A DNA stretch of 64,000 nt from Aliidiomarina sp. Lineage in GTDB: Bacteria > Pseudomonadota > Gammaproteobacteria > Enterobacterales > Alteromonadaceae. The stretch is from NCBI RefSeq assembly GCF_022565475.1, contig NZ_JAIUMR010000003.1, forward strand, positions 124,001 through 188,000. Reading direction: 5' to 3'. A program made the position numbers and the translations under genes. Shown one piece after another: positions 1-64,000 of the stretch. Under the pieces are notes generated by a model that saw nothing but the letters and a program-made list of their open reading frames with translations, was not told the DNA's origin and made no database searches. Within the stretch, counting starts at the first letter, position 1, and the number at the start of each line of letters is the position of its first letter.

Positions 1-326
1 TCTCTGGAATTCAAGCCGCCTTGCAGCAAATGCAGACCTTGCAAACCCAAGCGACAGGCCAAAAGCCAAACGTTGCGGCCGCTGCGCAACTCGAGAAACC
101 GCAGGGTAGCTTTGCAACGGAACTTAAAGCATCAATTAATCGCATTAACGAATTGCAGCAAAACTCAGCTGCAAAAACTCAAGCCTTTCAGCTTGGTGAC
201 CCGAGCGTACAACTCAATGATGTGATGGTCGATGCGCAAAAAGCGTCGCTCGCTTTTGAAATGGGTGTGCAGGTGCGTAACCGTTTAGTGAATGCGTATA
301 AAGAAGTCATGAATATGAATGTCTAG
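1..326 (+). CDS. fliE: Flagellar hook-basal body protein FliE, 5' end outside window
   Basis: Frame is open upstream of the listed TTG start (SGIQAALQQMQTLQ...); C-terminus DVMVDAQKASLAFEMGVQVRNRLVNAYKEVMNMNV is typical of FliE. Confidence 0.93.
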   Translation, partial: SGIQAALQQMQTLQTQATGQKPNVAAAAQLEKPQGSFATELKASINRINELQQNSAAKTQAFQLGDPSVQLNDVMVDAQKASLAFEMGVQVRNRLVNAYKEVMNMNV

Positions 327-344
327 TGCTTGCATTGAAGCACG

Positions 345-373
345 CAAAAAAGGGAGGAAAACCTCCCTTTTTC
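345..373. terminator. Rho-independent bidirectional terminator between convergent fliE and flaG
   Basis: aaaaaagggaggaaaacctcccttttt hairpin flanked by A and T tracts. Confidence 0.85.
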
Positions 374-388
374 GATCGTATAGGCGGC

Positions 389-736
389 TTAGGCTTCGCC
401 GTTGATCAAGACACCGCGTAAGTCATTGAGCTGTTGAGCTGCTCGTAAAACCTCTTCCGACGGAATTTGGCGAATGACATCGCCAGATTTGGTGTCAACA
501 ATCTGCACAACCACGGGTTCGCCGTCGGAAATCTGGAATTGAACACCGTAGGGGTTCAACACTTCATTGATTTGCTGCAACGGTGGTACCAGCTGCTCGG
601 CAGTCATTTTTTGTGCAGCCGTCTCATTGCCTTTGGTGGCAGGCAAATGTTGCATGACCTTTTCAGCGCGTTGTTTCTCAGACGCAGCGAACGAAGCCGC
701 CCAATTACCTGAGAGTTCACTAATTGGCGTAGTCAT
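389..736 (-). CDS. flaG: FlaG family flagellar protein
   Basis: 115 aa; C-terminal VVVQIVDTKSGDVIRQIPSEEVLRAAQQLNDLRGVLI matches the FlaG family pattern; flagellar context; sigma28-like promoter upstream. Confidence 0.85.
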   Translation of the reverse strand: MTTPISELSGNWAASFAASEKQRAEKVMQHLPATKGNETAAQKMTAEQLVPPLQQINEVLNPYGVQFQISDGEPVVVQIVDTKSGDVIRQIPSEEVLRAAQQLNDLRGVLINGEA

Positions 737-790
737 AGTGAGTCTTCCTATGCAATACGAATCTAATACATATTAGTCCGGATATTCTTT

Positions 791-817
791 TTATCGGACT
801 GTCTTTTAAAAACTTTA
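791..817 (-). promoter_or_regulatory. Sigma28 (FliA) type promoter for flaG
   Basis: TTATCGGA-N11-AAACTTTA on + strand, reverse complement of TAAAGTTT-N11-GCCGATAA with one mismatch. Confidence 0.8.
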
Positions 818-909
818 TAGCAAGATAAGATAAAACCAGCCATTTATTGTTAACTAAATGATTTTTATACTTAAAAAATGTACCTGCCGTATAGCAACTG
901 ATGCCCTAA

Positions 910-1812
910 TTAAGGCAGCTCAGTTTTCTTGATCGTACTGTTTCTGACCGCTTCGCGATGGCTAATGTAAATTCCACTGGCAATAACCACTGCAGCACCC
1001 AATAGGACATACGCCCCAGGCCAATCGCCCCACAGTAAGTAGCCCAACGCTAACGCCCAAATCATTGCGGTGTATTCAAACGACGATAGCAACGACGGCG
1101 GTGCCATCCGATACGCTTCAGTAAGTAAGTACTGGGCGATAGCCCCTGACACGCCTAACCCAAACAGCCAAGGCATGTCCTGTAGCTGTACCGGCTGCCA
1201 ATCGAAAACTGCAATGAAGCCGCAGCCAAGACTCAGGCTTAGTACAAAAAAGAACATTAGCGACTCCGATGTTTCGCTGCGATGCATGTAACGGACCATC
1301 ACCATAATCAGCGCATAACCCAGCGTGGCTAACAGCCCGGTAATGACACCATAGGAAAAAAAGCCCATGGCGTTGGGGTTCAGCATAATCACGACACCAA
1401 TAAAGCCGACCGCGACAGCGCTGTAGCGATGAATGCCAACCTTTTCTTTCAACAGTGGCACAGACAATAGTGTAATCAGCAAGGGCGCGACAAAGAAAAT
1501 GGCATACGCGTTGGCTAAAGGCAGTTCGCGCAGGGTAATGACCGTTAAGGTAAGAAAGGCGATACTGACCACGCCGCGAACCACGTGTAAATGCCATTTG
1601 TTCGGCTTAATGCGCGGAAGCCGATTACTAATCACCAACCACAGCAAGACAAAAGGCAGCGACGTCGCGCCACGAAAGAAGGACACCTGCATCGCACTCA
1701 TGCGACTGGCTAGCTCTTTCATGGCCACGTCCATCAAGGCAAAGCAAAACACCGCGAGCACCATAAAAATGATACCGCGCCCAAGGCGTTCTTGTTGTGC
1801 GTGAGATTGCAT
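910..1812 (-). CDS. EamA/DMT family transporter
   Basis: Ten hydrophobic segments with internal EamA-like duplication; likely start MQSHAQQERLGRGIIF at 1812 rather than the longer ORF start. Confidence 0.8.
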   Translation of the reverse strand: MQSHAQQERLGRGIIFMVLAVFCFALMDVAMKELASRMSAMQVSFFRGATSLPFVLLWLVISNRLPRIKPNKWHLHVVRGVVSIAFLTLTVITLRELPLANAYAIFFVAPLLITLLSVPLLKEKVGIHRYSAVAVGFIGVVIMLNPNAMGFFSYGVITGLLATLGYALIMVMVRYMHRSETSESLMFFFVLSLSLGCGFIAVFDWQPVQLQDMPWLFGLGVSGAIAQYLLTEAYRMAPPSLLSSFEYTAMIWALALGYLLWGDWPGAYVLLGAAVVIASGIYISHREAVRNSTIKKTELP

Positions 1813-1933
1813 GCCTTTCTGTGTCCTCGCTGAGTGTTTACGTCGATTATATCGACCGAACAGGGGAATACTAGTGCAGGCCCGAGACTTGTTATATGCT
1901 GCGGTAAAACAACCAACAAGGAAAAGCGTTTTT

Positions 1934-2341
1934 ATGAAGTTACGTTCTTTTGCAATTGCGGTACTTTTTGCGGTTACTGGCGCCGCCCAAGCCGAGTTAC
2001 TTGATGACAATGACATACAAGCGAGCTTAATCGCAGTGTCCAATGAAATGAATCAAATGACCCCGATCATGGTTGACGAGGATACACGACTGGACACCAC
2101 GGTTGCCCTGAAACGTTCGTTTATGTATGTCTATACCTTGGTCGCTTTTGATGCCGACGAAATTGATCCTGACCTATTTCTGGACGCGATTGAACCACTG
2201 GTCACTCGGGAAGTGTGTTCGTCGCCGGACATGGCCGGTTTTCGCGACAATAATATCGATACCTTGTACGTTTATCGCGGAAAAGATGGTAATCAAATTG
2301 CCAGCGTGACGATAAAAGTCAGTGACTGTACTGCAGAATAA
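1934..2341 (+). CDS. Hypothetical secreted protein
   Basis: MKLRSFAIAVLFAVTGAAQAE signal peptide; two cysteines in the C-terminal half. Confidence 0.7.
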   Translation: MKLRSFAIAVLFAVTGAAQAELLDDNDIQASLIAVSNEMNQMTPIMVDEDTRLDTTVALKRSFMYVYTLVAFDADEIDPDLFLDAIEPLVTREVCSSPDMAGFRDNNIDTLYVYRGKDGNQIASVTIKVSDCTAE

Positions 2342-2343
2342 CA

Positions 2344-2377
2344 ATGAGAAGGCTCCGAACGGGGCCTTTCTTCATTA
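2344..2377 (+). terminator. Probable terminator after the 1934-2341 gene
   Basis: aaggctccgaacggggcctttctt imperfect hairpin followed by T-rich sequence. Confidence 0.5.
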
Positions 2378-2379
2378 GG

Positions 2380-2772
2380 TTAGTCGATGGAGCAAACGTC
2401 GCAGCGTCGTTTACCCGTAAGGAGCTTCGAAATACCATTGCGGTTGCGTGCAAACAATAAGTAGGCCTTGTCGGCAAACCAACGCACGATCGGCCAGCGC
2501 AATGGCGCGGTCAGCCAGCCGCGACCAACCAACGACCAAGCAGCATGTGTGACGTCTAGTCCGTACAAGAGGTCACCTTTTGCATTCATGCCATGCAGAA
2601 TTTGGTTGGCACGTTGAAACGAAACCTGCGGATACCGCACATTAAAGTCATCTGCATTAATGTCCTCAAACGCCATGTGCTGGCGCGAGTCTAAACGCTT
2701 TAAATGACGCATTTCGCGAACACACAACGGGCAACCGCCGTCGTAAAAAATGATCAGTTGAGACATAGTCAC
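2380..2772 (-). CDS. DCC family thiol-disulfide oxidoreductase (DUF393)
   Basis: IIFYDGGCPLCVREMRHLKRLD motif near N-terminus. Confidence 0.88.
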   Translation of the reverse strand: MTMSQLIIFYDGGCPLCVREMRHLKRLDSRQHMAFEDINADDFNVRYPQVSFQRANQILHGMNAKGDLLYGLDVTHAAWSLVGRGWLTAPLRWPIVRWFADKAYLLFARNRNGISKLLTGKRRCDVCSID

Positions 2773-3198
2773 TCAGGTTTTCGGGTTTGCATTCATTACG
2801 TACTGAAACCAAGGATGGATTAGCGCGTCGGCCAGTCACGGGCATAAAAGCTCACCCAGTTGATTTCAGCGGAGGTTCAGCGTAATTTAACTTTTAGATA
2901 AACGCACGCCAAAGGAAAATTGGCAAAGCGATAGCGACTTTCGAGTAGCCAATAGGGTCCGCTCAGTAGTTTCCTCATGGAAGAGCCCACCTTTAACGTC
3001 TCGCTTTCATGCACGTTTTGTCCTTTACCCAACGCCCCATTTGCGTGTGCCGCGCCCGTTTAGAGGGCTGGTATTCATGCGCCTGGGTTTAATGTTGATG
3101 GGTATGAAAGCGAGTAGAAGTGGGGTGATAACGCGCATGCATGTGTATCGGGGATATGCGGCGTGCTTATTAATATAATGTTAGCCAGAGGGAGTGTG

Positions 3199-3873
3199 AT
3201 GGCCAAGGGTAAGATACTAGAGCTGAGCGCAGAAGGCGCTGAGATCGCATTAAAGCAAGCAGTCGACAACAGCGTGCTCAGTGAAGTGCCGATCGTCGGC
3301 TCTATCGTCAAGCTCTATGCGATCGGTTCTTCTGTTCGTGACAAGCTCTATACAGAGAAAGTTCGCCAATTTCTGGTAGCGATGAATGAGGTTCCAGAGG
3401 AAAAGCGATTGCGGTTCCGAGAGGCGGTTATATCAGGTCAGGAGAAAAGCGAAAGGCTCGTACAAAAAATACTGCTAGTTATCGAGTCCCAATCTGACGT
3501 TGAAAAGTCAGAACTGATTGCAAATTTCTTCTTGGCTTATTTAGACGGAGTCATAGATGACGCAGACTTCAGGCGCGCACTCGACGTAACTGCTGCGTAT
3601 TTCCTCGATGACCTCATGCAGTTCTTGAAAGGGGATGGTTTTCATGGATTTATGCATGAGAAGTACGAGGATTTAGAAAGGAGGGGCCTTGCAAGCTTGG
3701 TTGGCTCCCCGTTGATAGGCTTCGATAAGACAACTTCTGATGAATTGAGACGTGACGGCTGGCGGGAAGGGGCAGACGCAGTTCATTTTGAGAGTACGTT
3801 CTTTGGCAGCACCTTTCAGAAGGCATATCACTATGGAGCCAGGCTCAGAGAGCAGTCCGAGGCCAATGGCTAA
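3199..3873 (+). CDS. Uncharacterised cassette-borne protein
   Basis: Intact ~224 aa ORF starting MAKGKILELSAEGAEIALKQ; stop codon lies inside an attC-like site; no family recognised. Confidence 0.65.
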   Translation: MAKGKILELSAEGAEIALKQAVDNSVLSEVPIVGSIVKLYAIGSSVRDKLYTEKVRQFLVAMNEVPEEKRLRFREAVISGQEKSERLVQKILLVIESQSDVEKSELIANFFLAYLDGVIDDADFRRALDVTAAYFLDDLMQFLKGDGFHGFMHEKYEDLERRGLASLVGSPLIGFDKTTSDELRRDGWREGADAVHFESTFFGSTFQKAYHYGARLREQSEANG

Positions 3874-3939
3874 CAAATTGCTACACACGGATAAATTACT
3901 CGCTGCGCTCGCAATTTTCCGGTGAGCAAGGCGTTAAAT
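3868..3939 (+). repeat. attC-like integron recombination site
   Basis: GGCTAACAAATTGCT..CACACGGATAAATTACTCGC/GCTCGCAATTTTCCGGTGAGCAAGGCGTTAAAT: imperfect palindrome with a TAAC...GTTAAAT frame (GTTRRRY core). Confidence 0.8.
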
Positions 3940-4193
3940 CAGTAGTGGTACCGGAGCTGGGCCAGGAGCAATGCGTCATCCGTAACCTTGTAGACCATGC
4001 GGTGCTCGTCGTTAATTCGGCGGGACCAGTAGCCAGCGAAACTGTGTTTGAGGGGTTCGGGTTTGCCGATGCCCTCGAACGCTTCTCGTTTCGTTTCCTT
4101 GATTAGTTTATTGATTCGATTCATAATCTTTTTGTCGGTTTTTTGCCAGTATAGATAATCTTCCCAGGCGTTTTCGGAGAAGATGAGCTTCAT
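3939..4193 (-). CDS. yoeB: Txe/YoeB family toxin of toxin-antitoxin module
   Basis: MKLIFSENAWEDYLYWQKTDKKIMNRINKLIKE...GKPEPLKHSFAGYWSRRINDEHRMVYKV...RYHY is a canonical YoeB pattern. Confidence 0.95.
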   Translation of the reverse strand: MKLIFSENAWEDYLYWQKTDKKIMNRINKLIKETKREAFEGIGKPEPLKHSFAGYWSRRINDEHRMVYKVTDDALLLAQLRYHY

Positions 4194-4441
4194 TCAAAAA
4201 GTTCTCTTTCTTGGCCGCCGCCTTGCTCCAACTCGGTAACGGATTCCAACAAACGACGGGCGTTCTTTGGTGCGCGCAGGAGATATGAAGTCTCTTGCAA
4301 AGCTTCATAATCGTCAAGGGAGATCATTACCACGGACTGCGACTTGTTCCGAGTGATGATCACTGGAGAATGGTCTTCGCAGACCTGCTCCATGGTTTTT
4401 GCTAAATTGTTTCTAGCGGCTGTGTAGCTGATGGCATCCAT
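4190..4441 (-). CDS. yefM: YefM family antitoxin (Phd/YefM)
   Basis: MDAISYTAARNNLAKTMEQVCEDHSPVIITRNKSQSVVMISLDDYEALQETSYLLRAPKNARRLLES; overlaps the toxin start by 4 nt. Confidence 0.94.
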   Translation of the reverse strand: MDAISYTAARNNLAKTMEQVCEDHSPVIITRNKSQSVVMISLDDYEALQETSYLLRAPKNARRLLESVTELEQGGGQERELFE

Positions 4442-4495
4442 AACGGGACTCCTGTGCAAGATAATGATCATGTACAGGATACCGTACTTTAAAAA

Positions 4496-4574
4496 ATTTA
4501 ACAATCGGCTGCATAGCGACCGATTGTTCCGCCACTCTGCGTCTTCAAACCGGCGTGTGAGCCGGGCGTTATGT
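4496..4574 (+). repeat. attC-like integron recombination site
   Basis: ATTTAAC (RYYYAAC) AATCGGCTG...CCGGGCGTTATGT; arms TAAC..CGGCT / AGCCGG..GTTA pair imperfectly. Confidence 0.65.
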
Positions 4575-4583
4575 GGGGGGTAG

Positions 4584-5156
4584 ATGCGCATGCCGTTGAA
4601 GTGGTTTGTGCTTTGGGCTGCTAGCATTGTTCTGCCGGGCTGTGCTGCGTATGGGATCAGAGATTTATCGCATGACCCTTCAGTACAAGCCCTCATTGGA
4701 CAGTGCTATCAATTGACAGGCGAGTCTTTTGTTTACGAAGCAAGGTGCGTTGTTCTTAATTCTAAGGGGGTCGGTTCGAGAGAGTTATGTCTAGGGTTAC
4801 ACTCATTCTCTGCTGGCACTGAAATGAGCGTTTTTCCAGGGTCGTATGAAGAATATACTAGCGATAAGGAAAAGTGGGACAAGAAAATGTTTGAGAAGCT
4901 CTTGTTTGAAAAGCAACGCGAAATTTCTTATCCGGTTCCTGAGGGTACAAAGTTTTATATAACTACGGTAGTCGGCTACCCGTGGGGCGTAACAGGGCAT
5001 AAGTTGGCGATGAGAGCTGATTTAGAAGGCCCAAATGGTACCGAAGAAGTTGAACTTCGTACGATAGAACTCCTTACATACGGTCAGATTTGGGCAAAAA
5101 GAGACCGCATGAACAATATAAGCTTTAATTCTGAATTTGCTATCCCCTGTAATTGA
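4584..5156 (+). CDS. Hypothetical lipoprotein (cassette)
   Basis: N-terminal hydrophobic segment with lipobox LPGC; lies between attC-like sequences. Confidence 0.65.
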   Translation: MRMPLKWFVLWAASIVLPGCAAYGIRDLSHDPSVQALIGQCYQLTGESFVYEARCVVLNSKGVGSRELCLGLHSFSAGTEMSVFPGSYEEYTSDKEKWDKKMFEKLLFEKQREISYPVPEGTKFYITTVVGYPWGVTGHKLAMRADLEGPNGTEEVELRTIELLTYGQIWAKRDRMNNISFNSEFAIPCN

Positions 5157-5177
5157 GAAATAGCTGCATATGCCAAA

Positions 5178-5190
5178 TAACAATCGGCTG
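5178..5190 (+). repeat. Truncated attC-like half site
   Basis: TAACAATCGGCTG, 13 nt identical to the left arm of the attC-like site at about 4498, then unrelated sequence. Confidence 0.5.
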
Positions 5191-5250
5191 TAACTTTCAA
5201 AGAGTGTGGACATCAAGTAGAACAATCTGATTTTTCAGGTATTGTCTTGG

Positions 5251-5379
5251 CAGCTCACTGTTTACAAAGAAAACATTCGAAACATCGGTTTCTATGAAAA
5301 GCATGGATTCACTTGTGTTGGTGAACAAACGATCTCATCTGAAGATATATTTGCCGACCTTCGAGCTAATGATCGTTGA
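5251..5379 (+). pseudogene. GNAT acetyltransferase 3' remnant
   Basis: In-frame QLTVYKENIRNIGFYEKHGFTCVGEQTISSEDIFADLRANDR*, homologous to QLTVYKKNIPSIKFYEKHGFNVLGEQ in the next gene; no N-terminal part. Confidence 0.75.
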
Positions 5380-5398
5380 AGCCTGTACGTTTTCTTGA

Positions 5399-5704
5399 AT
5401 CAGCCCTAATTTAGCGAAACAATTTCAGAATGCCTTAGAAGCCGAGGGTAAGGTCGTTGGTTTTTATAGCGTATATGAGAACAATCTTGCTGCAATTTTT
5501 GTGGTACCAGGCGAACAGGGCAAGGGGTTCGGCTCAGCATTACTTGAGGATGCTAAGAATAGGCGCGAGAGTCTGCAACTCACTGTGTATAAGAAAAATA
5601 TTCCGAGCATAAAATTCTATGAGAAACACGGATTCAATGTACTTGGCGAGCAAATTGATGAGCATACTGGGCACCCTGAACTCGTCATGAAGTATCATTC
5701 GTAA
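5399..5704 (+). pseudogene. GNAT acetyltransferase, 5'-truncated
   Basis: Open frame from a TGA at 5396; GKVVGFYSVYENNLAAIFVVPGEQGKGFGSALLEDAKNRRESLQLTVYKKN has the GNAT acetyl-CoA loop (QGKGFGS), but no full N-terminus. Confidence 0.65.
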
Positions 5705-5769
5705 CAAGGCATAGCAGCTCGCGGATATTGGCCGTCGGACGCTCATAAACTCGCTCGCTGTGCAGGGCA

Positions 5770-6207
5770 TTGGGAGACTCTGTGGAAATCAAATTTGTAC
5801 GCTCTGAAAATCTAGTAAGAGCAGCGAGTTTTACGTTTGAGAATATGCGCGTTTACTACGAGCAGTTTGCACCAAGTTGGGATGCATCGAAAGTATTGGA
5901 AGTCACATCCGAACTCGAAAACTTTGACATTATTTATCAGCAAGAAGTTGTTGGGGTTATGCGCCTGCAATTTGAAGCTGATTGTTGCGTTTTAAGAGAC
6001 CTTCAGGTTTTACCCGCAGCACAAAATAAAGGAATAGGCAGTGTTGCATTAGCAGAGGCTAAAAGACGCACATTACATGCACATCTGAATACGCTTAAAT
6101 TGCGAGTTCTTAAAATTAGCCCAGCGGTGAGCCTTTATAAAAGGAATGGTTTTGTCACACAAAGCGAAGACGAACGTTTTTTCAATATGGAAGCAAAAGT
6201 CTCTTAA
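5770..6207 (+). CDS. GNAT family N-acetyltransferase
   Basis: LRDLQVLPAAQNKGIGSVALAEAKRRT...SPAVSLYKRNGFV: GNAT motifs A and B. Confidence 0.85.
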   Translation: MGDSVEIKFVRSENLVRAASFTFENMRVYYEQFAPSWDASKVLEVTSELENFDIIYQQEVVGVMRLQFEADCCVLRDLQVLPAAQNKGIGSVALAEAKRRTLHAHLNTLKLRVLKISPAVSLYKRNGFVTQSEDERFFNMEAKVS

Positions 6208-6270
6208 CGGGGTGCTATGGCCACATCGAACGCTGCTGCTCGTTGACGTCTCGTAATAACAGAAAATAAC

Positions 6271-6292
6271 AAAGGCGCCAATTGGCGCCTTT
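6271..6292. terminator. Terminator hairpin downstream of flagellin 1
   Basis: AAAGGCGCCAATTGGCGCCTTT perfect 22-bp palindrome, duplicated downstream of flagellin 2. Confidence 0.8.
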
Positions 6293-6314
6293 GCTGTGTG
6301 TAGCTATTGGGGAA

Positions 6315-7505
6315 TTAACCCAACAGAGACAATACTGACTGTGGTACCTGATTCGCCTGGGCAAGTACAGAAGTACCAGCCTGTTGCAGAATCTGTGCAC
6401 GCGTCATGTTAGCAACTTCTACTGCGTAATCCGCATCTTCGATACGTGAACGCGCAGCTGATAAGTTAGTTGCATTGGTTTGCAAGTTAGTAATTGCAGA
6501 CTCAAAACGGTTTTGGATAGCACCTAAATCTGAGCGTAACACATCAACTTGTGATATTGCTGCATCCATCAGTGCAAGTGGGTTAGTGGTAGCCGCCGGT
6601 GTTACATCACTTGCTTCATAATCGTTTATGTTAAAGTTGAAAAATAACTCGGTTGCACCTGCCACGCTAGTATCAAAATTCGCCGGCACATAAACTTTAA
6701 AATTACCGCCACCCTCATCAACAAAGCCTTTCGATTCAAGTGTGGCAATGTCTTCACCTGTAACGGTAATGTTATCTTCAATGAAGAAGTTTCCATCTAA
6801 ATCCGCAACAACATTGATAGAGTTTACTGATACGGTGTTGGTTAACCCGAGTAATCCCTGCCAATCAGAACCACTTGGAGTATTGTTAACTGTGGCGTCA
6901 GTTAGGCTGGTGTTTCCAAATTTAGCACTTAAAGCATCGGCAATTGGCATGCCTTGTCCATTGCTATCGAATTGAGGGCCAATCATTGATAGTTTACTCA
7001 CACCTAAAGTGGCGGAGTTAATACGCTGCAAATCTACACTAATAACTTCACCATCATTGGCGCCAACTTGCATGTTAAGCGTGCGATTTTCAGATAGTAC
7101 TTTTACACCATTGAAATCAGTTTCCAACGAAATACGATCAATTTCACTGGTACGCTGATTTATCTCCGCTTGAATAGAGGCTAAATCAGCACTGGAATTG
7201 GTTCCGTTTAAAGATTGAACAGTTAACTCGCGAATGCGCTGAAGGTTGTCATTAACTTGATTTAACGCCCCTTCGGCCGTTTGCGTCAAAGAGATGCCAT
7301 CGTTGGCATTTCTTTGGGCTTGCATTAACCCTGTAATTTGCGAAGTCATGCGGTTCGCAATTGCCTGCCCAGCGGCATCGTCTTTTGCGCTATTAATGCG
7401 TAATCCAGACGACAGCCTTTCCATAGACGTGGCTAGCGAAGATTGCGATTTTTGCAAGTTTTGCTGGCCAATCATCGATGTGATGTTCGTGTTGATCACC
7501 GACAT
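6315..7505 (-). CDS. fliC: Flagellin (copy 1)
   Basis: N-terminal D0/D1 MSVINTNITSMIGQQNLQKSQSSLATSMERLSSGLRINSAKDDAAGQAIANRM and C-terminal ARSRIEDADYAVEVANMTRAQILQQAGTSVLAQANQVPQSVLSLLG. Confidence 0.97.
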   Translation of the reverse strand: MSVINTNITSMIGQQNLQKSQSSLATSMERLSSGLRINSAKDDAAGQAIANRMTSQITGLMQAQRNANDGISLTQTAEGALNQVNDNLQRIRELTVQSLNGTNSSADLASIQAEINQRTSEIDRISLETDFNGVKVLSENRTLNMQVGANDGEVISVDLQRINSATLGVSKLSMIGPQFDSNGQGMPIADALSAKFGNTSLTDATVNNTPSGSDWQGLLGLTNTVSVNSINVVADLDGNFFIEDNITVTGEDIATLESKGFVDEGGGNFKVYVPANFDTSVAGATELFFNFNINDYEASDVTPAATTNPLALMDAAISQVDVLRSDLGAIQNRFESAITNLQTNATNLSAARSRIEDADYAVEVANMTRAQILQQAGTSVLAQANQVPQSVLSLLG

Positions 7506-7572
7506 AGTGTTGCCCTCAGTTAAGGTTAGCTAAGCGCAACTACTAAAATACATGCAACATAGCCATAAATAT

Positions 7573-7599
7573 TTATCGGCGATTTGCGATGAAACTTTA
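7573..7599 (-). promoter_or_regulatory. Sigma28 (FliA) promoter of flagellin 1
   Basis: TTATCGGC-N11-AAACTTTA: exact reverse complement of TAAAGTTT-N11-GCCGATAA. Confidence 0.93.
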
Positions 7600-7661
7600 G
7601 TGGAATATTATGAAAAGTAATCAATCTGAAGCCGATATTTTAAAGCCTGACCCAAAATAAC

Positions 7662-7683
7662 AAAGGCGCCAATTGGCGCCTTT
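7662..7683. terminator. Terminator hairpin downstream of flagellin 2
   Basis: AAAGGCGCCAATTGGCGCCTTT, identical to 6271-6292. Confidence 0.8.
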
Positions 7684-7705
7684 GCTGTGTGTAGCTATTG
7701 GGGAA

Positions 7706-8890
7706 TTAACCCAACAGAGACAATACTGACTGTGGTACCTGATTCGCCTGAGCCAATACAGAAGTACCAGCCTGTTGCAGAATCTGTGCACGCGTCATGT
7801 TAGCAACTTCTACTGCGTAATCCGCATCTTCGATACGTGAACGCGCAGCTGATAAGTTAGTTGCATTAGTTTGCAAGTTAGTAATTGCAGATTCAAAACG
7901 GTTTTGGATAGCACCTAAATCTGAGCGTAACACATCAACATCGCTGAGCGCTTTGTCTAGAGCAGCTAATGGGTTTGCAGTTGCGCCGCCTAGGATATCA
8001 TTGTCATTTAAGTCTGCAGCAGCAACAGTAAATGCAGCAGTACCAGGAGTGGTTGTGGTGTCAGCAGTACTTGGGTCGAGCGCAATAAATACGTTTAAAG
8101 GAGTGCCTGCTTCTGCATCACGGAAACCAAACTCTTGCAATGCTTCAACGTTTGTAGCGTCGACAGTAACAACTGCCTGAGCAAAGAAGTTTCCATCTTC
8201 ATCAACTACTACTGTAGGAGCGGCAACATTACCAGCGCCAGCACCGATTCGAGTAGCTAAATCTGCAGAGATATCAGTAACTGTTGCAGCAGTAACTGCC
8301 GTTGTCTCACCATATACAGATTGGAAATCTGCAGCAACTGGCGCTGCAGCTGTACCAACTGGACCACTTACGTTGAATGAACCTAACCCTAGTGTTTCAG
8401 AGGTGATTTTTTGCAAGTTAATGCTGATAGATTCACCGTCGTTTGCACCCACTTGAATACGAAGATCTTGAGTATTCGCAAGAACTTTAACGCCGTTAAA
8501 GTCAGTTTCTTCAGAGATACGGTCGATTTCGTTCAAACGCTGTGAAATTTCCGCTTGAATTGATTTCAAATCTTCAGAAGAGTTAGTACCGTTCTGTGCT
8601 TGAACTGACAATTCACGGATACGCTGTAAGTTGTCGTTTACTTGGTTCAATGCACCTTCAGCAGTTTGCGCAACAGAAATACCGTCGTTGGCGTTACGCT
8701 GAGCTTGCATTAAGCCAGTGATTTGTGAAGTCATACGGTTAGCGATGGCTTGACCAGCTGCATCGTCTTTAGCACTGTTGATTCGCAGGCCTGAAGACAG
8801 ACGCTCCATAGAAGTTGCTAATGCTGATTGCGACTTCTGAAGGTTTTGCTGACCAATCATCGAAGTGATGTTTGTATTGATAACTGACAT
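7706..8890 (-). CDS. fliC: Flagellin (copy 2)
   Basis: Same conserved N- and C-terminal domains as copy 1; divergent central domain. Confidence 0.97.
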   Translation of the reverse strand: MSVINTNITSMIGQQNLQKSQSALATSMERLSSGLRINSAKDDAAGQAIANRMTSQITGLMQAQRNANDGISVAQTAEGALNQVNDNLQRIRELSVQAQNGTNSSEDLKSIQAEISQRLNEIDRISEETDFNGVKVLANTQDLRIQVGANDGESISINLQKITSETLGLGSFNVSGPVGTAAAPVAADFQSVYGETTAVTAATVTDISADLATRIGAGAGNVAAPTVVVDEDGNFFAQAVVTVDATNVEALQEFGFRDAEAGTPLNVFIALDPSTADTTTTPGTAAFTVAAADLNDNDILGGATANPLAALDKALSDVDVLRSDLGAIQNRFESAITNLQTNATNLSAARSRIEDADYAVEVANMTRAQILQQAGTSVLAQANQVPQSVLSLLG

Positions 8891-8948
8891 AGTCTTATTC
8901 CTTCTGTTTTCATAAATGGCCGGCGTATTGGCCTGCCGTCAACCCTAG

Positions 8949-8975
8949 TTATCGGAACCGCTGTAGAAAACTTTA
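8949..8975 (-). promoter_or_regulatory. Sigma28 (FliA) promoter of flagellin 2
   Basis: TTATCGGA-N11-AAACTTTA on + strand. Confidence 0.88.
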
Positions 8976-9278
8976 GTGCTGCTTTAAAAAAATTTTACAA
9001 ATGGTGTTGATGAGTTTTGCTCATGCGTCGGTTTCGCGTTAGCTTTCGGCATTGCGGTGTCTTAAAAGTTTGGTGGTGGTTTGCTCGGCGTCCTTCAGGT
9101 TTTATGCGCAAGGCCGATATAGCGAGTAAGATTGCCGACATTGGGGAGCGGTCAGGCTGATGACTTGAAATAGCCAACTATTTCCCCTTTGTTTCTGCTT
9201 TTGTTTTTTTCCGAGTGAGGCAAAATAGACTAAAGATGGATCTGGTTTGCACGATTTGAATGACCGATAGGAACTAAG

Positions 9279-11264
9279 GTGCAGGAAGAAGAATATTCCC
9301 CCGTTTCGAGTAAGCTTGAAGTTGCAGCATTACTTGAAACTATGACGCAGCCTGGTGCTGCCTCGCTTCAGCTGACAACGGCTGAGGCGAAGCCGTTCCC
9401 GATTATCCTGCTTGACCTCGAAGAAGATGAGTTTGTTGAATTTGATCTGACAGCAATTCGTGAACTGGCACCCAAACTTCGCCGCGGCGTGAAGTTTATT
9501 CTATTGGGTCAAAGCCATGCGGGACTCATTCGTTCGACCCCGATGCAAATGGAAACCTTTACCGACAAAGACGGACGTTTGTTGGCACGCTCGAAATGGC
9601 CGGAAGGTCTTGATTTAAAGCAACGCCGGGCGGCGTTTCGTGCCACGCTGCGCATCGGTATGGATGTGGGTGTGCGATTGCGAGCGGAAGAGCCGAATCG
9701 GGAGCGTGTAAAGTCAACGTCGCCGGAAGCAATCGCTGCGAAGAAGCCGCCTGTGGAACGTCCTTCCGTCGATAACCCGAAAAAGCTCGAAGAAATAAAA
9801 ACGCTGAAACGTGAAGAAAGTGACAAAGTCGCTGAAAAAGACATGTTGGTGGATTCATCGGCGGAACCGAAAACAAAATCCACAGACCCATATGTCGAAA
9901 AAATCACCCAAGAAGCAGAAAGTAAAAAGGCAAAAGGTGATCAGGCCGAGGGTAAAGCTGCAGACGCTGAGCAAGAGCCGGAAAAAGAGCCCGAGAAAAA
10001 ATATTTCGAGCTGATGGGAGATTTAAAAGACTTATCGGCCACTGGTGCATTGGTCGAGTTCTTTGCTCAGGACGGTGCGTCGAAAGTGATTACGCAAATG
10101 CGCACCGAGCTGGAAATTTGCTTTCCGAATGGCACTGTATTTCCGATCATTGGCGATGTCCGCCACGTGAAAACCGACTCCGATCGACAAGTTTTAGGCG
10201 TCGGTTTCGAGTTTACCCAAATTACCAAGGACCAAGAGAAACAGATTTGGGAATTCGTTCGCGAAATCGAACGCGAAGCGTCACGTACCGCTGGCGAAGG
10301 CAACGATCGGACGCCATCTGCTCTCTTTGAAGTTAAGCCAGAGGCAGTAAAGTTCCTCGGTCGTCGCCAAGGGCAAAAATATGCGACACCGATGGCGCGG
10401 CGGCTGGCGCGCATCGCTGGTTATCTCGACAGTCAGATGGTGGCCTTGAATCAGGGCCAGATGATTAACTCGACGCAACTGTCTGCGCACGCGGACCGGT
10501 TGTTGGACATTCTCGAAGATGACCGCGAAGAGGCACTGTTTGCGCTTCGTTGCATTCACCGTGAGTCGCCGTGGGTCGTGCATGGTTTGAGCGTGGCTAT
10601 GAAGTTGGTCGACCTCACCCAAAGCCGTGGCCGCATGCCGCGTGATGTCATTAAAGGTATTGCTGCCTGTGCGATGGTGCATGATCTCGGTAAAGGCATG
10701 CTGCCGAGTTCCTTGTGGCGAGCGAGTACGCTGACGCGAGACTCCTACATGCGCATGCAGTCGCATGTAGAACTCGTGCTATCGCGCATGGGAACATGCA
10801 AATGGTTAGCGCCCATTCTCGTGAAAAATGTAGTTGAACAAATTAACGAACGGTTAGATGGCTCCGGATACCCGCATAATCTTGAAGCAAATGCGTTAGG
10901 TCAGCTGCCGCGGATGGCCGCGGTAGTGGATGTGATTGATGCGATGAGTCGTCCGCGGGCTGACCGAGAAGGTATGACCGCGGAGGACACCTACCGGCAT
11001 TTATTGGATAACCGCACGCAATTTGACGAGCTTTGGATTGAAGCATACGTCCGTCATTTTGGTGTCATTCCTGTCGGTTCGTTGATCCGCTACGAGTCGG
11101 GACAATTGGCCTGGGTGACCCGGCTGGATGAAAAGCGTCATATTCATACTGTTATTCTAACCTCTGATACCAAACCACCGCAGGATAATCTTGGCGATAC
11201 GGTTACCGGTGCTGCTTTGGAAAAACTCGGTGTAATTAAGTCTGTGCTCGGCATCGACTATTAA
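9279..11264 (+). CDS. YcgR-like/PilZ domain protein fused to a C-terminal HD-GYP-like domain
   Basis: YcgR-N-like first ~110 aa; QRRAAFR (RxxxR) and DLSATG (DxSxxG) PilZ motifs separated by a charged linker; C-terminal HDLGK...INERLDGSGYP...VIDAMSRPR. Confidence 0.85.
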   Translation: MQEEEYSPVSSKLEVAALLETMTQPGAASLQLTTAEAKPFPIILLDLEEDEFVEFDLTAIRELAPKLRRGVKFILLGQSHAGLIRSTPMQMETFTDKDGRLLARSKWPEGLDLKQRRAAFRATLRIGMDVGVRLRAEEPNRERVKSTSPEAIAAKKPPVERPSVDNPKKLEEIKTLKREESDKVAEKDMLVDSSAEPKTKSTDPYVEKITQEAESKKAKGDQAEGKAADAEQEPEKEPEKKYFELMGDLKDLSATGALVEFFAQDGASKVITQMRTELEICFPNGTVFPIIGDVRHVKTDSDRQVLGVGFEFTQITKDQEKQIWEFVREIEREASRTAGEGNDRTPSALFEVKPEAVKFLGRRQGQKYATPMARRLARIAGYLDSQMVALNQGQMINSTQLSAHADRLLDILEDDREEALFALRCIHRESPWVVHGLSVAMKLVDLTQSRGRMPRDVIKGIAACAMVHDLGKGMLPSSLWRASTLTRDSYMRMQSHVELVLSRMGTCKWLAPILVKNVVEQINERLDGSGYPHNLEANALGQLPRMAAVVDVIDAMSRPRADREGMTAEDTYRHLLDNRTQFDELWIEAYVRHFGVIPVGSLIRYESGQLAWVTRLDEKRHIHTVILTSDTKPPQDNLGDTVTGAALEKLGVIKSVLGIDY

Positions 11265-11268
11265 TCTT

Positions 11269-11295
11269 TAAAGAATTCCTAAACCCTGCCGATAA
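11269..11295 (+). promoter_or_regulatory. Sigma28-like promoter upstream of fliD
   Basis: TAAAGAAT-N11-GCCGATAA. Confidence 0.75.
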
Positions 11296-11304
11296 CTCAA
11301 ATAA

Positions 11305-11325
11305 GCCCACTTTTTGGGCGCTTTT
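11305..11325 (+). terminator. Hairpin with U-tract just downstream of the fliD sigma28-like promoter
   Basis: GCCCActtttTGGGCGCTTTT. Confidence 0.6.
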
Positions 11326-11420
11326 CCATCATTTATATTGACGAAAAGCTGACAAACTTAGCAAGATGACTTAAAAGAGTAAGGTGTTTCTTTTTCGTCA
11401 GACGATTAAAAGGGTTAATC

Positions 11421-12776
11421 ATGGCTTCTATTTCTGCATTAGGTATTGGATCCGGTATGGATCTGAACGGACTTCTCGATCAGCTGAAAGCAGCTGAGCG
11501 TCAGAAGTTGCAGCCGTTGACTATCCAAAAACAAACCAACCAAGCAAAAATTTCTGCTTACGGCCGTGTTGAAGGGGCGCTGAATCAGTTTAAAGACGCC
11601 ATGGCCAAGCTGAATGAGCCAGCAGCTTTTCAGGGTGTGACCAGCACGGTTTCCGGCGAGAGTGTCAAAGCAGCAGCAGGTTCGACCGCTGCGGTGGGAA
11701 CGTACAATATAGCGGTCACTTCACTGGCCAGAAATTACAGTATTGCCAGTATGGGGGTGGAAGATAAATCCACTCAGCTGGGTAGTGGAAGCATCAACTT
11801 TAGCTTTGGTAATGGTGATTCTCTGGATATTACCATCGAGCCTGGCAAGAGCTCACTTGAGCAGATTCGCGACGCAATTAATAAAGCTGAGGGCGGTGTG
11901 CAGGCGTCGATTGTTAATGACGGTAGCGGTAATCCACATCGTTTAGTCTTTGCCTCGACCACGACAGGTACCGACGCTGCAATTGCGGATATTACCTATA
12001 GTGGCGATTTAGCCGCAGAGTTAAGCACGGATACAACAACCGAGGTCACTGCGAAGAATGCGGTATTAACGGTGAACGGTATCAGTATTCAAAGTCAGAC
12101 AAATCGTGTCGAAGGCGCGATTCAAGGGGTGACTTTAGACATCGCTGAAGAAGGAAATGCTTCAGTTGTGGTCGCTCGTGATACTGCTGCAACTGAAAAA
12201 GCCGTAAACGACTTCGTGAAAGCGTACAACAACTTACAGACCGTCATGACCGATCTCACCAAATTTAATGGTGCGGAAGCGAATAATGGTCAACTTCTTG
12301 GCGACAGCGCCTTGAGAACTGTGCAATCACGTGTTCGCAGTGTCGTGACGGGTGGTGTTGAAGACGGCGCGATGCGCACTTTGCGTGACCTGGGCATTGA
12401 GTTTGAGCTGAATGGCCGCTTGAAAGTGAATGACGAAGAATTAAGCAGCGCGGTGCAAAATAATATTGGCGCCTTACAACAATTCTTTGCCGGTAGCGAA
12501 GGTAGCCAAGGGTTTAGTGCGCGTGTCGAAAGCACGGTTTCCTTGTTATTGAATGATTCTGGGCCAATTAAAAACTCAATCACCGGGTTGCAGGATAGCC
12601 AAAAACGGATTGACGAGCGTTTCGAACGGATGGAAATCAGCATCGATCGCACCATTGAGCGTTATCGCAGTCAGTTCTCGCAATTAGACAGCATGGTTGC
12701 GCAAATGAATTCAACCAGTTCTTATCTGATGCAGCAGTTTGACATTATGAATGCTCAGTTAGGTCGGAAAAAGTAA
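11421..12776 (+). CDS. fliD: Flagellar filament capping protein FliD
   Basis: MASISALGIGSGMDLNGLLDQLKAAERQKLQPL and C-terminal RYRSQFSQLDSMVAQMNSTSSYLMQQF. Confidence 0.96.
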   Translation: MASISALGIGSGMDLNGLLDQLKAAERQKLQPLTIQKQTNQAKISAYGRVEGALNQFKDAMAKLNEPAAFQGVTSTVSGESVKAAAGSTAAVGTYNIAVTSLARNYSIASMGVEDKSTQLGSGSINFSFGNGDSLDITIEPGKSSLEQIRDAINKAEGGVQASIVNDGSGNPHRLVFASTTTGTDAAIADITYSGDLAAELSTDTTTEVTAKNAVLTVNGISIQSQTNRVEGAIQGVTLDIAEEGNASVVVARDTAATEKAVNDFVKAYNNLQTVMTDLTKFNGAEANNGQLLGDSALRTVQSRVRSVVTGGVEDGAMRTLRDLGIEFELNGRLKVNDEELSSAVQNNIGALQQFFAGSEGSQGFSARVESTVSLLLNDSGPIKNSITGLQDSQKRIDERFERMEISIDRTIERYRSQFSQLDSMVAQMNSTSSYLMQQFDIMNAQLGRKK

Positions 12777-12793
12777 CGAGTAGGAGATAGGTT

Positions 12794-13201
12794 ATGTATG
12801 CAATGCGTGGTGCAGCGGCTTATGGTCGCGTTAGTGTTGAAAGTAATGTGCTTTCTGCCAGCCCTCATCAACTGATCTCGATGCTTTTCGACGGTGCGCA
12901 AAGTGCGATTAAAGCCGCTCGTTTGCACATGGAAAATGGCAATATTGCTGAAAAAGGCAAGGCCATTACCAAAGCAATTGATATTGTAAATAGTGGCTTG
13001 CTCGTTGCCTTGGATAAAGACAATGGCGGTGAGTTAGCCGAGCGACTTGAAGCCTTGTACAACTATATTAGTGGGCTGTTGTTGCGGGCTAATTTAAACA
13101 ACAGCACGGGTGCTTTAGACGAAGCGGCACAACTATTAAATGAGATTGGATCAGCATGGAAAGAAATTGGTCAGCAAGCCGCTACCGCTCAAGGAGCGTG
13201 A
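12794..13201 (+). CDS. fliS: Flagellin export chaperone FliS
   Basis: SPHQLISMLFDGAQSAIKAARLHMENGNI...LYNYISGLLLRAN. Confidence 0.95.
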   Translation: MYAMRGAAAYGRVSVESNVLSASPHQLISMLFDGAQSAIKAARLHMENGNIAEKGKAITKAIDIVNSGLLVALDKDNGGELAERLEALYNYISGLLLRANLNNSTGALDEAAQLLNEIGSAWKEIGQQAATAQGA

Positions 13202-13203
13202 GC

Positions 13204-13560
13204 ATGGGTGCGAGAGCGTACTTAAAACCAGTAATGGACGGAGGCGACGTGATTCAGTCTTATCAACGCTTGCTCGAGTTTTCTAATACTATGCTTGTGC
13301 ATGCGCGCAACGACGACTGGGCCGCACTGATCGAAAGTGAGGTGGTCTACGTTTCTGAAGTCGAGAAGCTTCAAAATTACGAAGTCGACGCGATGTTGAG
13401 CGAAGCTCAGCAAGAGGCGAAGCTTGAGTTGTTGCGGAAATTGCTTGAGCAAGATAAAGAAATTCGTGAACGCTTATTGGCACGTCGTCAAGAACTGGAA
13501 AAATTAATCTCGTCAGCTTCGAAAAAGAAACAGGTTGAGGACGCTTACTTGTCTCAATAA
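13204..13560 (+). CDS. fliT: FliT-like flagellar chaperone
   Basis: Small helical protein directly after fliS; VIQSYQRLLEFSNTMLVHARNDDWAALIESEVVYVSEVEKL is FliT-like. Confidence 0.8.
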   Translation: MGARAYLKPVMDGGDVIQSYQRLLEFSNTMLVHARNDDWAALIESEVVYVSEVEKLQNYEVDAMLSEAQQEAKLELLRKLLEQDKEIRERLLARRQELEKLISSASKKKQVEDAYLSQ

Positions 13561-13588
13561 GTTGTAAAGCCGTGCGAAGGGGGTTGTT

Positions 13589-14635
13589 ATGAGTGGCATT
13601 ACGCCTTTACTTGATACCCTCTTGCATCAGGTTTTGGGTCCGAAAGGCAATGTTTCGGAACAAAAACTGAATCAACCTGTGCGCAACGTTGATCCCGGAG
13701 AAGGCCCTCGGGCTCTGCAAAGTGACTCGCGGACTGACTCCCGCGCAAACTCTCAACCCCATGCGATCCAACAGAAAAGCCAGTCTGCAGACACCCGTCT
13801 GCGCGGTCAAGTTGCCCAGCACATCCCGGCTGATTCACCTGCGAATACCTCTACGAAGCTACACTTAACCAAAACCGGTCGAACCATCGCCGAGATCATT
13901 GGCCAGTATCCGTCGCTAGCGAAGGCGGTCGTGGCTAAAGTGCCACTTATAGCGACGACGGAATCACCGACATCGACACTGGTAGCATCACGATTGCAAC
14001 AATCCATTCGCCACAGTGGCCTGTTTTATGAACATGCTTTGAAGCAGTGGTATCGCGGCCATTTAGAGCGTCCGCAGTTAGCCTTACATCCGCAGTTTTT
14101 GGCGAAGTCGGCACTTTCGAGTCGCGACTTAGCTGAAGTTAAGTTAATCCCAGAGAGTTTGCAGCCCACCGTTCGTCAGCAACTGGAAATGTTAGCGCAG
14201 CCAACATTGCGCTGGGAGGGGGACTTATGGACAGGTTTATTCATGTCACTGACACTCACTTTTTTGCGCCATCGTGAAGAAGAAAATAAGGAGCAAGGTA
14301 AACCGTCGATCCGTCACTGTACTTGGCAGACCGATATGATTTTAGAGGTGACTAACCTTGGCCCGCTGCGCCTTAAGTTTACCTTGTATAATAATCGCCT
14401 CGACCTGCAATTTTTTGCCGTTGAGGCGATTATTGATCGGCTCGAAGCTAGGGAAGACAAATTACGCGCTCGTTTGCAAACGTTAGGTCTAGATGAAGTG
14501 CAAATCCGCACTGAGTACGAAGATGTTGAGGTCGTGCGCCAATCCAACAACACGTCGCTCATGGATGACCGTCACGAAATGTTCACAGATGTCGGGCAAG
14601 ATGAACCCCATGTGAGTGAGGTGGCCGATGAGTGA
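13589..14635 (+). CDS. FliK-like flagellar hook-length control domain protein
   Basis: Disordered N-terminus; C-terminal LEVTNLGPLRLKFTLYNNRLDLQFFAVEAIIDRLEAREDKLRARLQTLGLDEVQI resembles Flg_hook; adjacent to an FlhB C-terminal homologue. Confidence 0.7.
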   Translation: MSGITPLLDTLLHQVLGPKGNVSEQKLNQPVRNVDPGEGPRALQSDSRTDSRANSQPHAIQQKSQSADTRLRGQVAQHIPADSPANTSTKLHLTKTGRTIAEIIGQYPSLAKAVVAKVPLIATTESPTSTLVASRLQQSIRHSGLFYEHALKQWYRGHLERPQLALHPQFLAKSALSSRDLAEVKLIPESLQPTVRQQLEMLAQPTLRWEGDLWTGLFMSLTLTFLRHREEENKEQGKPSIRHCTWQTDMILEVTNLGPLRLKFTLYNNRLDLQFFAVEAIIDRLEAREDKLRARLQTLGLDEVQIRTEYEDVEVVRQSNNTSLMDDRHEMFTDVGQDEPHVSEVADE

Positions 14636-14903
14636 TTCACCCAGACGCCGCAGTGCGGTAGCACTTCGATATGATGCCATGGACAAACGCAGCAAAATAC
14701 TTGCCCAAGGTTATGGTGAACTCGCTGAACGTATCGCAGCGGAAGCAGAAAAGCATGGGATCTATTGTCATGCAGCGCCGGAACTCGTGGCCTTGTTAAT
14801 GGAACTGAATCCCGATGAATTCCTGCCGGATTCATTGACCCAGATCATCGCAGAGCTAATGATCTGGCTTTATGATGTCGCCGAAAATTCGACTGAGCGA
14901 TGA
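14628..14903 (+). CDS. FlhB C-terminal domain homologue (FlhX/EscU-YscU-like)
   Basis: RRRSAVALRYDAMDKRSKILAQGYGELAERIAAEAEKHGIYCHAAPELVALLMELNPDEFLPDSL; listed ORF begins 14616. Confidence 0.85.
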   Translation: MSDSPRRRSAVALRYDAMDKRSKILAQGYGELAERIAAEAEKHGIYCHAAPELVALLMELNPDEFLPDSLTQIIAELMIWLYDVAENSTER

Positions 14904-14945
14904 AGCGCTGATTTTTGTATACAAGTTGTTAATCGAATACAAAAT

Positions 14946-14964
14946 TAGCACTAGACAAGTGCTA
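14946..14964. repeat. Inverted repeat in the flhD upstream region
   Basis: TAGCACT-AGACA-AGTGCTA perfect 7-5-7 inverted repeat, preceded by TTGTATACAA palindrome. Confidence 0.6.
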
Positions 14965-15301
14965 GAATTCCTATCATGATGACTAAAAATAACAATAAAA
15001 ATCGCTTTCTGTTTATTTATTAACCGAGCGTAGGTCAACTATTGTTCGTTGCTCTTCAGCAAGTTAACGATCGATCAATGATCTTTTGCGTGACATGGGT
15101 TTTTAAACTCGGTAGAGTACTTTTAAATCAGAAAGTAAAGTTATGGTAAAGATTACAAAAAATCATTACGGTAGCTTTGGGTTGTTCATGAAGAAAGTCA
15201 CAGCTCTTTTTGTAATTATTTATAATAAGAAAAACAAAAACTTACTTTAAACGGGCTACGATTGCGCTGTACTCCGCCCGGAGTGTAGAGGAGATAGGGT
15301 T

Positions 15302-15604
15302 TTGTCATTTACAAAAACGTTGGAAGAGTTCCAAGAGCTGAACGTTGCTTATTTATATTTAATGCAGCAAATGCTGAATGAAGATCGCGAAGCGGCGATG
15401 TTTCGTTTGAAACTCAATGCAGAGCTGGCTGATTTGTTTCAGTCGTTGTCGGTTCGAGAAATTGGTTGGTTGGCTACGCAAGGTCAATTCGTGATGCGTC
15501 CATGTGCGGAGAACGCAGAGCAATTGGAAGCGATCTTGCGAAGCAAACGCGAAACTGGATTGAAAGAAACTCACCTTGCAATGCTGATGGCAGCAACGCG
15601 TTAA
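15302..15604 (+). CDS. flhD: Flagellar master regulator FlhD
   Basis: ELNVAYLYLMQQMLNEDREAAMFRLKLNAELADLFQSLSVREIGWLATQGQFVMRPC; followed by flhC. Confidence 0.94.
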   Translation: MSFTKTLEEFQELNVAYLYLMQQMLNEDREAAMFRLKLNAELADLFQSLSVREIGWLATQGQFVMRPCAENAEQLEAILRSKRETGLKETHLAMLMAATR

Positions 15605-15621
15605 TGAGTGTGTAGCATCCG

Positions 15622-16191
15622 ATGTCGGAAAAAAAGCTTCTTGAAGAGATGAATCAAGTCAAGTTGGCGATCGAGTTAATTGAACTCGGCGCTCGCTTGC
15701 AAGTACTCGAATCAGAAGTGACACTGAACCGTGGTCGACTCGTTCGCTTGTACAAAGAAGTTCGCGGTGAGTCGCCGCCCAAAGGTTTGTTACCATTCTC
15801 GACCGACTGGTTTATGACGTGGATGCCGAATGTCCATTCGTCGTTGTTTTATTCAATTTACCGCCGCTTACATGAAGATCAAGGCCTTGAACGTATGACT
15901 GCGTTTACCAAGGCGTACCGTCTCTATAACGAACACATTGAAAGTACTGATGGTGAGCAGGTTTTAGGCTTAACCCGTGCATGGACGTTACTCCGTTTTT
16001 TCGAGAGCAACATGTTTCAATTAAGTACCTGTCAGTCCTGTCAGCTTGAGTTTGTTAACCATGCTCATACACCAGACGACGATTATGTTTGCGGTATTTG
16101 CAACCCCCCATCACGCGCAGGAAAGCCAGGTCCGGCGAAGAAAAAATCGCAAACAAAAAGTAAGCTTGCGAAAGAAACAAAAAATCATTAA
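15622..16191 (+). CDS. flhC: Flagellar master regulator FlhC
   Basis: AIELIELGARLQVLESEVTLNRGRLVRLYKEVRGESPPKGLLPFSTDWFMTW...CQSC...CGIC zinc cysteines. Confidence 0.96.
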   Translation: MSEKKLLEEMNQVKLAIELIELGARLQVLESEVTLNRGRLVRLYKEVRGESPPKGLLPFSTDWFMTWMPNVHSSLFYSIYRRLHEDQGLERMTAFTKAYRLYNEHIESTDGEQVLGLTRAWTLLRFFESNMFQLSTCQSCQLEFVNHAHTPDDDYVCGICNPPSRAGKPGPAKKKSQTKSKLAKETKNH

Positions 16192-16206
16192 TTAGCAATT
16201 TTTTTC

Positions 16207-16233
16207 TTAAGTTTTCGCCGCGTTCGCCGATAA
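16207..16233 (+). promoter_or_regulatory. Sigma28 promoter of motAB
   Basis: TTAAGTTT-N11-GCCGATAA. Confidence 0.85.
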
Positions 16234-16315
16234 CCCACCTTGAGACGGGCTGCTTCGCGTTAACGAGCAATATCTCGCCCGGTTGCATAAAAGCCGTAAT
16301 TAGAAGGGGTTCCAT

Positions 16316-17182
16316 GTGTTAGTCGCAATCGGATTTTTAGTCGTATTTTTTTCCGTATTTGGCGGGTTTGCACTTGCTGGCGGACAGCTCGGGCCGTTAT
16401 GGCAGCCACTCGAAATTTTAATGATTGGTGGTGCGGGTGTAGGGGCATTTATTGCCGCGAACAATGGTAAAGCAATCAAAGCAACCATGAACGCCGCGAA
16501 AAAGTTAAAGCGAACCACCAAGTATAATAAAGCGCTGTACATGGAACTCATGTCGGTGCTTTATAAACTACTCAATAAAATGCGTCGCGACGGCATGTTA
16601 GCCGTCGAACGTGATATTGAAGATCCAACCGAAAGTCCCATTTTCAATGAACATCCGATCGTGCTCGAAGACGACATGATTCGTGACTTCTTGACCGACT
16701 ATTTGCGTTTAATGATCAGCGGCAACATGGATCCACATGAGTTGGATGAGCTGATGTTGCACGAAATTGAAGCCTTTGAAGAAGAAGCGCATGTTCCTGC
16801 CGATGCGATTGCCAAAGTTGGTGATGCAATGCCGGCATTTGGTATCGTCGCGGCGGTTCTTGGGGTAGTAAAAGCATTGATGACCGCAGATGCACCGCCT
16901 GACGTGATGGGGCAAATGATTGCTCACGCGTTAATCGGCACATTTTTGGGTATTTTGGCCGGTTACGGTTTTATTAATCCTTTAGCGAGTCGTGTTGAAC
17001 GTCAGGTTGCTGAAGCTGTTAAAACCTTACAATGTATTCGTGTCACACTCCTCGCGAGCACAGGTGGTTATGCGCCACAATTAGCGGTTGAGTTTGGACG
17101 TAAAGCATTGCATACGGTCGAACGCCCAAGCTTCAACGAACTTGAAGACCATGTTCGTGGCAACAATCAAGCTGCGGAATAA
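16316..17182 (+). CDS. motA: Flagellar motor stator protein MotA
   Basis: FVRNP-type MotA sequence: GAGVGAFIAANNGKAIKATMNAAKKL...AFGIVAAVLGVVKALMTADAPPDVMGQMIAHALIGTFLGILAGYG. Confidence 0.95.
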   Translation: MLVAIGFLVVFFSVFGGFALAGGQLGPLWQPLEILMIGGAGVGAFIAANNGKAIKATMNAAKKLKRTTKYNKALYMELMSVLYKLLNKMRRDGMLAVERDIEDPTESPIFNEHPIVLEDDMIRDFLTDYLRLMISGNMDPHELDELMLHEIEAFEEEAHVPADAIAKVGDAMPAFGIVAAVLGVVKALMTADAPPDVMGQMIAHALIGTFLGILAGYGFINPLASRVERQVAEAVKTLQCIRVTLLASTGGYAPQLAVEFGRKALHTVERPSFNELEDHVRGNNQAAE

Positions 17183-17187
17183 GCGTT

Positions 17188-18111
17188 ATGGCTGATCCAG
17201 ATCGTCGCCCCATTATCATCCGCCGAAAAAAGGTCATTCATAAGCACCACGGTGGCTCTTGGAAAATTGCTTTAGCTGACTTTATGACGGCGCTCATGGC
17301 ATTGTTCCTCGTTATGTGGGTTTTGTCGATGTCGAGTGAAGAGCAGCGTCAAGGCGTTTCCGAATACTTTCGTGCACCTTTAGCGGTGGCTATGGCCGGC
17401 GGTGATCGTATGACCTCGGCGAGTAACGTCATTCAAGGCGGTGGACCTGATCCGATGCACTCGTCGGGCGAGCGTGCCCGCATTGACTATCGAATGGAAA
17501 CACGTCCAGCCGACGTTCGCCGCCACTTCCAGAATATTCAGCGTCAAATTGAACAAGCGATGCAAGAGGATCCGGTTCTACGTCAGTTGCGTCCTCAACT
17601 TCGTTTAGATTTAACCCGCGAAGGGCTGCGAATTCAGTTGATGGATACCGAGCAGCGCCCGATGTTCTCGGTTGGTAGCGCAAAAGTCGCGCCCTATATG
17701 GAAAGGCTATTACGCACCTTGGCACCGATATTGAACTCGGTGGACAACAAGCTCACCATTACCGGCCATACGGATAGCTTACCCTATGCCGGTGGTTACG
17801 CAGGATACAGTAACTGGGAATTATCTGCAGACCGTGCCAACGCGTCGCGCCGAGAGTTGATTGCTGGTGGCTTATTTCCGGATAAATTGATATCAATTTC
17901 TGGTGTTGCTGATCGTATACCGCTCGCTGATGCAGAGCCCGAAGACCCGATGAACCGCCGCATCACACTGGTGCTTCATACCCAGCAATCCGCGGAATTC
18001 ATTCAAAATCAGGGTTTGTTGCCGGGCGATGAAGAAGCCTTCCAACGTTTGTTGGACAGTGAGCTCGATGACGCGGAAATCCAAGGTTCAATGAGCCAAT
18101 TTTTCCTGTAA
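17188..18111 (+). CDS. motB: Flagellar motor protein MotB
   Basis: GGSWKIALADFMTALMALFLVMWVLSM plus OmpA-like TGHTDSLPYAGGYAGYSNWELSADRANASRREL. Confidence 0.96.
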   Translation: MADPDRRPIIIRRKKVIHKHHGGSWKIALADFMTALMALFLVMWVLSMSSEEQRQGVSEYFRAPLAVAMAGGDRMTSASNVIQGGGPDPMHSSGERARIDYRMETRPADVRRHFQNIQRQIEQAMQEDPVLRQLRPQLRLDLTREGLRIQLMDTEQRPMFSVGSAKVAPYMERLLRTLAPILNSVDNKLTITGHTDSLPYAGGYAGYSNWELSADRANASRRELIAGGLFPDKLISISGVADRIPLADAEPEDPMNRRITLVLHTQQSAEFIQNQGLLPGDEEAFQRLLDSELDDAEIQGSMSQFFL

Positions 18112-18127
18112 ATCCCCATTAACGTTG

Positions 18128-18155
18128 AAAAGCGCCCTTAAACCGGCGCTTTTTT
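18128..18155 (+). terminator. Terminator after motB
   Basis: AAAAGCGCCcttaaaccGGCGCTTTTTT. Confidence 0.85.
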
Positions 18156-18226
18156 GCCATTCAAATCCATTTGCCTTCTGTCAGAATAGCCGCTAACTCC
18201 CGAATAATGTCTGGAATTTGTAAGCG

Positions 18227-19399
18227 ATGGCTGAACAGAGCAGCAGCGACGACTCCGAAAAAACAGAACCCGCCACGCCCCGAAGGCTGCAAAAAGCCAA
18301 GGAAGAGGGGCAGGTTGCGCGATCGCGAGAGTTAACCACATTTGTGCTTCTGTTTGGCGGTTTGATTGGCCTGTGGGGCATGGGCTCTATGCTTTACGAG
18401 CAGGTTGGTTTTGTCATGGAGCAATCGTTTCTATTTGAACGCCAGCAGGCATTTGAAATTGGCCCGATGTTGATGAACGTGGCCATGCTCGCGCAACATG
18501 CATTATTCGCCTTGATGCCGCTGTTTATGTTGATGGTGGTGCTTGCTTTAGTCGCCCCGGCGCTACTCGGCGGTTGGTTAGTGTCGGCGAAAGGCATGAA
18601 GCCACAGTTATCGAAACTGAACCCAGTCAAAGGCGTGAAACGAATTTTTTCTAGCCAAGCGTTGGCCGAGCTCGGCAAGGCCATTGCCAAGTCATTGCTG
18701 GTTGGCGGTGTTTTGATCATATTTCTTATGTCTCGCCACGGCGAATACATGAATTTAATGAAGCAGCCGGTGCAACAGGCACTGGCGAACGCGTTGCAGT
18801 TGGCGGCGCAAGCTGCGTTATTGATGGTTTTGACGCTGATTGTTGTGGTGCTGATCGATGTGCCTTTTCAGTTATACAGTCATGCCAAGAAGATGAAAAT
18901 GACCAAGGACGAGGTAAAGCGAGAGCACAAGGAAACCGAAGGTGATCCGCATGTGAAAGCGCGAATCCGTTCGCAGCAACAAGCCATGTCGCGCAATCGG
19001 ATGATGAGCAAAGTGCCCGAAGCGAACGTGATTATTACGAACCCGACCCATTATGCGGTGGCTTTGCAGTATGATGAGCAGAATATGAATGCGCCGCGCG
19101 TCGTGGCGAAAGGCACCGAAGCGGTGGCCGCAAGAATTCGTGAGATTGCCGCCGAACATAAAATTCCGCTATTAGAAGCACCTGCATTGGCTCGTGCGTT
19201 ATACTTCAACGTCGATTTGGACCGTGAAATTCCCGGTCCCTTGTATGCAGCTGTAGCGGAAGTCTTAGCTTGGGCGTTCCGTTTGAAACAAGTGAAAGTG
19301 AGCGGTGGCGATGTGCCGCCGAAGCCGAAAGGGCTCGAAGTACCGTCAAAAATGGCCGAGGGTAAGGTTCATCCGCGGCACCAGGAGGAAAGTGAATGA
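18227..19399 (+). CDS. flhB: Flagellar biosynthesis protein FlhB
   Basis: SDDSEKTEPATPRRLQKAKEEGQVARSREL and autocleavage NPTH motif (VIITNPTHYAVALQYD). Confidence 0.97.
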   Translation: MAEQSSSDDSEKTEPATPRRLQKAKEEGQVARSRELTTFVLLFGGLIGLWGMGSMLYEQVGFVMEQSFLFERQQAFEIGPMLMNVAMLAQHALFALMPLFMLMVVLALVAPALLGGWLVSAKGMKPQLSKLNPVKGVKRIFSSQALAELGKAIAKSLLVGGVLIIFLMSRHGEYMNLMKQPVQQALANALQLAAQAALLMVLTLIVVVLIDVPFQLYSHAKKMKMTKDEVKREHKETEGDPHVKARIRSQQQAMSRNRMMSKVPEANVIITNPTHYAVALQYDEQNMNAPRVVAKGTEAVAARIREIAAEHKIPLLEAPALARALYFNVDLDREIPGPLYAAVAEVLAWAFRLKQVKVSGGDVPPKPKGLEVPSKMAEGKVHPRHQEESE

Positions 19400-21480
19400 A
19401 GGGTGTCCAGTACACGCTTGGGCAATTAGGTAAGTCGCTTGACGGCCGGATGCAACTGTTCATCGGCCCGATCCTGATCTTACTGATTTTGGCGATGATG
19501 GTATTGCCACTACCGCCATTTGCGCTCGATATGCTCTTCACCTTCAATATCGCTCTGGCTTTGATGGTGCTCTTGGTCAGCATGTTTGCGGAAAAACCGC
19601 TCGACTTTGCTGCCTTTCCGGCGGTGTTGCTGTTTACCACGCTATTACGCCTGTCACTGAACGTAGCGTCAACGCGTGTCGTTTTGATGCAAGGTCACAC
19701 CGGTGGAGACGCTGCCGGTAAAGTGATTGAGTCTTTCGGTCAGTTCCTTGTTGGCGGTAATTTCGCCGTCGGTATCGTCGTCTTTTTGATTTTGGTGATT
19801 ATCAACTTCATGGTTATCACCAAAGGTGCTGGGCGGATCGCTGAAGTTGGCGCGCGCTTTATGCTTGACGCGATGCCGGGTAAACAAATGGCGATCGACG
19901 CGGACTTGAATGCCGGCTTAATCGGTGAAGAAGAAGCCAAGCGCCGCCGTCAAGAAGTTGCGCAGGAAGCTGATTTTTACGGTTCAATGGACGGTGCGAG
20001 TAAGTTCGTCCGCGGTGATGCGGTTGCGGGCTTAGTGATCATGGTCGTCAATATTATCGGCGGTTTGATGATCGGTACCATGCAGCACAATTTGAGTTTT
20101 GCCGAAGCCGGTCAAGTCTACATTTTGCTTGCGATTGGTGACGGCTTGGTCGCGCAGATCCCAGCGTTAGTTATTTCTACAGCCGCCGGTGTAACCGTTT
20201 CGCGAGTGAATACCGACGAAGACGTTGGCCAGCAGATGGTCAGCCAGTTATTTGTTAATCCGAAAGTTATGATCTTGGCGGCCTGTGTTATTGGTTTGCT
20301 TGGGTTAGTGCCAGGCATGCCGAATTTTGTCTTCTTGCTGTTTACTGCCGGACTTGGTTTTATGGCATGGCGTCTTCTTAAAAAGCAAAAGCTTGCGGCT
20401 GAGGCGGTGCCTGTTGATCAAGCCCCGGTTGCTCAATTTGAGTCGCCGGAAGCAACATGGGCTGATGTTCAACTGGTTGATACCCTGGGTATGGAAGTTG
20501 GTCACCGGTTGATTGCGTTGGTGGATGACCGTCAACAAGGTGAACTGCTTGGACGAATTAAAAGCGTGCGCAAGAAGTTTGCTCAAGATGTCGGCTTTTT
20601 GCCTCCGGTCGTGCATATTCGCGATAACCTCGAGCTGAACCCCAACACCTATGTCATTACCCTGAAAGGTGGTGAAGTGGGACGCGCAGAAATTTATCCA
20701 GAGAAATGGTTAGCGATTAACCCGGGTCAGGTCACCGGTGATGTCCAAGGCATTGCGACGGTCGATCCCGCTTTTGGGCTCGAAGCAACGTGGATTGACG
20801 CGAGCGAGCGCGAGCATGCGCAAATTTACGGCTATACCGTGGTGGACGCGAGTACTGTGGTTGCGACGCACTTAAATCACCTGCTTCAGCGCTTTGCGAG
20901 TGAGCTACTTGGCCGTCAAGAAGTGCAGCAATTGGTTGATAAGCTGGCGGAAGAAAATAAAACCTTGGTTGAAGATGTAGTACCGAAATGTGTGTCTGTA
21001 ACCGTGCTCCAACGTATCCTGCAGAATCTATTGGACGAAGAAGTTTCGATTCGCGATATGCGTACGATTTTTGATACCCTAGCCGAGTTTGAGGGGCAAA
21101 ATATTGACGCCCATGATCTCACTGCGCAAGTGCGTTTGGCGCTCGGTCGGGCAATTACCCAAAAATGGTTCGGCGGCGAGAAAGAACTCCATGTAATCGG
21201 TCTCGATGTACGGCTAGAACAGGTTCTTATGCAAGCAATGAATAGTGGTGGCGCGCTCGAGCCGGGACTGGCGGCAACATTGCAGCAACAGGCGCAACTG
21301 GCATTGCAACGTCAAGAAACGCTCGGCGAACCGCCGGTTCTCGTTTGTCAGCATAGTTTGCGGCCATTATTATCGAATTTCTTGCGTCGGCAATTACGTT
21401 ATTTAGTGGTGATGTCACAAGCGGAAATCCCTGATGACCGGACAATGAAAATCACCGCAATGATTGGAGAAAGTCAATGA
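19396..21480 (+). CDS. flhA: Flagellar biosynthesis protein FlhA
   Basis: AEKPLDFAAFPAVLLFTTLLRLSLNVASTRVVLMQGHTGGDAAGKVIESFGQFLVGGN. Confidence 0.97.
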   Translation: MKGVQYTLGQLGKSLDGRMQLFIGPILILLILAMMVLPLPPFALDMLFTFNIALALMVLLVSMFAEKPLDFAAFPAVLLFTTLLRLSLNVASTRVVLMQGHTGGDAAGKVIESFGQFLVGGNFAVGIVVFLILVIINFMVITKGAGRIAEVGARFMLDAMPGKQMAIDADLNAGLIGEEEAKRRRQEVAQEADFYGSMDGASKFVRGDAVAGLVIMVVNIIGGLMIGTMQHNLSFAEAGQVYILLAIGDGLVAQIPALVISTAAGVTVSRVNTDEDVGQQMVSQLFVNPKVMILAACVIGLLGLVPGMPNFVFLLFTAGLGFMAWRLLKKQKLAAEAVPVDQAPVAQFESPEATWADVQLVDTLGMEVGHRLIALVDDRQQGELLGRIKSVRKKFAQDVGFLPPVVHIRDNLELNPNTYVITLKGGEVGRAEIYPEKWLAINPGQVTGDVQGIATVDPAFGLEATWIDASEREHAQIYGYTVVDASTVVATHLNHLLQRFASELLGRQEVQQLVDKLAEENKTLVEDVVPKCVSVTVLQRILQNLLDEEVSIRDMRTIFDTLAEFEGQNIDAHDLTAQVRLALGRAITQKWFGGEKELHVIGLDVRLEQVLMQAMNSGGALEPGLAATLQQQAQLALQRQETLGEPPVLVCQHSLRPLLSNFLRRQLRYLVVMSQAEIPDDRTMKITAMIGESQ

Positions 21481-23621
21481 GTGTAAGGCGCTTTTTAGCA
21501 GCCAATAATCGTGAAGCCATGAAGCAAGTGCGCGAAGCACTGGGCGACGATGCACTCATTTTGTCCTCGCGGAGTACGGACAATGGTTATGAAATCTTGG
21601 CCATGGTTGAGGAAGACCTCGAAGAAAAAGTAGCCCAAGTCGACGCACCGCCGCAAGACTTTGCTGGTTTGGCTCAACGCTTGTTGAGCGAAGTGAATGA
21701 TATGCGGCGTTTACTTCAGCAGGGACAAAACGCTGGCGCAGCACCGGTGGCGAAAAAGCATCCAGTACAAGAACTCGCTACATTAATGCAATCGAGCGGC
21801 TTTTCGTCGGCGTTGATTCGTGAGTTTGCCGGGCTGTTGCCGAGTCAGCTCAGCGATGTTCGTGCGTGGTTAAAAACACAATTGCAGCAGCGTTTGCTCG
21901 CGCCCCAGTTTCCGGCAGAGCTTTTTCAAGATGGCGTTTTAGCCTTAGTTGGACCAACGGGTGTCGGTAAAACGACGACAACCGCCAAGTTGGCCGCTAA
22001 TTATGTCATGCAGTTTGGTTCTGACGCACTGCTGTTAGTCACCACAGATAACTATCGTGTTGGTGCGCGTGAACAGCTTAAAGTTTACGCGGGCTTATTA
22101 GACGTCGACATGTACGCACTTGAAGAGGGCGAGTCACTCGACAAATTGGCCGCGCAAATGCAGGGTAAGCGCTTGGTGTTGATCGACACGATTGGCATGA
22201 GTCAGCGCGACCAGCGACTGACGCAACGCGTTGCTGAATTACAGTTTGCCGATGGCCAACAAGCCGGGCCTATGACGCGCTTAGTGTTGCTATTGAATAG
22301 CGCAAGTCAGCGTGGCATGTTGCAAGAAGTTGTGGACCGTTTTCAGGACTCTGCGCGCGCAGCAGGCAACGAAATTCGCGACTGTATTTTGTCCAAAATT
22401 GATGAATCGGTGCATTTAGGTGCAGCGCTTGACGTGGTGATTCGCAATGGCTTGACGATTCACTTTGTTGCCAATGGTCAACGCGTACCTGAGGATCTGG
22501 ACTTGGTCGACTTTGGTCAATTGATCGAGCAAGCAATGCCCGAAGTAGGTGCGGATGATTTAGATTTTGCACAGTGGTTGCAAGGTTTTTCGAATGCTCA
22601 AGACGAGCCGGTGAGTCGCCGTAACCTACAGGCTCAAGGTCAGCAGGTGTCGCAACAATATCAGTCGCTGGCTGAGCTGTTGCCGGGATTCGAGACGTTG
22701 GAGGTGTTGTGGCAATTAAGCGAGCAGCCCAAAGCGAGCCAGCCTCAACAGTATCAGCAATGGTTGCATGGCGCCCATGATGCGTTGCTAGAGGCGGTAC
22801 CTCACGCAATTTTATGGATTGAAGATAAGCCGGTGAGTGGCCGCAGTTGGCGTCTGCCTAACTTAGCATTAGGCATGGACGGTGAAGTGTTGCCGTTACC
22901 TTTGACCGAACAGCTTTCGCCGGTTCATTATGGCCAAGCGCTGGGGGTAAAACGGCATGTGTTTGCGAGTTTGCCGGAAACGTATACGCTCCACGAGCTA
23001 TTCAATGAACATCAACACTGGATAGCGGTTCTAAATCGAAATCACCGTGTTTGGCAGCAAGTGGGGAGCAACTGGGAACGCATTTCTCTTTTGAAATTGC
23101 GAGACGGCCTTGAGCCTTTCCAACAGCAGAACATTCGCTATCGAGGCGAATCGGCTAAATTGTCATTAACCCGAGGTCATGTTTGCTTGCAGGAGAATGA
23201 CTTCCCTGTCGAACTTGTTTATGGTGAAGTCAGATCGGTGGAACGAGCTTCGACTTTAGTTCGTCGCTTTTGGGTATTGCCGGCCGGATTGACCGAAGCA
23301 TCGCAATTAAGTTTGATTCATCAACAGTTATTCAGTGATGAGATTCAGAGCCTGACGCGTTTTGTTTATGGCCAATTTACGCCGGCTGACGTGCATGAAA
23401 TAGCGCCCGAGGTAGCTACCATGCTGGCGACATCGTTAGCGGCTACGGCGTTGTTTTTAGAGCAAAGTCGAAAACCTGAAGTAGCCGCCCTGCGGGGACG
23501 TTTGTTGACGTCAACAAACAAGCGGGGCAAAGCGAACGCGCGCAAAATTGTCCAAAGTGTATTACAGTTATTCCGCACCAGCGCGGCACTTCGGGTCATG
23601 TCGACTGGTGTGAAACGTTAA
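21477..23621 (+). CDS. flhF: Flagellar biosynthesis GTPase FlhF with long C-terminal extension
   Basis: SRP-type NG domain: ALVGPTGVGKTTTTAKLAANYV, TTDNYRVGAREQL, DTIGMSQRDQRL; 714 aa with ~360 aa after the G domain. Confidence 0.93.
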   Translation: MSVRRFLAANNREAMKQVREALGDDALILSSRSTDNGYEILAMVEEDLEEKVAQVDAPPQDFAGLAQRLLSEVNDMRRLLQQGQNAGAAPVAKKHPVQELATLMQSSGFSSALIREFAGLLPSQLSDVRAWLKTQLQQRLLAPQFPAELFQDGVLALVGPTGVGKTTTTAKLAANYVMQFGSDALLLVTTDNYRVGAREQLKVYAGLLDVDMYALEEGESLDKLAAQMQGKRLVLIDTIGMSQRDQRLTQRVAELQFADGQQAGPMTRLVLLLNSASQRGMLQEVVDRFQDSARAAGNEIRDCILSKIDESVHLGAALDVVIRNGLTIHFVANGQRVPEDLDLVDFGQLIEQAMPEVGADDLDFAQWLQGFSNAQDEPVSRRNLQAQGQQVSQQYQSLAELLPGFETLEVLWQLSEQPKASQPQQYQQWLHGAHDALLEAVPHAILWIEDKPVSGRSWRLPNLALGMDGEVLPLPLTEQLSPVHYGQALGVKRHVFASLPETYTLHELFNEHQHWIAVLNRNHRVWQQVGSNWERISLLKLRDGLEPFQQQNIRYRGESAKLSLTRGHVCLQENDFPVELVYGEVRSVERASTLVRRFWVLPAGLTEASQLSLIHQQLFSDEIQSLTRFVYGQFTPADVHEIAPEVATMLATSLAATALFLEQSRKPEVAALRGRLLTSTNKRGKANARKIVQSVLQLFRTSAALRVMSTGVKR

Positions 23622-23636
23622 CATAGAGGTAGATCA

Positions 23637-24149
23637 GTGACCACAGCAGTCAGTGGCGATCAAGCTGCCGGCCTCCGCCAATGGGCGGGGCAGCATAAAA
23701 AGGATAAACCTGAAGCGCAGGCCGTTACGCGTGCGTCACGTGGCACCATTGTGGTCGTTGGCTTGCCGTCTGCGTTGTTGAATGACACAAGTTGTGTACG
23801 CGCTGAACTTGAGCGTTATGCGCAAGCGGGTAAGCAATGGGTCGGTAACAGCGATGATTGGGATATTATAGCCGCTGAATCGTCGCCGCTTGGGCTTGCC
23901 GAGCTTGCTACGCAATATCAGCGTTGGGTATTGTGGGTAGAGCCTGATTTGAATGGTTTCCAACGCGCTTATTATGGTTTGAAAACCTTGCAGCGAGCAG
24001 GCGCGCCGAAGCAAGTGCTGCTGATGCATCCGCCATTGTCGTCGACGCGAGGTCTGATCGCGAACGTGGAAGCAGTGGCGGCACGATTCTTCGGAATTCG
24101 TTTGTTGCGAATTCAATTACCCGTGAGTATGTCTAAGCAGGAGTCCTGA
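23637..24149 (+). CDS. Degenerate FlhG/FleN-like protein lacking ATPase motifs
   Basis: N-terminal SGDQAAGLRQWA matches the FlhG DQAxxLR activator helix; position between flhF and fliA; no Walker A. Confidence 0.7.
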   Translation: MTTAVSGDQAAGLRQWAGQHKKDKPEAQAVTRASRGTIVVVGLPSALLNDTSCVRAELERYAQAGKQWVGNSDDWDIIAAESSPLGLAELATQYQRWVLWVEPDLNGFQRAYYGLKTLQRAGAPKQVLLMHPPLSSTRGLIANVEAVAARFFGIRLLRIQLPVSMSKQES

Positions 24150-24157
24150 TCACGACC

Positions 24158-24862
24158 ATGTACACCGCACAAGGCAAATTAAATCGTGAGTCGGTAGTAC
24201 AACAGTACTACCCGACGGTTCGGCGACACGCACTGGCTTTGCAGGTGAGGCTGCCGGCTGGGGTCGATATCGACGATTTGATTCAAGCGGGATTGGAAGG
24301 TTTACTCGACGCACTCGGGCGTTTCGATCCGCAAGCTGGCGTTGCTTTCTCGACGTTCGCGCATCAGCGTATTCGTGGGGCCATGATTGACGAATTGCGT
24401 TCGCGAGATTGGCTTCCACGCAGTGTCCGGCGGACCGCGCGGGAAATTGAAGCAGCAGTGCAAAAGCTGCAACAGCAACTCGGCCGTGCTCCCGAAGAGC
24501 GCGAAATCGCTGCGCAGTTAAATATGGAATTAGAGGAATACCGAAAGGTTCTGCTCGATACGAATAATGGTTTAGTGCTGTCTTATGACGATGTGGTGAC
24601 CGATCACGAAGAAGCCCAGTTGGGTGAAAGCGACGAGCAATGGTCGCCGGCAGAAGCCTTGTTTAGCAGTGAGCGAAAGGAACTGATTGCGCGTGCGATT
24701 GCTGCACTCCCAGAAAAAGAAAAGCTGGTGATGGCGCTGTATTATCAAGAAGAGCTTAACTTAAAAGAGATTGGTGCGGTTCTCGATGTCAGTGAGTCAC
24801 GGGTATCGCAATTGCATTCGCAAGCGATCAAGCGGATTCGGGCGAGCGTCCTCGCAGACTAA
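24158..24862 (+). CDS. fliA: RNA polymerase sigma factor FliA (sigma28)
   Basis: DIDDLIQAGLEGLLDALGRFDPQAGVAFSTFAHQRIRGAMIDELRSRDWLPRSVRR and region 4 LKEIGAVLDVSESRVSQLHSQAIKRIR. Confidence 0.97.
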   Translation: MYTAQGKLNRESVVQQYYPTVRRHALALQVRLPAGVDIDDLIQAGLEGLLDALGRFDPQAGVAFSTFAHQRIRGAMIDELRSRDWLPRSVRRTAREIEAAVQKLQQQLGRAPEEREIAAQLNMELEEYRKVLLDTNNGLVLSYDDVVTDHEEAQLGESDEQWSPAEALFSSERKELIARAIAALPEKEKLVMALYYQEELNLKEIGAVLDVSESRVSQLHSQAIKRIRASVLAD

Positions 24863-24890
24863 CCCGTTTGGACTAGTTTTCTAGGCAGAT

Positions 24891-24920
24891 AAAAAGGCAC
24901 CGCGATGACGGTGCCTTGTT
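24891..24920. terminator. Terminator between fliA and the convergent serine hydrolase gene
   Basis: AAAAAGGCACCgcgatgacGGTGCCTTGTTG. Confidence 0.8.
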
Positions 24921-24932
24921 GTATCTGTGGAG

Positions 24933-26507
24933 CTAATCTTTTCGCTTGAAACTCACATTACGATAATAATTGGTCGGATAAATGCCGACTTGGGTAAGTA
25001 CCGGACGCAACGTCCAAGTGACTTCAAGACTTGCGGCATTACCATCACGGTCGCGGGTAAAATGAACAAACTTTTCCCGTTGCGCACGGTTGCGATACGA
25101 CGCACGCCAGGTGTCATGGTGCCAATGTTCGAGGTCCAAAATACTTACGCCGTCATCCCAAAAGTGCAGCGCTAAGCCTTGTTCCGTGGCAAATACTTGG
25201 ACTTCACCATATTGCTTGTCGTGATAGCGGCCGATCAACTGTGCATTGGATAAGGTTGGCTCGGTATTGAGCTGACGCTCTGCATGAATGGCGTCGCGGG
25301 CAGCAGACGCACGCTCATAGCTTTGGTTGTAACGGTCGAGGAGCTCGTGCGTCCAATCGCGCGGGTCAAGGCCAGCAATACGGTCGATAATTTCGTTGGC
25401 GACCGCGACTTGATAGCTCGAGAAGGTGTTGGTGACCACGACAATGCCAAGGTCGAGCTCTGGAATGAGGACTAAATTAGTATTAAATCCGTCCGTCGCC
25501 CCGCCGTGTTGGCTGCGCTGAAAACCGCGATACTCGTCAAGGCTCCAGCCGAGACCATAAGCGCGGATAGGCTCACTGCGATCACCGCGGCCCGTTACAA
25601 TCTGCGGATGGTGCATGTCGCGCATGACGCGTTCGCTGAGCAAGCGCTCACCGTTATAGACGCCAGGCTCACCAAGCTGCAAGCGGATCCACTGTGCCAT
25701 ATCGTTCACTGAAGTATTCACGGAAGCTGACGGGCCAACGTTGTCGAAGTTGCGACGTTGAATTTCCACCAGTTCGCCATCGATCCACTGATGTGGCCAA
25801 GCGATATTGCTGTCTTGATCACTAAACTGAGTAATTGACGTGTTGGAGCGCAACATATTCAATGGTTGAAATAATCGCTGCGCCATGAAGTCGTCCCAGC
25901 TCATGCCCGATACTGCAGCGACGATTTCACCTGCGACGGAGTACATGACATTGCTATACACATAGCGTGAGCGGAAGGGTGCCTCAAATTCATGATGGCG
26001 CATGGCTTCAATCACGGTCCGACGATCAGCCGTGGGCATGAACTGCAAGCGATTACCAGTCATGCGGCCAACACCGACACGATGAATAAGTAAGTCACGA
26101 ATAGTCACTTCCCGAGTGACCCAAGGGTCCGCGAGCTGGAACCATGGAAGGTAGTCGATGACCTTGTCATCCCAATCGAGCTTGCCTTCATCGACCAGCA
26201 TGGCAAGGGTTGCGACAGTCATTGCTTTCGTGGTGGAGGCAACGCCAAATAAGGTGTCGGCATTGACGTTAGCCGACTCACTTTGGCGCAGCACCCCGTA
26301 ACCTTCAGCGTGGATAACTTGGTCTTGATAGACCACAGCGACCGCCATTCCAGGCACTCCCCACGCTTGACGACCCGCTTCAATGCGCTCATCGAGCCCC
26401 GCCAATTTTGCTTCAATTTCTTGGTTCTGAGCAACCACTGGCGATGTCAAACTGGTCAGCAATAGCCAACCTGTGGTTAGCGCGAACGCCACCTGAGAAA
26501 CTTTCAT
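24933..26507 (-). CDS. Serine hydrolase (beta-lactamase/class C-like) with C-terminal DUF3471-like region
   Basis: Signal peptide MKVSQVAFALTTGWLLLTSLTSPVVAQ; SxxK (STTK) and YSN motifs. Confidence 0.85.
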   Translation of the reverse strand: MKVSQVAFALTTGWLLLTSLTSPVVAQNQEIEAKLAGLDERIEAGRQAWGVPGMAVAVVYQDQVIHAEGYGVLRQSESANVNADTLFGVASTTKAMTVATLAMLVDEGKLDWDDKVIDYLPWFQLADPWVTREVTIRDLLIHRVGVGRMTGNRLQFMPTADRRTVIEAMRHHEFEAPFRSRYVYSNVMYSVAGEIVAAVSGMSWDDFMAQRLFQPLNMLRSNTSITQFSDQDSNIAWPHQWIDGELVEIQRRNFDNVGPSASVNTSVNDMAQWIRLQLGEPGVYNGERLLSERVMRDMHHPQIVTGRGDRSEPIRAYGLGWSLDEYRGFQRSQHGGATDGFNTNLVLIPELDLGIVVVTNTFSSYQVAVANEIIDRIAGLDPRDWTHELLDRYNQSYERASAARDAIHAERQLNTEPTLSNAQLIGRYHDKQYGEVQVFATEQGLALHFWDDGVSILDLEHWHHDTWRASYRNRAQREKFVHFTRDRDGNAASLEVTWTLRPVLTQVGIYPTNYYRNVSFKRKD

Positions 26508-26551
26508 AACTCTTCCTCGTTCAATTATTTTCCTTACCATAACAAAAACCC

Positions 26552-26623
26552 ACTGCAAATACATGATGTTACCGCCCTGGCTCGGAGCCGGAATTATTTT
26601 TGTTCTGGCTCGGAGCCAGAACA
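26552..26623 (-). repeat. Double-palindrome element upstream of the serine hydrolase (copy A)
   Basis: Sense to the gene: TGTTCTGGCTCCGAGCCAGAACAAAAATAATTCCGGCTCCGAGCCAGGGCGGTAACATCATGTATTTGCAGT; two GGCTCCGAGCC palindromes 28 nt apart. Confidence 0.8.
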
Positions 26624-26658
26624 GGTTGCGAAATGGAAGCGATGAGTGGCGTTTCGGA

Positions 26659-28590
26659 TTAAAGGCGGTAGCGGAAGCCGATTTCGAGAGTGACTTCGCG
26701 GTTCCAGCGTGTTTCGAGTTCTTCTTTCAGTGCGCGCATGGAAGCGTCGTCAAGCGGCTGAGTTCCAATTGAGTCAGCTCTGACGTAGATAGCGTTGCGC
26801 CGAGCATTCACCTCAATATTACTAAATTGAATCGGCTGCTGGTTATAAACAAATTCGAACTGACTGATATCACGCTCTATACGATAATTCTGATAAATGG
26901 ACGCAAATGCGAAAGCTAATGGAATTGCAATAACAACAACCGACGCCATGGTTAGAATAAGCCCCTTGCGAGCACGCTGTACGGGTGCGTAACCTAAGAC
27001 GAGAAAGGTTAGAGCGGCAGCGCCGGCGATGCCGATCAAGTTGGTGGCAAGGAGCAGGCCTGCGCCCCAAATCATACTTAAGTTTGTCCAACCAAGCCCA
27101 ATACCGGCAACGCAAAGTGGTGGTACTAACGCAACGGCAATCGCAACACCCGGCAAACTGCGCATGACACTGGCGCGGGCATACGCATAGGCACCGGCGA
27201 TACCACAGGCAATGGCAACGCCTAAATCGAGTAATGTCGGTTGTAAGCGTCCGGCAATCTCTGGTGTGAGCTCTTTCACGGGAACCAGAATTGCTAGGAG
27301 CGCGGAGACGAACAAACCTAAAACAACACCAATACCAATCGTTTTCAATGACTGCAACGTAAGTGAGCGGTCACTTCTGAGGAGTCCCATGGCAACAGCG
27401 ACTATGGGTGCCATCAGCGGCGCTAGAACCATGGCGCCAATAATGACTGCGGTACTATTCAAAAACAAACCAAGCGTCGCGACAATCGAACTTAGAATCA
27501 TTAAGGCAAGATAATGCGGATGGGCAACTGCACTGTCGCGAACTTGCAAAAACAGCTCCTTGAAGTCTTCTTCAAGGGCATGGGTAAAGAGCGGCAGATG
27601 ACGGGTAATCATGGAAATGCGTTCTTCATTTTGCGGCAAATTATCCACCCGCATCGTGTCCTTGTTGTCATCAATCGGCTCATGAAAATCATGGTACTCA
27701 TCGCTCATATTGATGCGCACTGCGCGCGGATACATCTCGAGTTCAACGCTGTCAGTTTTGCGCATGCGGCCGTCCAAAACCAAGCGCATGGGTTGGTTTG
27801 CCTTTAGGGTGAGCCGTTTGGTTTTGATATAGCCAATGCAGCTTGGTAATTTGCGCTGATTGCGCCGACGCAGCAATGAACCAAAAAGAAACTCGAGGTA
27901 CTGGATGACGGATTTTGGGGCTATCGCCACACAGGACACTCGATTGTCTTGTACGGAAATAGTGGTATCCAGCAGTCGCGCTGCGGCGGAATGAATGTCG
28001 TTTTCAATAGCGACCATGCCCGAAATAGCGGTTTGTAGTTCCTTTTTGTCGGTACTGATGGTCACGGGGAAGACGCTAATGGTGAAAAGATTACGGATAC
28101 TGCGCCACAGCAACGCAAGCCAGTACAAGGCAAATCGCCACGGTGACTGCTCCCGGCGCAACCAAGTGCTGCTCCGTTGATTAACAAACGGCGTGTTGCC
28201 AATGGTGACGGAACCTAAAACCACTTCATTGTTGCAGCGCAAAATATCGAGCGCTTCGGGATCGTCTTCAAAGGCTAAGCGAATGGCTTGGTCCTGATCT
28301 TTAGGTAGTTTAAACCAGGTTGCTAATGGCCCGCCCTGCACAAGTGGTATAAAGCCCAAGGAAAGATTCAATGTTTTGGCGATATCAATGAGCTGGTGTG
28401 CGGTTTGGTCGGTGACAAACGCCACGACGTGGTCTGCTTGGTCACTGAACATTCCCGGTGTTTCGAGAAATTCATCGAGCGGTACATCGATGAGCTTAAT
28501 GTTATGAGTCAGGGCGAACGTGTGTACTTTTTCGAGTAGGGCGAACTGTTCATTTGTGTAAACGACTAACGCCTTTTCCATAAACGCCAT
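26659..28590 (-). CDS. DUF389/TIGR00341 family membrane protein
   Basis: VAHPHYLALMILSSIVATLGLFLNSTAVIIGAMVLAPLMAPIVAVAMGLLRSDRSL is the DUF389 signature; N-terminal DAGK-like region. Confidence 0.85.
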   Translation of the reverse strand: MAFMEKALVVYTNEQFALLEKVHTFALTHNIKLIDVPLDEFLETPGMFSDQADHVVAFVTDQTAHQLIDIAKTLNLSLGFIPLVQGGPLATWFKLPKDQDQAIRLAFEDDPEALDILRCNNEVVLGSVTIGNTPFVNQRSSTWLRREQSPWRFALYWLALLWRSIRNLFTISVFPVTISTDKKELQTAISGMVAIENDIHSAAARLLDTTISVQDNRVSCVAIAPKSVIQYLEFLFGSLLRRRNQRKLPSCIGYIKTKRLTLKANQPMRLVLDGRMRKTDSVELEMYPRAVRINMSDEYHDFHEPIDDNKDTMRVDNLPQNEERISMITRHLPLFTHALEEDFKELFLQVRDSAVAHPHYLALMILSSIVATLGLFLNSTAVIIGAMVLAPLMAPIVAVAMGLLRSDRSLTLQSLKTIGIGVVLGLFVSALLAILVPVKELTPEIAGRLQPTLLDLGVAIACGIAGAYAYARASVMRSLPGVAIAVALVPPLCVAGIGLGWTNLSMIWGAGLLLATNLIGIAGAAALTFLVLGYAPVQRARKGLILTMASVVVIAIPLAFAFASIYQNYRIERDISQFEFVYNQQPIQFSNIEVNARRNAIYVRADSIGTQPLDDASMRALKEELETRWNREVTLEIGFRYRL

Positions 28591-28704
28591 TTGAAATTCC
28601 TCATGACTCGCAGTCCATACGTTATAGCGCAGACAAACGCGACAATAAAGTGCTTTCAAGGTAATCTAGGGTTTCGAACATTTCTAACAGCAGCCGAGGA
28701 TCCT

Positions 28705-29562
28705 GTGCTCAGTTATCAACACGGTTATCATGCGGGGAATGCCGCCGATGTGCATAAGCATCTGATTTTAATCGCGACCATTCAACGTATGCAGCAAAAA
28801 GCGAGTGCGATTCACTACTTTGACACCCATGCCGGCAAAGGCTTGTATGATTTGCGCGATGCGCAAGCCCAGAAAACGGGTGAATATCGTCATGGCGTAC
28901 AATTGGTCCTTGAGCATCGCGAGCAACTCGCTAAGCACCCGGTTTGGCAGCATTTTTTTAATGAATTACAACGCTTAAACCCATATTCGCGTGACCAAAC
29001 GATTAGCTTTTATCCCGGTTCGCCTGCTTGGGTTGCAGGCTTAGCACGCCCGGGTGATCGTCACACCGTGTTTGAGTTACACCCAGGTGAACATGAAGCG
29101 TTAACCACGCACGAACAGACCGGTTTTGTCGTCTACGGTGATGGACTACAAGGTGTCGTGCGCATGTTGCCGCCGAAAACGCCTCGGCTTTTGACGCTAA
29201 TTGATCCTGCCTACGAAGACAAAAGTGAATATGCGGCGGTGGCTGACACGGTCAAGAATATCATGCAACGTTGCCGTCATGCGTCGGTGTTAATCTGGTA
29301 TCCAATGCTGCCTGCAGGTCGCCATGAAACCATGTTGGAGCAACTGCAAAGTCAGTTGCAACAGCCCATATTACGTAGCGAGTTGCATTACAAGGAAGCG
29401 GAAGGGGAGCGCGGCATGTACGGCTCGGGGATGCTGATTGTCAATCCGCCTTGGCAAATAGAAGCTGAAATTGAGCAACTTATGCAACCGCTGTTACCGG
29501 CCTTTGAGCCGGTTTACCAACACCCAGCGATGTTGCAGCAGAGCTGGCTTCGAACTGAATAA
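28705..29562 (+). CDS. rlmJ: 23S rRNA (adenine2030-N6)-methyltransferase RlmJ
   Basis: GTG start LSYQHGYHAGNAADVHKHLILI...YFDTHAGKGLYDL...LIDPAYEDKSEY. Confidence 0.95.
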   Translation: MLSYQHGYHAGNAADVHKHLILIATIQRMQQKASAIHYFDTHAGKGLYDLRDAQAQKTGEYRHGVQLVLEHREQLAKHPVWQHFFNELQRLNPYSRDQTISFYPGSPAWVAGLARPGDRHTVFELHPGEHEALTTHEQTGFVVYGDGLQGVVRMLPPKTPRLLTLIDPAYEDKSEYAAVADTVKNIMQRCRHASVLIWYPMLPAGRHETMLEQLQSQLQQPILRSELHYKEAEGERGMYGSGMLIVNPPWQIEAEIEQLMQPLLPAFEPVYQHPAMLQQSWLRTE

Positions 29563-29589
29563 ATCAATCTACCTATTTAAATTAGGCTC

Positions 29590-31593
29590 GTGATCATGAT
29601 GAAAAAGATGTCGAAAATCATACTTCCCACAGCTATAGCATTGATAGCGTTGTCAGCCTGCGGCAAGGCAGTTCAAACCGCAAGCGAGGCGACGCCAGTT
29701 GCCACAGGTACGCAAGTCCAGATCCGACTTATGGAAACGACTGATTTGCATGCATATATGGTTGGATACGACTATTTTCGTCAGCAGCCGACCGATCAGC
29801 TCGGTTTGACGTACACCGCAGCGCTGATTCATCAAGCTCGCGAGGAGCAACCGAATAATTTTTTGGTGGATAATGGCGATTTGATTCAAGGCTCTGCATT
29901 TGGCGACTGGGTCGCTGGGCAAGGCGCTGCGTATGTCGATGAACACCGTCATCCGATTATGCGGGCGTTGAATTACTTGGACTATGACGTTGGCAACCTC
30001 GGCAACCACGAGTTTAATTTTGGTCTGGAATTTTTGGAAAGCACGATTGCCGGTGCAAATTTTCCGTATATCAGCGCCAACGTGTTTTGGGCCGATAGTC
30101 CAGCCGACGCCGGTAAACAATCGCACGGCTGGGATAACCCACTGGTGCCACCGTACGTTATTTTACCGCGACAGGTGACCACTAACCATGGTCAGCTAGT
30201 TACCCTTAATGTGGGCTTTATTGGCTTCTTGCCGCCACAAATTGTCCGTTGGGATCAACAACATTTGGCGGGTAAAGTGCGGGTGCGTGATATGGTTGCG
30301 GCGGCCGAGTACTTTGTGCCAAAAATGAAAGCGGACGGCGCGGATATCGTTGTTGCTATTCCGCATTCTGGACTGCGGGTCTATGGCAGTTATCCAGAAT
30401 TTGCCGAGCAAGCGAGCTATCAACTCGCTGGTGTAGACGGGATTGATGCGATTTTGTTTGGTCACCAGCATCAGCTTTTTCCAGGCTCTCCAGCTTATGA
30501 TAACTTACCGGATGTCGATAATGAACGGGGTTTTGTCCGCGGCGTGCCCGCTGTGTCACCTGGGTATTTTGGCAATCATTTGGGCATTATTGACTTAATT
30601 CTCGAGCATGATGGGCAGCATTGGCAGGTCTTCAACAGTCACGTTGAAGCCCGACCTATTACTGATGAGCAAGATGAATCGCTTGCATCGATGATGGTCG
30701 CAGAGCAACAAGCGACGATTGCAATGCTGAATGAGCCACTTGGGCAGCTCTCTTCGCCAGTTACCAGTGTGTTCGGTCGGGTTCGACCCGGTAGTGCGGT
30801 GCAGCTGATTAACGATGCGCAACGCTGGTACGTGGAGAAGCTGCGTGAACAAGGTGAACTGCCGACTGATCTGCCACTATTGAGTGCTGCCGCACCGTTT
30901 CGTAATGGTTTTCAACATGCCGACGACTACACCATGATTCCTGCCGGTGAGTTTACGCTCGGCAATTTAGTTGACCTGTATATTTACCCTAATACCCTAC
31001 AAGTTGTTGAGGTCACAGGCGCCGAGCTAATCGAATGGCTGGAAATGTCAGCATTGACATACAACACCATTGTCGCTGAGCAAGCGGAACCGCAAGCGCT
31101 ATTTAGCGGCTTTCCGAGCTTCAATTTTGATGTTCTTTGTGGATTGAGTTATCAGTTTAACCTTGCGCAACCGCCACGCTATAATCGTTACGGGAAGTTG
31201 ATTAACCCGGACGCCCGACGTGTCGAACAGGTGAAATATGACAATGCACCCATCGATTTAGAGCAACGTTTTCTTGTTGCGGTGAATAACTATCGAGCGG
31301 GCGGTGGTGGGCACTTCCCTGCGCTCGATGGCTCGAATGTTGTGTATTCTACGGGCGAAGAAGTTCGCCGTGTGATTGCGGACTATGCAATAGCGGTGAC
31401 GCAAGTGAATGCAGGGCTTCTGAATGTCGACGTGACTGATCATTGGCGGCTCAAGTTGCCTGTAAACGCAGACGTATTCTGGCGTGGTAACAACTCACAG
31501 ATAGCAGCTGAAGAAGCTCAGGAAATCAAAGGGTTAGTCGTTGGTGGGGCGGCTGAAGGCGGGGGCATTTACTATCATTTGCGCCACGACTAG
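29590..31593 (+). CDS. cpdB: 2',3'-cyclic-nucleotide 2'-phosphodiesterase/3'-nucleotidase-like (CpdB family)
   Basis: RLMETTDLHAYMVGYDYFRQQPTDQLGLTYTAALI, NLGNHEFNFGLEFL, FGHQHQLFPG; lipobox LSACG. Confidence 0.92.
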   Translation: MIMMKKMSKIILPTAIALIALSACGKAVQTASEATPVATGTQVQIRLMETTDLHAYMVGYDYFRQQPTDQLGLTYTAALIHQAREEQPNNFLVDNGDLIQGSAFGDWVAGQGAAYVDEHRHPIMRALNYLDYDVGNLGNHEFNFGLEFLESTIAGANFPYISANVFWADSPADAGKQSHGWDNPLVPPYVILPRQVTTNHGQLVTLNVGFIGFLPPQIVRWDQQHLAGKVRVRDMVAAAEYFVPKMKADGADIVVAIPHSGLRVYGSYPEFAEQASYQLAGVDGIDAILFGHQHQLFPGSPAYDNLPDVDNERGFVRGVPAVSPGYFGNHLGIIDLILEHDGQHWQVFNSHVEARPITDEQDESLASMMVAEQQATIAMLNEPLGQLSSPVTSVFGRVRPGSAVQLINDAQRWYVEKLREQGELPTDLPLLSAAAPFRNGFQHADDYTMIPAGEFTLGNLVDLYIYPNTLQVVEVTGAELIEWLEMSALTYNTIVAEQAEPQALFSGFPSFNFDVLCGLSYQFNLAQPPRYNRYGKLINPDARRVEQVKYDNAPIDLEQRFLVAVNNYRAGGGGHFPALDGSNVVYSTGEEVRRVIADYAIAVTQVNAGLLNVDVTDHWRLKLPVNADVFWRGNNSQIAAEEAQEIKGLVVGGAAEGGGIYYHLRHD

Positions 31594-31916
31594 TTGTTCG
31601 TTTGTGATCGACTCGCTGCTTCGGCACTTCAAACTGAGGGTAACGAAGTCGTTTTGATTTCCGCAATCGCTTGAAAAGTTGTTGAAAATAACGTCGAATA
31701 CATTGATATTCATGACGCTAATGTTATACTTCGGAACAGTGCGCATGTTGAAAATGTCAACGTTAATTAACGATTTGGTTTATTAATGCACTTCGATTTC
31801 TAAAGTTTTGGTAAAGCTAGAGATTTTTCTCATAGTTGCGCCAGAATAAGGGTTTAGTACCCCCCAAGCCTCCCGGGTAAGTGGAGAAGCTCAAAGGAAA
31901 GAAGGAATATACCCTT

Positions 31917-33014
31917 ATGAAAAAGATTGTCGGAATTGCAGCGCCAGCCGTCATTGCTGGTCTTTTGATTGCAAGCCCTCATGCGGTGGCCAATGACGGT
32001 TACTATGCTGGTACCGAAGATATCACCGTTGGTTTGCGTTTGCACCTAACTAAGTACAGCAATAAGCGTCAATATGTCGACGGTTTGGGCAATGTTCATA
32101 ACTTTAGCGGCAGCACGCAATCTGCACAGCCGGGTTTAGAGCTTTCTGTGCCTTTGACCAAACGCTTTGCTTTGCGTTCATACTATGACTACGTAGAAGT
32201 CGGTACGCAGAACATGCAGCACACAGGTTACGGTGAAATTTATGGTGTTGACGCATTGTTTTATGCAACGCGTAACTTCTATTTCGGCTTAGGTGCAAGC
32301 CGTGCAAACGTTGCCGACCACAGTAACGCAATGTGGCGTGCGACTCTTGGTTATCGGCACTTCCTCTCTGACCGTTTGTCGGTGAAAGCTGAATATGCGC
32401 CGCAAACTAAGTCAGACTTCAACGACCAGTCATTTATTTTAGGTATGGCCTACTCGTTCGGCAACAATGGTCCATTGCTTGATAACACGCGTGACCGCCG
32501 TGTAGAGCAAGCTGCTCCAGCAGAGCCTGTAGTTGATCGTACAACTGACACAGATGGCGACGGCGTTCCAGATTATCGTGACGAGTGTCCAAACACCCCA
32601 CGTGGTCATGTTGTCGACAGCCGTGGCTGTACCGTTTACACCACACAGCAAGTTTCTGAAGAATTACGCGTAGGCTTCGCCTTTGATTCTGCTCGCGTAA
32701 CCAGCGACTATCAAGGCGACATCCGTCGTTTGGCTGATTTCATGAAAGAACATGCTGATACGCAAGTTGTTTTACACGGTCACACTGACTTAATCGGTAC
32801 TGCTGAATACAACCAGCGTTTATCAGAGCGTCGTGCAGCAGCTGTTGCTGACATTCTGGTGAATGAGCACGGTATCGCTCGCAGCCGCATTCAGTCACGC
32901 GGTCACGGCATGAGCCAGCCGATTGTGAACGAAATTAGCTTGCCAGCAAACGCGCGCAACCGTCGTACGGAAGCTCGTTTGTCTGTCGAAATTCGAGTGC
33001 CACAAACTCGTTAA
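31917..33014 (+). CDS. ompA: OmpA family outer membrane protein
   Basis: Signal peptide; beta-barrel N-terminus; TDTDGDGVPDYRDECPNTP type 3 repeat; C-terminal OmpA domain VVLHGHTDLIGTAEYNQRLSERRAAAVADIL. Confidence 0.9.
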   Translation: MKKIVGIAAPAVIAGLLIASPHAVANDGYYAGTEDITVGLRLHLTKYSNKRQYVDGLGNVHNFSGSTQSAQPGLELSVPLTKRFALRSYYDYVEVGTQNMQHTGYGEIYGVDALFYATRNFYFGLGASRANVADHSNAMWRATLGYRHFLSDRLSVKAEYAPQTKSDFNDQSFILGMAYSFGNNGPLLDNTRDRRVEQAAPAEPVVDRTTDTDGDGVPDYRDECPNTPRGHVVDSRGCTVYTTQQVSEELRVGFAFDSARVTSDYQGDIRRLADFMKEHADTQVVLHGHTDLIGTAEYNQRLSERRAAAVADILVNEHGIARSRIQSRGHGMSQPIVNEISLPANARNRRTEARLSVEIRVPQTR

Positions 33015-33027
33015 TCTCGACACGGCT

Positions 33028-33070
33028 AAGTAAAAATAGAATCCCTCGCTTCGGCGGGGGATTTTTTTTG
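33028..33070 (+). terminator. Terminator after the OmpA-like gene
   Basis: aatccctcgcttcggcgggggatttttttt. Confidence 0.85.
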
Positions 33071-33128
33071 CATTTTTGAAAAGAGCGTGCATAAATAGGC
33101 TTCGGTGTTTGGCGATAAGAATAACAAC

Positions 33129-34403
33129 ATGGACAAAACAACAAACCGATGGCGCGCTTTAGGCCCTGGCTTATTAATGGCAACGGCTGCCGTTGGCGGC
33201 TCGCACTTAGTGGCATCAACTCAAGCTGGCGCTTTATTTGGCTGGCAATTGTTTGGCCTCATCATTCTCATCAATGTATTGAAGTACCCGTTTTTTCGGT
33301 TTGCAATTGATTACACGCTCAATCAAAACGAAACCCTCGTTCATGGCTACTACAAGCAAGGTAAACCCTATCTAATTATTTTTTTAGTGTTAGCCGTGGT
33401 TGCCGCCATTGTGAATACTGCGGGGGTTTTGCTGCTCACCGCCAGCTTGCTGAATTTCATGTTGCCTGGTGGTCTCGATATTGTGGTCGTTAGCGCAGTG
33501 TTATTGCTCGGTTGTGTTCTTTTCCTTCTACTCGGTGAATACAAAGCACTCGACCTACTCGCACGGATCATGATGGTGATTCTTGCTATACTGACCGTGG
33601 CAGCGATGACCTATGCTTTGGTTAAGTTAGGCCCATCGGGAAATACGCCAGCCGACTTTGTTAGTCCGTCACCGTGGAACTTAGCTGCGCTTGCATTTCT
33701 TGTGGCTATGATGGGCTGGATGCCCGCTCCGATAGAAATTTCCGTTATTAATTCCATTTGGCTGCAGGAGAAGCGGCAAGTATTGCCGATCTCGCGGCTC
33801 GGTGGCCTGTTTGACTTTAACGTCGGCTTTTGGACAACCGCAGGATTAGCGCTATGTTTCTTGGCGTTGGGCGCACTGATACAACATGGTGCCCAGCAGG
33901 AAATCGCCATGGGAAGTAGTGCGTTCGCTGAACAGCTGGTTGGCATGTATGCAGCAAGCCTCGGTGAATGGACACGCTGGTTGGTCATTTTAGTTGCATT
34001 TTTCTGTATGTTTGGCACCACGCTGACAGTTTTGGATGGCTATGCCCGTGGCATGCACATCGCTAGCCGCTTGTTGTGGCCGAGTCTAAACCCGAGTATA
34101 AGTACGCTTCATAGTCGCACTGGTTATACCTTCATTTTGCTCAGCCAGGCTGCACTCGGATTCGGTATGATTGTCTTTTTCAGCGGTGCGCTCGGGCCTA
34201 TGCTTGCATTCGCAATGACCGCAGCTTTTTTAACCACACCACTGTTTGCTTGGCTAAATTTCCAACTTGCCCGTCGAGCTGCCACAGATGAACAACGAGC
34301 GACAAGAAAATATAAGTTCTTACATGCGTGGGCATGGATAGGACTCAGCTATCTCGTCGGCTTTGCGCTGTTTTATCTGGTCTGGCTGATCGTGCTGCGG
34401 TAA
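33129..34403 (+). CDS. Nramp-like divalent metal transporter
   Basis: RALGPGLLMATAAVGGSHLVASTQAGALFGWQLFGLIILINVLKYPFFRFA, typical NRAMP first TM region; about 11 TM segments. Confidence 0.82.
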   Translation: MDKTTNRWRALGPGLLMATAAVGGSHLVASTQAGALFGWQLFGLIILINVLKYPFFRFAIDYTLNQNETLVHGYYKQGKPYLIIFLVLAVVAAIVNTAGVLLLTASLLNFMLPGGLDIVVVSAVLLLGCVLFLLLGEYKALDLLARIMMVILAILTVAAMTYALVKLGPSGNTPADFVSPSPWNLAALAFLVAMMGWMPAPIEISVINSIWLQEKRQVLPISRLGGLFDFNVGFWTTAGLALCFLALGALIQHGAQQEIAMGSSAFAEQLVGMYAASLGEWTRWLVILVAFFCMFGTTLTVLDGYARGMHIASRLLWPSLNPSISTLHSRTGYTFILLSQAALGFGMIVFFSGALGPMLAFAMTAAFLTTPLFAWLNFQLARRAATDEQRATRKYKFLHAWAWIGLSYLVGFALFYLVWLIVLR

Positions 34404-34474
34404 AACTCCACCTTACGATAACAGGTCATCTCGGCTGCCAATAAAACGCAGCCGGAAGACTTTGGCTGGTCACT

Positions 34475-34547
34475 GATTACGGCTCCGAGCCAGAATCAAA
34501 TTACATTGCGGCTCCGAGCCGAAAGGGTAACATACTGATTTGCTGTA
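34475..34547 (+). repeat. Double-palindrome element upstream of the 34620 gene (copy B)
   Basis: TTACGGCTCCGAGCCAGAATCAAATTACATTGCGGCTCCGAGCCGAAAGGGTAACATACTGATTTGCTGT; two GGCTCCGAGCC palindromes 29 nt apart. Confidence 0.8.
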
Positions 34548-34619
34548 TATTTTTATTTGGCGGAAAAGTGTGAAAGACTGTAGATTATTGGAATTCATTG
34601 ACAGGAAAGGTTGCAAGCC

Positions 34620-35306
34620 ATGAATAAATTCATGCATTGGGTGTATTTAATTATCATTTCGGTACTACTGATTTTGCTTTGGCAGAGCCGTATGGCCGAG
34701 CAGGAAGCTCCGGTCGTGATTGAGAGTGAAGTGGTTATCGAAGACGGTGAGGCGCAGCGGCGGATTGGCTTTTTAGAAGATTTAGTCGCTGAACTGCAAG
34801 CGGAAAACCGCTCGTTGACCTTAATGATGACTGAGCGACTGGAAGCCCAAGCGGCGGCACGCGCACCTGTCGAACCGAAGCCGGAGCCTACACCAGAGCC
34901 TGAGGCAACGACCGCAGAAACAAACAATAGCGAGCGCGCCTTAGAGCGAGCGATGCGCAACGCCGCCGAAGGCTTCATGAGTGGTGATGATTTTGCTTTA
35001 CGTGCTGAGCACGAGCCGGTAGACCCTGACTGGGCTTACCCGCTTGAACAAAATATCCAAGACCTTTTTATTACGGACGAAAGTTTACGTGATTTTAATA
35101 TTGATTCATTGACGTGTTATACCAGCTTTTGTGAGTTAAAAGTGTCGAGTCTCAGTGACGCTCGATTCGACTCGACCGCGCTGCACAGCTCCATGCGCGA
35201 ACAAGATTGGACGCCAACTTACCTGCGGATGATGTCGTTAACAAGTTCGGAAAGTAATGAGGCGACGGTCTACTTCGACTTCGGTAGTGTCGACGGGCAG
35301 CCATAA
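34620..35306 (+). CDS. Hypothetical membrane-anchored coiled-coil protein
   Basis: N-terminal TM (MHWVYLIIISVLLILLWQS), coiled-coil, Pro/Glu linker, small C-terminal domain with two cysteines. Confidence 0.7.
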   Translation: MNKFMHWVYLIIISVLLILLWQSRMAEQEAPVVIESEVVIEDGEAQRRIGFLEDLVAELQAENRSLTLMMTERLEAQAAARAPVEPKPEPTPEPEATTAETNNSERALERAMRNAAEGFMSGDDFALRAEHEPVDPDWAYPLEQNIQDLFITDESLRDFNIDSLTCYTSFCELKVSSLSDARFDSTALHSSMREQDWTPTYLRMMSLTSSESNEATVYFDFGSVDGQP

Positions 35307-35356
35307 CGTTCACTTGATCGCACGTCAGCAGCTTAATGCAGTGATTAGCCGACGCA

Positions 35357-35408
35357 GCTATCCGCGGACGCTATCCGCGGTAGCTAACCGCGATAGCGTG
35401 TCGCGATC
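35357..35408. repeat. Four 13-bp tandem repeats (two near-identical, two degenerate)
   Basis: GCTATCCGCGGAC / GCTATCCGCGGTA / GCTAACCGCGATA / GCGTGTCGCGATC at 35357, 35370, 35383, 35396. Confidence 0.75.
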
Positions 35409-35423
35409 GCGAAAACGCAGCAA

Positions 35424-35446
35424 GATGCAGGGGTTTCTCCTGCATC
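35424..35446. other. Perfect 8-bp stem hairpin after the 13-bp repeats
   Basis: GATGCAGG-ggtttct-CCTGCATC. Confidence 0.6.
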
Positions 35447-35604
35447 GCGCGTTAAATTGGTCTTATCTGTCAACTTCCGTCCTTTCTTGCTAGGTATTCC
35501 GCTGTTAAACTCGATATAATAAGTTGTGTATGCAACTTGTCTGTAAAACATTAGTCAGAGCAAGTTAAACCCAAGCAAACCTGCTAACCCCAGAAGAGGA
35601 CGTC

Positions 35605-36783
35605 ATGAGTAAACGCGCTGCATTTAATTGGCAAGACCCATTCCTTATGGATTCGATGTTAACGGACGAAGAACGCATGATCCGTGACAGTGCTCACGCT
35701 TATTGTCAGGAAAACCTGATGCCGCGAGTGCTAATGGCGAATCGGGAAGAGCGTTTTGATCGCGAAATCATGACTGAAATGGGCGAAATGGGTCTGCTGG
35801 GGGCTACGATTCCCGAAGAATTTGGTGGTGCTGGTGTCAACCACGTTTGTTACGGCTTGATCGCCCGTGAAGTTGAACGCGTTGATAGCGGCTATCGCAG
35901 TGCCATGAGCGTGCAGAGCTCTTTGGTTATGTACCCGATTAATGAGTTCGGTACGCAAGCGCAAAAAGAAAAGTATTTACCGAAGCTTGCCAGTGGTGAG
36001 TGGGTCGGTTGTTTTGGCTTAACCGAGCCAGATGCCGGTTCAGACCCAGCGAGCATGAAAACTCGTGCGGTGAAAGTCGACGGCGGCTATCGTTTAACGG
36101 GTAGCAAAATGTGGATTACCAATAGTCCAATCGCGGATGTTTTCGTGGTTTGGGCCAAGCTTGACGGCGTGATTCGCGGCTTTGTACTTGAGAAAGGTAT
36201 GGACGGCTTGAGCGCACCAAAAATCGAAGGCAAGTTCAGCTTGCGTGCATCGATCACGGGTGAAATCGTGATGGACAACGTTTTTGTGCCAGAAGAGAAC
36301 ATGTTCCCCGAAGTAACCGGTTTGAAAGGTCCATTTAGCTGCTTGAACAAGGCGCGTTACGGTATTTCATGGGGGGCGCTAGGTGCAGCAGAGTTCTGTT
36401 GGCAGGCGGCTCGTCAGTACACCATGGATCGTATCCAATTCGGTCGTCCGTTGGCCGCAACACAGCTGATTCAAAAGAAATTAGCTGATATGCAAACTGA
36501 AATCAGCATAGGCCTGCTTGGCTCGTTACAAGCCGGTCGCTTAGCCGACCAAGGTTTGTTAGCCCCAGAAACCATCAGCTTAATTAAGCGTAACAGCTGT
36601 GGTAAAGCGCTTGATATCGCTCGTGTAGCGCGTGATATGCACGGTGGAAACGGAATTGCCGACGAATATCATGTTATTCGCCATGTTATGAACCTTGAAG
36701 CAGTGAATACTTACGAGGGCACTCACGACGTGCACGCCTTAATTCTAGGCCGTGCGCAAACTGACCTTGCTGCATTCGGTTAA
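35605..36783 (+). CDS. Acyl-CoA dehydrogenase, glutaryl-CoA dehydrogenase-like
   Basis: [87 protein letters not shown]; GcdH-like. Confidence 0.9.
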
Positions 36784-36788
36784 TTATC

Positions 36789-39122
36789 ATGAGCCAAACG
36801 GTGCAACCTTTGCAGGAGCGCCTAAATACGGCGCTCTTTGGTAATCCTTTACCGCAAGTAGACGATTTACCAAACCTCGACGCGCTGGGCATCACCCCAG
36901 CGCAACTCTTCGATTGGGTCGATACACAACTGACAAGTCGCGTACTTGATCTACATTCCCGCGAACTGCAAGCAGCGGGTGAAAGCTTCTATACCATTGG
37001 TTCCGCTGGCCATGAAGGTAATACTGCAATAGCGGCTGCTTTCCGCCACAATGACATGGCGTTTCTCCATTACCGTTCTGGTGCGTTTTTCATTCAGCGC
37101 TTGAAGCAGGTGCACGGCAGCACGCCGATTTACGACATGTTGTTGAGTTTTGCCGCGAGTAAGGACGACCCTATTTCTTCCGGCCGCCACAAAGTACTCG
37201 GTAGCAAAGCAGCGTTTGTACCACCACAAACCAGCACCATTGGCTCGCATTTACCGAAAGCGGTGGGGATGGCGCACAGCATTGGTTTGGCTAAACGCCT
37301 AAACCATAACGGTGAAGTGCCACATGACGCTGCGGTACTGTGCAGCTTCGGTGATGCGTCGGCCAACCACTCAACCAGCCAAGGGGCAATTAACACTGCC
37401 TGTTGGACTGCTTATCAAAGCATGCCCCTGCCGCTGGTGTTTGTTTGTGAAGACAACGGCATTGGTATCAGCACATCCACACCGCACGGTTGGATAGAGC
37501 AAAGTTTCAGTCGACGCCCTGGCTTAAATTATGTCAGCTGTGATGGCCGCAACTTGCTGTCGGTTTACGCCGCTGCGAAGGAAGCTGAGCGAATTGCGCG
37601 GAAACGCCGTCAACCGGTGTTCTTGCATATGAAATGTGTGCGTTTATATGGTCACGCTGGTTCTGATGCGGAAATGACCTATTTAAGCAAAGAGCAAATC
37701 GCCCATAATGAGGCCAACGATCCGTTACGCACCAGCTTAGCACTGCTCGAAGCCTATGGTATTGCCAGCAAAGCGCAAATGCAGGACTACTTGAATGCGC
37801 TCTTTACGCGCGTGCGAGCGGTTGGCCGTGAAGCGACCTATCGTGACAAGCTGAAAGACAGTCGCGAAGTGATGGCTGCGATTGCGCCACAGCGTGCAGA
37901 GCAGCCAATTCCGACACCACTGAGTGGTGAACAACGGCAACAGCTTTTTGCCCACGAAAAACATAACATCGGCAAGCCACAAACACTGAACAAATTGCTG
38001 AACTGGGCGTTACATGACCTGTTTGCGCAATACCCTCACGCCATTATGATGGGTGAAGATATTGGTAAAAAGGGCGGCGTGTACGGTGTGACCAGTCGCT
38101 TGGTCAATCAGTTTGGCCCTAACCGCATTATGAATACCTTGCTCGACGAGCAAAGTATTTTAGGGATGGCCATTGGCGCGGCTCACAACGGCTTTTTGCC
38201 TATGCCGGAAATCCAATTCTTGGCCTACGTGCATAATGCCGAAGACCAAATCCGCGGTGAAGCGGCCACTTTATCGTTCTTCAGTTCTGGTCAATACACC
38301 AATCCCATGGTTATTCGTGTTGCAGGCCTTGCCTACCAACGTGGCTTCGGTGGTCACTTCCATAACGACAATAGCTTTGCGGTGTTCCGTGACTTGCCAG
38401 GCGTTGTTGTTGCTTGTCCGTCGAATGGGGCTTCAGCGGCACGAATGTTACGCGAAGCAGTGCGTCTCGCCGATGAGCAAAAACGAGTGGTGATTTTCCT
38501 TGAACCGATTGCGCTCTATAACCAAAAAGACCTTCATGAGGTCGGTGACAATGGTTGGATGTTTGACTACCCCGAACCAGACCAGCGCATTGGATTCGGT
38601 GAGGTCAGTGTGCATGAAAGCAACACGATTGCTGCTAGTCATTCCGTCGATTTATGTATTATCAGTTACGGTAACGGCTATTATCTGTCGCGTCAGGCGC
38701 AGCAAGAACTTGCTGCGAACGGTGTGCAAAGTCGTTTGGTCGACTTGAATTGGCTGCATCCATTACCGATGGAAAGTCTGCTGATGGCCATTGGAGATTG
38801 CCCGAATGTGTTGATTGTTGACGAATGTCGGCAAACTGGATCAGTGTCCGAAGAACTATGGACTCGCCTGCAAGAAGCCGGTGTGCAAGCTCGACTTGGC
38901 CGTTTATGTGCGGATGACTCATTTATTCCATTGGCGAAGGCCGCTTACCATGTGTTACCCGCAAAAGATGGCATTGTCCGTGCTGCACAAGCGCTGATTT
39001 GGGGGCAGGACTCTCCAGATGCCGATACGATTGCAGGCTTACGAGCAAACTCGAGCAAAGGCGGTACGTTAAAGCCGGGCGCTAAAATCGGTAGTAAAGG
39101 GCAAGCAGGAGAGAAGTCATGA
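36789..39122 (+). CDS. Fused alpha/beta 2-oxoacid dehydrogenase E1 component-like TPP enzyme
   Basis: E1alpha part (GDASANHSTSQGAINTACW...VFVCEDNGIGIST) followed by transketolase-like beta part (MGEDIGKKGGVYGVTSRLVNQFGPNRIMNTLLDEQSILGMAIG). Confidence 0.88.
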   Translation: MSQTVQPLQERLNTALFGNPLPQVDDLPNLDALGITPAQLFDWVDTQLTSRVLDLHSRELQAAGESFYTIGSAGHEGNTAIAAAFRHNDMAFLHYRSGAFFIQRLKQVHGSTPIYDMLLSFAASKDDPISSGRHKVLGSKAAFVPPQTSTIGSHLPKAVGMAHSIGLAKRLNHNGEVPHDAAVLCSFGDASANHSTSQGAINTACWTAYQSMPLPLVFVCEDNGIGISTSTPHGWIEQSFSRRPGLNYVSCDGRNLLSVYAAAKEAERIARKRRQPVFLHMKCVRLYGHAGSDAEMTYLSKEQIAHNEANDPLRTSLALLEAYGIASKAQMQDYLNALFTRVRAVGREATYRDKLKDSREVMAAIAPQRAEQPIPTPLSGEQRQQLFAHEKHNIGKPQTLNKLLNWALHDLFAQYPHAIMMGEDIGKKGGVYGVTSRLVNQFGPNRIMNTLLDEQSILGMAIGAAHNGFLPMPEIQFLAYVHNAEDQIRGEAATLSFFSSGQYTNPMVIRVAGLAYQRGFGGHFHNDNSFAVFRDLPGVVVACPSNGASAARMLREAVRLADEQKRVVIFLEPIALYNQKDLHEVGDNGWMFDYPEPDQRIGFGEVSVHESNTIAASHSVDLCIISYGNGYYLSRQAQQELAANGVQSRLVDLNWLHPLPMESLLMAIGDCPNVLIVDECRQTGSVSEELWTRLQEAGVQARLGRLCADDSFIPLAKAAYHVLPAKDGIVRAAQALIWGQDSPDADTIAGLRANSSKGGTLKPGAKIGSKGQAGEKS

Positions 39123-40207
39123 GCCGTGAAAAATTGCGTGCTTTAGTCGTTTGCCCGGGGCGGGGAACCTATAACCGTGCTGAGTTGGGCTATTTGGCGA
39201 CTCATCATGGTGACCGCAAGGATATTCTGGATCGGTTAGATGCCATCCGTAAAGAGCAGGGCGAAACCCCTATTCAAGAGCTTGATAGTGCCAAACTGTT
39301 TAAGAGTCGTGAGCATTTGGCTGCGAACAACGCTGCACCGTTAATTTACGCCTGTTCGTACAGTGATTTTTTAAGCATTGATCAAGACCGTTTTGAAATC
39401 GCTGCGGTGACGGGTAACAGCATGGGTTGGTACATTGCCCTAGCTTGTGCCGGCGCACTCGATGCTGAAAAAGGCCTTGAACTGGTCGGCGGTATGGCTG
39501 CCCTTACTGGTGGTCAAGAAGGGGGTGGTCAAAACTCTGGCGGCCAAGATCTGGGAGGTCAGTTGATTTACCCAGACGTGAATGACGACTGGCAAGCGGA
39601 TGCTGAGCGTCAGGCACTGATAGAGTCGCTGCTGCAACATAGTGACGACGATAAGCGTTTATACCGTTCCATTCGCTTTGGTGGCTACCAAGTACTGGCG
39701 GGACCAGACAGCGCAATTAAGCACGCCATGACGGTACTACCGCCTCTGGATGATCGTTATCCGCTGGTATTGCCGGGCCACAGTGCCTTCCACACGTCAC
39801 TGATGGCGGATGCAAGCAAAAAAGCACTCGAAGTTTTTGCGAAGGACTTCTTCAGCGCACCTAAAGTACCGATGATTGATGGCCGCGGCGTTATTTGGCA
39901 ACCGCTTGGTACCGATGTTGAAGCGTTGCGCCAATACACCTTGGTCCACCAAGTTTGTGAAACCTACGATTTTAGTCAAGCAATCCTGACTGGGGTGAAA
40001 GAGCTTGCACCGGATGTGATTATTTTGACCGGTCCGGGTGCGACCATGGGTGGTGCGGTTGCGCAAGCATTGATTGCCGAAGGTTGGCATGAAATGCACA
40101 GTAAAGCGGACTTTATTGCCCAACAGAAAGATGCGCAGGCGAAAGAAGAATACCCGTATATCATCTCGTTAGGCATGGAACAGCAACGCGCGCTCGTGAG
40201 CAAATGA
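39119..40207 (+). CDS. ACP S-malonyltransferase-like acyltransferase
   Basis: LVVCPGRGTYN...AAVTGNSMGWYIALACAGALD...LPGHSAFHTSLM: MCAT fold-like with altered nucleophile-elbow context; overlaps the E1 gene by 4 nt. Confidence 0.75.
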   Translation: MSREKLRALVVCPGRGTYNRAELGYLATHHGDRKDILDRLDAIRKEQGETPIQELDSAKLFKSREHLAANNAAPLIYACSYSDFLSIDQDRFEIAAVTGNSMGWYIALACAGALDAEKGLELVGGMAALTGGQEGGGQNSGGQDLGGQLIYPDVNDDWQADAERQALIESLLQHSDDDKRLYRSIRFGGYQVLAGPDSAIKHAMTVLPPLDDRYPLVLPGHSAFHTSLMADASKKALEVFAKDFFSAPKVPMIDGRGVIWQPLGTDVEALRQYTLVHQVCETYDFSQAILTGVKELAPDVIILTGPGATMGGAVAQALIAEGWHEMHSKADFIAQQKDAQAKEEYPYIISLGMEQQRALVSK

Positions 40208-40236
40208 GCGCGCCAATGCCCCACAAGCGTTAGCGC

Positions 40237-41786
<1,550 letters not shown>

Positions 41787-41964
41787 GGTTTAACTCGTAG
41801 AACTTACCCTAGCTTACAATGGTGGCTATTTTATTCTGGCCAGTCGTAGCGATGTTGATCTGGCGCAAAGTAGGGTGCGTTAGCGCTGAAAACTACCCCC
41901 CTCGAGGTATCCCCCCACCTCTTTTCGGATATAAACTAAACTCAGTAAAACGCATACCATGTGT

Positions 41965-42085
41965 GTGTACGCCGAGCTGCGTTATCTAAACCTTCCAACA
42001 TTGAAGGCATGATGCGACAGCCGTGGCAATTCCGCCACCAGGGTGAGTTTGGAAACGAGCTGACCTCCCGAAATTTGGAAAGGTG
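41965..42085 (+). ncRNA. Moco-type (molybdenum cofactor) riboswitch leader upstream of moaA
   Basis: Structured leader ending ACCTCCCGAAATTTGGAAAGG directly before moaA; internal GTGGCAATTCCGCCACCAGGGT helix. Confidence 0.75.
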
Positions 42086-42090
42086 TGAAC

Positions 42091-43062
42091 ATGCTTACTG
42101 ATAAATATTCGCGTCGCTTTACGTACCTGCGTCTGTCGGTTACGGAAAGCTGCAACTTCCGCTGTAATTACTGTCTGCCCGACGGTCCTGATTGCGTGTC
42201 TCGCAAAGAAGAGCTGACCCTCGAAGAAATTCGTCGAGTGGTTACTGCGTTTGCCCAAGCTGGCACTCGCAAGGTGCGAATTACCGGCGGCGAGCCTGCA
42301 TTACGCAAGGATCTCACTGAAATCATCGCAACCTGTAAAGCGGTGCCTGGCATTGATGAAGTAGCGATTACCACCAACGGCTATCGCTTAGAGCGCGACC
42401 TCGACCGTTGGATCGACGCTGGGCTGGATGCCATCAACGTGAGCGTGGACAGCTTAGATGCTGGTACCTTCCAAATGATTACCGGTGATAGCCGCCTCGA
42501 TAGTATTCTGCGGGGAATCGACCTTGCCCTTGAGCGTGGCCTGAAACGGGTCAAAATTAACAGTGTATTGCTGCGCGATTATAACGCGGCCGAGTTACCG
42601 CAGTTTTTAGAGTATGTAAAAACTCGTCCGGTTGCTCTGCGGTTTATCGAGTTGATGCAAACTGGCGATAACCGCGCCTACTATCAGCGTAATCATGTTC
42701 GTGGCGAAGACATCAAACAACAGCTACTCAATGACGGTTGGGTGCAAACCATTAAACCAACCACAGCTGGCCCTGCACAGGAATTTACTCATTCGGACTT
42801 TGCCGGTCGCATGGGTTTAATTATGCCTTATAGCAAAGACTTTTGTGCTGACTGTAACCGTTTACGCGTGTCGTCGCGCGGACAATTGTTTATGTGCTTG
42901 TTTGCCTCTGAGCACAATAATTTACGCCCGTTCTTGCAGCAGGATGACCCCGCAGCACTGATTCAGCACCTGCAGGATGTGTTGCAAGGAAAAGCTGCGA
43001 GCCATCATTTGCATGAGGAATTCACCGGAGCAACTCGGCACTTGGCGATGATCGGAGGCTAA
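42091..43062 (+). CDS. moaA: GTP 3',8-cyclase MoaA
   Basis: YLRLSVTESCNFRCNYCLPDG radical SAM motif; C-terminal CADCNRLRVSSRGQLFMCLF. Confidence 0.97.
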   Translation: MLTDKYSRRFTYLRLSVTESCNFRCNYCLPDGPDCVSRKEELTLEEIRRVVTAFAQAGTRKVRITGGEPALRKDLTEIIATCKAVPGIDEVAITTNGYRLERDLDRWIDAGLDAINVSVDSLDAGTFQMITGDSRLDSILRGIDLALERGLKRVKINSVLLRDYNAAELPQFLEYVKTRPVALRFIELMQTGDNRAYYQRNHVRGEDIKQQLLNDGWVQTIKPTTAGPAQEFTHSDFAGRMGLIMPYSKDFCADCNRLRVSSRGQLFMCLFASEHNNLRPFLQQDDPAALIQHLQDVLQGKAASHHLHEEFTGATRHLAMIGG

Positions 43063-43064
43063 GC

Positions 43065-43718
43065 ATGCAACCGTTCAGTTGTATTCTTCTTGCTGGGGGC
43101 ATGTCCTCGCGGATGGGACGCGACAAAGCCTTGCTGCCGATTTCACCAGCACGTGCTTGCGCAGACGAACATGTTCTTCTGCAGCATATGGCAAAAATTG
43201 CACAATTAAGCGGCGCAGAACAAATTGTGGTCAGTCGCGATCCCAAACTGCAATTACCGACCCAAACTCAGTTTCTGTTTGTTGCTGACCAGTACCCGCA
43301 ATTAGGTCCGTTGGCCGGTTTACACGCGTGTTTACCGTTCTGCGATTATGACCGCGTTTTGGTTTTACCAGTGGACATGCCGGCACTGTCGGTTGAACTC
43401 TTGTCGAGTTTGGTCAGTAGCCCAAATCCGGCTTATTTCGAAGGTTATGAAATGCCATGTTTACTGTATCGAAACGCTGCACTTGAGGCGTTTCTTGCCG
43501 AGCAACTCGTCAACCCAAATGCTCGGCGTTCGATTCGCAGTCTAATCAATTGGACTGCGGCCGAGGCCTTGCCGTTACCCAGTTCAGTTGATGAACGAGC
43601 GCTGCTGAATACCAACACCCCAGAACAGTGGCAGCGTTTCCTGCAAGGTTATTCAGGACCGATTGGTGAACAGCAAGCGAGCCTTCAGCAGGGTGAAACT
43701 AGAGGGAATCGATCATGA
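43065..43718 (+). CDS. mobA: Molybdenum cofactor guanylyltransferase MobA
   Basis: CILLAGGMSSRMGRDKALLP...LPVDMPAL. Confidence 0.95.
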   Translation: MQPFSCILLAGGMSSRMGRDKALLPISPARACADEHVLLQHMAKIAQLSGAEQIVVSRDPKLQLPTQTQFLFVADQYPQLGPLAGLHACLPFCDYDRVLVLPVDMPALSVELLSSLVSSPNPAYFEGYEMPCLLYRNAALEAFLAEQLVNPNARRSIRSLINWTAAEALPLPSSVDERALLNTNTPEQWQRFLQGYSGPIGEQQASLQQGETRGNRS

Positions 43719-44272
43719 GTAAAAAAGTGAAGCAATTTATGCCATTGCATGTAGCGGTGATGACAGTCTCAGACACGCGCACGGACGCAAATGACAGCAC
43801 AGGTGCTTTCTTGGTTGAGTCGTTGAAGTCAGCTGGGCATGTGGTCTGTGAACGCAGTATTACGACCAATAATCGTTACCAAATTCGTCAACAGTTGAGC
43901 AGTTGGATTGCGAGTACAGACGTTCAGGTGGTTTTGATTAATGGCGGAACTGGATTTGCTGCGAACAATGCAACAGTCGCAGCAATTACACCGTTATTCG
44001 ATAAAGTCGTCGATGGCTTTGGTGAAATCTTTCGCCAGTTAAGTTTTCAAGATATTGGCAGCGCAGCTTTGCAGAGCCAGGCGATAGCGGGACTCGCGAA
44101 CGAGACTTTAATTTTTGCCATGCCGGGTTCAGGTGGTGCAGCGAAATTGGCTTGGGAACAATTGATTAAGCCGCAACTCGATGCGCGCCAAGGGCCATGC
44201 AATTTTGTCGCCCACGTAAAGAATAGCCCGGTAAATAGCTGCAACCCGACTCAACACCTTTTGAATGGATAA
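43715..44272 (+). CDS. moaB: Molybdenum cofactor biosynthesis protein MoaB
   Basis: [30 protein letters not shown]...[17 protein letters not shown]-binding fold. Confidence 0.92.
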
Positions 44273-44279
44273 TGCATTT

Positions 44280-44777
44280 ATGAGCGACAACAAACTGACC
44301 CACTTAGACGCTGCTGGCGCTGCGCATATGGTCGATATCACCGAAAAAACAGTCACACGCCGAGAAGCCATTGCGGTCGCGCGGGTCATTATGAATGGCG
44401 ACGTGATGGCGCAACTGCAACAAGCTGCCGCTAAAAAAGGCGACGTACTAGCGACAGCGCGGGTCGCTGGCATCATGGCCGCCAAAAGAACGAGCGATTT
44501 AATTCCGCTTTGCCACCCATTAGCCCTGAACAAGGTTACCGTCGATTTTGAACTCGACAGCGTGAAGAACGAAGTTCGGATTCTGACTCGCTGCGTGGTC
44601 GAAGGGAAAACAGGCGTGGAAATGGAAGCGTTAACCGCTGCTAGCGTGGCAGCGCTCACCATTTATGACATGTGCAAGGCCGTCGACCCAGCGATGACGA
44701 TTACCGATATTGCATTGCAAGAAAAGCTTGGCGGTAAGCGTGGGCACTGGCAACGAGATAGCGAGGAGAGTCGTTAA
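44280..44777 (+). CDS. moaC: Cyclic pyranopterin monophosphate synthase MoaC
   Basis: [27 protein letters not shown]...[12 protein letters not shown]. Confidence 0.97.
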
Positions 44778-44778
44778 C

Positions 44779-45027
44779 ATGATTAAAGTATTGTTCTTTG
44801 CAGTTTTGCGTGAACGCTTAGGCACCAGTGAAGTGGCCGTCGAGGACTTTCACGGCAGTACGGTTGCAGACCTTATTCAGCACTTAGAGCAGCGCTCGCT
44901 AAAGTGGCATCAAGAGCTTGCGTCACAAGACGTTTTAGCCGCAGTCAATCAACAACTCGTGAGCCATACCTATGTTATCGAAGCAGGCGATGAAGTTGCA
45001 TTTTTCCCACCGGTTACGGGTGGCTAA
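44779..45027 (+). CDS. moaD: Molybdopterin synthase sulfur carrier subunit MoaD
   Basis: Ubiquitin-like protein ending AFFPPVTGG. Confidence 0.95.
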   Translation: MIKVLFFAVLRERLGTSEVAVEDFHGSTVADLIQHLEQRSLKWHQELASQDVLAAVNQQLVSHTYVIEAGDEVAFFPPVTGG

Positions 45028-45071
45028 TTCTGTTACTCAAGAGTTGTTACGAATACGGAAGCGAGAAGTCC

Positions 45072-45554
45072 ATGCAGAATGTGAAGATTCACGTATATGA
45101 AGCTAATTTTGATGTCGGAGAAGAATACCGTTATCTTGCGGATGATGCGAAGTTTGGCGCGGTGGTTACTTTCACCGGGCTTGTCCGTGAACTTCAGAGT
45201 GGCAAGTTAACCGCCATGACGTTGGAACATTATCCCGCCATGACGGAGAAAGCGTTGGCTGCAATTGTTAGTGAAGCGCAAGAACGTTGGCCGCTCGGTC
45301 GCGTAACCGTGATTCACCGAGTTGGTCGCTTAACCTTGAATGAGCAAATTGTGTTTGTTGGGGTCGCGAGCGCGCACCGCAATGCAGCTTTTGCAGCAGC
45401 TGAGTTCATCATGGACTTCCTGAAAACTCGCGCGCCTTTCTGGAAGAAAGAACATACAAACGACGGTGATTACTGGGTGACTGCTAAAACAAGCGATGAG
45501 CAAGCGGCGCAGCGTTGGCAGGCTAATAAAGACGCACTTGATAATGAAGGCTGA
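45072..45554 (+). CDS. moaE: Molybdopterin synthase catalytic subunit MoaE
   Basis: GAVVTFTGLVRE...MTLEHYPAMTEKAL...FMDFLKTRAPFWKKE. Confidence 0.96.
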   Translation: MQNVKIHVYEANFDVGEEYRYLADDAKFGAVVTFTGLVRELQSGKLTAMTLEHYPAMTEKALAAIVSEAQERWPLGRVTVIHRVGRLTLNEQIVFVGVASAHRNAAFAAAEFIMDFLKTRAPFWKKEHTNDGDYWVTAKTSDEQAAQRWQANKDALDNEG

Positions 45555-46323
45555 CTCGATGCGGCGGTTAATTTTTGTTTTATGCTCAACGCTTTGTTTA
45601 GCGCTAAGTTATGCACAAGCAGAGGAATTAAGGATTGCCTCGGCTTCTGATTTGCGTTGGGTGATGCCGACTTTAGTTGACGAATTTGTTCAACAAAACC
45701 CAAGTGCGAGCGGGCGAGTTCAAGTGGTGTACGGGTCTTCTGGACGCTTGTTTGGGCAAATTCAAAATGGCGCGCCATTTCATATATTCTTCGCCGCCGA
45801 TGAAAGTTTTCCGGTTGCATTGGTTGAAGGTGGTGGGGCTAATGGTGAGGTATTTGCGTATGCGCAAGGTGGGCTGGCCTTGTGGTCACGCCGACAAGCA
45901 TGGGATTCAGATCTCGAACCGGGCGCGGACTTGCTCCGCAGCCGCGGTCGGATTGCGATAGCGAACCCGCAACATGCACCTTATGGTCGTTTGGCATTAG
46001 CATGGTTGCAAAGCTTAGCCGAGTGGCCGCAGCTGGAAAATCGCTTGGTGTATGCAGAAAGTGCGGCGCAAACCGCGCATTTTGTCCGCAGTGGTAGCGC
46101 TGAGGTTGGCGTCCTAGCAAAAGCGTTAACCGAGCACAATGAAATGCAACATGGCCATATTCGTCAGCTTCCTGACGCACCGAAAGTGCAACAAGCAATG
46201 GTGATTACGCAAGCGGGAGCAGACAACGAATTAGCACATTTATTTTATGCGTTTATTGCGAGTGAACAGGGACAGGCTATCTTTGTCGACGCCGGGTTCT
46301 ATCCGCATAAGGAGCCAGAATGA
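45544..46323 (+). CDS. modA: Molybdate ABC transporter substrate-binding protein ModA
   Basis: Signal peptide; ELRIASASDLRWVMPTLVDEFVQQNP...VVYGSSGRLFGQIQNGAPFHIFFAADESFP. Confidence 0.94.
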   Translation: MKADSMRRLIFVLCSTLCLALSYAQAEELRIASASDLRWVMPTLVDEFVQQNPSASGRVQVVYGSSGRLFGQIQNGAPFHIFFAADESFPVALVEGGGANGEVFAYAQGGLALWSRRQAWDSDLEPGADLLRSRGRIAIANPQHAPYGRLALAWLQSLAEWPQLENRLVYAESAAQTAHFVRSGSAEVGVLAKALTEHNEMQHGHIRQLPDAPKVQQAMVITQAGADNELAHLFYAFIASEQGQAIFVDAGFYPHKEPE

Positions 46324-47009
46324 GTGCCAATGACCTGCAAGCCATCTGGTTAACCTTGCAACTTGCGGCAGTGTCGACGGTTATTCTCTTGATTATTTCG
46401 CTGCCATTGGCATGGTGGCTGAGTCAAACCAGCAGTCGTTGGCGGCCGTTAGTTGAAGCGACGGTTGCCCTGCCTTTAGTCTTGCCACCCACGGTCCTAG
46501 GCTTCTATTTATTGGTTGCGCTGGGACCTGAAGGCATTATCGGCGGCAGTCTTGAAGCGTTAGGCATGCACCACCTCGCGTTTAGCTTTACTGGCCTTGT
46601 TATTGGCTCGGTGGTTTATTCGTTGCCATTTGCGGTACAGCCGTTACAAAACGCCTTTGCCAGCGTACCACGAGAGCTCCTCGAAGCGGCATCGTGTCTG
46701 CGAGCGCGTTATGCCGATCGCTTTATTCACCTCGTGTTACCGTTAGCGAAGCGAGGCTTTGTTACTGCTGCAGTGCTTTCCTTCGCCCATACCATTGGCG
46801 AGTTTGGCGTTGTGCTTATGATTGGCGGGAATATCCCCGGTGAAACCCAAGTGGTGTCCATCGCGATTTATGATCATGTGGAAGGGCTAAATTATAGTGC
46901 CGCCAATCAATTATCGTTGTGGCTCTTGGCCTTCTCGCTACTTGTATTGTTGATTGTCTATAGTTTAAACCGTGGTCAAGCGGTCATGAAGTTGCGGGGG
47001 GTATCGTGA
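46320..47009 (+). CDS. modB: Molybdate ABC transporter permease ModB
   Basis: LPLVLPPTVLGFYLLVALGPEG...RFIHLVLPLAKRGFVTAAVLSFAHTIGEFGVVLMIGGNIPGETQVVSIAIYDHVE. Confidence 0.96.
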   Translation: MSANDLQAIWLTLQLAAVSTVILLIISLPLAWWLSQTSSRWRPLVEATVALPLVLPPTVLGFYLLVALGPEGIIGGSLEALGMHHLAFSFTGLVIGSVVYSLPFAVQPLQNAFASVPRELLEAASCLRARYADRFIHLVLPLAKRGFVTAAVLSFAHTIGEFGVVLMIGGNIPGETQVVSIAIYDHVEGLNYSAANQLSLWLLAFSLLVLLIVYSLNRGQAVMKLRGVS

Positions 47010-48208
47010 TGCTGAATGCAGAGACTTATGCAGATCTTCATGCGAACCACACAGCGAACGCAGACTTGCAAAAGCAACAATTCTTGCGCCTCGACATTGA
47101 CCTTCACCGTGGTGATTTTCACTTACACGCGAAACTCGATTTACCCACGACAGGTATTAGTGCGATATACGGTCCTTCAGGCTGTGGCAAAACAACGTTG
47201 CTACGCGTGATTGCAGGTTTAGAAACACAGGGCGTGAATGGCAGCATCCAATTTGCTGCAGAGTCTTGGTTAACTGCACAGCAGGTTATGGCTGTCGAAG
47301 ATCGCAACATTGGTTTTGTTTTTCAGCGACCCGCTTTGTTTCCGCACTTAACGGTGTTGGAAAATCTTGAATTTGCGTGGCGTCGGGCGCCACAAGTGCG
47401 TAAGCAGCACTTACGTTCTGGCCCTTTATGGGTTGCCGAGCTCACTGGTATCAATGAATTGTTGCAGCACAAGCCGGCGCAACTTTCGGGTGGACAGCAG
47501 CAGCGTGTGGCCATTGCGCGGACGCTGCTCAGTTGCCCACAGTTGCTACTGATGGACGAGCCTCTCGCAAACCTTGATCGCAAGGCTAAGCTCGACTTAG
47601 TCCAGGTGCTCCAACGTGTACAAAACGTCCTACAAATCCCGATTCTCTATGTCTCTCATAACGCCGAAGAAGTGCTCAGGCTGGCTGACTATTTGGTCTT
47701 TATGGAGCAGGGGCAGGTGATTACGCATGGAGAGTTCGTGTCAGTGTTGCAGTCAGACGAAGGTTTGGCTCGTTTAGGTGGGGCAAATGTATTGGCGGCC
47801 ACAGTGGTTGACGCCGTGTCGGATGCACCGGCGCATGCATCGACGAAAGCGCCTGTAGAGGCAGACGAATTGTTGCACCTAACCATTGCTGGTCAGTCGA
47901 TGCGACTGCCGAACCCTGATTGGCAGCAGAACCAGGTTGCGAGTTTAAAGCAGCGACGCCTGTTGATCGCGGCCGAGTCGATTGGCCTCACGCGCACGCT
48001 TCCGAAAGACACTAGTATAAGTAACGCACTGTCTGCGCAAATTATCGCCGTGAAGCCAGCGATGCATCCTGCGGAAAGTCGGGTGTTGCTTGAACTCGCA
48101 GATGGTCAGCACTGCAGCGCGTTAATCACCAAACATTCACTGCAACGCCTGCAATTTCAAGAAGGCGAGCAGGTGTACATGCTCATTAAAGCCGTTGCGA
48201 GTCACTAA
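47006..48208 (+). CDS. modC: Molybdate ABC transporter ATP-binding protein ModC
   Basis: IYGPSGCGKTTLLRVIAGLE, LSGGQQQRVAIARTLLSCPQLLLMDEPLANLD, C-terminal TOBE-like domain. Confidence 0.95.
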   Translation: MMLNAETYADLHANHTANADLQKQQFLRLDIDLHRGDFHLHAKLDLPTTGISAIYGPSGCGKTTLLRVIAGLETQGVNGSIQFAAESWLTAQQVMAVEDRNIGFVFQRPALFPHLTVLENLEFAWRRAPQVRKQHLRSGPLWVAELTGINELLQHKPAQLSGGQQQRVAIARTLLSCPQLLLMDEPLANLDRKAKLDLVQVLQRVQNVLQIPILYVSHNAEEVLRLADYLVFMEQGQVITHGEFVSVLQSDEGLARLGGANVLAATVVDAVSDAPAHASTKAPVEADELLHLTIAGQSMRLPNPDWQQNQVASLKQRRLLIAAESIGLTRTLPKDTSISNALSAQIIAVKPAMHPAESRVLLELADGQHCSALITKHSLQRLQFQEGEQVYMLIKAVASH

Positions 48209-48353
48209 CGAGTCGTTTGAATTGCGGAACTGGAATAAATTGCTACGAAAAATGTAAATCTATTTTTGAAAACTTGTTAGCGACGGTAGAAATTACCCAA
48301 TTCTAAACTTATAGTAGAGGTCTCAACGCGAGCAGCAACAAGCAGGTACTAGA

Positions 48354-50171
48354 GTGGCAGGGAAAATTTCAGCAGAATCTATGTTTCTGCGTTTGGCTAA
48401 CGCCTTAACGCGAAGTGGATATAGCGACTTTTTTAATACCTTAGTCCTCGAGTTGGGGAGCGTACTCGATGTCGAGTACGTACTTATTGCCAATACGGTC
48501 GAGAACCCAATGAAAGCGCGAACTTTAGCATTGATGGCGCGCGGTGAGCTGCTCGATAACATTTCTTATGATCTTAAAGGCAGTCCCTGCGAAACCGTAC
48601 CTGAACGTGAGTCTTGCGCGTACGAAGGCGGCATACTCGAGCGCTTCCCCGATGATCACCTATTGGTCGAACTTGGTGTGCAAAGTTACATTGGTATGCC
48701 GTTACTCACTTCAGACGGTCGTAAACTGGGGATTCTGGTCGCAATGTCGACTGAAGTTACGCAATTCGACGATTTAGCCCATGAAGTGATGCGAATTGCC
48801 GCCGCGCAAGTTGGTTCTGAACTCGAGCGCTCGAGTCAACAAGAGCAAATTCAGGCGTTAACGTATCGTGATTCGTTAACAGGTCTGACGAACCGTCGCG
48901 GTTTGCATGAACAGTTACTTAAACAGACACCTGAAGCTATCTTTCTTGCAGATATTCGCCGGTTTAAGACCATCAATGACGTGTACACTTCAGCTGTCGG
49001 TGATGAAGTTCTGCGAGCGGTCGCCGAGCGTTTGCAGCAGTACATCGGTTCGGAAACAATTCTTGCGCGTGTGTCCAGTGACGAGTTCGCTATTTTACCG
49101 TCGTCCGCTGATTTAGCGGCGAAAGTAGCCGATGGACTGTCATTGTTAGAACAAGGTGAAGCGTATGCGCGGCAAATTGCGTTATGGTTTGAAAGCCCTG
49201 TAATCATCGACAACAACGAATTTCATCTCGACTTTACGATTGGCTGCGCTGGGCAAACGAGTCTAGCCAATGATCAGGATAAAGCATTAACTGGTGCAGA
49301 ATTATTGCGTCGAGCCAGTGTCGCTCTAGCGGATGCGAAGGCGCGGCAACATGGCTATGCATTTTTCAATTCGTCAATGATAAGTGCGATGGAATATCGC
49401 CAACTGCTATTCGAACGTTTTCGTAAAGCGTTACGTGAGCAAAATTTCCAACTCTATTTTCAGCCGGTCTTTTCCTTAAAAGACCGCAAATTGGTCGGTG
49501 CCGAAGCCTTGTGTCGTTGGTACGACGACGAATTTGGATGGATTAGCCCGCTTGACTTTATTGCCATTGCTGAAACGCGTGGTTTAATGCAGAACTTGGG
49601 TGATTGGGTAGTGACGGCAGCCTGTCAGCAGTTGCTCGCTTGGGATTCTGATGGCACGCCATTACCTGGTAAACTCGCAATTAATATTTCCAATAAACAA
49701 ATCGAGAGCCATGACACCATTCAGCGTTTTGAGCAGTTAACGCAAGGGGTTGATCGGAACCGCTTGCTACTTGAATTAACTGAAACGGCGATGATGCGAG
49801 CGCCTGAGTTAAATTTAAAACGAATTCGGCAGTTGCATGAAGCTGGTTTTTCTTGGGCTATCGATGATTTTGGTACGGGCTATTCGTCTTTGTCGTACCT
49901 AACTCAGTTAAAAGCTGCGGTGTTGAAAATCGATCGCTCGTTTGTTTCGAAAATAGAACATAGTCAGCATGATGAAACAATTATTCAAGCAATTATCGTT
50001 ATGGCGAAAGCGCTGCAAATGGACTTAATTGCTGAAGGTATCGAAAGTGAAGCGCAACTTGAATATTTGATAAAATCGGGCTGTCACGATGGCCAGGGCT
50101 TTTTGTTGGGACGACCCGTACCCGCGGATGAATTTGCTCAGAATTGGTTGTCGCCGACGCGTAAAAATTGA
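48354..50171 (+). CDS. GAF-GGDEF(degenerate)-EAL c-di-GMP phosphodiesterase-like protein
   Basis: GAF-like N-terminus; ARVSSDEFAIL in place of GGDEF; EAL motif GAEALCRW, DDFGTGYSSLSYL, KIDRSFV, AEGIES. Confidence 0.9.
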   Translation: MAGKISAESMFLRLANALTRSGYSDFFNTLVLELGSVLDVEYVLIANTVENPMKARTLALMARGELLDNISYDLKGSPCETVPERESCAYEGGILERFPDDHLLVELGVQSYIGMPLLTSDGRKLGILVAMSTEVTQFDDLAHEVMRIAAAQVGSELERSSQQEQIQALTYRDSLTGLTNRRGLHEQLLKQTPEAIFLADIRRFKTINDVYTSAVGDEVLRAVAERLQQYIGSETILARVSSDEFAILPSSADLAAKVADGLSLLEQGEAYARQIALWFESPVIIDNNEFHLDFTIGCAGQTSLANDQDKALTGAELLRRASVALADAKARQHGYAFFNSSMISAMEYRQLLFERFRKALREQNFQLYFQPVFSLKDRKLVGAEALCRWYDDEFGWISPLDFIAIAETRGLMQNLGDWVVTAACQQLLAWDSDGTPLPGKLAINISNKQIESHDTIQRFEQLTQGVDRNRLLLELTETAMMRAPELNLKRIRQLHEAGFSWAIDDFGTGYSSLSYLTQLKAAVLKIDRSFVSKIEHSQHDETIIQAIIVMAKALQMDLIAEGIESEAQLEYLIKSGCHDGQGFLLGRPVPADEFAQNWLSPTRKN

Positions 50172-50216
50172 TGCGAATTCGTCACGGTGACACGCATCGT
50201 GACGATTGGCGTACGA

Positions 50217-51434
50217 TTATTTAATCGGAGTACCTAAAAGCTGTATGACCACGCTTTCGCCGGCCTCGACAGGGCCGCGATCTTGCTCTAATCGGATTAA
50301 ACAGTTGCCTTGGACTAAAGAACTCAACATTCCAGACCCTTGTGGTCCGGCACTGTAAACTCGGTTTTCGCCATTTTCGTAGCGTAGTATCCCACGTTGG
50401 AAATCTGCGCGCCCAGGGCGCTTTTTCAGTGGTTCGCCAGCAACGGCCTGAATTAACACTGGCTCTTGATCGCGCTCGCCAGCGAGCCGCTGTAGCGTGG
50501 GTAGCGCCAGTTGCTGGAAGGTGACTGTGGCAGAGACCGGATTGCCCGGCAGACCAAAGAACCATGTGCCGTTGACCTTGCCAAACGCAAATGGCTTACC
50601 GGGTTTCATGGCAACCTTCCAAAAGCCAACAGCACCCAGTTCATCGATCACTTGTTTGGTATAGTCAGCGTCACCGACCGAAACCCCGCCAGAACAGACA
50701 ATGGCATCAGCGCGTGCCGATGCGACCATAAATGCATCGGCAATTTCTTGCTTGTTGTCGGGGATCAAACCAAGATTCAAAACTTGATAACCGAGGCGCT
50801 CGAGCATGGCATGCAAAACAAAGCGATTACTGTCGTAAATTTGATCACTACGTTTCGAGTGTCCCGGGGCGACAAGCTCATCGCCGGTAGAGAATAGGGC
50901 AACCGTTAACCGTCGATGAACGTTCACATCGGCAATTCCCAGCGACGCTAAAAGGCCAATATCCACGGGTGTAAAACGGTGACCTGAGGCAAAGACCGGC
51001 GCACCTACCTTCAGTTCTTCACCATGGCGGCGGATATTTTGGCCATCTTTAGCTGCAGTGGTAAATAAAATCTGCTGCGGGATATTTGCATCGACGACTG
51101 TGTCTTCTTGCGGAATCACAGCCGAAGCGCTACTTGGCACTTCGGCGCCCGTCATAATGCGAATGCACTCGCCAGCTTTGAGCGTGCCACGAAAGGGATG
51201 ACCCGCTAGCGCTTGGCCGACCAACGTGAGGGTCTGTTGTGGTGTTGCCACGTCATCGGCTCGCATGGCGTAGCCGTCCATCGCCGAATTGTCGTAGGAG
51301 GGGATATCCACGGTCGAATGAATCGCTTGAGCGAGAACACGATCGACGGCGTCAGCGATAAAAACAGTTTCAGATTCGGTGATCGGCTGAACGCTGTCCA
51401 ACATGTGTTGCACAGCATCGCGAACAGATAACAT
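50217..51434 (-). CDS. moeA: Molybdopterin molybdotransferase MoeA
   Basis: DIPSYDNSAMDGYAMRADD, MTGAEVPSSASAVIPQEDT, FGLPGNPVSATVTFQQLALP. Confidence 0.96.
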   Translation of the reverse strand: MLSVRDAVQHMLDSVQPITESETVFIADAVDRVLAQAIHSTVDIPSYDNSAMDGYAMRADDVATPQQTLTLVGQALAGHPFRGTLKAGECIRIMTGAEVPSSASAVIPQEDTVVDANIPQQILFTTAAKDGQNIRRHGEELKVGAPVFASGHRFTPVDIGLLASLGIADVNVHRRLTVALFSTGDELVAPGHSKRSDQIYDSNRFVLHAMLERLGYQVLNLGLIPDNKQEIADAFMVASARADAIVCSGGVSVGDADYTKQVIDELGAVGFWKVAMKPGKPFAFGKVNGTWFFGLPGNPVSATVTFQQLALPTLQRLAGERDQEPVLIQAVAGEPLKKRPGRADFQRGILRYENGENRVYSAGPQGSGMLSSLVQGNCLIRLEQDRGPVEAGESVVIQLLGTPIK

Positions 51435-51443
51435 GCCTAGTCC

Positions 51444-52088
51444 TTAATTACTTTGTTGATTGACCATCCAAACTGCGGCTTCGACGCGCGAACGTAAACC
51501 GAGTTTCTTCAGTAAATGCTTTACATGTACCTTAACGGTCCCATCGGAAATATCAAGTTCGCGGGCAATGACTTTGTTGCTCATGCCTTTGGCAATGAGG
51601 GATAAAATCTCGTACTCGCGATTGGTTAAATTATTCAAGTCAGCTTGCTGTCGCGGTGCAGGCTTGCGAATGGCCGTAGCCAAGATTTCTGTAATTGCTT
51701 CGCTCAGCACCATTTTGCCATCGAGCGCACGGCGTATTTGCTCAAGAAGCTTTTCCGGATCCATGTCTTTCAACAGGTAACCGTCAGCACCCGAGCTTAT
51801 GGCTTCAACCACGTCCTCATCGGCGTCAGACACAGTCAACATGACGATGCGCGAGGTGACACCGACTTTGCGCATCTCTTTTAAGGTCTCAAGACCGTCC
51901 ATGCCATGCATGTTGAGATCGAGCACAATCAAATCAGGATCAAGGTCTTCTGCTAAACGAATAGCGTCGGGACCGTTGTTTGCTTCCGCGATGACTTCAA
52001 TATCAGTCTCGAACTCGAGGAGTTGTTTGAGACCCTTTAATAACAGTGGATGATCGTCCACTAACATCACACTGGATTTATTACTCAT
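51444..52088 (-). CDS. narL: Nitrate/nitrite response regulator NarL
   Basis: VMLVDDHPLLLKGLKQLLEFE...LTNREYEILSLIAKGMSNKVIARELDISDGTVKVHVKHLLKKLGLRSRVEAAVW. Confidence 0.94.
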   Translation of the reverse strand: MSNKSSVMLVDDHPLLLKGLKQLLEFETDIEVIAEANNGPDAIRLAEDLDPDLIVLDLNMHGMDGLETLKEMRKVGVTSRIVMLTVSDADEDVVEAISSGADGYLLKDMDPEKLLEQIRRALDGKMVLSEAITEILATAIRKPAPRQQADLNNLTNREYEILSLIAKGMSNKVIARELDISDGTVKVHVKHLLKKLGLRSRVEAAVWMVNQQSN

Positions 52089-52166
52089 GTCACTATCCCC
52101 AATTTAAACAATCCGGAGGTATTTCCTCAGTGCCGCCTATTACCTCTTAGAGTCGGTTGTAAAACA

Positions 52167-52180
52167 TTGACCTACATCAT
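52167..52180. promoter_or_regulatory. FNR-like site in the narL-narK intergenic region
   Basis: TTGAC-CTAC-ATCAT, 8/10 to TTGAT-N4-ATCAA. Confidence 0.55.
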
Positions 52181-52294
52181 GGTTTTTAGTGATACCCACA
52201 CTCTAAATAGGGATACTTAACTTTCCCTCGCTAGCCAATAGCTTAGTATAAACCGCTGAAATTCAAAGGCTAATTACCGACTAAATTCATGAAC

Positions 52295-52310
52295 TACCAC
52301 TATAGGGGTA
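52295..52310. promoter_or_regulatory. NarL 7-2-7 binding site upstream of narK
   Basis: TACCACT-AT-AGGGGTA inverted heptamers. Confidence 0.75.
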
Positions 52311-52415
52311 CTCCGTGGTAGGCGGTTGTCCATCCCCTCGGGAACATTGTGATAACCCCAGACAAATCGCACACTGACGCTGCGCTTGGAAAGTAGCTGG
52401 AGTGAGGAGTTCAAC

Positions 52416-54032
52416 ATGTCAGATTTAAAACGCTGGGAACCCGAGAACGAACAGTTCTGGGAAAGCGAAGGGAAACGCATTGCAAATCGAAACCTATGGA
52501 TTTCGATTCCGAGTTTATTATGCGGCTTTGCCGTGTGGATGTACTGGAGCATCATTACGGTTCAAATGATGAACCTTGGTTTTCCTTACAACCCTGGTGA
52601 GCTATTAACCCTAACCGCAATTGCCGGTTTGACCGGTGCCACGTTGCGCATTCCGGCGAGCTTTTTCGTTCGTTTGTGCGGTGGTCGGTATACCATTTTC
52701 TTGACCACAAGTTTGTTGATCGTTCCCGCTTTTGGCACCGGGCTTGCGTTGCAAAACCCAGACTCACCACTGTGGCTGTTCCAGTTAATGGCGCTGTTGT
52801 CAGGCATTGGTGGTGGTAACTTTGCCGCCTCGATGTCAAACATCAGCTTCTTCTTCCCGCGCAAGCAACAAGGCTCAGCACTGGGCATGAATGCGGGATT
52901 AGGTAATTTTGGTGTCACCACCATGCAGTTGCTTGTGCCACTGGTCATGACCTTTGCCGCTTTCTCCTGGTTAGGTGCTGGCGACTCAATGATTCTGCAG
53001 AAAGCCAGCGGCACTCTAATCGGCAGTATTCCTGCGGGTAGCGAAACCTGGATTCAGAATGCCGGTTATGTCTGGCTATTGCTGCTAATTCCTCTCGCGT
53101 TCGCGACTTGGTTTGGCATGAATAACATCAACACGGAAGAAGTGACTCCAAACTTGCCGAAAGCGCCGGTGTCCTTTGCCATTATATTGGCTATGTATGG
53201 TATCGGCTTCCTGACTTCCATAGTCGGTCTATGGCTCATGCTGCCGTCGGACGCCAATGGTTCAGGTTTTGGTGTGCCGAAAGAAATCGTTCTCGTTATG
53301 GTTCTGGTTGGCACCGTTATGCTCTTGAAATTCTTGCCGGGAGCCATTCGCACGAGCTTGAATCGCCAATACAAGATATTCAACAATAAACACACGTGGG
53401 TGATGAGCGTTCTTTACATCATGACCTTTGGCTCGTTCATCGGCTTTGCGGCGGCATTCCCGTTGTCGATTCAGGTCATCTTCGGCTATAGCCATATTAT
53501 GGTTGATGGCGTGATGACGCATAATACGCCGAATCCGAATGGTCCGAGTGCGCTAACCTACGCTTGGATCGCTCCATTTATTGGCGCTTTGATTCGCCCC
53601 GTCGGTGGTTGGTTGTCGGATAAATTGGGCGGTGCACTCGTGACCCAGATTTGTGCGTTTATCATGGTGGTTTGTGCGTTAGGTGCCGCTTATTTCATGC
53701 GCTTGGCCTATCAATCGGAAGCGCCTGAGCAATATTTCATGCAGTTCTTCTTGTTGTTCTTAGGTTTATTTGCAGCAAGTGGCATCGGTAATGGCTCAAC
53801 CTTCCGTACCATCGCCGTGGTCTTTCCGAAAGAACAGGCAGGCCCAGTATTAGGCTGGACTTCGGCCGTGGCTGCGTACGGGGCGTTTTATATTCCACAA
53901 GTATTCGGTGAGCAAATCACCGCAGCAACGCCAGAATACGCGATGATCGGTTTCGCTATCTTCTACGGCTTCTGTTTATTACTCAACTGGTTCTACTATT
54001 TGCGTAAAAACGGCGAGTTCTATAATCCGTAA
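52416..54032 (+). CDS. narK: Nitrate/nitrite transporter NarK family
   Basis: RNLWISIPSLLCGFAVWMYWSIITVQM...RIPASFFVRLCGGRYTIF...GGNFAASMSNISFFFPRKQQGSALGMNAGLGNFGV nitrate signature. Confidence 0.94.
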   Translation: MSDLKRWEPENEQFWESEGKRIANRNLWISIPSLLCGFAVWMYWSIITVQMMNLGFPYNPGELLTLTAIAGLTGATLRIPASFFVRLCGGRYTIFLTTSLLIVPAFGTGLALQNPDSPLWLFQLMALLSGIGGGNFAASMSNISFFFPRKQQGSALGMNAGLGNFGVTTMQLLVPLVMTFAAFSWLGAGDSMILQKASGTLIGSIPAGSETWIQNAGYVWLLLLIPLAFATWFGMNNINTEEVTPNLPKAPVSFAIILAMYGIGFLTSIVGLWLMLPSDANGSGFGVPKEIVLVMVLVGTVMLLKFLPGAIRTSLNRQYKIFNNKHTWVMSVLYIMTFGSFIGFAAAFPLSIQVIFGYSHIMVDGVMTHNTPNPNGPSALTYAWIAPFIGALIRPVGGWLSDKLGGALVTQICAFIMVVCALGAAYFMRLAYQSEAPEQYFMQFFLLFLGLFAASGIGNGSTFRTIAVVFPKEQAGPVLGWTSAVAAYGAFYIPQVFGEQITAATPEYAMIGFAIFYGFCLLLNWFYYLRKNGEFYNP

Positions 54033-54132
54033 ATCGCATTGAATCGACGTTTGAACGTAAAGTCCCGCTTCTCACCCAAGCGGGACTTTCCTTTCTGGAG
54101 TCGCAGCGCCTATAATCAAGGGAGTTGATTAA

Positions 54133-54148
54133 ATTAGAAAGAGCTAAT
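54133..54148. promoter_or_regulatory. Candidate ArsR-family operator upstream of arsR-like gene
   Basis: ATTAGA-AAGA-GCTAAT, near-perfect 6-4-6 inverted repeat 12 nt before the start codon. Confidence 0.65.
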
Positions 54149-54159
54149 ATAATAATCTT

Positions 54160-54465
54160 ATGAAAATGACCTCGATATCGATTGAGCAAATGGAAATCAA
54201 TGCAACCGCAGCTGAAGCACTGTTGAAGTCGCTGGCGAATAGTCACCGCTTGATGGTCTTGTGCTATTTGGTGAATGGCGAGATGTCGGTGGGCGATTTG
54301 GAAAAGAAATTGGGTTTATCACAATCATCGTTGTCGCAACATTTGGCAAAGCTGCGAGAGCAGAAAATTGTCGGTTTTCGTAAAGAGGGCACAACGGTGC
54401 TGTATCGAATCGAAGACGAGAAGGCGATGACGATTCTCGAATCGCTGCATGGGATTTATTGCTAA
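54160..54465 (+). CDS. ArsR/SmtB family regulator, BigR/SqrR-like cysteine pattern
   Basis: LKSLANSHRLMVLCYLVNGEMSVGDLEKKLGLSQSSLSQHLAKLREQKIVGFRKEGTTVLYRI...GIYC; one Cys in each dimer-helix region. Confidence 0.85.
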   Translation: MKMTSISIEQMEINATAAEALLKSLANSHRLMVLCYLVNGEMSVGDLEKKLGLSQSSLSQHLAKLREQKIVGFRKEGTTVLYRIEDEKAMTILESLHGIYC

Positions 54466-54513
54466 CGATAAAAAGAAGATCGCGTGTCGACGATCTTTTT
54501 TTAGGGTTTATAT

Positions 54514-54529
54514 ATTAGACAATTCTAAT
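54514..54529. promoter_or_regulatory. Candidate ArsR-family operator upstream of DUF2892-RND operon
   Basis: ATTAGA-CAAT-TCTAAT perfect 6-4-6 inverted repeat, same half sites as 54133-54148. Confidence 0.7.
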
Positions 54530-54629
54530 AAAGTAACATTTAATATCGCTGAAATCGCGATTTTTTCAACAAAACCATCTAGGCTAAAGCTAAGGTTGCC
54601 ACGATGGAATCAACCTGAGGAAAGAGAAA

Positions 54630-54833
54630 ATGAATATTGATCGCGCTGTAATGGCATTTGCTGGTGCTGTGGTTCTGATTTCCGCCCTGTTGGCTTGGCA
54701 GGTGTCGCCTGCTTGGTTATTGCTAACAGGATTTGTTGGTTTAAATTTATTCCAAGCGTCCTTTACGGGATTTTGTCCATTGGCAAAAATTTTAGCCAAA
54801 TTTGGACTGAAGCCGGGGAATGCTTTCAAGTAA
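54630..54833 (+). CDS. DUF2892 (YgaP-TM-like) small membrane protein
   Basis: [23 protein letters not shown]...[31 protein letters not shown]. Confidence 0.88.
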
Positions 54834-54915
54834 GCTGCAGGCCTGAACGTATACGGAACTATTGCGAGACGGCGAATCAGCCGTCTCTCTATTGCTGTCA
54901 TTCGAGGAGCAAAGC

Positions 54916-57900
54916 ATGGCGCAAGCGCGAAGTGGTGAGAAGCCACAAGGCAACATTATAAACTGGTTTTTAAATAGTGCCTTCCCGCCAATCTTTATTG
55001 GTTTTGCGCTATTACTTGGTGTCATCGCCCTGTTACTGACGCCGCGTGAAGAAGATCCACAAATCGTCGTGCCGATGGCTGACGTTGTCGTTTCAGCACC
55101 TGGCTTGTCGGCTCGTCAAGTGGCCACGCAAGTGACGGAGCCACTGGAACGCTTAGTCTCGCAAATTGATGGTGTCGAGTATGTCTATTCGTCCTCGAAC
55201 CGTGACCACGCCAATGTTACGGTGCGCTTCTATGTTGGTGAAGATCGCGAAGACTCCTTGGTCAAGCTGTATAACAAGCTGTACTCCAATCAAGACCAAA
55301 TCCCTGCCGTTGTTAGCAATTGGGTCGTGAAGCCCGTTGAGATCGATGATGTACCGATTGTCGTAGCTGCCATTTATAGTCAAGATCCAGAGCAACATGA
55401 CGCATTTACGTTGCGTCGCGTGGCGGAACAAGCGACCCAGCGTCTCAAGTCGATTCGCCATACCAATCGCGTGGAAGTGACCGGTGGTCAGGCACGAGTC
55501 GTGCAAATTGAGCTCGATAGTGTGGCATTGGCTGCTCATAGTACAACACTGGCCGACATTGCTCGCGCTGTGCAAGTCAGCAACACGCAGGTGACAGCAG
55601 GCCATTTGCACCAAGATAGCCGTGTGATTCAAGTCGAAAGCGGCGTGTTTTTCCAATCGGCCGCCGAATTAGCCAACGCGGTTGTTAATGTCGTCAATGG
55701 TAAACCGGTTTATTTACGTGACGTTGCTGATGTGACGGACGGCCCAGAGCAGCCGAACGATTACACCTTCTTCTATCCGGGTCTGGCGTTTAGCGCCGAG
55801 CACGAGAATACTGCAGTAGACAAATATCCAGCGGTGTTTATTTCTGTAGCAAAACAACGTGGCTCCAATGCAGTTTGGGTGGCGGACAATGTTCTTGCTG
55901 CGCTCGAAGAACTGCAAGCCGATTGGTTACCGGCAGGGGTCGAGTATTCTGTCATTCGGAATTACGGTGAAACGGCCGACGACAAAGTCAAAGAGCTCGT
56001 CAGCAGCTTGATCGTTGCGGTCATCGTGGTGGTGGTGTTTGTCGGTCTGTTCCTGAGCTGGCGCGCTGCTGCTGTGGTTGCTATTGCTATTCCAATCGCT
56101 TATGGCGCCACGCTTGGCATGGACCTTTTGTTTGGATACACCATCAATCGAGTCACTCTATTTGCGCTGATTTTGGCCTTAGGCTTAATTGTCGATGACC
56201 CTATTGCCGCGATTGACAATATTGAACGTCACATGCGCGAGCAGGGTAAAGCAACTAAGCGCGCAGTCATCGCTGCCATGGTGGAGATCCGTAGCGCGCT
56301 ATTAATGTCGACCTTGGCAATTATCATTGTCTTTACGCCGATGTTTTTTATCACCGGCATGATGGGCCCATACATGGCGCCGATGGCGTTTAACGTGCCT
56401 GTCAGCGTAGTTTTCTCGACCCTTACTGCATTCTTAATTACCCCGTGGCTGGCGTGGAAAATTATGGCTAAGGCCAAGCAAAAAGGGGCTTACGACCCGA
56501 GCACTTCAGTTCTCTACAAAGGCTACCGCGCCATCCTTAAGCCGTTAATAGCGAGTCCGCGGCGTAGCAAAATATTTCTCTGGGCCGTTGCTGGACTCTT
56601 TGTCATTGCAGCAATTCTGCCGGCGATGCGTCTCGTGCCACTGAAGTTATTGCCGCACGACAACAAGAATGAGTTCCAGCTGATTGTCGATTTACGTGAG
56701 GGCGAGTCGCTTGAAAGCACCGCCATGGTGCTCGAACAGTTTGCCAATTACTTGCAACGCGTGCCGGAAGTAGCGTCAGTTTCAAGCTTTGCCGGCGTCG
56801 CCTCGCCAATGGACTTCAATGGCATGGTGCGGCATTACTTCCATCGTCAGCAACCGTGGCAAGGCGAATTGCGGGTTGTCTTGGCACCGAAACAGCAGCG
56901 GCAAATGCAGTCACACGAAATGGTGAATCGTTTACGCGATGACTTGGAAGCCATAGCCACAACGCATAACGCCCGCTTAAAGCTGGTACAAATGCCGCCA
57001 GGACCGCCGGTTCTGGCCACCGTGGTCGCGGAGATTTATGGTGACAGTCGAACCGACTATCGAGAGCTTGAAGCCGCCGCACAGGTGGTTGCAGATCGCT
57101 TGCGCCGGGAAGACATGGTCAGTGAAGTTGATACCTCAGTCCCCTTTGATTATAGCGTTTGGCGCTTTGAAGTGGATCGTGAGAAGGCAGCTCTGTCGGG
57201 TATCAGCGCGACGGATATTCACCAAAGTATTCAGGCAGCGACTGCAGGCTGGGTGATTGATTTCTTGCAACAGCCAACCGAAATTAATCCATTACCCATT
57301 GAAATTCGATTGCCGCAAGGGGCGCGTGATAACCCCGACCACCTTTTGTCGCTTTATGTTCGCGGTCAACAGGGCATCGCTCAAGTGGATGAAGGTCAAG
57401 GATTGCGGGCAGCACCTGCGCCTTTAGTACAATTGGCAGAACTTGGCCGCTTCGTTGAAGTCAATGCTGACCGACCCATTCTGCACAAAAACCTGCGCCC
57501 GGTTGCGTATGTGTATGCCGAGTCGGTCGGTCGAGTGCCTGCGGATGTAGTCGCCGATGTTATGGTTGATCAAGGCAAAGAAGGTGATAATTTCGTACCC
57601 CATTGGCGTCGCCATTACTTCAATAATGGCTCAGGTTTAGGCTGGGATGTGCCGGATAACATTTCGGTTGTCTGGAGCGGTGAGGGTGAATGGAAAATCA
57701 CGTTAGATGTCTTCCGTGACCTCGGTATCGCGTACGGCGTTGCGCTGCTTGGAGTCTATCTGGTGATGGTGTTACAAACCGGCCTGAAAGGCGTTTCCGG
57801 CATTATGATGTTGTCCATTCCGCTGACCATTATTGGCATTATGCCCGGATTTTGGTTCTTGAATATGTTCGCGGCGGATATTAACGGCTACCCGAATCCG

Positions 57901-58275
57901 TCGTTATTTACCGCCACAGCCATGATCGGGATGATCGCTTTGGCTGGCATAGTTGTCCGTAATGCTCTGATTCTTATTGAATTTATTCAGCAGCGATTGC
58001 GAACGCCTTGCACCTTAGAAGAGGCACTATTCGATGCTGGTGCGGCGCGAACACGGCCCATTTTATTGACCGCCGGTACCACCATGTTAGCGAATATCGT
58101 GATTACCCTCGACCCAATTTTTAATGGTTTAGCGTGGGCGATTATCTTTGGCATTACCGCCTCAACCGTATTTACGTTGTTGGTTGTGCCGGTCGTCTAT
58201 CACTTAATGTACAAAGATGCGGAAGGCCATGGTTTACCAGCTGCTTTATCGCAGGAACAGGAGAGTTTGTCATGA
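54916..58275 (+). CDS. RND family efflux transporter permease
   Basis: ~1119 aa; duplicated RND topology; VVVSAPGLSARQVATQVTEPLERLVSQIDGVEYVYSSS; LILALGLIVDDPIAAIDNIERHM. Confidence 0.93.
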   Translation: MAQARSGEKPQGNIINWFLNSAFPPIFIGFALLLGVIALLLTPREEDPQIVVPMADVVVSAPGLSARQVATQVTEPLERLVSQIDGVEYVYSSSNRDHANVTVRFYVGEDREDSLVKLYNKLYSNQDQIPAVVSNWVVKPVEIDDVPIVVAAIYSQDPEQHDAFTLRRVAEQATQRLKSIRHTNRVEVTGGQARVVQIELDSVALAAHSTTLADIARAVQVSNTQVTAGHLHQDSRVIQVESGVFFQSAAELANAVVNVVNGKPVYLRDVADVTDGPEQPNDYTFFYPGLAFSAEHENTAVDKYPAVFISVAKQRGSNAVWVADNVLAALEELQADWLPAGVEYSVIRNYGETADDKVKELVSSLIVAVIVVVVFVGLFLSWRAAAVVAIAIPIAYGATLGMDLLFGYTINRVTLFALILALGLIVDDPIAAIDNIERHMREQGKATKRAVIAAMVEIRSALLMSTLAIIIVFTPMFFITGMMGPYMAPMAFNVPVSVVFSTLTAFLITPWLAWKIMAKAKQKGAYDPSTSVLYKGYRAILKPLIASPRRSKIFLWAVAGLFVIAAILPAMRLVPLKLLPHDNKNEFQLIVDLREGESLESTAMVLEQFANYLQRVPEVASVSSFAGVASPMDFNGMVRHYFHRQQPWQGELRVVLAPKQQRQMQSHEMVNRLRDDLEAIATTHNARLKLVQMPPGPPVLATVVAEIYGDSRTDYRELEAAAQVVADRLRREDMVSEVDTSVPFDYSVWRFEVDREKAALSGISATDIHQSIQAATAGWVIDFLQQPTEINPLPIEIRLPQGARDNPDHLLSLYVRGQQGIAQVDEGQGLRAAPAPLVQLAELGRFVEVNADRPILHKNLRPVAYVYAESVGRVPADVVADVMVDQGKEGDNFVPHWRRHYFNNGSGLGWDVPDNISVVWSGEGEWKITLDVFRDLGIAYGVALLGVYLVMVLQTGLKGVSGIMMLSIPLTIIGIMPGFWFLNMFAADINGYPNPSLFTATAMIGMIALAGIVVRNALILIEFIQQRLRTPCTLEEALFDAGAARTRPILLTAGTTMLANIVITLDPIFNGLAWAIIFGITASTVFTLLVVPVVYHLMYKDAEGHGLPAALSQEQESLS

Positions 58276-59333
58276 ATCGTAAGCGTATTCTCACGATTGT
58301 CGCTGCGTTTGTCGGCTTGGCATTGATATTTGTCTGGTTAGCAGGAGGGTTTGTCAGCAAACTACCGACTGCAACCATAGCCGCTACGCAGTCAGCTACG
58401 GTGGCAGAAAGTGCCGAGGTGGTTCGTGCACGCGTACAACAGGTCCGTCATTTCAGCGGCAGTTTGCAAGCTCGCCAGCAATCTTCGATCTCGGCACGAA
58501 TCACTGCGCGTGTTGCTGATGTGTTGGTTGATGCTGGTGATGTTGTGCAAGCGGGGGACATTCTCCTGCGCTTAGAAAGTGACGATTTAAGCGCTCGCGT
58601 TCGCCAGCAAGAGCAGTCATTAGCGGCTGCGCAAGCTCGCGTTAACGAGGCTCGTTTGAACTTCCAACGGACCGAGAGTGTGGTCCAGCAAGGAGTCTTA
58701 CCTGAAGCTCGCCTTGATGAAGCACGAGCTGCTCGGGATAGCGCTGAAGCCGAACTGAATCGAGCGCGCGAAGCATTGTCAGAAGCACGCACGAGTGAAG
58801 GCTTTAGCGTGATTGTTGCGCCATTTGATGGTGTTGTTAGTCGCCGCGCGGTCTTTACCGGCGATACGGCAACGCCGGGGATGTTGTTGGTGAGTCTCTA
58901 TCAGCCGCAAACGTTACGTCTTGAAGCTGCGGTCAGTGAATCAGTGTTGGCGAACATTGCGATTGGCGATACGTTAACGATTGAATTGGATGCCTTTGCT
59001 GAGCGCATGCAAGCACAAGTGGTCGAAATCGAGCCGGCTGCAGATACGGCCTCGCGGAGCTTTTTGGTGCGCTTAGCACCGACAAGCACGGACAATATGT
59101 ACCCTGGCATGTATGGCAAAGTGGGTGTGCCCACCGGTGTCCGTGATGTGCTTCTGGTACCTGTGGCTGCGGTGCAGCGCTTAGGTCAACTTAATTATGT
59201 TCACGTCCTTACTGACAGCGGTAGTGAGCGGCGCTTGGTACGTTTAGGTGAACCACAGACCTATCAAGGCAGCGAGTACCTTGAAGTGGTCAGCGGTGTG
59301 CGCGAAAGTGAGCGCTTGGCACTCAACTACTGA
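58272..59333 (+). CDS. RND efflux periplasmic adaptor (MFP/HlyD family)
   Basis: HFSGSLQARQQSSISARITARVADVLVDAGDVVQAGDILLRLESDDL; coiled-coil hairpin; VIVAPFDGVVSRRAVFTGDTATPGMLLVSLY. Confidence 0.92.
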   Translation: MNRKRILTIVAAFVGLALIFVWLAGGFVSKLPTATIAATQSATVAESAEVVRARVQQVRHFSGSLQARQQSSISARITARVADVLVDAGDVVQAGDILLRLESDDLSARVRQQEQSLAAAQARVNEARLNFQRTESVVQQGVLPEARLDEARAARDSAEAELNRAREALSEARTSEGFSVIVAPFDGVVSRRAVFTGDTATPGMLLVSLYQPQTLRLEAAVSESVLANIAIGDTLTIELDAFAERMQAQVVEIEPAADTASRSFLVRLAPTSTDNMYPGMYGKVGVPTGVRDVLLVPVAAVQRLGQLNYVHVLTDSGSERRLVRLGEPQTYQGSEYLEVVSGVRESERLALNY

Positions 59334-61180
59334 TGAATACTGGGTATGTCACCCACGTTTGTGGGTGACTTGTTGAGCTTTTCCTTCTGTAGATACTGCG
59401 GCACAAAGCGGAAATAGACGCCGGTACCGCCTTCGGACCGGCGCAATATCTCAGCGTCACCGCCAAGGTGGCGACCGCGCTCTTTAATGATGACTAAGCC
59501 ATAATGGTTTAATTTCTGCGGATCGCTTGGTATACCAATGCCATTGTCTTCGACCGCCAGCTCAATCTTCTCGTCATCGTTTGCTAGATGCTCTAAACGG
59601 ATCACCACACGACTCCCTTCACTATGATGCATGGCGTTCTGAACGGCTTCGCGTACCATTTGTAGCAAATGAATTTCTTCATGGGGTTCAAGCGGCATAT
59701 CGGCAATCCGATAATCGAGCTGAATTTCCATCTCGGTTTGATTTTGCAGCTGCGTGACCGTCGTTTCCAGAGCATTGAGTAAACCACCACCATCAACTTT
59801 TAAGCGGAAGGTCGTTAACAGTTCACGCAATTGCCGATAGGCGGAGTCGAGACCTTCCCGCAGTTCACGGGAAACATCCTCAATAATCGCTTCGTTTTTG
59901 ACTGCCAGCGCCTTATTTAACCGCGTCACCTGAATTTTCAGATAGGACAAAGCTTGCGCTAGCGAGTCATGCAATTCCCGGGCGATGACGGTGCGCTCAT
60001 TCACCATGGCTAAGCGACGCACTTGATCTTCCTCAGCTTTTAAACTTAAGGCGAGGGCCAACTGGTCGGAAACCGATTTTAAAAGCTGCTGTTGCCAGTC
60101 GTGCAGGACTTGGTTTTCGCGACAACGAGCAACCATGACACCGAAACGCTTTTGTTCACGGCTCAATGGATAGTAGTACTGACGAACACCCTCTTCGACG
60201 GAGATACAGTCGTCCTTGCGAATACATTCGGCACAGTTCGTTGCATGACAGGGGTCGCGGTCTGGCTCTGCCGCTTGAAATTGCAGGTAGGGCGATTTAC
60301 CGTCGTCAGTGAGTAAGCAGAGTTCAAGATCGTCGAGATCAAGCACATCAGCGAGTTTACGTGTCGTGTCACGAAAATCATTGTAATTGAGCGCATGTTC
60401 GTTGATTCGCTTGGAAATGTCATAAAGCAACTGCAAGGTAATATGACTGCGCTGAAGTTGATGGGTTTGCTCATCAACACGGGTTTCGAGGCGCCCATAC
60501 ATAAAGCCAATTGTGTCACTCATTTTATTGATGGTATTCGCTAAAACACCAAGCTCGTCGCGGTTGTTGGCGAGGTCAACCCGCGTGGTGAAATCGCCTT
60601 GGCCGATTTTGCGGGCAGCTTGCTGCAGCTTTATTAACGGAATTTCGAAGCGCACACGGAGCCAATGCAAAACAATAATGGCAAGAATAACGGTCAGGAA
60701 CAGCGCCATGACTAGCACTAAACGCAACTGACCAACAGAACGTTCGGCGTCTTGTTGAATCAATAACACCAGACCATCAATGTAGTTCACTTGCTCAACG
60801 AGCCCTTGATAAAACGACGGGGTGTCCACGGACTCGGCACGTAATAAGCGCTCGAGCTCCAACCAATTGGCCTGTGCTTGACGAAAATGGGAATAGATCG
60901 CGGTGTCACTATGGGCAAAGCGTCGGAACGAGGCATGATTCCAACTTTGGTTGAGGTTTTGCACGGCGGTTTGCAGACGTTCTGGGTCGTCCTGCGCCGC
61001 CACAATCGCAATGTGATACGTTTGCCAGCGCAATGAGCCGGCAACATTCAATGCTTCCGGGTCACGGTTCACTTTCTCCGAAAGCCAATAGCTGGTGAGA
61101 AGTGTCACTAATGACAGACCCACGATAGCAAATAAGGCCAAACTAATACTTCCTGCGAGAGACGAAAGCCGCTGTTTCAC
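59327..61180 (-). CDS. narX: Nitrate/nitrite sensor histidine kinase NarX
   Basis: P-box-like VNRDPEALNVAGSLRWQTYHIA; HAMP; cysteine cluster CHATNCAECIRKDDC; ERTVIARELHDSLAQALSYLKIQV HisKA_3; HATPase. Confidence 0.93.
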   Translation of the reverse strand: MKQRLSSLAGSISLALFAIVGLSLVTLLTSYWLSEKVNRDPEALNVAGSLRWQTYHIAIVAAQDDPERLQTAVQNLNQSWNHASFRRFAHSDTAIYSHFRQAQANWLELERLLRAESVDTPSFYQGLVEQVNYIDGLVLLIQQDAERSVGQLRLVLVMALFLTVILAIIVLHWLRVRFEIPLIKLQQAARKIGQGDFTTRVDLANNRDELGVLANTINKMSDTIGFMYGRLETRVDEQTHQLQRSHITLQLLYDISKRINEHALNYNDFRDTTRKLADVLDLDDLELCLLTDDGKSPYLQFQAAEPDRDPCHATNCAECIRKDDCISVEEGVRQYYYPLSREQKRFGVMVARCRENQVLHDWQQQLLKSVSDQLALALSLKAEEDQVRRLAMVNERTVIARELHDSLAQALSYLKIQVTRLNKALAVKNEAIIEDVSRELREGLDSAYRQLRELLTTFRLKVDGGGLLNALETTVTQLQNQTEMEIQLDYRIADMPLEPHEEIHLLQMVREAVQNAMHHSEGSRVVIRLEHLANDDEKIELAVEDNGIGIPSDPQKLNHYGLVIIKERGRHLGGDAEILRRSEGGTGVYFRFVPQYLQKEKLNKSPTNVGDIPSIHQ

Positions 61181-61284
61181 CTGGAATACCCCTTTTTACC
61201 CATAGGTAATTGAATGACTACCGCATTACTTAAACAAAATGACAAAAGCGAATTCAAAACAATAATTTACGGCTTATACGCAAG

Positions 61285-61300
61285 TACCACCATGGTGGTA
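61285..61300. promoter_or_regulatory. NarL 7-2-7 site in the narX-narG intergenic region
   Basis: TACCACC-AT-GGTGGTA perfect inverted heptamers. Confidence 0.8.
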
Positions 61301-61338
61301 TTTTACTAATCGCCTGCCAGATCGCCGCGCTGGCCGCA

Positions 61339-61352
61339 TTGATGCAGATCAA
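61339..61352 (+). promoter_or_regulatory. FNR binding site upstream of narG
   Basis: TTGAT-GCAG-ATCAA, exact consensus. Confidence 0.9.
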
Positions 61353-61424
61353 GCACACTTTCCTAAGATTACCATAGTGTAGACCTCGAAACATGAATGC
61401 AGTAGCTGGACTGGAGTCTGAAAA

Positions 61425-64000
61425 ATGAGTCATTTACTCGATAAACTGCGCTTCTTCAACTTGAAGAAAGAGCCCTTTGCCAATGGCCATGGGGTCTCAA
61501 CCAATGAAGATCGCACCTGGGAACAAGGTTATCGCCAGCGTTGGCAGCACGATAAAGTAGTACGTTCTACTCACGGAGTAAACTGTACTGGATCGTGTAG
61601 CTGGAAAATCTATGTCAAGGATGGCCTCGTCACTTGGGAAACGCAACAAACGGATTACCCACGAACGCGCCCGGATCTACCTAATCATGAGCCGAGAGGC
61701 TGCCCTCGAGGCGCTAGCTACTCATGGTATATTTACAGCGCTAACCGCTTAAAGTATCCGAAAGTCCGTCAACAATTGATGAAGTTGTGGCGTGAAGCGA
61801 AAGAGCAACACAGCGACCCGGTGAAAGCCTGGGAATCGATTGTTTCTGATCCGGCGAAAGCTAAAAGTTATAAAGAACGCCGTGGTCTCGGTGGCTTTGT
61901 TCGTGCCTCATGGGACGAAGTCAATGAGTTGATTGCCGCGTCGAACGTTTACACAACCAAAGAATTCGGCCCTGACCGTGTAACCGGTTTTTCACCAATT
62001 CCGGCGATGTCGATGGTTTCGTACGCTGCTGGCGCACGGTATTTATCATTGATCGGTGGTAACTGCCTCAGTTTCTACGACTGGTACTGTGACCTCCCAC
62101 CCGCATCACCGCAGGTCTGGGGCGAGCAAACTGACGTGCCTGAATCAGCCGATTGGTATAACTCCAATTACATCATTGTTTGGGGCTCGAACGTACCGCA
62201 AACGCGTACGCCGGACGCTCACTTCTTAACGGAAGTTCGCTATAAAGGCACCAAAACCTGTGTAATTACCTCGGATTACTCAGAAGCATCGAAATTTGGT
62301 GATACTTGGTTAGCGCCACGCCAAGGTACCGATGCTGCGTTAGCGATGGCCTTCGGTCACGTGATTCTAAAAGAATTCCACGTGGATCAGCCCAGTGAAT
62401 ATTTCACGGACTACGTTCGCCGTTATACCGACATGCCAATGTTGGTCATGCTCGAAGAAGAAAATGGCAAGTTAACCCAAGGCCGTTTCCTGCGTGCAGC
62501 GGATCTTGTCGATAATTTAGGTGAAGACAACAACCCAGATTGGAAAACCATTGCGATTGATCGCAACGGTGACCGCTTAGTGAGTCCAAATGGTGCAATA
62601 GGCTATCGTTGGGGTCAAAAAGGTAAATGGAATCTCGAGCAAAAAGACCAGAAAGGCGACGTCGACTTACATCTTTCTCTGAAAGATCATGCCGATGATA
62701 TCGTCGATGTGGCGTTCCCTTACTTTGGCGGCAAGCCGCACGAGTATGAGTATTTCCAGCATACCGAACACGATGAAATTCAAATGCGGAAAATCCCAGC
62801 GAAGCGTGTTCAGCTTGTCAATGGCGAGTCTGCGTTAGTCGCAACGGTATTTGATTTAATGCTGGCAAACTATGGTGTCGACAACGGCTTGAGGGATCCC
62901 AATCGTGCGCAAAGCTACGATGACAGCGTACCTTATACGCCAGCATGGCAACAGCCGATTACCGGTGTAGATCCGAAAGATGTGATTCGAGTTGCGCGGG
63001 AGTTTGGCCGCAACGCCGATAAAACCAAAGGCCGTTCGATGGTGATCGTTGGTGCCGCACTCAACCACTGGTATCACATGGACATGAACTACCGTGGTTT
63101 GATCAACATGCTGATGATGTGTGGCTGTATTGGTCAAAGTGGCGGCGGCTGGGCACATTACGTCGGCCAAGAAAAACTTCGTCCGCAAACGGGCTGGGCG
63201 CCACTCGCGTTTGGATTGGATTGGCAGCGTCCACCACGCCACATGAACGGCACCTCATTTTTCTATAATCACTCGAGCCAATGGCGTTACGAGAAATTAG
63301 AAATGACCGAAGTGGTTTCACCACTAGCGAATCCGAACAAATGGAAGTCGAGCATTATTGACTACAACACGCGCGCGGAACGCATGGGCTGGTTACCGAG
63401 TGCGCCACAATTAGGCACCAATCCGCTGGGTATTGCTGCAGCAGCTGAGAAAGCTAGCATGGACGTCAAAGACTATGTGGTTGATCAGCTGAAAAGCGGC
63501 AGCTTGAAGTTTGCTTGTGAGCAACCGGAGAGTCCGCAGAACTTCCCGCGGAACATGTTTATTTGGCGCTCAAACCTGCTCGGGTCATCGGGTAAAGGCC
63601 ATGAGTACATGCTTAAGCATTTACTGGGCACCAAGCATGGATTGCTGGGCAAAGACTTAGGTGAGTTCGGTGGTCAGAAGCCAGAGGACGTTGAATGGGG
63701 CGGCGAAGGTGCTGAGGGTAAAGTCGATCTTTGGGTCACTTTAGACTTCCGCATGTCGACCACCTGCTTGTATTCCGACATCGTTCTTCCGACCGCGACT
63801 TGGTATGAAAAAGACGACATGAATACCTCGGATATGCATCCGTTTATTCACCCGTTAACTGCCGCGGTTGACCCTGTTTGGGAAGCACGTAGTGACTGGG
63901 AAATTTTCAAAGGTATCGCCAAGGAATTCTCGCGGGTTTGTGTCGGTCACCTCGGTGTAGAGAAAGACCTCGTCACCGTGCCGATGCAGCACGATACGCC
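61425..64000 (+). CDS. narG: Respiratory nitrate reductase alpha subunit NarG, 3' end outside window
   Basis: MSHLLDKLRFFNLKKEPFANGHGVSTNEDRTWEQGYRQRWQHDKVVRSTHGVNCTGSCSWKIYVKDGLVTWETQQTDYP; open to window end; absent from ORF track because truncated. Confidence 0.97.
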   Translation, partial: MSHLLDKLRFFNLKKEPFANGHGVSTNEDRTWEQGYRQRWQHDKVVRSTHGVNCTGSCSWKIYVKDGLVTWETQQTDYPRTRPDLPNHEPRGCPRGASYSWYIYSANRLKYPKVRQQLMKLWREAKEQHSDPVKAWESIVSDPAKAKSYKERRGLGGFVRASWDEVNELIAASNVYTTKEFGPDRVTGFSPIPAMSMVSYAAGARYLSLIGGNCLSFYDWYCDLPPASPQVWGEQTDVPESADWYNSNYIIVWGSNVPQTRTPDAHFLTEVRYKGTKTCVITSDYSEASKFGDTWLAPRQGTDAALAMAFGHVILKEFHVDQPSEYFTDYVRRYTDMPMLVMLEEENGKLTQGRFLRAADLVDNLGEDNNPDWKTIAIDRNGDRLVSPNGAIGYRWGQKGKWNLEQKDQKGDVDLHLSLKDHADDIVDVAFPYFGGKPHEYEYFQHTEHDEIQMRKIPAKRVQLVNGESALVATVFDLMLANYGVDNGLRDPNRAQSYDDSVPYTPAWQQPITGVDPKDVIRVAREFGRNADKTKGRSMVIVGAALNHWYHMDMNYRGLINMLMMCGCIGQSGGGWAHYVGQEKLRPQTGWAPLAFGLDWQRPPRHMNGTSFFYNHSSQWRYEKLEMTEVVSPLANPNKWKSSIIDYNTRAERMGWLPSAPQLGTNPLGIAAAAEKASMDVKDYVVDQLKSGSLKFACEQPESPQNFPRNMFIWRSNLLGSSGKGHEYMLKHLLGTKHGLLGKDLGEFGGQKPEDVEWGGEGAEGKVDLWVTLDFRMSTTCLYSDIVLPTATWYEKDDMNTSDMHPFIHPLTAAVDPVWEARSDWEIFKGIAKEFSRVCVGHLGVEKDLVTVPMQHDT

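Follow-up and report, generated by a model that had tools for sequence, protein, structure and literature searches.

A shortened FlhG-like protein that keeps the FlhF-activating helix and lacks the ATP site in FlhDC-type flagellar systems

What does the gene between flhF and fliA encode in a flagellar cluster of Aliidiomarina sp.? FlhG helps to determine where flagella form and how many there are; in existing descriptions it is an ATPase, and its cycling contributes to the control of flagellar number. Control of FlrA/FleQ is another of its known tasks. In the window, by which we mean the whole 64,000-nucleotide stretch analysed (contig NZ_JAIUMR010000003.1), the first-pass annotation had noted a 170-aa open reading frame in this position with a DQAxxLR start, and had proposed that it is an FlhG-like protein that has lost its ATPase. 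The frame is present and its motif reads DQAAGLR; at 170 aa against about 290 aa, it is as short relative to a full FlhG as had been claimed. The features of the region are collected in Table 1.

Table 1. Features of the short gene and its flagellar surroundings, with positions counted from the first base of the window.
Feature	Position	Strand	Remarks
flhC, master regulator gene	15622..16191	+	PF05280, E 2e-78
flhA	19396..21480	+	named from sequence and position; gene order as in Burkholderia glumae
flhF, 714 aa	21477..23621	+	intact SRP-type GTPase (GPTGVGKTTTTAKLAA, DTIGMSQRD) and ~335-aa C-terminal extension
Probable ribosome-binding site AGAGG	23625..23629	+	7 bases 5' of GTG, read from sequence
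Short FlhG-derived protein (predicted), 170 aa, without ATP site	23637..24149	+	GTG start
DQAAGLR activator (enhancer) helix motif	23658..23678	+	residues 8-14; invariant Gln is residue 9
Variable linker	23688..23741	+	residues 18-35; entropy 3.1 bits, low pLDDT, relaxed dN/dS
First strand and P-loop-position remnant (TIVVVGLPSALLNDTS)	23742..23789	+	without Walker A lysine
Conserved core	23742..24116	+	residues 36-160; strands and helices alternating
fliA (sigma-28)	24158..24862	+	NF005413, E 7.6e-90

The short gene is tightly packed, with flhF ending 15 bp upstream and fliA starting 8 bp downstream. Burkholderia glumae has the same order, flhB-flhA-flhF-X-fliA, and its X carries the annotation FlhG. 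The FlhDC-type setting that had been claimed is confirmed by flhC together with an flhD-like frame immediately 5' of it. FliM of this genome, read for an EIDAL-like motif, has DIDELL. Elsewhere in the window (6315-8890, minus strand) lies a tandem pair of flagellin genes whose ends are almost identical and whose middle parts diverge.

The N-terminus of the 170-aa protein reads VTTAVSGDQAAGLRQWAGQ, and the P-loop position of FlhG is occupied by GTIVVVGLPSALLNDTS. The Walker A motif GxxxxGK[ST], KGGxGKT in the deviant form of FlhG, occurs in 0/67 family members, and the 170-aa protein has no DADLG-type motif that would supply the DxD hydrolysis aspartate; both losses had been read correctly from the window. 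In the AlphaFold model (pLDDT 82.5), a helix at residues 11-18 is followed by a strand (36-41) and a second helix (52-63), and the chain stops about 12 residues past its last strand, with no confident helix there in place of the C-terminal membrane-targeting helix. Relative to FlhG, about 100 residues of the ATPase domain are gone. As Walker A, DxD and the membrane-targeting end are absent, no ATP-dependent dimer or membrane cycle is expected. It is highly improbable that the protein nevertheless binds nucleotide in a non-canonical way and cycles: a strand, loop and helix do remain at the P-loop position, where GLP is commonly conserved, but the loop varies in both length and composition and the lysine, the DxD and the membrane-targeting end are all missing.

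A scan of one genome per species, using two search patterns, found 66 related loci in Idiomarinaceae, Halomonadaceae, Alcanivorax and relatives, Mangrovimicrobium and Pseudomonas, so the survey of the gene between flhF and fliA that the first-pass annotation had suggested reveals a widespread family. No homologue of the short protein was found in the plasmid collection searched. Across the 67 aligned sequences, D8, Q9, A10, L13 and R14 are invariant, as are W68, W75, W100, G139 and L140 in the core. Mean entropy is 1.7 bits in the core, 3.1 bits in the linker and 0.03 bits in DQAxxLR, the last value being partly ascertained because the helix motif was one of the two search patterns. About 10 loci lie outside that pattern, and hence came in through the other one, and all keep DQAxxLR (among them L059 with DQAASLRAW, L062 with DQAAGLRRW, L066, and L099 with DQASGLRHW). 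A further locus, L182 (3257-3763 in the long-FlhF genome G330), was found through its FlhF, not through the motif; it keeps DQASGLRQW, while outside the helix it has diverged almost beyond recognition and can barely be aligned. The dN of the helix is zero in 10/12 close pairs and that of the core lies well below dS; the remaining core is under purifying selection. Conservation of this kind goes far beyond chance. A shortened relative of a longer gene could be a decaying pseudogene, a reading to which we give almost no weight given this selection, the almost unchanged helix, and a frame that no locus has interrupted and that everywhere follows flhF closely.

To place the protein, we compared it with FlhG by profile and by structure. 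Against a profile of 34 Burkholderiales FlhG, the family profile scored 46.9 (E 3.4e-6, probability 88%), whereas the best of 59 column shuffles reached 24.9 and the reversed control 15.2; against polar FlhG, it scored 32.1 (shuffled maximum 21.6). The profile match spans only ~78 columns, in the C-terminal half of FlhG (EPDLNGFQRAYYGLKTL versus ITDAYAxIKxL), and core residues 83-160 align there around ITDAYAxIK. Of 350,542 PDB chains compared with the model, FlhG 4rz2, FleN 5j1j and FlhG 4rz3 match it best (prob 0.99-1.00), with low TM-scores to FlhG/FleN of 0.37-0.42; low values are to be expected if the domain has lost about half its length and the linker is unconstrained. That part of a MinD-like fold remains is moderately secure on this modelling. 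Searches of Pfam, NCBIfam, PHROG and PDB sequences found no family that covers the short protein; this and the low global TM-scores would also fit a small protein of other ancestry that acquired an FlhF-binding helix, by evolving or borrowing it, and took the place of FlhG. Such an origin is improbable when the FlhG profile match stands well above its controls, FlhG tops the structural matches, the gene sits where flhG sits in B. glumae, and the sister group (below) has FlhG with damaged ATP sites. Judged from profile and predicted structure, the 170-aa protein is a shortened version of FlhG and descends from it.

No full FlhG was found in the window genome (G000) or in seven congeners with the same system, and the best matches in these eight genomes are other, distant MinD/ParA-type proteins. 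The two polar congeners tested each have a full FlhG (E<1e-175). Intact FlhG was absent from 11/14 other carriers tested, the three exceptions being Pseudomonas genomes, which also hold intact FleN. The short protein is thus the only FlhG-type protein found in the window genome, and its gene follows immediately on that of a long FlhF whose GTPase motifs are intact. With neither a match to an unrelated fold nor an intact flhG elsewhere found, the first-pass proposal of an activator helix on a reduced MinD-like scaffold without an ATP site is supported.

Within the genus, the flagellar system varies as a unit. Of 19 genomes (G000-G018), eight encode a long FlhF, in open frames of 715-771 aa, and in these eight the small protein was found between it and fliA; in the remaining 11, FlhF is of the short polar type (443-489 aa) and the small protein was not found. 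None of the 19 has two FlhF above the family cut-off. The genomes thus divide cleanly into those with a long-FlhF, FlhDC-type system and those with a polar one, a division mirrored by FlhG in the ten genomes tested for it, which looks like replacement of the flagellar system. The window genome is an Aliidiomarina-like member of the Idiomarinaceae, and on a FliA tree Aliidiomarina haloalkalitolerans is its nearest named relative. One polar-type congener without FlhDC-type flhF has a weak FlhC-like match (L223, G010:C1:2611269-2611745, E 5e-15).

The short gene lies directly 3' of a long FlhF in 60/60 loci with a readable FlhF. The C-terminal extension of FlhF starts at about residue 380 and is folded with high confidence by AlphaFold, and no Pfam family model covers it. 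It accompanies the short FlhG, in a shorter version in Pseudomonas, and is also present in Cupriavidus. A model of a read-through chain of FlhF and the short protein matches the solved FlhF 8r9r; the helix is undocked in this chain (pLDDT 37-42), which, as the known target is the GTP-bound FlhF dimer, speaks neither for nor against the mechanism proposed below. The helix might only tether the protein to FlhF, leaving the core to do the main job (such as to bind FliM/FliG, the FlhF extension or FlhDC), with GTPase stimulation minor or absent. The undocked helix and a core that is under purifying selection with five invariant positions are in keeping with this, but we consider it unlikely, as conservation is far higher in the helix, its co-catalytic Gln included, than in the core, and L182 has preserved the helix better than any other part.

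Damage to the ATP site extends beyond the short proteins. In polar gammaproteobacterial FlhG, the deviant lysine, Walker A lysine, hydrolysis aspartate and helix are all intact (36/36), whereas among helix-bearing Burkholderiales FlhG, the Walker A lysine is found in 26/87, the hydrolysis aspartate in 8/87 and both in 0/87, with the helix glutamine kept in 87/87; these counts are indicative, since the polar set consists of the best matches to one query plus congeners and the FliA tree is unrooted and quick. The Burkholderiales sample comprises loci L187-L283 and L119-L121, of which the first 30 were chosen by score to a partly degenerate model and 60 further matches were added against bias. 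Seven Burkholderiales matches without the helix, with ATP motifs intact, were set aside as other MinD-like proteins. On the unrooted FliA tree, all systems with the short protein group in a single clade (SH-aLRT 100) that adjoins Burkholderia/Cupriavidus (SH-aLRT 98). The FlhG of these two genera are without the Walker A lysine, a residue whose state requires at least five changes on the tree. From these sequences, it looks like recurrent decay of the ATPase across the order Burkholderiales. The earlier annotation foresaw neither the breadth of the family nor how general decay of the ATP site already is among Burkholderiales FlhG.

Known FlhG stimulates the FlhF GTPase through the co-catalytic glutamine of its helix, and nucleotide-dependent dimerisation moves it back and forth between cytosol and membrane (PMC12826062). 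By analogy, the short protein is probably a pseudo-ATPase FlhG: it would stimulate the GTPase of FlhF but would neither dimerise under ATP nor cycle at the membrane. Its helix would place the glutamine at the GTP site of FlhF and promote hydrolysis as in known FlhG, and with neither an ATP-driven dimer nor membrane cycling, this stimulation would be constitutive in short-FlhG systems. Read most simply, these systems have retained GTPase stimulation and given up the timing that ATP controlled; timing could come instead from expression, from the C-terminal extension of FlhF or from a binding partner of the conserved core, for which C-ring proteins would be likeliest. Under FlhDC, control of FlrA/FleQ by FlhG would be unnecessary.

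PMC12826062 also gives a betaproteobacterial origin as the one thought likely for the enterobacterial FlhDC-type system, and the short FlhG may be the endpoint of a gradual loss begun in betaproteobacterial FlhDC-type systems. On balance, we lean towards a wider scheme in which FlhG in FlhDC-type systems that keep FlhF is a constitutive, ATP-independent activator of the FlhF GTPase. Its ATP cycle would have decayed several times in Burkholderiales, followed by deletion of half the domain (in Halomonadaceae, Aliidiomarina and second Pseudomonas systems), midway to the enterobacterial absence of FlhF and FlhG.

The open-access literature searched holds no account of an ATPase-dead FlhG. FlhG is an ATPase in the papers found, among them a December 2025 review of how FlhF and FlhG evolved, and the parts consulted make no mention of the short form. 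A large natural group that keeps the FlhF-activating helix without the ATP site pulls apart two functions that elsewhere go together, and offers ready-made proteins for asking whether flagellar patterning needs ATP cycling.

Compared with known systems, the short protein shares with FlhG, FleN and YlxH (4rz2, 4rz3, 5j1j) the N-terminal DQAxxLR helix, a gene behind flhF and, on the model, probably part of the fold. It differs from these ~290-aa proteins in its 170-aa length and in lacking their Walker A, DxD and C-terminal membrane-targeting part. Burkholderiales FlhG (Burkholderia, Cupriavidus) have the same operon order, a conserved helix and an ATP site damaged in all 87 sampled, but are still full length at about 270-290 aa. 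The enterobacterial flagella of E. coli and Salmonella are FlhDC-type, as here, but are without flhF and flhG, unlike the window system, and the short FlhG fills the gap between betaproteobacterial FlhF/FlhG and enterobacterial systems that have neither.
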